Translations under genes and position numbers: made by a program
IMG/VR virus record: IMGVR_UViG_3300044645_000191
Location: 1 to 23,563 of that record
Length of the DNA: 23,563 nucleotides
Direction: 5' to 3' (one strand)
Source of the DNA: a virus
Notes under the pieces: generated by a model
The model's database searches: none
Told to the model about the DNA's origin: nothing
Seen by the model: the letters and a program-made list of their open reading frames with translations, nothing else
Shown: positions 1-23,563 of the stretch, piece after piece
Numbering within the stretch: the stretch's first letter is position 1
Layout of the letters: each line of letters starts with the position of its first letter

Positions 1-1019
1 CCCCAAGCAGTAATTCCACCTTGTGCGTTGAAAGTAACGCCAGCTGGCAAGATATATTGCTTTTCTGCATCCTTCTCAGAAAGCATCAAGTGATATTGTC
101 CAGTCTCAACGAATACGCCAGTAGCAGTTCCGTTTGCAGCTCTTACTTGAGCGATGATTCCGTGGATAACATCCCAGTTAGTAGCAGACTCAACACCACC
201 AGCCATTGAACCGCCAGTGAAAGTGGTAGACTTAGACAACAAACCAGCAAGCTGAGGAGATGTACCATTACCAGTAAACAATTGGTTTTCAATTACAGTC
301 TCAACACGCTTAACGCCATTGGATTGGATGTAAGAAGCCAAGTAAGCGGCATCCTCAAGCATTTCCATAGAAACCTTCATGTGAACACCGATTTTCTCAA
401 CCTTAGCTCTCTGCTCTTTGTATTGAACGTCGATTTGAGTTTTCTCAGTTCCTTCGCCAATCATTACTGGAGTTCCTTGTTGGTCGTATTCTTCAACCCA
501 TACTGCATACTGAGTACCGATTGCTCCAACGCTTGCGTTAGCAAGGTAAACCAACAAACGCTGACGGATAGGAGAAACAACACCTGTAAACTCAGAGATT
601 GTTACTTGTCCTGAAGACGCTTCGTTAGCAATAGTTGAAGCTAAAGTGATAGTTCCAACTGACTTCTCGTTAATTTCAAATACCAAAGGAGCCTTAAGAC
701 GAGCGTTAGGCTCATTCTTCAAACGCTCGATTTCAGCTTTAACTGGAGCGTAAGCCTTAATAAATGCAGTCTTGAAATCTTCTGCGGTTACTTCTTTCTC
801 AACTGCGCTTTTTTGCATAGCGATGTCAAGCTTGTCAAGTTGCTTTTGCATTTCTGCTGCATCTTCTTTACTTACTACATTGTCGAATGATTTCAACAAT
901 GCTTCAGCCTTTTCGAAAGCCTCGTTAGCTTTCACCTCTGCATTGCTTGCTTTAGCCTTTAGAGCCTCACCAGCTTCTGCAATGACTGCCTTTACGGCGT
1001 CTATTGTTAGATTTTCCAT
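1..1019 (-). CDS. HK97-type major capsid protein (3' end beyond window)
   Basis: This is the main subunit of the icosahedral head. The reading frame opens at ATG 1019 and stays open to the left edge, so about 339 residues are visible and the C-terminus is missing. The first ~90 residues are rich in Ala, Lys and Glu and predicted helical (starting MENLTIDAVKAV), like the delta/scaffold region that the prohead protease removes in HK97-family capsids. A shell-like part follows, with motifs such as SGQVTISEFTG, VWVEEYDQQGTP and KVEKIGVHMKVSMEML, typical of the phage_capsid family. Its start overlaps the end of the protease gene by 13 nt, so the two are probably co-translated. The family call rests on motifs plus position after portal and protease. 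Confidence 0.9.
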   Translation of the reverse strand, partial: MENLTIDAVKAVIAEAGEALKAKASNAEVKANEAFEKAEALLKSFDNVVSKEDAAEMQKQLDKLDIAMQKSAVEKEVTAEDFKTAFIKAYAPVKAEIERLKNEPNARLKAPLVFEINEKSVGTITLASTIANEASSGQVTISEFTGVVSPIRQRLLVYLANASVGAIGTQYAVWVEEYDQQGTPVMIGEGTEKTQIDVQYKEQRAKVEKIGVHMKVSMEMLEDAAYLASYIQSNGVKRVETVIENQLFTGNGTSPQLAGLLSKSTTFTGGSMAGGVESATNWDVIHGIIAQVRAANGTATGVFVETGQYHLMLSEKDAEKQYILPAGVTFNAQGGITAW

Positions 1020-2038
1020 GATTCAAATTGTTTTTTAAGTTCGTTAATTGTTATTATTTCGACCTCTTCGGCTTTCTTAATTTCTAAAGTAGGCTCTGCT
1101 GGCTTTAGAAACTCCAAAAGTGATTTGAGTTGATTTTCTAGTTTTTCAAGGGTTTCGTCTGTTGCGTCAGATGTCTTTACAAACTTCTCAAGTCTGTTAA
1201 GATATTCGAATGCATCAGACTCGCTTTTCAGGTCAATAAATGTGGTCTCAGGATTAGCTCCTAAGAATTGAACGGCAGAACCCTCATACATCATTACCTC
1301 TTTAATTAGGTTTGCTTTGGCCTCTTGGTCGAACTGCTCTTTAATAGTTCTAAACCCAAACGAATGCTGGTTAATTAGTTCGCTTTCAATCATCTTCTGA
1401 AAGTCTTGACCAGCAGCATGAGAGCCAATCTTTGCTTCGTAACGTAATCCTTTATTGTCTTCGTAAAGATTAGTGATTTTTGCGACAACTTTGTTTTTGT
1501 CGTGGTCAAGCAAATACTTAATTAGCTGCTTTCCTTGTGGTCCACGTTCCATGATTGTCTTGGTAAACGCACCAGCTTCGATAACGTCACCATCAAGGTC
1601 TTTATTGCCAAAAACGGCAAAGTAACCTGAAACAATACCTTGTTTCATGTCGCTATCTGTAAAGCCTTGGTTTAATCCTTTTTTTACGAAACCCATATCG
1701 CTATTATCTTTTATTTCACCTAATTCTCTTAATTTACTTCTGCTCCATCCTAAAGCAGCCTTACCTCCCCAAGCGTCATACATAAGCAATCCGCAACCTT
1801 CTGAATAAGACGTGGAGGCTTGTAAATCAACCTCGTGACGGCTTAAATACGAATACATTCGCTTAATGGTATCAACCGACAAAGGCTCGCCATTTGCAAG
1901 CTGGTTGGCTCTTTGTTTGCCTACTGGCGTACCACAAGGCCCCCAACCATTCTCCTCAACATATTTCAAAACCCTTCTAGCGTTATTTCTAACTGACTGA
2001 GGATAATCGGAATATGATTGCTCGGCTTTTTCTAGCAT
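1007..2038 (-). CDS. HK97-family prohead protease with extra N-terminal domain
   Basis: This serine protease (S78/U35 family) matures the capsid by cutting the capsid protein's N-terminal region and then itself. The protease domain spans about residues 130-270: GYFAVFGNKDLDGDVIEAGAF opens it, with a likely catalytic His179 in LLDHD and Ser226 in QHSFGF. At 343 residues it is longer than the ~200-residue core. Residues 8-105 form a separate domain (YPQSVRNNARR, CGTPVGKQRANQLANGE, MYDAWGGKAALGWSR) that I recall as recurrent in phage proteins but whose function I do not know. The C-terminal ~70 residues are charged and coiled-coil-like. The gene has its own promoter-like sequence at 2055-2086. 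The protease call is firm; the role of the N-terminal domain is open. Confidence 0.9.
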   Translation of the reverse strand: MLEKAEQSYSDYPQSVRNNARRVLKYVEENGWGPCGTPVGKQRANQLANGEPLSVDTIKRMYSYLSRHEVDLQASTSYSEGCGLLMYDAWGGKAALGWSRSKLRELGEIKDNSDMGFVKKGLNQGFTDSDMKQGIVSGYFAVFGNKDLDGDVIEAGAFTKTIMERGPQGKQLIKYLLDHDKNKVVAKITNLYEDNKGLRYEAKIGSHAAGQDFQKMIESELINQHSFGFRTIKEQFDQEAKANLIKEVMMYEGSAVQFLGANPETTFIDLKSESDAFEYLNRLEKFVKTSDATDETLEKLENQLKSLLEFLKPAEPTLEIKKAEEVEIITINELKKQFESWKI

Positions 2039-2054
2039 TGCTTATTCGTTTACC

Positions 2055-2086
2055 CAAATATACAAAGAAAAAAAATTAGGAAACAA
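2055..2086 (-). promoter_or_regulatory. Bacteroidota-type promoter for protease and capsid genes
   Basis: On the minus strand, TTG (2086-2084) lies 21 nt before TATATTTG (2062-2055), which fits the -33 TTG / -7 TAnnTTTG pattern of Bacteroidota. The ATG of the protease gene follows exactly 16 nt after TATATTTG. The same 16-nt layout, with related intervening sequence (GTAAACGAATAAGCA-like), occurs at the portal and XRE genes. Confidence 0.6.
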
Positions 2087-2093
2087 AAGGCGA

Positions 2094-2864
2094 TTAAATC
2101 ACAAATGCATTAGGAAAGTTTCGGCGTGCATAAGACTCTGAAACATAAACAACAACGCAACTGCAATTTACTGTTTGAGCGGCTCCTCCGTTAATATCTC
2201 CTGGTTTGTCCATTTGTACAATGGTAAAATTAGGATTGGTAAATTGAAAAAATAAGTCTGCTCTAATTGGTTTGTCTTGCGCTTGTATGTGCTGGATTCT
2301 TGGCTCTTTAGCTCCGCCGTGAATCCATATTTTCCAAAGTTGAGTTCCAGTTTGTCTTGCCCAATCTTCAGCAGATTTCTTTTTACCTTCATTGTAGGCT
2401 CGTGTTGATTCTGTCCTTGCTATTGCTCTTGCACGTTTTATGTCAGGGATAAACTCTAATAAAAGCCTTTCAATCTGAAAAGGGTTTAATCCATCCTCGA
2501 TACCTTGAGCAATAATTTCATTTACCTTTTTTTGAGTTGTGTTGGTTACATCTAAAATAAGTTGACCAAGGTTTTGTAAAACCCAATCCTTAATCCATTC
2601 CTTCCAAGTGTTTAAAAAGAAATTATCGGGAATAAAAGCCTTCTCTCTGTTGTCTTGTCTTATGCGATTAAACTCTTTGCGTGCTGAATCAACAAAGACA
2701 TTTTGGTAAAACTGGATGTAAGCGTTTTGCATAGGCAACAATGGAACAACTGGTTTTGCCTGTTCCTTCAATGCCTCTGTAAATATTTTTACTCCAAGGC
2801 GTTCGTATCTCTTTAAGTCTGCTTGCGCTGACCTTTTAACCTTAGAATAATTTATTTTTCTCAT
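2094..2864 (-). CDS. Mu F-like / SPP1 gp7-like head morphogenesis protein
   Basis: This is a minor head protein that in relatives binds the portal and is packaged in low copy number during head assembly. At 256 residues it has the family signature in its C-terminal half: ARTESTRAYNEGKK, then WKIWIHGGAKEPRIQHIQ, then PGDINGG and a closing NCSCVVVYV Cys pair. The N-terminal half is mostly predicted helix. It starts 3 nt after the portal stop codon, the usual portal/minor-head gene order, so it should be translated from the same message. Mu F-like proteins normally have R.H..LDG where this protein reads IQHIQAQDKP, a modest deviation. Confidence 0.87.
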   Translation of the reverse strand: MRKINYSKVKRSAQADLKRYERLGVKIFTEALKEQAKPVVPLLPMQNAYIQFYQNVFVDSARKEFNRIRQDNREKAFIPDNFFLNTWKEWIKDWVLQNLGQLILDVTNTTQKKVNEIIAQGIEDGLNPFQIERLLLEFIPDIKRARAIARTESTRAYNEGKKKSAEDWARQTGTQLWKIWIHGGAKEPRIQHIQAQDKPIRADLFFQFTNPNFTIVQMDKPGDINGGAAQTVNCSCVVVYVSESYARRNFPNAFVI

Positions 2865-2867
2865 TGC

Positions 2868-4250
2868 TTAGGCTTGGAAATCTACAAAGTCAGTTGCTGC
2901 ACCTCCTAAAGCCTCCTCGCTTGGAATTACGTTGCTTGGAATCCAATGTACATCCATTGCTGGGTCTTCGCTTGCGTGCCAGTTTAGTAGGCTTCTAACC
3001 TCGTTACCAGTAAAGTAAGGTGACTTGCCATAAGTGTCAAGAATTACCTTTACATCGGGTTGCAACTCGCTAAAGCTAGAAATATCAAAGTCGATAACGT
3101 AATCCATGCCATAAGACTTTCCAATCCATTGAGTAAACTTCTCCTCAATCATTTGCAGTTGCGGCATAATTACATCGGTAACCAAAGCCTTTTGAGCGCC
3201 TTCTAAGTTGGCATAAGTAGCGTTAGACGTAAATAATACTGGATTAACTCCCCAAAGACCGCAAAGGGTCTGCAAGTCCATGTTTTGAGAGTTAATGATA
3301 TCCATTGCAACTGGGGACAATCCGATTGCATCGTAACGCAAAGGAATGGAAGAGGCAACGATTTTATTAATGTTTTTATTGCCATTAATACGTTCGTCAA
3401 TTCTTTCATCCATTTTTGCCCTTTGGTCAGGCGATGGCCAAAACTCAGGGTTTGTAATGTTAGGCGAAATAATACCTTTGGCGCCTCCGTTTTGGAAAGT
3501 CTTTTGCTTTGCCTCGGTCGCTTCGTTATTTGCTTGCAAGGTCTTTAAACCAGCCAATAGGGGAGGCATACCTCTAAGTTGTGCGCCGTTCAAATCCCAA
3601 GTAAGGTTTGTGGTTTTGATGTGCAATACTTGGTCTGCTGGTATCTCAATGTTTTGGTCTCCAATAATCAATTTGTAGCCTCTCACAGGCTCAAACAAAT
3701 TACCAGCTACAATTTCCACATAGTTTGACGGCATTACGTACATCTCCTTAATCTTGCCCTTATTTGGTCCTTCAGCTGGAGAAAAGCCATAAACAAATAT
3801 TTCACCGCTAGTATTGTACCACGTTAGCATGGCATCTAAAAACTCCACCCAAGTTTGCATCGGGTTAGGGTTTTTAATTAGCTGGCTTACTGGGTCAGAG
3901 TAATTAACATCTTGCAGCTCTTTTTTTCTAAACGCTATGCTTTGCAATCTGTTTAACTCTTTAGAGTTGTATTTCCCTCCTCTGTATTTCTTTGCTGCTT
4001 CAGTTTCTTTATAAACGTAAGTAGGGCATTGTTTGCCCTTCTCTGCTATTTTCCGAATAATTGAATAAACTAAAGCGTTTCCCTTGTAACCTTGGTCAAT
4101 AAAAGTTTGCTGGTTTGAGTCATACCAAACAACAAGAGTCGAAGCCGTAAATTGGCCGTATAGGATTTGATTGAGCAGATTTACATCGGGATAAGTCTTG
4201 GTTGGCATGACTTGTGGCGTGATGTAATTCTGAAGAGCCTTTAATAGCAT
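2868..4250 (-). CDS. Phage portal protein, HK97 family
   Basis: This protein forms the dodecameric ring at one head vertex through which DNA enters and leaves and to which the tail joins. Its 460 residues are near the usual family length. Characteristic stretches include GNALVYSIIRKIAEKGKQ near the N-terminus, NPNPMQTWVEFLDAM, TSGEIFVYG, DQVLHIKT, RGMPPLLAGLKTLQ and GLWGVNPVLF, followed by YANLEGAQKALVTD and the C-terminal helix region. The gene follows large terminase and a small membrane-protein gene and precedes the minor head protein, the standard order. Its leader matches that of the protease gene at 22 of 27 positions from the -7 element to ATG. Confidence 0.92.
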   Translation of the reverse strand: MLLKALQNYITPQVMPTKTYPDVNLLNQILYGQFTASTLVVWYDSNQQTFIDQGYKGNALVYSIIRKIAEKGKQCPTYVYKETEAAKKYRGGKYNSKELNRLQSIAFRKKELQDVNYSDPVSQLIKNPNPMQTWVEFLDAMLTWYNTSGEIFVYGFSPAEGPNKGKIKEMYVMPSNYVEIVAGNLFEPVRGYKLIIGDQNIEIPADQVLHIKTTNLTWDLNGAQLRGMPPLLAGLKTLQANNEATEAKQKTFQNGGAKGIISPNITNPEFWPSPDQRAKMDERIDERINGNKNINKIVASSIPLRYDAIGLSPVAMDIINSQNMDLQTLCGLWGVNPVLFTSNATYANLEGAQKALVTDVIMPQLQMIEEKFTQWIGKSYGMDYVIDFDISSFSELQPDVKVILDTYGKSPYFTGNEVRSLLNWHASEDPAMDVHWIPSNVIPSEEALGGAATDFVDFQA

Positions 4251-4266
4251 AGCATATTCGTTTTAA

Positions 4267-4274
4267 CAAATATA
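4267..4274 (-). promoter_or_regulatory. Promoter -7 element upstream of portal
   Basis: TATATTTG on the minus strand (4274-4267) is followed after 16 nt by the portal ATG. The stretch from this box to ATG is 22/27 identical to that upstream of the protease gene. No TTG occurs at the expected -33 distance; that zone is inside the small membrane-protein gene and is A+T-rich. I infer a weaker or context-dependent promoter. Confidence 0.4.
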
Positions 4275-4275
4275 C

Positions 4276-4440
4276 CTATTTATTTTTTTCTAAAAATGTA
4301 GTTCCATAAAACCAAATTACAAGCATGGAAGCTCTTGCTACCCAATGCCATGTAAGCGGATTAAAATCTAAAGTTATAAATGCAATCAGCACGTATGTGA
4401 TAAACATTAGAATAATCGCTGCAATTGTTTCTTTGCTCAT
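4276..4440 (-). CDS. Small two-helix membrane protein (54 aa)
   Basis: The protein has two hydrophobic segments, about residues 6-24 (IAAIILMFITYVLIAFITL) and 32-50 (HWVARASMLVIWFYGTTFL), ending in the charged tail EKNK. The start at 4440 is chosen because its ATG overlaps the TGA of the large terminase (ATGA), the coupling used at many junctions here; a frame extension to 4488 would run 49 nt into terminase. It sits between terminase and portal, where phages often carry an unrelated small gene. Function is unknown, and nothing marks it as a holin beyond its topology. Confidence 0.65.
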   Translation of the reverse strand: MSKETIAAIILMFITYVLIAFITLDFNPLTWHWVARASMLVIWFYGTTFLEKNK

Positions 4441-5654
4441 ATTGAAAAGGTAAATTTTGAACCCAAAAGTAATTCGGTAAATCCCCAAACAAGCGCATCT
4501 ACTCGGTCAGGCGACTTGCCTTTATCAGGGTCAAATGTAATCATTTGATTTTCAAGGATTGGAAATTGGCCAATGTGATAAATTTTATTTTGCTCATAAA
4601 GTGAATAGATAGGCTCGGCTCTGACGTATTTACCCTTAATTGCATTTACTAACTTTATCCTTGCGGTCGTGTTTTGCGACCTCAAAACGCTTTCAACCAT
4701 ATCTCCTCCCATGTTTTTCTCGGCAACTATGCAATCGGCGTTCCAGCGTTCAAATGCTTTAACGGCAACGGCTGCCCATTGGCTAGGGGAGTATTTACCG
4801 CTTAGGTCTTCCAATACATATCCATTTCCATTTGAATCTTTAGCACAAACAATTATACCAGTCTCATCTGAATCTAAATTGGCGGATGCTGCTGGGTCAA
4901 CCGATATCACAATGCGTTCTAATTGTGGCGAATTCGCCATTCTAAGACGTTCAATTATTTGCCTATTCCACAACATTCCCTCAGCATCTTCTAGCCAATG
5001 GCCAAGGAATAAATGGTTGTATCTGTGTAGGTTTTCTTGCTTAACTCTATTGGCTTGGTCAATAAATGACTGGCTTAAATTTTGTAAATTGTCTAAATAG
5101 GTAGTGTGAATATAGGTGCAGTTTTCAGATGGATTTTTTACAAATCGACCGTGAATCCAATGTGATTTAAAACTAGGATTCATTACCAAAATTATTCTAT
5201 TTGGTTTGTTTTTAGCTCTTATTGAAAGGTCTATTCGGTCAAATGTTTCTTCATCTTGTTGTTCTTCTGCTTCATCTAATACCCAAGTCGTAACGCCAGC
5301 AATTGACTTTAGATTAGCCGTTGCGGTGCCTTGGCTGGTCTTTATGCCTCGAAATAAAATCTTTGAGCCTGTCGCCTTGTTAATGATTTCGGACTGCGTT
5401 ATTTCAAAGTCATCCGATTTATTCATCAACTCAATCTTGTCGATGAACTCAGGTATAATCGAAATAAATGCAGAAGTTAGAGTCCAACGAGTAAAAAGGA
5501 TTACGTGTCCCTCTTCGTAAGTTAGGTTTAAAAGAAATAACGAAAGTGTCCACGACTTACCGCTACCTCGACCACCAGTAATTAGGAAGTAACGGCTTTG
5601 AGGATGCTCTATAAAAAGAGGTTTGTATTTATCTATTATTCGGATTTTATCCAC
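4437..5654 (-). CDS. terL: Terminase large subunit
   Basis: This is the ATP-driven motor and nuclease that cuts concatemeric DNA and pumps it through the portal. At 405 residues it is a compact but complete family member. Walker A is GGRGSGKS (residues 27-34) and Walker B is VLDEAEE (125-131), with the catalytic Glu following the Asp. The C-terminal RNase H-like nuclease is marked by SVDPAAS (Asp253), CIVAEKN (Glu312) and SPDRVDALVWG (Asp383/Asp386). It overlaps the small-subunit gene by 19 nt upstream and the small membrane-protein gene by 4 nt downstream. The full set of ATPase and nuclease residues suggests it is functional. Confidence 0.95.
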   Translation of the reverse strand: MDKIRIIDKYKPLFIEHPQSRYFLITGGRGSGKSWTLSLFLLNLTYEEGHVILFTRWTLTSAFISIIPEFIDKIELMNKSDDFEITQSEIINKATGSKILFRGIKTSQGTATANLKSIAGVTTWVLDEAEEQQDEETFDRIDLSIRAKNKPNRIILVMNPSFKSHWIHGRFVKNPSENCTYIHTTYLDNLQNLSQSFIDQANRVKQENLHRYNHLFLGHWLEDAEGMLWNRQIIERLRMANSPQLERIVISVDPAASANLDSDETGIIVCAKDSNGNGYVLEDLSGKYSPSQWAAVAVKAFERWNADCIVAEKNMGGDMVESVLRSQNTTARIKLVNAIKGKYVRAEPIYSLYEQNKIYHIGQFPILENQMITFDPDKGKSPDRVDALVWGFTELLLGSKFTFSI

Positions 5655-5986
5655 TCGATTGGAGGCGTGATTTTGTCGCCTTTAGTTGTATGGTCGTGGT
5701 CAAACTTATCCCTTTGCCCTAGCCTTTGTTTTCCTAGCCAAATAAGCATACCTCGGTCTTTATCCTTTAAAGCTGCCTCGTATTGCTTGGCAAGTAGCAA
5801 CGCATCTCCCTTGCTCCTATTTTGCCGTAAAAACTCGGTAAAACCCATTGCGAGGTCATCTTTGCAGCGGTTGTAAAATGTCTCCTCGTCTATGCCTAAA
5901 TAAGCAGCACATTGGACGCCTGTACATCCAGCTTGTACAAGTCGTCCCATTTCTATCCAGTCGATTGGTGATTTTGGTCGTGCCAT
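5636..5986 (-). CDS. terS: Terminase small subunit
   Basis: This DNA-recognition subunit of the packaging machine binds the phage pac or cos site and delivers DNA to the large subunit. Its 116 residues open with a helix-turn-helix-like stretch (MGRLVQAGCTGVQCAAYLGIDEETFYNRC, about residues 13-41). A helical oligomerisation region follows (LLLAKQYEAALKDKDRGMLIWLGKQRLGQRDK), a form familiar from small terminases of Bacteroidota phages. The start is one nucleotide after the stop of the ParB-methyltransferase gene, and the 3' end overlaps the large terminase gene by 19 nt. The small subunit's binding site usually lies in or near its own gene, so a pac/cos site may be close by, but I cannot see one directly. 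Confidence 0.83.
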   Translation of the reverse strand: MARPKSPIDWIEMGRLVQAGCTGVQCAAYLGIDEETFYNRCKDDLAMGFTEFLRQNRSKGDALLLAKQYEAALKDKDRGMLIWLGKQRLGQRDKFDHDHTTKGDKITPPIEWIKSE

Positions 5987-5987
5987 A

Positions 5988-7130
5988 TTACAAAGTTACT
6001 CCGTTTTTTTTAATGACTAAAGCTGGGTCTAATTTACGCATCCTGTCGACAATGACTTGGCAATACTTTGGGTCTAATTCAATACCGTAGCACTTGCGCT
6101 TTAGTTGGTGGCTTGCTACCATTGTAGACCCTGAACCTAAAAACCCGTCAAATATTAATTCGCCTCTAATATGGTCATCTATAATTTCAGATAACATGTT
6201 AATTGGTTTTTGAGTTGGATGAACTCTTTTATCTTTTTCACCTTCTCTAATCATTCCATTCCACAATTGGTCATAAATTCTAATAGGTGTGTGAAAACTA
6301 CACCAAGCCATTTCACCATCTGCAAAAGTATTTCTAATGTCTGTTCCAGCTCTTTTATTCCATATTAACCACCCATCGCTAAATGGTAAAAAATCTGTAA
6401 AATAATTACCTCCCCAAATAATAAATTTATCAAAACCTAAAGAAATACAAGTTTGATAAAATTCATTAGCCGTTTCTGTAGTATCATCAGCTATTACTTC
6501 AGAGTACTTTCCTTTTTTTGCAACGCCAAAATTTGCTCCAACCATTTCAGATTTTACAACTTTTATGCCATAAGGAGGGTCAGTAAATACCATATCTGCC
6601 TTCTCTCCATTCATCAACTTTGCAACTGTATCAGAACAAGTGCTATCCCCACAAAGCAAACGGTGGTCTCCAATCTCAAATAAATCGCCAAGTACAATAT
6701 CTGTCTCAACTTGGTCTGGCATTTCATAATCATCCTCCTCCGCACTTAACTCTTCTTTAACTTCAAAGTCAGGAATATCCAATCCCCAGTCTTCTAAATT
6801 ATCCGCATCCCATTCGTTTGCCAACTGCTCCCAGTCCCATTCACCAAATCCCACGTTGTCTTTAATTATAAATTGCTTCTGCTCGTCTTCTGTTAAGTCT
6901 TCTGCAAAAATGATTGTAACCTCTTTTAATCCTGCTTCTTTGCAAGCCTTTAGCCTCATATTACCCCCAAGCACAATCATATCTGAGTTAACTACTATTG
7001 GCCTAATTTCGAGCATCTTTGGGAACTCCTTAATTGATTTAACAAGCTTGTTAAACTTATCATCCTTAATTAACCTTGGGTTATTAGGATTCATTTTTAC
7101 TTCAGAAATTTTTACTTTTTGTATATTCAT
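5988..7130 (-). CDS. ParB-domain / DNA methyltransferase fusion
   Basis: This is a predicted DNA amino-methyltransferase (N6-adenine or N4-cytosine) with an N-terminal ParB-like domain. The ParB part covers about residues 1-120 and includes GGNMRLKACKEAG (55-67), matching the ParB nuclease/CTPase fold's conserved box. Methyltransferase motif IV is DPPYG (184-188), followed by HPTQKP (304-309) and the AdoMet-binding FDGFLGSGST (327-336) with ELD (351-353). Motif IV before motif I is the beta-class order. It is the first gene after the terminator at 7150-7182 and abuts the small terminase gene, so it appears to be expressed with packaging functions. It may mark phage DNA against host restriction; the target sequence cannot be read from the protein. 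Confidence 0.9.
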   Translation of the reverse strand: MNIQKVKISEVKMNPNNPRLIKDDKFNKLVKSIKEFPKMLEIRPIVVNSDMIVLGGNMRLKACKEAGLKEVTIIFAEDLTEDEQKQFIIKDNVGFGEWDWEQLANEWDADNLEDWGLDIPDFEVKEELSAEEDDYEMPDQVETDIVLGDLFEIGDHRLLCGDSTCSDTVAKLMNGEKADMVFTDPPYGIKVVKSEMVGANFGVAKKGKYSEVIADDTTETANEFYQTCISLGFDKFIIWGGNYFTDFLPFSDGWLIWNKRAGTDIRNTFADGEMAWCSFHTPIRIYDQLWNGMIREGEKDKRVHPTQKPINMLSEIIDDHIRGELIFDGFLGSGSTMVASHQLKRKCYGIELDPKYCQVIVDRMRKLDPALVIKKNGVTL

Positions 7131-7149
7131 ATTGCTTTAATTTAATTTT

Positions 7150-7182
7150 AAAAAAAAGCTTGAGCAAAACCCAAGCCTTTTT
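7150..7182 (-). terminator. Rho-independent terminator, probably bidirectional
   Basis: On the minus strand GCTTGGG, a TTTTG loop and CTCAAGC form a 7-bp stem with one G-U pair (7176-7158), followed by eight T (7157-7150). On the plus strand the same stem is followed by CTTTTT. It lies after the 83-residue gene and 20 nt before the methyltransferase ATG, so it divides the early block from the packaging/head block. Confidence 0.8.
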
Positions 7183-7205
7183 CGATTAACAAAAACCCAA
7201 AATAA

Positions 7206-7457
7206 CTACATTAGTATTATTGTCTGACCAGTCGGCTCGCCACTAAAATTGCAAAGCTTTCCGTTCCATTCAAATCTTACTTCTTTCTCTCTTCCTTGGT
7301 AAGATGCTGCTAGCGTTCTAATCTGTCTTTGTACTATATCCATACTTTCAAACTTTCCTTTTCCTTTGTTTGACCAAGGGGACCATTGTCCGTCTCTTAA
7401 TCTATAACGAATTTCCAGCGAATAGTCAGGCTTTGAAATCGGGTAACCTTTAGGCAT
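7206..7457 (-). CDS. Hypothetical protein (83 aa) after the XRE regulator
   Basis: I do not recognise a family. The protein is basic and rich in aromatic and Trp residues (SLEIRYRLRDGQWSPWSNKGKG), with alternating polar and hydrophobic residues that suggest beta strands and no membrane segment. Its start overlaps the end of the XRE-type gene by 8 nt, so the two should be co-expressed from the promoter at 7670-7697. A small protein paired with an XRE regulator could be a toxin-antitoxin or regulator-cofactor pair, but no toxin motif is visible and I do not assign one. The terminator at 7150-7182 lies about 30 nt beyond its stop. Confidence 0.6.
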   Translation of the reverse strand: MPKGYPISKPDYSLEIRYRLRDGQWSPWSNKGKGKFESMDIVQRQIRTLAASYQGREKEVRFEWNGKLCNFSGEPTGQTIILM

Positions 7458-7653
7458 CTTTTCGCTTTATTACTACCTCCAAACCAATCTCTTCACAAAT
7501 CTTTCGCAAGTTTAAAAGACTTATTGACTCCAAGCCATTTTCGACGTGGTTAATTGGTGCATGACTCAATCCAATTTTCTTGCACAAATCCAGCTGGTTG
7601 TAGCCAGCTTGCTTCCTTGCTTTCTTAATTAGTAACCCTTCGTAAATGCTCAT
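7450..7653 (-). CDS. XRE/Cro-type HTH regulator (67 aa)
   Basis: This small DNA-binding protein consists of little more than a Cro/C1-type helix-turn-helix. The motif runs from about residue 7 to 60: LLIKKARKQAGYNQLDLCKKIGL, then SHAPINHVENGLESISLLNLRKICEEIGLEV, with the usual recognition helix and the ISLLNLRKICEEIGLEV closing helices. It has no dimerisation or peptidase domain, so it is Cro-sized rather than CI-sized. The promoter at 7670-7697 leaves a leader of only about 10 nt, and the gene overlaps the 83-residue gene by 8 nt. A lysogeny regulator, a transcriptional switch and an antitoxin are all possible. No integrase is seen here, so a temperate lifestyle cannot be inferred. Confidence 0.82.
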   Translation of the reverse strand: MSIYEGLLIKKARKQAGYNQLDLCKKIGLSHAPINHVENGLESISLLNLRKICEEIGLEVVIKRKDA

Positions 7654-7669
7654 TTGCTTAATCTTTACG

Positions 7670-7697
7670 CAAATATAAGATTGCGATTTGATTCCAA
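7670..7697 (-). promoter_or_regulatory. Bacteroidota-type promoter for the XRE gene
   Basis: TTG (7697-7695), 17 nt, then TATATTTG (7677-7670) on the minus strand; the ATG follows exactly 16 nt later at 7653. The segment after the -7 box reads GTAAAGATTAAGCAA, close to the protease leader. This is the best-spaced of the gene promoters, and it lies in the 64-nt gap after the PAPS-reductase-like gene. Confidence 0.65.
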
Positions 7698-7717
7698 GTT
7701 AAAACCAACATTTTTGT

Positions 7718-8521
7718 TTAATCCGTACAAAATCCAGCTTGGCATCCGCTACCAGTTCCAAAGAAAAAGTCTTGCTGCAAACCAATTGTTTTAATTTGCT
7801 CATAACTCATTTCCTTTTTCCATGTTGCTTTTTTTTCTTGGTCTGCAAACCATTGCATTTTAGCTGGCTCAGTATCCCAATTTTTCCTAAGTTGTTGTAC
7901 TGGCTTCCAAAAGCATCCAACGCAATTGCTATCTTCAGGAAATACGATACCACTTTTTTGCGCCCACTGGTAAATCGGGTAATGAGTAATTTTATTTTCA
8001 ATTAATGGAAAATAACCTTCTCTCCATTCTATTTCTTGCCATTGGTTTCTATTGTTTTTTTGCCCAACAATTCCTTTAAAACTTGTACTAAACCTTTCTG
8101 CACGTTCCTTTTCGTCGTACCTAAAGCCAACGCCCATTTTTACCTTTTCGCCAATGTTTTTATACCACCAATCAAATATTGGTCGCATTTTCATTTCTGT
8201 TGTACAAAACCTCCATTGCTGATTTGGTATTGCCTTTTGCTTTTTATTTAAAGCGTCAAAACTTTTTCCAGCAACCCAAATAATTTCCTTTCCAAGTAAT
8301 TGTTCTAAGTCACGCATTGCGTACAAAGTCAAGTCGCTTTCTGCCGTTGCAATAAAATCTTTGCTTAGTTTTTCTGAGGCATATTTTACAAGGCTTAAAT
8401 CTTTAGGTTTGCAATTGATATCCTCGATTTGAACCAAGGCGAAAATTTCGTAATCGGCTGGATAATGCAAAGCTAAATAAGAAGATGTCTTGCCTCCGCT
8501 TAAACTATTTATTGTTTTCAT
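7718..8521 (-). CDS. PAPS-reductase-like adenine nucleotide alpha hydrolase
   Basis: This is a PP-loop enzyme of the phosphoadenosine-phosphosulfate reductase superfamily, which activates a substrate through an adenylate. The PP-loop is SLSGGKTSS (residues 6-14) and the conserved RFCTTEMKMRPI lies at 104-115. Cysteines at 106, 200, 203, 260 and 265 (NCVGCFWK; GCQAGFCTD) could hold a metal or Fe-S cluster. Cellular relatives reduce sulfate, and DndC-type relatives take part in DNA phosphorothioation. Phage copies are common but mostly uncharacterised, so sulfate assimilation, nucleic-acid thiolation or modification are all possible. Its ATG overlaps the RusA stop by 1 nt (TAATG). Confidence 0.82.
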   Translation of the reverse strand: MKTINSLSGGKTSSYLALHYPADYEIFALVQIEDINCKPKDLSLVKYASEKLSKDFIATAESDLTLYAMRDLEQLLGKEIIWVAGKSFDALNKKQKAIPNQQWRFCTTEMKMRPIFDWWYKNIGEKVKMGVGFRYDEKERAERFSTSFKGIVGQKNNRNQWQEIEWREGYFPLIENKITHYPIYQWAQKSGIVFPEDSNCVGCFWKPVQQLRKNWDTEPAKMQWFADQEKKATWKKEMSYEQIKTIGLQQDFFFGTGSGCQAGFCTD

Positions 8522-8862
8522 TAAAAAGGTAATAGCTGGTAAATCCCCATTTGTATAAACTCTTCTCCTTTTTTAACCAAGCACTTGCGCACGTTTAACT
8601 CAAAAACGTTTTTGTCGTCAAAACCGTACTTTTTCTGTGCAATGTCCATCAACAACTTGACTGGGTTGTCTAGGTCACTTGCTGAGTTGCTGAAGCCAAA
8701 GAAAAACTCAACTCGTAACATTTGGCTTGTGTCTACCTTTGATGCTGGCATACGCAAAAGCATTGCTTTCTCGTAATCTTTGTAGGCTGGCGTTTTAAAT
8801 CTTTTCCCTTGCCAAGCTAAATTAACGCTTAGAGGCTTCTCGTTTATTTTAAACTGAATCAT
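8521..8862 (-). CDS. RusA-family Holliday junction resolvase
   Basis: This endonuclease resolves four-way junctions formed in phage replication and recombination. The diagnostic acidic cluster is present in a 113-residue protein: SDLDNPVKLLMD (Asp63, Asp65, Asn66, Lys69, Asp73), then GFDDKNVFEL (Asp82/Asp83), matching the RusA metal-binding residues. The start at ATG 8862 overlaps the TGA of the upstream small membrane-protein gene in an ATGA junction and is preferred over a GTG six nt earlier. The gene clusters with the annealing protein and replication genes, as expected for a recombination role. Its extreme C-terminus, QLLPF, resembles an SSB tail. Confidence 0.87.
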   Translation of the reverse strand: MIQFKINEKPLSVNLAWQGKRFKTPAYKDYEKAMLLRMPASKVDTSQMLRVEFFFGFSNSASDLDNPVKLLMDIAQKKYGFDDKNVFELNVRKCLVKKGEEFIQMGIYQLLPF

Positions 8863-9008
8863 TTGCACCGTTCATAAATCCAAGACCAAGCCAAGGTCCA
8901 CAAAGCCAGCAGCACAATAAAAAGCAGTAGGCTAGAAATCTTTAGCAGCAAAAGTAGACAGATGCCTACCAATGCCACAAAGATTGCGTACAAATCGTTT
9001 TTTTTCAT
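8859..9008 (-). CDS. Small two-helix membrane protein (49 aa)
   Basis: The frame starts at ATG 9008, next to the stop of the 90-residue protein gene, and ends in a TGA that overlaps the RusA ATG. The sequence begins MKKNDLYAIFVALVGI and is nearly all hydrophobic from residue 8 to 43, broken once by KISS, which suggests two membrane helices and a short tail, WIYERCK. Tight packing between two clear genes, with an ATGA junction, is the main evidence that it is real. Function is unknown; it sits among replication genes, so membrane attachment of replication or superinfection interference are only guesses. Confidence 0.65.
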   Translation of the reverse strand: MKKNDLYAIFVALVGICLLLLLKISSLLLFIVLLALWTLAWSWIYERCK

Positions 9009-9281
9009 TTAAAAAGGTAAGTTATCGTTTTCCACAATGCGCTTCTCTGTCGTCTTGTTTGCTACCTGTACAGGCTTCCAGTCGTCTACCTCCAAATAAT
9101 GTGTTGCCTTGCCTTCAACTTTTTCTTGCTTCTCCTTCATTACTAGATTGACCCACTCGGTATCGTTGGCATTTAAGTAAGCCAATAACTTTTCAAGGTC
9201 AGTTCTGCTTTGGCTAATCTTTGTCATTGTGCCAAATTTTGTTTGGATAATCTTTGCGTTTCCGCCGTAAATTTTGCTCAT
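9009..9281 (-). CDS. Conserved phage protein (90 aa) with SSB-like acidic tail
   Basis: The protein begins MSKIYGGNAKIIQTKFGTMTKIS, looks mainly beta-stranded, and continues with WVNLVMKEKQEK and THYLEVDDWKP. It ends in IVENDNLPF, an acidic stretch closing with Leu-Pro-Phe like the C-terminal tip by which bacterial SSBs recruit partner proteins. That tail, the strand-rich body and the position beside RusA and replication genes suggest a small single-strand DNA-binding or partner-binding protein. I cannot assign it to a known SSB family from sequence alone, and at 90 residues it is shorter than a classical SSB. Its stop abuts the ATG of the 49-residue membrane protein. Confidence 0.75.
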   Translation of the reverse strand: MSKIYGGNAKIIQTKFGTMTKISQSRTDLEKLLAYLNANDTEWVNLVMKEKQEKVEGKATHYLEVDDWKPVQVANKTTEKRIVENDNLPF

Positions 9282-9292
9282 AATTGTTTTGG

Positions 9293-9922
9293 TTATATTA
9301 ATTTATCTAAATCCTTGTTTTCTCTGATTGCTTTTAAAATAAACAATTTCCAAATTTTATTCTTGGTCTTGGCTCCAACGCTGGTCTCGTCTACATATCT
9401 CACCGTCAAGCGTAATTCTTTTCTAACGTCGTTCTCCATCTCTTCCACATTAAACTCCCAAGGCTTTAAAATTCCTTTTTCTTGAAACTTGTTAAACCAG
9501 TTCATGCCCCATTCTGAAATGTCTAAGCAATACCCTGTCTCCTTGGCATATTGGTAATTTTTTCTAAAAATCTGTTTACCAACCTCAATCCAGTAGGCAA
9601 TCTCTTCGTTAGTTAGTTCGCTTTCTTTGTTGTTTAAAGCTTGGACTTCTTGCACAATTTGGCTTTGGTGGTGGGCATAATATTGATTTATCCAAACGCT
9701 AACTGTCTTCTCGTTTACGTGGTAAAAATCTCCGTATTGCCCTCGCATTCCAGCGTGCAAAATGTAGTCAACTCTTGCTTCTGTCATCCAGCCGTAGCTT
9801 CCAAATAATTTACTGAGGCATCCAAGTAATTCGCTTGCCTCTTCCTTTTTGTATTCTTTAAACTGCTTAAGTCCGCATACAAACTCCATCTTTCGGAGGT
9901 GCGTTAATATTATCTCATTCAT
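9293..9922 (-). CDS. Hypothetical phage protein (209 aa) after the replication protein
   Basis: I do not recognise a named family. The protein looks mostly helical, with Trp- and Tyr-rich stretches (GSYGWMTEARVDYILHAGM, GDFYHVNEKTVSVWINQYYAHHQ), a middle segment NEEIAYWIEVGKQIF and a Lys/Glu-rich C-terminus. No Walker motif is visible, so it is not an AAA+ helicase loader of the DnaC type. Its start overlaps the end of the DUF4373 gene by 8 nt, and the pairing suggests it works with that replication protein, perhaps as an accessory or loader, which is inference from position only. Confidence 0.75.
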   Translation of the reverse strand: MNEIILTHLRKMEFVCGLKQFKEYKKEEASELLGCLSKLFGSYGWMTEARVDYILHAGMRGQYGDFYHVNEKTVSVWINQYYAHHQSQIVQEVQALNNKESELTNEEIAYWIEVGKQIFRKNYQYAKETGYCLDISEWGMNWFNKFQEKGILKPWEFNVEEMENDVRKELRLTVRYVDETSVGAKTKNKIWKLFILKAIRENKDLDKLI

Positions 9923-10658
9923 TGTTTAGGTGTTTTTGTTTTTGTAAATCCTCGTAAAGTTCGTCGAAAACATTTTTACTCTTGCTTTCTTTTTTTGGTA
10001 CTGGGTTGCCTCTTTTTACCCAATTAAAAAAATGCTCCTTGGCAAGCTTTTCGTTTTCTTTAAAATCAGCCTTTAAGATACATTCTTGCCTAAAGGTATT
10101 CAAATGGTTTTTAACTTCTGTTAAATCTGCTTTCCAGTTGATTGCCAATCCTTCAAGCCAAATGTTGTTATTCCATAATTGACGAAAAATCGCATTATGT
10201 GAATCCTCATTTACTTTGATTTCTTTTTCTTTAATTTCTTTTACTTTACTTTCCTTTAATTGCATTGCATCCGCATTGCGTTCGCTATGCGTTTGCATTG
10301 CGTTCGCATCAATGTCTCGATTCCAGCGTTTCTTGGCTGATTCTCTTGCTTTTTCTGAGCGCTCTTCCTTCAATTCCATACGCTTTAATAGGCTTTCAGA
10401 CCAAAAATATTGCTCGTCTAATTCAAATAAATCAAATTCATTAATTAGCTTTTTTATGCAATCTTCATGCGTTTGCAATGCGAATGCAATGCCTTTGTAA
10501 TGCGTTCGCATACGAAAGTCGCTTTCATTTCTAAGCATCTCAATTATTGCCCAAAACAAACCATACCCCTCCCAACCCATTTCCATCCTTAGCTGGAGAA
10601 TCTTTGGGTCATCTTTGGCATTTGAATCGTGGGAAAAGTAATAAGCTTCTTTTTTCAT
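9915..10658 (-). CDS. DUF4373 (Lin1244/Lin1753-type) replication protein
   Basis: This is a probable replication initiator-type protein. The N-terminal ~100 residues match the DUF4373 winged-helix-like domain: YYFSHDSNAKDDPKILQLR, then MGWEGYGLFWAIIEMLR and FELDEQYFWSESLLKRM. A basic linker follows (ARESAKKRWNR), then a low-complexity charged segment (residues 134-152, LKESKVKEIKEKEIKVNED) and a helical C-terminus. Proteins with this domain often sit where other phages have DnaD-like or O-like initiators. Two clusters of 11-bp DNA repeats lie inside the gene, at codons for residues ~50-68 and ~117-133, and the charged segment is encoded by an A+T-rich tract. A predicted terminator ends within 3 nt of its ATG. 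Confidence 0.85.
   Translation of the reverse strand: MKKEAYYFSHDSNAKDDPKILQLRMEMGWEGYGLFWAIIEMLRNESDFRMRTHYKGIAFALQTHEDCIKKLINEFDLFELDEQYFWSESLLKRMELKEERSEKARESAKKRWNRDIDANAMQTHSERNADAMQLKESKVKEIKEKEIKVNEDSHNAIFRQLWNNNIWLEGLAINWKADLTEVKNHLNTFRQECILKADFKENEKLAKEHFFNWVKRGNPVPKKESKSKNVFDELYEDLQKQKHLNNE
10265..10308. repeat. 11-bp direct repeats, cluster A (4 units)
   Basis: Four abutting 11-bp units on the plus strand: TTGCATCCGCA, TTGCGTTCGCT, ATGCGTTTGCA and TTGCGTTCGCA. The consensus is WTGCGTTYGCA. The 13-mer GCATTGCGTTCGC is present twice, at 10273 and 10295, 22 bp apart. A period of 11 is not a multiple of three, so repetition of the protein sequence does not explain it. Confidence 0.8.
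10456..10510. repeat. 11-bp direct repeats, cluster B (5 units, first one degenerate)
   Basis: Five abutting 11-bp units on the plus strand: ATGCAATCTTC (weak), ATGCGTTTGCA, ATGCGAATGCA, ATGCCTTTGTA and ATGCGTTCGCA. ATGCGTTTGCA is identical to one unit of cluster A. The last unit is close to a palindrome (TGCG-TT-CGCA). Confidence 0.8.
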
Positions 10659-10660
10659 AT

Positions 10661-10697
10661 AAAATAAAAAACCCCAACAGGTGAGAGACTGTCGGGG
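10661..10697 (-). terminator. Rho-independent terminator / attenuator before DUF4373 ATG
   Basis: CCCCGACAG (10697-10689), loop TCTCTCAC, CTGTTGGGG (10680-10672) form a continuous 9-bp stem with one G-U pair, followed by TTTTTTATTTT (10671-10661). The DUF4373 start codon is only 2 nt further on. A strong terminator so close to a start codon suggests regulated read-through rather than simple operon ending. Confidence 0.8.
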
Positions 10698-10752
10698 CAG
10701 GTTAAGTTAACCTATGGAATCATTCTTGCCTCTCACCTCAGGAATGATTCGA
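10661..10752 (-). ncRNA. Predicted kissing-loop leader RNA or small RNA
   Basis: This ~92-nt transcript is predicted from promoter, hairpins and terminator. Hairpin 1 has a perfect 9-bp stem, GAATCATTC (10750-10742) with GAATGATTC (10725-10717), and a 16-nt loop. A 13-bp palindrome, GGTTAACTTAACC, lies at 10712-10700. Hairpin 2 is the terminator stem (10697-10689 with 10680-10672) with the 8-nt loop UCUCUCAC. All eight loop bases can pair with GUGAGAGG in the loop of hairpin 1: seven Watson-Crick pairs and one G-U. This predicts a kissing complex, or an alternative helix competing with the terminator. It could be a free small RNA or an attenuating leader of the DUF4373 gene. I do not recognise a known riboswitch. 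Confidence 0.65.
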
Positions 10753-10756
10753 TACA

Positions 10757-10784
10757 CAAATATAAATCTTTTTAATTTATCCAA
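10757..10784 (-). promoter_or_regulatory. Bacteroidota-type promoter for the structured RNA
   Basis: TTG (10784-10782), 17 nt, then TATATTTG (10764-10757) on the minus strand. The expected start point, 5-7 nt downstream, is at the first base of hairpin 1. The -33 TTG lies inside the last codons of the 49-residue HTH gene. Confidence 0.65.
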
Positions 10785-10926
10785 CGAGACAACGCTTCTT
10801 TAGTTGAAAATAAATACAACCGTAGGATAGTCCCATTTCGATGGCAATAACCTTAATTGGTTTTCGGTCCTGCCAGCCTTCAAAAATTAACTCCTTTTGA
10901 TGTTCAGTTAAATTGCGGCCTCTCAT
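10777..10926 (-). CDS. Small helix-turn-helix protein (49 aa)
   Basis: The frame starts at ATG 10926, overlapping the TGA of the PD-(D/E)XK-like gene in an ATGA junction, and ends at TAA 10777. The body, LTEHQKELIFEGWQDRKP followed by IKVIAIEMGLSYGCIYFQLKKR, reads as a complete homeodomain-like helix-turn-helix of the kind found in sigma region 4 and resolvase tails. It is short enough to be a single DNA-binding unit. The gene's 3' end carries the -33 element of the promoter at 10757-10784, so it lies directly next to the structured RNA and could regulate it. That link is inference from position. Confidence 0.7.
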   Translation of the reverse strand: MRGRNLTEHQKELIFEGWQDRKPIKVIAIEMGLSYGCIYFQLKKRCLVG

Positions 10927-11282
10927 ACTAAATCTTTTATTTTAACAAGCACGCCAACGCTGGTGTTGTTGTCTCCACCTCTTACGTTTGGTCTTGCTTT
11001 TCCTTCGTCTACTAATTTTTTTACAAGCATTTTAAGTTCGTCTGTTTTAATTACAATTGCTTTAAATTCTGCGATTTTATAAACCCAATAATCGGCTTGA
11101 GTTGTGGCAATGCCTGAGAGTTTACCTCGGCTTTCGTATTCAATGTAAATGTTTCCAGTCCTTGCAGACATTCGGTCAGTCTTGACTTCAAATTTGGAAT
11201 TACTTACAATGTCGTGGAACCAAGTTTCTCCCTCGACAATGCCATACTCTAAGTCGTATCGAAAATCGCTATTAAACTCCAC
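10923..11282 (-). CDS. PD-(D/E)XK nuclease-like phage protein
   Basis: The 119-residue protein shows a compact restriction-nuclease-like pattern: DLEYGIVEGETWFHD near the N-terminus, then SKFEVKTDR with Glu-x-Lys in the position of the catalytic (D/E)xK, then NIYIEYESRGKLSGIATT and ADYWVY. This arrangement of acidic residue, ExK strand and a following helix is typical of phage PD-(D/E)XK proteins that act as resolvases or in end processing. The C-terminal third (KMLVKKLVDEGKARPNVRGGDNN) is basic. It overlaps the upstream HTH gene by 11 nt and the downstream one by 4 nt. The fold is inferred from motif spacing, so I rank the nuclease call as likely rather than certain. Confidence 0.7.
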   Translation of the reverse strand: MEFNSDFRYDLEYGIVEGETWFHDIVSNSKFEVKTDRMSARTGNIYIEYESRGKLSGIATTQADYWVYKIAEFKAIVIKTDELKMLVKKLVDEGKARPNVRGGDNNTSVGVLVKIKDLV

Positions 11283-11487
11283 GCTTTAAAAAGTAGCGTG
11301 CAACCCTCTTGCCATTTTCCAGCGTAACCATATCGGTCACCACGTTTAAACCTTTGTCTCTAAGGTCTGCAATTCTTGCGGCTAGTCTAAAGCATCCAAA
11401 CTGGTTTAAAGCTTCTAGCTGGGTCAAGGAATAGCCATTTAATAGCCATCCCTTTATTAGTGCGTTTTGTGAGTCTGTTGATTCCAT
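11272..11487 (-). CDS. Helix-turn-helix protein (71 aa)
   Basis: The protein matches the short phage winged-helix family in which a LEALNQFGCFRLAARIADLRDKG core forms the recognition unit. Before it comes ALIKGWLLNGYSLTQ and after it a basic beta-hairpin ending NGKRVARYFLKRGV. It probably binds DNA and may regulate early genes or assist recombination. Its start overlaps the upstream gene by 31 nt and its end overlaps the nuclease-like gene by 11 nt, so it belongs to one polycistronic message. The family is common next to recombination genes in phages of Bacteroidota and Proteobacteria. Confidence 0.78.
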   Translation of the reverse strand: MESTDSQNALIKGWLLNGYSLTQLEALNQFGCFRLAARIADLRDKGLNVVTDMVTLENGKRVARYFLKRGV

Positions 11488-11792
11488 TTTTCTTCAATTA
11501 GTATAGTTTGAAAATAAATACTTGCATTATTGTACTCCTTAAAAAATTCCTCCTCAGTAATTGCAATCAAATCTTGGCTAATTGTATTTTGATGCCAGCG
11601 ATTAGCTGACCAGCTGATTTGCAAAATTGAAATCTCGGGATAAACTAGCAAACTGCTTTCCAAATTTGCCTTAACAAATAAGTAAGTCTTGTCGTCCAAA
11701 ATCATGTGATAATGGTTTGCAATTTTAAAATACTTTGGAACAGTAAACTCTGTTTCCAAAAGAACTTGTGATGTAATTTTAATTGTTTCCAT
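11457..11792 (-). CDS. Hypothetical protein (111 aa)
   Basis: I do not recognise a family. The protein starts METIKITSQVLLETEFTVPKYFKI and reads as a strand-rich fold (YHMILDDKTYLFVKAN, LLVYPEISILQISWS) with a helix ITEEEFFKEYNNASIYFQTILIEEKW near the end. There is no membrane segment or Cys cluster. The start codon has the AAACACCTATG leader shared by several early genes, which supports the start. Its end overlaps the HTH gene by 31 nt. Function is unknown. Confidence 0.68.
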   Translation of the reverse strand: METIKITSQVLLETEFTVPKYFKIANHYHMILDDKTYLFVKANLESSLLVYPEISILQISWSANRWHQNTISQDLIAITEEEFFKEYNNASIYFQTILIEEKWNQQTHKTH

Positions 11793-11804
11793 AGGTGTTT
11801 ATTT

Positions 11805-11912
11805 TTATTGTTGCATTAATTTAATACCTAGCATATAGCCAAGCGCAAAGATTGGTGACATCGCTACAATGAAGTAGATAATTTTGCCTGTAATTTGAAG
11901 TGCTTTTTTCAT
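11805..11912 (-). CDS. Single-pass membrane micro-protein (35 aa)
   Basis: The frame starts at ATG 11912 with the leader AACACTTATG, close to the early-gene leader motif, and ends at TAA 11805, 12 nt before the next gene's start codon. The sequence has a basic N-terminus (MKKALQITGK), one long hydrophobic helix (IIYFIVAMSPIFALGYMLGI) and a KLMQQ tail. The conserved leader and tight fit between genes make it more likely to be real than chance. Function is unknown. Confidence 0.55.
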   Translation of the reverse strand: MKKALQITGKIIYFIVAMSPIFALGYMLGIKLMQQ

Positions 11913-11959
11913 AAGTGTTTGTTTAAATGTTTAGCAATATTAAATATAATCTAAGAAAT

Positions 11960-11981
11960 AAAAAAGATTTTATATCTTTTT
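11960..11981 (-). terminator. Weak A+T-rich terminator-like hairpin
   Basis: On the minus strand AAAAAGAT, loop ATAAA, ATCTTTTT form an 8-bp stem that overlaps the stop codon of the 110-residue HTH gene and runs into TTATTTC. The stem is mostly A-T and weak, so termination is probably partial. Confidence 0.35.
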
Positions 11982-12302
11982 CTCAATCATTTTTTTAGCC
12001 TCAGCAACATCCAGCAACTTCTTAACCTTGCGAAATTCTATGTTTTGGTCCTCTGCTATTTCTCGGCAGCAATAGCCATAAGTTGCCAAAGTTAATATGC
12101 GGCTTACTTGGTGGTCACTAAGTATCTGAAAAATGTTTTCATCCATTAGCTTTCGTGGGTAAATTTCATGCAGTTTTAGCTTTGTGTAAAGTAGATAACC
12201 CACCTTTTCTGCATCTAATCCTAGCTTTGCAGCTATCTTTTTGCGTGTAAATCCTTCGATGTACAAGCGCTTGATTTCGTCGATTATCTCTTGAGTTTCC
12301 AC
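11970..12302 (-). CDS. Helix-turn-helix protein (110 aa)
   Basis: Two helix-turn-helix-like units are visible: IIDEIKRLYIEGFTRKKIAAKLGLDAEKVGYLLY in the first half, and VSRILTLATYGYCCREIAEDQNIEFRKVKKLLDVAEAKK in the second. This suggests a small DNA-binding regulator or a sigma-region-4-like protein. The start is GTG at 12302, since no ATG is in frame near it. It overlaps the 45-residue gene by 19 nt. A role in early transcription is plausible but not shown. Confidence 0.68.
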   Translation of the reverse strand: METQEIIDEIKRLYIEGFTRKKIAAKLGLDAEKVGYLLYTKLKLHEIYPRKLMDENIFQILSDHQVSRILTLATYGYCCREIAEDQNIEFRKVKKLLDVAEAKKMIEKKI

Positions 12303-12421
12303 AATCTTTCAAAGGTTTCGTTAAATGGTAGCTTTTCGGTTTGGTAAGTAGACTTAACGCCTCTTGGCGCTAGGTCTGCTGGGCGTTGTATCTCTCTGCC
12401 CAAATAGGTGTATTTGTTCAT
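12284..12421 (-). CDS. Hypothetical micro-protein (45 aa)
   Basis: The frame runs from ATG 12421, one nt after the stop of the 67-residue gene, to TAA 12284, overlapping the next HTH gene. It reads MNKYTYLGREIQRPADLAPRG and then KSTYQTEKLPFNETFERLW, polar and basic with no membrane segment. It fills a 120-nt space in an otherwise gapless operon, which favours it being a gene. I assign no function. Confidence 0.5.
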   Translation of the reverse strand: MNKYTYLGREIQRPADLAPRGVKSTYQTEKLPFNETFERLWKLKR

Positions 12422-12422
12422 T

Positions 12423-12626
12423 TTATTTATATGTTTCGTTGTAGTATTGTTCTCCTGTAATAAAGTTTTCTTTATTTACCACCATATCTACGCCATCTCT
12501 ATTAGCATTTATTATTTGCCGTTTTTCCTTTTGCTTTGCTTCTTTTAAAATCATTTGCCAAGTAAATTTGTCTTTGTGAATACCCCAAAGTTTTTCAAAT
12601 AGGTAATCAACCGCGGTTTGTTTCAT
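12423..12626 (-). CDS. Conserved small phage protein (67 aa)
   Basis: The protein begins MKQTAVDYLFEKLW and contains MILKEAKQKEKRQIINANRDG, ending GEQYYNETYK. I recall this MKQTAVxYL...QxEKxQII..A...GEQYYNET pattern from many phages and prophages of Bacteroidota, where it is always listed without function. It is helical and charged. Its ATG overlaps the stop of the Gp157-family gene (ATGA), so it is translated with the recombination genes. Confidence 0.75.
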   Translation of the reverse strand: MKQTAVDYLFEKLWGIHKDKFTWQMILKEAKQKEKRQIINANRDGVDMVVNKENFITGEQYYNETYK

Positions 12627-13108
12627 TTGATTTGAAGGTTAAAGTTTTCAATTAGTCTTGCGCCAGTAATATTCTCGCCTCGTTTAATGGCATCCTTGAT
12701 TGCTACCTTGTCAGCAGTTACCACGTTTTTAATGTTTACAAACTGGCTAGGTAAAGCCTCCACAATGTCAACCTCCACCGCTTCACTACGGCGCAAACTA
12801 AGTTTGAATAAAGGACTTTCAATTTTGTCGATGGCACTTACTAGCATTGCCTCTCTAAGTGCATCCTTGAGTCTTAAAATGGCTCGCTCCTTACTGTCCT
12901 TCATTGCTTTTAGTCTTTTAATCTCTTGGTCGATTGCATCGCTATCGCTTTGAATGTTTGCGATGACCTTGGCGTAGTTGCCAGCCTTTGCTTGGAGTTG
13001 CTCTTGGTTAATTACTAGCATTTGCTCTAGTTCGGGAGTCAACTCTTCTGTTTCCAATAGGGAGGCTAACTCTAGCGCCTCCCTTGTAATTTCATATAAG
13101 TTTGCCAT
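12623..13108 (-). CDS. Siphovirus Gp157-family protein
   Basis: This 161-residue protein has the family pattern: LYEITREALELASLLE, then a long coiled-coil-like middle (KAGNYAKVIANIQSDSDAIDQEIKRLK and AMKDSKERAILRLKDALREAM), then the strand KIESPLFKLSLRRSEAVEVD, a LPSQFVN turn and DKVAIKDAIKRGENITGARLI. Gp157 was linked to phage resistance in Streptococcus thermophilus phages, and the family usually lies beside single-strand annealing genes, suggesting a role in recombination. Here its start codon overlaps the ERF stop by 1 nt (TAATG). The exact activity is unknown. Confidence 0.88.
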   Translation of the reverse strand: MANLYEITREALELASLLETEELTPELEQMLVINQEQLQAKAGNYAKVIANIQSDSDAIDQEIKRLKAMKDSKERAILRLKDALREAMLVSAIDKIESPLFKLSLRRSEAVEVDIVEALPSQFVNIKNVVTADKVAIKDAIKRGENITGARLIENFNLQIK

Positions 13109-13665
13109 TATAATAATCCGTCTAAAGTGTCCTTTTGGTCCTGTGTCAATTCGTATTTAGTCAAAGCATCTTTGGCTTGCTTGCGCTGGGCATCGGTTCC
13201 GTTTAGGTAGCGAACTATGTAGGCGAATTGCTCGTCGGTTGGCTTGGTCTTTACAACCGCTGCAACCTTTGGTGAATGGTCATTAGTTGCGTCAGGGTCT
13301 TTTGTATCGTCGATTAATAGGAGACCCGAAAGCGCATACTTTCGAGCATATGAGCTGCTGCTTCCGAAACTTTGCGCCACATCCATACCCTTGCGGTTGA
13401 TGTCTATGCCTGCTTGGGCAGTTACTGTTCTTCCTTCAGTTCTGCCTTCTTTGTCTACCTGAATAGATACTGTGCTTTCTATGAATAAAATATCACTTAC
13501 CTCTTTTAATTCGTCTTTAATCGTCAAGGTGCATTCGTATTTCAATAGTAAAGGCTTTAGAGCTTCTAGGATATCTTCGCAGTTTCTATACTTGTACTTG
13601 CCAAATGCGTTGAATTGGCTCTTGGGAGCTTTAAGCTCGTTTTGAATTAGAATTAGTTCTTTCAT
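13108..13665 (-). CDS. erf: ERF-family single-strand annealing protein
   Basis: This recombinase anneals complementary single strands, as P22 Erf does in circularising phage DNA and in recombination-dependent replication. The ERF domain shows KYKYRNCEDILEALKPLL (residues ~23-40), a strand-rich middle and the diagnostic GSSSSYARKYALSGLLLIDDTKDPDATND (~101-128). The C-terminal ~55 residues (DEQFAYIVRYLNGTDAQRK and onward) are helical and separate. At 185 residues it is typical of shorter ERFs. It starts behind the AAACACCTATG leader and couples to the Gp157-family gene, followed further on by RusA, so a full annealing-and-resolution pathway is encoded here. Confidence 0.9.
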   Translation of the reverse strand: MKELILIQNELKAPKSQFNAFGKYKYRNCEDILEALKPLLLKYECTLTIKDELKEVSDILFIESTVSIQVDKEGRTEGRTVTAQAGIDINRKGMDVAQSFGSSSSYARKYALSGLLLIDDTKDPDATNDHSPKVAAVVKTKPTDEQFAYIVRYLNGTDAQRKQAKDALTKYELTQDQKDTLDGLL

Positions 13666-13679
13666 AGGTGTTTAGTTGT

Positions 13680-13955
13680 TTAAATGTTACGTTCAATGTT
13701 TAGTACTACTTCGTAAATAAGAGAGTTGGTAGGTGTCACCTCATCCCAGCCGTTGGTCTCTTCGTTAAACTTCGTGATTGATTTGGTTGTCTCAATCTCA
13801 ACCTCAACCTCAGAGTCTCCGCAGTAATCCCAGTCGGCTTCCTCTCCGCATTGCTTTACCTCGTAATGACCAGTCCAGCAATACTCTTCGCCTTCGTAAT
13901 AGAATAGCACCTCTTGGTCGAGGTACATTTCAGAATCGTTAAATAGTTTTCCCAT
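13680..13955 (-). CDS. Very acidic small protein (91 aa)
   Basis: No family is recognised. The protein has 23 acidic and 5 basic residues in 91, with dense clusters (EGEEYCW, GEEADWDYCGDSEVEVEIE), so its pI must be low. Strand-rich, strongly acidic small phage proteins include DNA mimics that block host nucleases or restriction enzymes, but this one has no specific match to Ocr, ArdA or similar proteins. It starts behind the TACACCTATG leader next to the UUCG hairpin and is followed 15 nt later by ERF, so it belongs with the earliest genes. Confidence 0.68.
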   Translation of the reverse strand: MGKLFNDSEMYLDQEVLFYYEGEEYCWTGHYEVKQCGEEADWDYCGDSEVEVEIETTKSITKFNEETNGWDEVTPTNSLIYEVVLNIERNI

Positions 13956-13971
13956 AGGTGTAGAAAGTTAT

Positions 13972-13985
13972 GCCCCCGAAGGGGC
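13972..13985 (-). promoter_or_regulatory. cUUCGg tetraloop hairpin in the early-operon leader
   Basis: On the minus strand GCCCC-TTCG-GGGGC forms a 5-bp all-G/C stem capped by a UUCG tetraloop, a highly stable RNA hairpin. No T run follows on the minus strand, so it is not a standard terminator. It lies 8 nt after the stop of one gene and 16 nt before the ATG of the next, where it may stop exonucleases or mark a processing site. Confidence 0.6.
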
Positions 13986-13992
13986 GTTTGGT

Positions 13993-14238
13993 TTATCTTA
14001 AGAATAGTTCAGGCATTGAGTTAATTAATTCCATTTGTTGTTTAATTAATTTTCTACCGCCCATTCCACCAATGCCTTCGCCTGTTTCTTTGATTGATGC
14101 GGTGTACTTTGTTGTTGACCATGCTGATTTTTTGCAAATAATGAAATGACTATACGCTTGAACTACGAAAGTCATGTTTGAATACTGAACTTCAATTGTT
14201 TTAATTTTTCTTGTTTTGTTGTTTTCTAGCGTTTTCAT
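13993..14238 (-). CDS. Hypothetical protein (81 aa), first gene of the early operon
   Basis: I recognise no family. The protein begins MKTLENNKTRKIKTIEVQYSNM, is basic, and includes a strand (TFVVQAYSHFIICKK), an AWSTTKYTASI turn and a Gly-rich GEGIGGMGGRKL loop. The start at ATG 14238 is preferred over one at 14274 because it carries the AACACTATG leader shared with other early genes; the longer form would add a Thr/His-rich, low-complexity extension. As the first minus-strand gene after the divergent region it is probably among the first expressed. Confidence 0.65.
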   Translation of the reverse strand: MKTLENNKTRKIKTIEVQYSNMTFVVQAYSHFIICKKSAWSTTKYTASIKETGEGIGGMGGRKLIKQQMELINSMPELFLR

Positions 14239-14375
14239 AGTGTTTTGGTGTTTTGTTGTTGTTTGATGAGTCAAATATCTTAGAAATAAATTAGAATAAA
14301 AAATATTTATAACTTTTTTTTTAACAAAAAGCGATATTTTTTTTCCGTCTCGTTTTTTATGCTTTTAACTTGCGT
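14239..14375. promoter_or_regulatory. Divergent A+T-rich intergenic region
   Basis: This 137-nt gap separates the minus-strand early operon from the plus-strand cassette and must carry both promoters. It contains long A and T runs. A minus-strand GATATTTG at 14278-14271 is one base off the TAnnTTTG box, without a -33 TTG. I see no clear promoter toward the plus strand either, so one or both promoters may use a different sigma factor or a phage activator. Confidence 0.5.
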
Positions 14376-14681
14376 ATGGAAGAGGCACAAATAATTAATC
14401 CGTTTGGCTACCTAAGCGCAACCAAGGTGCTAGACGAGAACAGAAAGCCAGTAGACTGGTGGCATCAATATCTTGAGTTTAACCAAGCCGTTGCAGAAAA
14501 CGAATTTTATATTCTGTTTGCCGATGGCTTACTTGTTAAAAAAGGAAAATCTAAATTTAAGACCTCTCAATATGTTAAAGGCGAAAAGTACTTGGACTTT
14601 AAGACGTTTTACCACCAAGCGAAATCTGAAAAAGATTCCAGCGATGCTTGGGTTTTGTATGGTGACAATTTGCCTTATTAA
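14376..14681 (+). CDS. Hypothetical protein (101 aa), first gene of plus-strand cassette
   Basis: The protein starts MEEAQIINPFGYLSATKVLDEN and is soluble and aromatic-rich (PVDWWHQYLEFNQAV, FYILFADGLLVKK, KYLDFKTFYHQAK), ending LYGDNLPY. No family is recognised. ATG 14376 is chosen over an in-frame TTG six nt upstream. It opens a short operon that runs against nearly all other genes here, which marks the cassette as a separately controlled or acquired unit. Confidence 0.65.
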   Translation: MEEAQIINPFGYLSATKVLDENRKPVDWWHQYLEFNQAVAENEFYILFADGLLVKKGKSKFKTSQYVKGEKYLDFKTFYHQAKSEKDSSDAWVLYGDNLPY

Positions 14682-14707
14682 ATGGTTGTATGAATTTCTA
14701 AAAATAC

Positions 14708-14977
14708 ATGGATAAGAATTTTTTTGCCGTACAGGTTACCATTGTACTTGAGGAAATACGGGATTTGCTAATTGCTAAAAATCAAAAATACGGCAACTCT
14801 GCATTAGAGCCTTTAGTTGTTTTCAGTCACTTGTCCGCAAAAGAAGGACTACTGGTCCGCATCGATGACAAGCTAAAGAGAATTAAAAACGGAAGCTTAG
14901 AACGAGACGACGAGGATGTTATAAACGATTTGATTGGTTACCTTGTCTTGCTAAAGATTATTGGAAATGAGTCCTGA
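14708..14977 (+). CDS. Nmad1/DUF1599-like protein
   Basis: The 89-residue protein matches the nucleotide-modification-associated domain 1 pattern: EEIRDLLIAKNQKYGNSALEPLVVFS, then EGLLVRIDDKLKRIKNG, then DEDVINDLIGYLVLLKI. The helices carry Glu and Asp pairs like those of MazG/dUTPase-type all-alpha nucleotide pyrophosphohydrolases, with conserved Glu15/16, Asp53, Asp70 and Asp74 in suitable positions. The family is linked by context to base-modification systems in phages, which makes nucleotide binding or hydrolysis likely. It overlaps the 65-residue gene by 11 nt. Confidence 0.78.
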   Translation: MDKNFFAVQVTIVLEEIRDLLIAKNQKYGNSALEPLVVFSHLSAKEGLLVRIDDKLKRIKNGSLERDDEDVINDLIGYLVLLKIIGNES

Positions 14978-15164
14978 TATCGCAAAATGCATGGGGACAG
15001 ATTGTCCCTACAAAGAAACGTGTTACCGCTATACATCTAAGCCTAGCGATTGGCAAAGCTATTTCTTAGAACCTCCAATTAAAGACGGAAAATGTGATAT
15101 GTATTGGGGAGACCTAGCAGAGTCCATTTGGGGTCAACTTAAAGAAATAGTCAAGCCTAAATAA
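14967..15164 (+). CDS. Four-Cys small phage protein (65 aa)
   Basis: The start is taken at ATG 14967; a TTG six nt upstream is also in frame. Cysteines at 8, 13, 19 and 43 (KCMGTDCPYKETCYRY; KCDMYW) could bind zinc or an Fe-S cluster. The segment DWQSYFLEPP joins the two halves. I recall this C...CP....CYRY...DWQxYF..PP....CDxYW pattern from Bacteroidota phages, without known function. It overlaps the Nmad1-like gene by 11 nt, so the two are probably translated together. Confidence 0.7.
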   Translation: MSPDIAKCMGTDCPYKETCYRYTSKPSDWQSYFLEPPIKDGKCDMYWGDLAESIWGQLKEIVKPK

Positions 15165-15173
15165 GTAACCTAT

Positions 15174-15197
15174 AAGTTCACAAAATGGGAACTTTTA
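15174..15197. terminator. Terminator-like hairpin between converging operons
   Basis: AAGTTC (15174-15179) and GAACTT (15189-15194) form a 6-bp stem with a 9-nt loop, followed by TTATTAACC. It lies 10 nt beyond the plus-strand cassette and just before the end of the converging membrane-protein gene. The stem is short, so termination strength is uncertain. Confidence 0.4.
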
Positions 15198-15204
15198 TTA
15201 ACCT

Positions 15205-15738
15205 TTAGAACAACTTTTTTGCAACGCCTATTTGATGAATTCTTTGCATAGGCTGAAATTGGTAACTAAATAAATATTTGTTGTCCAAGTAGCTTACGGA
15301 TGCGGTAGGCTGAAGCAATGAATTGACACCACCACCCAAGTAAATTCCTTTCGGTTTTTGTACAATTGTTCTAGTTTCTGTGTTCGTAATTGTGTTGGTT
15401 ACTACTGGCAATTTATAATCGTTTGTAGCGGTCATTTTAAGCACCTCTCCAAGGACTTCACCGCTTATGCTTGTACTTCCATGCTCAAATGGAAAAGACG
15501 CCGTAAATTGGCTAATTTGTGGCTTAAAATCGATTAGTATTGTATCCCTTAAAACTTCGGTTTTTATCTTGGTTTTAGGGATATAAACCGTCTCCAATTT
15601 GTCGACAAACAAAGTGTCCGTTTTTGTCACGGTTTCAAACTTGTAGACAGTCTCTTGCTCGTGTCTAGGGTAGACCACAAAGGTTAAGATTACCCCTCCA
15701 AGAAAAGCTAAGATTGCGATTTGAATTCTTTGGTCCAT
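15205..15738 (-). CDS. N-terminally anchored phage membrane protein (177 aa)
   Basis: A single hydrophobic segment near the N-terminus (IAILAFLGGVILTFVVY, about residues 7-23) is followed by a soluble domain rich in Thr and Val, probably beta-stranded (TVTKTDTLFVDKLETVYIPK, TNTITNTETRTIVQKPKG). It ends in GIYLGGGVNSLLQPTASVSYLDNKYLFSYQF. The layout, an anchor plus periplasmic domain in a lysis operon, resembles Bacteroidota phage proteins in the position of spanins, but no spanin motif or lipobox is seen. It overlaps the 73-residue gene by 1 nt (TAATG). Confidence 0.72.
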   Translation of the reverse strand: MDQRIQIAILAFLGGVILTFVVYPRHEQETVYKFETVTKTDTLFVDKLETVYIPKTKIKTEVLRDTILIDFKPQISQFTASFPFEHGSTSISGEVLGEVLKMTATNDYKLPVVTNTITNTETRTIVQKPKGIYLGGGVNSLLQPTASVSYLDNKYLFSYQFQPMQRIHQIGVAKKLF

Positions 15739-15959
15739 TATTTGTCTAAGTCAATATTTTCCTCGTAAAGTAAAGTCCTTAGCTGGTCACGACAAGCTTG
15801 GTAAACTTGGTGCTGGTCATCGTTTAGGTCTTCGTATTTAATCTTAGAGCGCAACCATTGGTCAAATTCATTTAAAACGCAATGCATTGAGCTTGCATTT
15901 ACCGCCATATACCATCCATGTTGGTCCTCAGGCAATTCAAATATTAGCTTGGCTTTCAT
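15738..15959 (-). CDS. Conserved small phage protein (73 aa)
   Basis: The protein begins MKAKLIFELPEDQHGWYMAVN and continues with MHCVLNEFDQWLRSKIKY and VYQACRDQLRTLLYE. I recall this opening (MKAKLxFxLPED...F..A.....Y...L.....LR...K) from many phages of both Firmicutes and Bacteroidota; no function is known. Its start overlaps the phosphoesterase stop in an ATGA junction and its stop overlaps the next ATG by 1 nt, so it is firmly within the lysis operon. Confidence 0.75.
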   Translation of the reverse strand: MKAKLIFELPEDQHGWYMAVNASSMHCVLNEFDQWLRSKIKYEDLNDDQHQVYQACRDQLRTLLYEENIDLDK

Positions 15960-16837
15960 AACGGAAATTTACAAGAATCGACTAGCAATTCCCAAGTATC
16001 ACTTTCTTTAGTTCTTATTCGTCTGCCATCTAGATTTAAAATTCTACCTCCAGTTGGCTTAATTGGTGCGCCTCTTTCAATATGCCATCCTCCAAATCCG
16101 TCTTCATACTCTTCCTTATAAGCCCCAGTAATAGCAAGATGGATTTGCTTTTGTACTAACTCATGGCAATGCTTTCCTGTATTATATTGAACCGCATCCC
16201 TAGCATCGTTTCTGCTGGAGTTCTCGTGAATGTGTCCCATTACAAAAATGTCCATGTTTTCATACATTTCAAGCGCACGAGTTAGGTTAATCGCTCCCTT
16301 AGTTACGACTCCACCGCCTCCGCTTCCATGAAAGTATTTTAGCATCTTCGTCATAAAAGTATTGCCTTCCAATTGCTTTTTAAGCACAAGCCAGCCTCCA
16401 TAACCTCCAGTATAAACGCTTGTCTTGTTGGTGTAATTCAGCAAGTCAATAAACCTTTGCAATGGGTCGGTCTCAAGATTCTTGATAATTGCCGTCTCAT
16501 GGTTTCCGTAACCGATAACCGTTAAAAAACTGGCATAAGGAGACCACCAATCAACTGCATCCTCAATTACTGCGTCAATATAATTTGCCTTGTTATGCTC
16601 AGGTAGTACGTCTTTTTTACTTCGTCTTGGGTCGTACTTACCCTGCATTAAACAAAAGAAATCGCCGTTTATAAAGATTGGCATTTCTTGTTCTTTGCAG
16701 TAGTCCAAGTGACGCTTTAGTTTTTCTCTGTCGCATTTAGGATTGTCCCAGTGTATGTCAGATAATAAAGCAATTTTGGACTCTGTTTGGTCAAGGCTAA
16801 TTTGATGCAAATTCCTTGAGATTTTTTTGATTTCCAT
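15956..16837 (-). CDS. Calcineurin-like metallophosphoesterase
   Basis: This is a two-metal phosphoesterase of about 293 residues. The family motifs are in order: SDIHWD (residues 26-31), NGDFF (57-61), GYGNHE (109-114), a His before GSGGGG (170) and GHIHE (201-205), covering the usual Asp, Asn and His metal ligands. Substrates in the family range from phosphoproteins to cyclic nucleotides and DNA ends (Mre11/SbcD), and none can be chosen from sequence. It starts at ATG 16837, sharing the last base of the endolysin's TGA; a TTG codon three nt earlier is possible. Location between endolysin and a small conserved gene is unusual for a DNA-repair enzyme. Confidence 0.87.
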   Translation of the reverse strand: MEIKKISRNLHQISLDQTESKIALLSDIHWDNPKCDREKLKRHLDYCKEQEMPIFINGDFFCLMQGKYDPRRSKKDVLPEHNKANYIDAVIEDAVDWWSPYASFLTVIGYGNHETAIIKNLETDPLQRFIDLLNYTNKTSVYTGGYGGWLVLKKQLEGNTFMTKMLKYFHGSGGGGVVTKGAINLTRALEMYENMDIFVMGHIHENSSRNDARDAVQYNTGKHCHELVQKQIHLAITGAYKEEYEDGFGGWHIERGAPIKPTGGRILNLDGRRIRTKESDTWELLVDSCKFPL

Positions 16838-17298
16838 CAAATAGCTAGATAGGTTGTTTTTCCGTTAGTCCTTATGGCTTTCAGCTTTTGCTTTCGGTTT
16901 CCGCTTTTCATAAAGCTAACATGAACCCAGTCGGGGTTAAAATCTGTTCCAAACTCCCAAATAAGCTGGTCAAAGTCTAGCTTGTTTTTTATGAAATCAA
17001 ATACCATTCGATTAGTCACTTCTCCATTGCCTCCATCCATGTCGATGTCGATGGCTTGACCTTTGCAATGCTGAGAGGAAGGACTGCCCTTAATGAACTC
17101 GTTAAGAGCCTTGCTTCTGTAACCGCTAGAAATAAAAATAGGCACTCCAAAGTGCGCTCGAATCGGTTCGAATACTCTCTCTGCTAAAATCTTAAAGTTT
17201 TCAAGATGTTCTGCCGTAGGAGTATTATCTATTCCGTGCCTCTTACCCGTTTCACTTCTAGTTAATTCAGCTAGATTTAAGTTAGGACTGATTTTCAT
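16837..17298 (-). CDS. M15-family peptidase (endolysin)
   Basis: This zinc peptidase cuts the peptide stems of peptidoglycan and probably acts as the lysis enzyme. The motifs of the M15 (peptidase_M15_3) family are present: SSGYRS (57-62), SQHCKGQAIDID with zinc ligands His77 and Asp84, and DWVHVS with His126. The length of 153 residues is normal for the single-domain type. There is no signal peptide, so it needs a holin to reach the wall. It overlaps the upstream membrane-protein gene by 17 nt, consistent with holin-endolysin order. Confidence 0.9.
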   Translation of the reverse strand: MKISPNLNLAELTRSETGKRHGIDNTPTAEHLENFKILAERVFEPIRAHFGVPIFISSGYRSKALNEFIKGSPSSQHCKGQAIDIDMDGGNGEVTNRMVFDFIKNKLDFDQLIWEFGTDFNPDWVHVSFMKSGNRKQKLKAIRTNGKTTYLAI

Positions 17299-17512
17299 TT
17301 TTGTCGGTTGGTTTTTTAAATATCTTCTCAGCAGCCGTGATGCCTAAAGCAGCAGCAGACAATGCAGCTACTGAATAAACTAAAGCGTCATTTGGGTTAA
17401 AATACAAAGTCCAACATAAGGCAATTGCAGTTAGAACACCAACAAGCCTTTTGCTAGATGCTTGTCCGTTTTCAGATAGAAAACCACTAGACCACTCGAA
17501 AAACTTTTTCAT
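17282..17512 (-). CDS. Small membrane protein, holin candidate (76 aa)
   Basis: The N-terminus is amphipathic and polar (MKKFFEWSSGFLSENGQASS), followed by two hydrophobic segments (LVGVLTAIALCWTLYF and LVYSVAALSAAALGITAAE) and a charged C-terminus (KIFKKPTDKNENQS). This two-helix layout with polar tails is compatible with class II holins. It lies directly before the endolysin, overlapping it by 17 nt, and its ATG overlaps the stop of the 41-residue basic gene. The assignment is from topology and position, with no recognised family. Confidence 0.7.
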   Translation of the reverse strand: MKKFFEWSSGFLSENGQASSKRLVGVLTAIALCWTLYFNPNDALVYSVAALSAAALGITAAEKIFKKPTDKNENQS

Positions 17513-17634
17513 CTTCCTTGACCTCTGTATTTACTTACCTTTTTTCCTTTAGGCGTGTTTAAATTCTTTGCTTTGCCCTCTCGCTTTTTTCCAAATGCAG
17601 ATGGCTTGCTATTAGCATTACTTCCCTTCTTCAT
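17509..17634 (-). CDS. Highly basic micro-protein (41 aa)
   Basis: The frame starts at ATG 17634, inside the end of the upstream membrane-protein gene, and ends at a TGA that overlaps the next ATG (ATGA). It has 11 Lys, 3 Arg and only one Glu in 41 residues, with Gly, Ser and Asn filling the rest (SNANSKPSAFGKKREGK). Such a protein should be disordered and bind nucleic acid or the membrane surface. The two junctions make it credible. Function is unknown. Confidence 0.55.
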   Translation of the reverse strand: MKKGSNANSKPSAFGKKREGKAKNLNTPKGKKVSKYRGQGR

Positions 17635-17821
17635 CTTTTCTTTTTTCGTAGACTGCTTTCTCGTTTTTAATCTTGTAGACTAGGTAGACAATCGAGAGAA
17701 TCGAAATGACTAGCGTAAAAATTACGTTGATAAATTCTAGCCCGATTGCTTGTAAGACGTTGGCCATGATTGCGACCAACGTAGATGGTACTCCTATTTC
17801 GTCTTTTTGCAATAAATTCAT
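17618..17821 (-). CDS. Small membrane protein, second holin candidate (67 aa)
   Basis: Starting at ATG 17821 (a TTG nine nt upstream is also in frame), the protein has hydrophobic stretches at about residues 12-27 (STLVAIMANVLQAIGLEF) and 30-50 (NVIFTLVISILSIVYLVYKI), followed by a charged tail (KNEKAVYEKRKDEEGK). A membrane anchor with a charged C-terminus is common to holins and antiholins. It is the first gene after the terminator at 17872-17896. A possible TATTTTTG box lies at 17853-17846, without a -33 TTG. Which of the two membrane proteins is the holin cannot be decided here. Confidence 0.65.
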   Translation of the reverse strand: MNLLQKDEIGVPSTLVAIMANVLQAIGLEFINVIFTLVISILSIVYLVYKIKNEKAVYEKRKDEEGK

Positions 17822-17871
17822 TTTTATCAATCGCTAATCGTTTACCAAAAATAAGGCATTTAAAAGGAAAT

Positions 17872-17896
17872 AAAAAAGGCCTATTTCTAGGCCTTT
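17872..17896 (-). terminator. Rho-independent terminator after the tail genes
   Basis: On the minus strand AAAGGCCTA, loop GAAA (a GNRA tetraloop), TAGGCCTTT form a perfect 9-bp stem followed by a T run (TTTTTT overlapping the stem's end). It lies 23 nt after the stop of the 95-residue tail-region gene and separates the tail genes from the lysis operon. Confidence 0.85.
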
Positions 17897-17919
17897 AAAT
17901 CATCGGTGGTGGTTTACCA

Positions 17920-18207
17920 TTACTTTTCCTTTAAAGCCTCGTAGAGAGGCCCTAAAACAAGCACAGTGAACCCTTTAGCCTTGACCTTCTCTTTGATTAG
18001 GTCAGCATCAGATTTGCTTACTTCAATCTCTGCTTCGGAGTAGTAGATTTTCTTAGCCAACTCGTAAAGACGGATTGGGTCTTCTTTCTCTTCGGCAGCA
18101 AACAATGCGTTGCCTACCATTTTAGAAAGGAGCATCTCTTCGCCTTTCTCGTTTTGGATTGCGTTGCCCTCGATGTCAGTTAGGGCGATTGCTAGATTTA
18201 CATTCAT
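17920..18207 (-). CDS. Conserved phage protein (95 aa) of the tail operon
   Basis: The protein starts MNVNLAIALTDIEGNAIQNEKGEEM and includes LLSKMVGNALFAAEEKEDPIRLYELAKKIYY and LIKEKVKAKGFTVLVLGPLYEALKEK. I recall this pattern (L..ALTDLEGNPI.D..G....L...L.NAL......DP.....LA.KIY) from phages of several phyla, with no established function; small assembly proteins of this size are common near tail genes. It ends the tail operon before a strong terminator, and its ATG overlaps the stop of the 93-residue gene (ATGA). Confidence 0.72.
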   Translation of the reverse strand: MNVNLAIALTDIEGNAIQNEKGEEMLLSKMVGNALFAAEEKEDPIRLYELAKKIYYSEAEIEVSKSDADLIKEKVKAKGFTVLVLGPLYEALKEK

Positions 18208-18485
18208 GGTACAAGTGTAAGGTTTAATTTTTCGGCAATATATGCATAGGCTGCATCATTTGTGCCATCCCAAGCAAGATAATCTTCTCCAGTTAAAGAT
18301 AAATTACCTTCAGCAACTGGTTGACTATACACAATTGGCATTGCCTCTGTTCCCTCACCTCCAATAAGAAGCTGGTAGTAGAATGTGCAAGAATTAATTA
18401 AATTGTCTTGACTTGTTGAGTTTAAAAGAGTAGCCTCTAACTCTTGTCCGTTTTTCCATACTTGTACTGGTTCGATTTTTTTCAT
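18204..18485 (-). CDS. Conserved small protein following tail fibre (93 aa)
   Basis: This protein (MKKIEPVQVWKNGQELEATLLN, then CTFYYQLLIGGEG, then LSLTGEDYLAWDG and ending AEKLNLTLVP) belongs to a type I recall next to tail-fibre genes in Bacteroidota phages. The VWKNGQ...FYYQL...GEDY..WD pattern and the closing LNLTL are its hallmarks. It may be a tail or baseplate component or assembly aid; the role is not known. It lies 18 nt after the fibre gene and is coupled to the 95-residue gene by an ATGA junction. Confidence 0.75.
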   Translation of the reverse strand: MKKIEPVQVWKNGQELEATLLNSTSQDNLINSCTFYYQLLIGGEGTEAMPIVYSQPVAEGNLSLTGEDYLAWDGTNDAAYAYIAEKLNLTLVP

Positions 18486-18503
18486 TTGTTGTATTGTTTA
18501 AAG

Positions 18504-20900
18504 TTATAATGGACTTGGATATAATTTATATGCAATTACAACCCAATTGGAACCTGTGGATTGAATCATAACAGAGCTAAAATCTTCTTGATATTGTAAA
18601 GAGTAAGTTGTTACCCCATCAATTGTTTGAGAGCCATTACCATCTAAAGTCACATAAGTTGAACCACCAGTAGCTGTATTGTATTGATAAATTACATAAA
18701 CACGACCTGCACAAGTTGTTGCATCAGGTAGCGTAGCAGTCCTATTGCTTGCACAATCAAATCCAACGGTGTAGTCGGTATCCGTTAATGTATAGTTAGC
18801 TGATTTTGTTGTGTGAGGCAGAGAAACTGAACCATTAACTTGTAGTCTTGAATTTGGAGTAGTCGTAGCAATGCCTACATTTCCACCCGATGGTTGTAAA
18901 ACTAAAGGATAAACCGCAGTACTTCCATCGTTTCTTTGAACTTGTTGCCAAACATGACCTTCACTTGCAACTCCTGTGTATAAACCATAAAATCCGTTTG
19001 CCGATAGGATAGCATCCGAACCAATAGTACCTGAGCCAAATGTAGGAAGAGAAGCATTATTTCCTCCTGTGTTAACAAATTTTACTCCTGGAGTAAGCGT
19101 GCCTATTCCAGCATTGCCTCCTATAAATTTGAAAACTGAAGCTTCAACCAAAAATCCGCCCGGTGTTGCAATTTTTGCACCTTGGACATTATCTTCCGGA
19201 GTCATAATTCGTGAAGCACCTCCTGACCAAGCAAGACCTGACCCAGCAGGAACTAAAACATTCCCACCCGTTGTCACCGAAGAGGAGAAGGTAGCTGCAC
19301 CTGTGGATTTTGCTACATGGAAAACAACTGAACTTGTTCCATAAGAATAAAGCGATAAATCAGAGGTAGAATTACCAAGTGGCGAAGACCCAAAAAACCA
19401 ATCTAAAGTTCCGCTTGTAGTCCATGTTAAAGGGTTTGAAGCAGTTAAAGACGCTCTATTAATTGTTACTCCACCATTAGCCGTCACCGAAGATGAGAAG
19501 GTAGCTGCTCCTGTGGAGGCTAGGGTTAAAATACTATTTCCGACCGAATCTTGCCATCCAAAATCAGTTGCTCTATATGTTGCAGATATATTTGCCGATA
19601 AAGCATCGTTTAAATAGTTAATTCTTAATGCAGTTCCACTTGTTTGAAAAAAAGCATTATAACCACTTGTTGGTCTTATTGTAACATTTCCTGTGACTCC
19701 AAAAGCACCATTTTGAATACTTACTAATCTGCTACCATTTTGTGAAAGTATACCATAACCAGCATTTGATTGAAAATGAATATCGCCAGTAACAACATTA
19801 ATATTGTTTCCGCTGTTAACAGTTAAATTCCCTCCAATTGTCACCGAAGAGGAGAAAGTAGCTGCACCTGTGGAGTCGATGCTTAAAGGTGTTCTTGTAA
19901 TGCTAAAATCTGAACTTGCCTGTCTTAAACTAAATGTGCCTACATTTGATGTATTTGCTCCATAAGATTGCCAAAATGCACCACTACCACCCTCTTGGCT
20001 TAATGTAGTTCTGTTTGCCCCGTGACCTGTTATCCCTCCAGTTGACATTATTGCACCACCTACTGCTAACCTTTCAGCAGGTGATACATTATTAATCCCA
20101 ACATTCCCCTGAACCAACAATCCTTGCGCAGGTGCTGCCGATGGTGTTCCAATAGATAGTCCACTATTAGAACCCAATGTCATTGCTTGGGTGAAGGTTA
20201 TAGCTGCTCCAGCCGTTCCTGATGGGGCAATAAACCAAGAATGAACGCTATTATTTAATCTATAAACTGTTGATGTACCCGTAGAAATATATCTAAAATC
20301 ATTAGGAGAACCACCATAAAATACATTTGAACCAACAATAGAGTTATCTGAATTATCAAAGTTAGAAATAGATGCATTCTGTACTTGTATTGCTTTATAC
20401 AAATTCCACGCACTCGGTGTAACTCCTATGCCAAGAATGCCTGAGGAGTCGAGAGTCATTTGTGCAGCACTTCCTCCACCATTTCCTGTAAATGTTAATG
20501 GAAAACCTCGTAAAAATAAGCCTTGTGAAGAACTTCCAGCAGCATTTGCACCAACTATTGTTGCAGTTGTACCATCTTGAGCAAATAAAACTGCACTTGA
20601 ACTATTAGCAATGTGTAGTCTTGTAACAGGACTAGCCGTACCGATTCCTAGCCTATCATTAGTCGCATCCCAAAATAGGTTAGCCTCTCCTGTTATAGCC
20701 GAGCCTGATGACCAATAAGCAACTTGTCCTACCGTACCTGTCCCTGTTACAATATTGGCAGGAGCACCGGTAATCTTGGTCCAAGCTAATGAGGTTATCC
20801 ACGCAGGGTCAGCATACGAGCCTGTACTGACAACAACATTGATGTCATCAATCCCACTGTCTGCTAGTATGTTGGTTGTTATCGTTGCTAAATTTGCCAT
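18504..20900 (-). CDS. Repeat-rich tail fibre / receptor-binding protein
   Basis: This 798-residue protein is built of Ser, Thr, Gly and Asn-rich repeats typical of trimeric beta-structured tail fibres. Motifs include LFWDATNDRLGIGTASPVTRLHI, further LGIGxxxS and NVGIxTxxPxxRL copies, and three STGAATFSSSVT units encoded by 35-bp DNA repeats. The N-terminus (MANLATITTNILADSGID) is probably the particle-attachment end and the C-terminus (NGSQTIDGVTTYSLQYQED, ending AYKLYPSPL) is a compact tip. No S74 intramolecular chaperone is seen at the end. It is probably surface-exposed and involved in host binding. A pectate-lyase-like or enzymatic domain is not visible. Confidence 0.82.
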   Translation of the reverse strand: MANLATITTNILADSGIDDINVVVSTGSYADPAWITSLAWTKITGAPANIVTGTGTVGQVAYWSSGSAITGEANLFWDATNDRLGIGTASPVTRLHIANSSSAVLFAQDGTTATIVGANAAGSSSQGLFLRGFPLTFTGNGGGSAAQMTLDSSGILGIGVTPSAWNLYKAIQVQNASISNFDNSDNSIVGSNVFYGGSPNDFRYISTGTSTVYRLNNSVHSWFIAPSGTAGAAITFTQAMTLGSNSGLSIGTPSAAPAQGLLVQGNVGINNVSPAERLAVGGAIMSTGGITGHGANRTTLSQEGGSGAFWQSYGANTSNVGTFSLRQASSDFSITRTPLSIDSTGAATFSSSVTIGGNLTVNSGNNINVVTGDIHFQSNAGYGILSQNGSRLVSIQNGAFGVTGNVTIRPTSGYNAFFQTSGTALRINYLNDALSANISATYRATDFGWQDSVGNSILTLASTGAATFSSSVTANGGVTINRASLTASNPLTWTTSGTLDWFFGSSPLGNSTSDLSLYSYGTSSVVFHVAKSTGAATFSSSVTTGGNVLVPAGSGLAWSGGASRIMTPEDNVQGAKIATPGGFLVEASVFKFIGGNAGIGTLTPGVKFVNTGGNNASLPTFGSGTIGSDAILSANGFYGLYTGVASEGHVWQQVQRNDGSTAVYPLVLQPSGGNVGIATTTPNSRLQVNGSVSLPHTTKSANYTLTDTDYTVGFDCASNRTATLPDATTCAGRVYVIYQYNTATGGSTYVTLDGNGSQTIDGVTTYSLQYQEDFSSVMIQSTGSNWVVIAYKLYPSPL
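19273..19874 (-). repeat. Three 35-bp coding repeats in the fibre gene
   Basis: Near-identical 35-bp units at 19273-19307, 19483-19517 and 19840-19874 differ from one another by only one to three bases (GTCACCGAAGA...CTGTGGA on the plus strand). Each encodes STGAATFSSSVT. Their DNA-level similarity, greater than the protein repeat alone requires, could promote recombination between units. Confidence 0.8.
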
Positions 20901-20926
20901 ATCTTAAATCATTGTGAAGTTACTGC

Positions 20927-21607
20927 CTAAGCATAAACAAATCTCGTTTTATTTTCTCTATTCCCACAAAGCATTGCAGAAAATGTTCCTTGGTTAAAGT
21001 TGTATAAATCTGAAACTTCTTTTGCACAAGAATAAAATACGCCTGTTTCAGTATCTAAAACCAACTTAGCTTTCCAACTTCCCCCATACTTTCTCTGCTC
21101 TGACCAAGCCTTTTTTAATTCATCAGAAGGCTTCCATCCCTTTTTAGATTCAGATAATTTAGAATTTTTTGTTCCTTTTTTCTGATTAGACAAAAGCACT
21201 TTAACTTCTTCTGTATGTTTCTTTCCATAGAAAGGATTACGGTCTCCAACAAGATTCCTATTCTTTCCAATAACAGACAAGTTTTTTTTCACTTCATCAC
21301 TGCACTTTTTGCCTTTTGAGCTTTGTGCATTAGGATTTATATTACAGCAATAGTCTTTGCCAAAATGAATATCCAAATATGACTGTTCTTTAGAATTAAG
21401 TTCTACTATTTCACAAACTTCACATACAACAAATTGAGGCTCTCCATACTTATTAAATATAGATTGAATTTTTTTATTCCTATGAATGCCCTTAGTCATT
21501 GTTCTAATATGCTCTTTTATTCTTTTGTCAATCATAACTGCTTGACCATAGTAATAATAATCATTATTATTCCAATACAACTTATATATTCCGCTACACT
21601 TCATCAT
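20927..21607 (-). CDS. GIY-YIG homing endonuclease with NUMOD-type DNA-binding tail
   Basis: This is a free-standing homing endonuclease of about 226 residues. The GIY-YIG nuclease occupies roughly residues 1-90: SGIYKLYW, then YYYYGQ, catalytic Arg29 in DKRIKEH and Glu74 in SKEQSYLD. NUMOD3-like GDRNPFYGKKHTEE follows at 121-134, then a C-terminal helix-turn-helix (FYSCAKEVSDLYNFNQGTF and onward). The start at ATG 21607 is chosen because it overlaps the stop of the upstream fibre gene (ATGA); the frame also opens at 21628. It is more A+T-rich than the fibre genes on both sides, as expected for a mobile gene inserted between them. No intron or intein is visible around it. Confidence 0.88.
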   Translation of the reverse strand: MMKCSGIYKLYWNNNDYYYYGQAVMIDKRIKEHIRTMTKGIHRNKKIQSIFNKYGEPQFVVCEVCEIVELNSKEQSYLDIHFGKDYCCNINPNAQSSKGKKCSDEVKKNLSVIGKNRNLVGDRNPFYGKKHTEEVKVLLSNQKKGTKNSKLSESKKGWKPSDELKKAWSEQRKYGGSWKAKLVLDTETGVFYSCAKEVSDLYNFNQGTFSAMLCGNRENKTRFVYA

Positions 21608-23563
21608 ACCATTGTTACAGCTCTCCATGTAGAATTTATGTAAATATACAATCCCCTAACTCCATCAGTCTGTATCACCAAAAGTCCATCGGCCGGTGCT
21701 GAGATAGCTCCTCTCTGAGCAGCTGTCATACGTGGAGGCAAGAACCCTCTTGTCGTGCTGTCCATTTGAAACAACGCTGAAGCATTGATGCTCGCTGTAT
21801 TTAATCCTAACGCACTGCCATTATCAAACAACAAGCTATTTCCAATTGCACTTGTGCCTGTAAACTTTGATAGATAATTTATCGTTCCTGTGCCTGTAAT
21901 AGGATTAGTTAATACGCTCTGATACTGAGGGATATTTAAGGTAGCCCCTAATAAAGTGGCTGCCCCTGACGTACCTGTAGTAGTAAGCGTAATAGTATTT
22001 TGTTTTCCGTTAAATGTATTCCAATCTGTGCTGGATAAAAAACCATTAGTAGAACCGCTTGCCTGCGTAATTCCAATCGTACCAGTACCGGTAATTGTTC
22101 CACCGGTAATAGGTCCTGATGTAGCAACACTTGTTACCGTTCCTACGTTATAAATTCTATCAGCACTCAAGTCAAAGTTGACTCCATTAATAGTGATAGA
22201 CCTTGTAGTAGGAACTCCTCCTAGACCTGCAAGACTATATTGTGGCACATTTAATACACCTGTGCCATTATCATAGTTAGATGCTCCACTATTGCCTGTA
22301 GTTGTTAAGCTGATAGCCGTACGTGCTCTGCCATCTGTAAAGTACAAATTAGTGCCCTCAGATATATTGCTAGTGGTAAGCGTCACCGCTCCTGTAAATC
22401 CATTCACAGATACTACAGACTCAGTGTTGTCAACCTTCTGCCAAGCTGGAGCGTGAAACACAATCCAGTCACCTACCTGCCATCCGCCAACACCGTCAAT
22501 AATGGTATTGCCTGCCACACTAACAATGTAGAAGTGGCCATCCGTGCCAACGCCTGATGTAATGGTAGGGGTGTTCGTTGATGCGTTCCAAGTACCCTGA
22601 TACTGCAAGCCCCCGATAAGGTCATTTACTTGCCCTTGGAGCTTACCAAATGCTGTAAGGATACTATCTGTCGATGCGATAGAAGAACCTGCCACAGTGA
22701 GCCCTGTAAGGACCTTACCGGTAACAGCAGAGTTGGTTAGTGTAACGCTTGCAGCACCCGGGCCACTAGCTGTAGCCTCACCAGTAAGTGAAGTAATATA
22801 GTTGCCCTGAGCTTGATACTGAGGAATATTTAAAACATGAGATACTAACGAAGCAGCACCACTTGTGCCTGTAGTAGTTAGTGATGTAATTCTATTGTTG
22901 TAAGCAGTATTCCAATTGGCAGCACTTGCAATGTATGTATCAGCTAAAGCATTGGTAAGATTCAAAGTAGTTAACAATGTAATACCTCCTGTAATGCTTG
23001 CCACATTACCACTGCCTGAGCTTTTAACAACTGTTAATCCCTCGCCACTACCTGACTTAGTTACAACAATTCCTCTACCACTTCCACTTGTATGGTTAAT
23101 GGTTAGCGTATCTGTGCTGCCACTTGTTGTAAATGTAGCATGACCTGCCTGAAGCTGCTGAGTATTTAAGTTAACAGTTTGATTTGCTCCTGTATAAGGA
23201 ACGTATCCTGTCAACGCACTACCGTAGTTAGGAATGTTAAATACTCCTGTTACACTATCGTATGTTGAAGCACCGCTAGACCCAGTAGTTGTTAGACTGA
23301 TGGCCGTACGTGCTCTAGCATTAGTAAAGTAAAGATTGCCACTCTCAGTCACTTGAGAAGTGTTGTAGTCTCCTGACTGAGCAACAATATCACCAAGCCT
23401 GCCGAATACACTCGTTACAGGTGCAATGTCAGTCCAAGAGGCTGTAATGGTACCTCCATCCTGCTGATTTAATGTCAAGGTCTTATTAACAGTCCCTGTT
23501 ACAGCAGCAGAAATAATTGAGTCATTATATGCTGTAGTCCAATTGGCCTGAACAGCGTTAGTA
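21604..23563 (-). CDS. Tail fibre-like protein, 5' end beyond window
   Basis: About 652 residues are visible and the frame has no stop before the right edge, so the true start lies outside; a TTG at 23478 is not the start, because in-frame coding with the same repeats continues upstream (ANWTTAYNDSI, echoed later by ANWNTAYNNRI). The protein is composed of tail-fibre repeats: VFGRLGDIVAQSGDYNTSQV, SGNLYFTNARARTAISLTTTG and several copies of TTTGxSGAxxxxxxxLNIPQY. The C-terminus, TRGFLPPRMTAAQRGAISAP then LLVIQTDGVRGLYIY, is a form I recall as the natural end of Bacteroidota phage tail proteins. It is probably part of the adhesion device. Confidence 0.82.
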   Translation of the reverse strand, partial: TNAVQANWTTAYNDSIISAAVTGTVNKTLTLNQQDGGTITASWTDIAPVTSVFGRLGDIVAQSGDYNTSQVTESGNLYFTNARARTAISLTTTGSSGASTYDSVTGVFNIPNYGSALTGYVPYTGANQTVNLNTQQLQAGHATFTTSGSTDTLTINHTSGSGRGIVVTKSGSGEGLTVVKSSGSGNVASITGGITLLTTLNLTNALADTYIASAANWNTAYNNRITSLTTTGTSGAASLVSHVLNIPQYQAQGNYITSLTGEATASGPGAASVTLTNSAVTGKVLTGLTVAGSSIASTDSILTAFGKLQGQVNDLIGGLQYQGTWNASTNTPTITSGVGTDGHFYIVSVAGNTIIDGVGGWQVGDWIVFHAPAWQKVDNTESVVSVNGFTGAVTLTTSNISEGTNLYFTDGRARTAISLTTTGNSGASNYDNGTGVLNVPQYSLAGLGGVPTTRSITINGVNFDLSADRIYNVGTVTSVATSGPITGGTITGTGTIGITQASGSTNGFLSSTDWNTFNGKQNTITLTTTGTSGAATLLGATLNIPQYQSVLTNPITGTGTINYLSKFTGTSAIGNSLLFDNGSALGLNTASINASALFQMDSTTRGFLPPRMTAAQRGAISAPADGLLVIQTDGVRGLYIYINSTWRAVTMV

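Follow-up and report, generated by a model that had tools for sequence, protein, structure and literature searches.

A leader attenuator ahead of a replication initiator is known, as a kind of control, from plasmids. The gene regulated in this way in the Staphylococcus plasmid pT181 is the replication initiator repC, and the copy-number RNAs that control replication in ColE1 (RNA I/RNA II) and R1 (CopA/CopT) act through kissing loops, of 7 nt in ColE1, in which changes of a few bases give new specificities. Among phage elements, P4 relies on premature termination ahead of a replication gene, and both its CI immunity RNA and the c4 antisense RNA of P1/P7 (RF01695) are small, leader-encoded RNAs that use complementarity. 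The pT181 leader carries a 5' sensing hairpin with the antiterminator and then an intrinsic terminator, both within the 5' UTR (PMC4878617), and the IsrK sRNA of prophage Gifsy-1 has its own promoter and terminator, read-through giving an mRNA and the short form acting in trans (PMC4825925).

The window analysed here is a whole virus record of 23.6 kb, in which the element is read on the minus strand, 5' to 3'. Its features, in that order, are as follows.

10782–10784, minus strand: promoter −33 element, TTG, of a Bacteroidota-type promoter (sequence)
10757–10764, minus strand: promoter −7 element, TATATTTG (TAnnTTTG), separated by N17 from the TTG (sequence)
10717–10750, minus strand: hairpin H1, with a 9-bp stem and a 16-nt loop (fold; stem covariation); its arms are GAATCATTC (10750–10742) and GAATGATTC (10725–10717)
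10730–10738, minus strand: K, AGGUGAGAG, inside the H1 loop and the exact complement of K'
10699–10713, minus strand: linker inverted repeat, AGGTTAACTTAACCT (fold)
10671–10698, minus strand: intrinsic terminator hairpin of 10 pairs with the 8-nt loop UCUCUCAC (terminator scan; fold; stem covariation)
10679–10687, minus strand: K', CUCUCACCU, comprising the terminator loop and the top of the 3' arm
10661–10671, minus strand: U-rich run, TTTTTTATTTT (sequence; terminator scan)
9915–10658, minus strand: replication initiator gene, 247 aa, with a Lin1244_N (DUF4373) N-terminal domain and a weak C-terminal match to DUF7833

Most of this layout had been proposed from the letters of the DNA before any search was made. 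The TTG-N17 promoter motif of that sequence-only reading was recovered at 10784–10757, and its −7 element agrees with the published TAnnTTTG consensus (PMC7366714); conservation of the TTG alone is uninformative, because it lies near the end of a small upstream ORF. The RNA probably has its 5' end at H1 or a few nucleotides away, and we infer that transcription starts at the first base of the hairpin. Folding returned the 9-bp first hairpin with its 16-nt loop, and the terminator scan and the sequence itself returned the strong terminator, whose U-rich run indeed stops 2 nt short of the initiator ATG (10658). The supposed 13-bp palindrome between the two hairpins is present as a repeat, but proved to be one of 15 nt, with arms AGGTTAA and TTAACCT about a central C, that folds into 6 bp with a 3-nt loop. 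All eight bases of the terminator loop do pair with the H1 loop, seven as Watson–Crick pairs and one as G-U; with adjacent stem bases counted, K and K' match exactly across 9 nt, which include the conserved 7-mer core of K (GUGAGAG, 10736–10730) and that of K' (CUCUCAC, 10687–10681). The 92-nt RNA has a folding z of −3.35. Pfam and PHROG matches bore out the location directly before a replication-initiator gene, the product of which scores E = 2e-12 with PF14297, E = 1.6e-4 with PF25200 (under its cut-off) and E = 4e-25 with phrog_2562, 'replication initiation protein'.

A 49-aa putative helix-turn-helix ORF (10777–10926, minus strand; weak Pfam support, HTH_28, E = 0.047) ends just ahead of the −7 box, so placed that the −33 region abuts its end, and sequence like it was found upstream of the elements of many relatives. 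A search of the whole window for further exact copies of K or K' found none, and a trans target elsewhere in the window was rejected, there being no second K or K' beyond chance.

Set beside the described systems, the module resembles pT181 in having what is predicted to be an antiterminator in a 5' hairpin, with an intrinsic terminator between it and the start codon of the initiator, and in its reliance on loop–loop pairing for specificity. It differs in that the loop partner is the terminator of the same RNA, and in being phage-borne, in Bacteroidota and unrelated in sequence; it is not a pT181 system, because no conserved antisense promoter was seen, the TAnnTTTG type searched for being found on the opposite strand in only 5 of 95 genes. 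With ColE1 and R1 it shares fully complementary loops with variable specificity bases, K and K' occurring in at least 17 forms, but their loops belong to two RNAs from opposite strands, whereas those of the module lie on one strand in one leader. IsrK provides the precedent for a phage sRNA whose terminator read-through yields an mRNA; unlike the module, it controls an antiterminator gene by translation activation, and in an enteric prophage. We know of no kissing-loop allele series for IsrK. The c4 and CI RNAs differ in layout, and the module has no Rfam match and its phages no tyrosine integrase (40 records). Of a standalone intrinsic-terminator sRNA, the promoter and terminator of its own are present as sequence motifs.

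The complementarity of the two loops had been called unlikely by chance. For one sequence this is too strong, since a single 7-nt loop match is not rare (19% in a loose scan of shuffles); that loop-to-loop scan is too permissive as evidence, and strict tests were used instead. For the family the statement is right. Among 78 viral loci with relatives of the initiator, the close ones having upstream DNA all show the same layout, and a second scan revealed at the same place a form unrelated in sequence, type II, so that there are two main forms, type I and type II, with a common layout. In type II, H1 has 5–6 bp and a 7-nt loop, AACUUAUUG is conserved, and the terminator has an internal loop and a 7-nt apical loop. 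Further forms, alike in layout only, occur at L072, L147, L149, L151, L155 and L157.

Scanning with patterns that did not specify the K' triplet yielded 87 loci of type I and 33 of type II, and all 120 have an exact K partner at a fixed upstream distance. In 75 of 99 unique viral upstream regions the hairpin loop nearest the ATG is matched farther upstream by an exact complement of at least 7 nt, against 2.6% of shuffled ones; the same test on 76 mostly distant homologues from bacterial genomes gave three, about the number due to chance. When loops were chosen without regard to complementarity, 34 of 44 pairs were exactly complementary, compared with 12% in an all-against-all comparison. A loop-agnostic scan, preferred to a built covariance model as being more general, was given TAnnTT[TC][GA], H1, the loop complement and a U run, with no K or stem sequences, and it found 229 modules in 5.71 Mb of fetched DNA versus four on the reversed sequence; the count covers both strands and partly overlapping loci, and since the hairpins are self-complementary it includes a few modules a second time, as their own reverse complement. 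Fortuitous loop complementarity, in what would be an ordinary terminator, is excluded by this conservation in the homologues (the strict scan, 120/120, 229 versus four, and the covariation below), and its probability is negligible.

The test of the structure that had been set beforehand, compensatory change in the two stems and the two loops, was passed. Among 27 distinct type II cores all 11 stem pairs vary on both sides, and five pairs of the loop–loop helix vary, always on both sides, with two invariant (U2-A and A6-U). The covariation score is 0.876 for type II, versus 0.207 ± 0.022 for shuffled and at most 0.164 for slid alignments, and 0.456 versus 0.147 for type I, whose loop–loop helix likewise varies on both sides; because an exact K:K' match was the criterion for choosing these cores, the 100% pairing of this helix is partly by construction, and the independent figures for K:K' are those for the 75 of 99 upstream regions, the 120 pattern loci and the 34 of 44 loop pairs. 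K is mostly GUNNNAG/U, in at least 17 different sequences, and K' is its complement; therefore position 2 is U and position 6 is A in both loops, a pattern that resembles a U-turn loop. The distance from K to K' is 45–52 nt in all elements despite linkers unrelated in sequence, and this fixed spacing fits intramolecular pairing. Type I elements retain a linker that forms a hairpin, K' starts 27–38 nt upstream of the ATG, and 123 of 124 unique elements have the −7 motif TAnnTT[TC][GA] upstream of K, at a distance specific to the family, compared with 15% of shuffled ones. Taken as comparative evidence, these results make it near certain that the conserved structured RNA and its K:K' contact are real, and as the loops change only together, the module satisfies the most stringent test that sequence can offer of an RNA tertiary contact.

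G-U pairs occur in both stems and are absent from the K:K' helix of the type I and type II sets; the transcribed strand is fixed because the terminator stem has conserved G-U pairs and is followed by the U run. It is very unlikely that the element works as DNA, as origin hairpins or a recombination site. The palindromes do adjoin the replication gene, exchange does occur at the element, and several different genes follow it, but the promoter motif, the U run, the spacing to the ATG and the strand-specific G-U pairs indicate RNA, and iteron-like repeats sit within the initiator gene instead.

A third layout was seen, by eye only, at L068 and L206, where the loop of a short hairpin (TTTGACAC and TTTGACCA, respectively) pairs within a multibranched terminator; the partner stretches are GTGTCAAA and TGGTCAAA, both sides having changed together.

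At gathering thresholds Rfam 15 contains no match for the window or for 10 homologous loci, in keeping with the earlier statement that no described riboswitch or phage RNA of this layout was known to its author; the best sub-threshold match, NsiR1 (18.1 bits versus 39), is essentially the terminator. Our literature search found no description of kissing-loop phage leaders or of this Bacteroidota phage RNA, and a DNA similarity search of annotated phages and plasmids gave no match to the element. What appears to be new is the presence of both kissing partners in one phage leader, the several sequence-unrelated versions and the allele series. The module is an undescribed, widespread structured RNA family in Bacteroidota phages, placed at the switch for the start of replication, and its loop pairs, at least 17 in number and putatively orthogonal, form a natural library comparable to what synthetic biologists have engineered from pT181.

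In the best explanation, which we hold to be slightly more likely than not (about 0.55), the element is a leader with an intrinsic-terminator attenuator that would limit, and probably tune, how much of the phage replication initiator is expressed. RNA polymerase would initiate at the TAnnTTTG promoter and make H1, with K exposed in its loop, then the linker and the terminator; the majority of transcripts would end in the U run as an RNA of about 90 nt, and read-through would give the initiator mRNA. While the terminator is half made, K could pair with K', either as a kissing complex with H1 intact or in a long-range helix for which H1 is opened; both are possible, and nested folding does not distinguish them. 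K:K' would thus be a transient antiterminator, whose undoing lets the terminator close and which would set the fraction of read-through, with H1 governing the availability of K. Such a device would be an attenuator of minimal design, its terminator and antiterminator linked by a single 7-bp loop contact.

Folding, at equilibrium and with neither pseudoknots nor RNA polymerase, gives the K:K' helix as the minimum-energy structure in 70% of type I and 80–86% of type II elements when 2–4 nt of the 3' arm are present, leaving 14–30% of elements in which it is not so even at the most favourable stage. In full transcripts it is the minimum-energy structure in 0–2%, having been replaced by H1 and the terminator (in the window, predicted energies of −22.5 versus −31.3 kcal/mol). 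K:K' in the window reaches into the 3' arm of the terminator (AGG with CCU), so that each can form only when the other is undone. The sequence-only reading had left the choice between a small RNA and an attenuator; the attenuator appears better supported than an sRNA or copy-number function, because K:K' is predicted before completion of the terminator and gone afterwards. Against it count the few copies that precede HNH or methyltransferase genes instead of replication genes, and a homologue without H1 (L163:1–1354, a short contig in a Sphingomonadaceae MAG, with the promoter and a terminator with K'), which may be either a natural deletion or an assembly artefact. Attenuation alone also leaves unexplained why there are few discrete K alleles that are repeatedly swapped between near-identical phages.

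The swapping is plain in two pairs of phages with different K. Between L115 and L119 the identity is 98.2% upstream, 98.5% over the coding sequence and only 71.6% in the element; for L041 and L042 the values are 95.5, 98.5 and 75.6%, respectively. Pairs that share K keep the element 95% identical. As the pairs with different K diverge over the element itself between near-identical flanks, the element has been exchanged as a cassette. To place the five K alleles on the tree of 47 type I initiators takes at least 17 changes, where four would be the minimum. The exchange could reflect either selection for specificity or ordinary recombination.

Both the exchange, as in L115 and L119, and the number of allele changes on the DUF4373 tree speak for control in trans, which we regard as possible but rather improbable. 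As phage copies multiply, the terminated RNA of about 90 nt would accumulate; pairing of its unoccupied K and K' loops with a nascent leader that carries the same allele would favour termination, giving an allele-specific gene-dosage or superinfection control like that of plasmid incompatibility groups. The complete lack of G-U in K:K' (120 of 120 exact) agrees with such control, as does the folded type I linker, which consists of 3 nt and a hairpin and hardly seems long enough for a kiss in cis between closed hairpins; judged from linker lengths, the finished type I RNA might keep its loops free. However, cis pairing should outcompete trans pairing in the finished RNA unless geometry forbids it, and the fixed K–K' spacing and the local concentration favour cis. 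On contigs with a second element K differs between the two, which fits action in trans but is also expected by chance with so many alleles. If true, action in trans would amount to copy-number or superinfection control in phages without prophage immunity.

That the same control serves as self-antisense incompatibility among phages that are lytic or do not integrate, with same-allele phages silencing each other's initiator during co-infection, is doubtful; if it were so, the balanced allele diversity and the cassette exchange would be its evolutionary signature. L161 and L162, from one MAG (Chitinophagaceae UBA8137), have nearly the same type II element and an identical K (ATTGCAG). They would count against allele incompatibility if truly co-resident, but co-binning of phage variants is likely.

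Prophage immunity is unlikely, because no tyrosine integrase (PF00589) was found in 40 long records, a search that covered this one integrase family, and because the element is almost absent from host genomes. The exact type I pattern occurs in none of 396 Bacteroidota host genomes, and the exact type II pattern in one of 399, a MAG with two phage contigs; on these counts an immunity locus of the P4/P1 kind, in a temperate phage or satellite, was rejected. As judged from the scans, the module is carried by hundreds of aquatic viruses of Bacteroidota. Scans of the whole or a part of each of six cultured Bacteroidota phages with related initiators (Flavobacterium phages tooticki6-1, elemoA, 11b and 1/32, Cellulophaga phage phi19:3 and Porphyromonas phage005b) did not find it.

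The placing of H1 at the predicted 5' end and of the terminator at the 3' end, with the ATG directly after the U run, would also suit a role in RNA stability or processing, in which a pseudoknotted RNA protects the sRNA, or makes a nuclease site that frees the initiator mRNA, and the pairing has no effect on termination. This reading has no obvious need for an exact complement of the terminator loop in every allele, and we think it unlikely.

To return to the candidate attenuator and the genes it would control, the module lies mostly upstream of replication initiators, of four kinds: DUF4373, DUF6291, DnaD-like (a helicase loader matching phrog_2514, E = 8e-33) and RepO-like (phrog_270). The last three resemble replication initiators, although for DUF6291 the likeness consists only of shared C-termini and weak matches to primosomal proteins. 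Each of 19 near-complete genomes has at most one coding-strand element, always before a gene of replication-initiator type. Second elements with another K precede NUMOD4-type HNH genes at four loci (L328 and L115, which are the same contig, L105 and L157); these second leaders have K GTGAGAT or TTCGCAC, and the NUMOD4/HNH-like genes were named by eye. An element also lies upstream of an HNH gene at L332 and L348, and the leader may travel with homing endonucleases. The type II element of L085 (K = GTCGCAT) is followed by a DNA methyltransferase-like gene, and the DUF4373 gene of that locus has no element. Autoregulation by the downstream protein was rejected as a general rule, the downstream proteins not all being homologous.

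Two clusters of iteron-like repeats with 11-nt spacing (GCATTGCGTTCGCAT and variants) lie inside the initiator gene of the window, at 10255–10320 and 10457–10511, and by analogy are like an origin within the initiator, in the style of lambda O. The initiators themselves look modular, with DUF4373, DUF6291 or DnaD-like N-termini joined to common C-terminal parts (DUF7833 or another), as seen in the window (9915–10658) and at L242, L243, L260, L287, L074 and L077. In L074 and L077 near-identical C-termini stand behind differing N-termini, pointing to probable domain swapping downstream of the RNA element.
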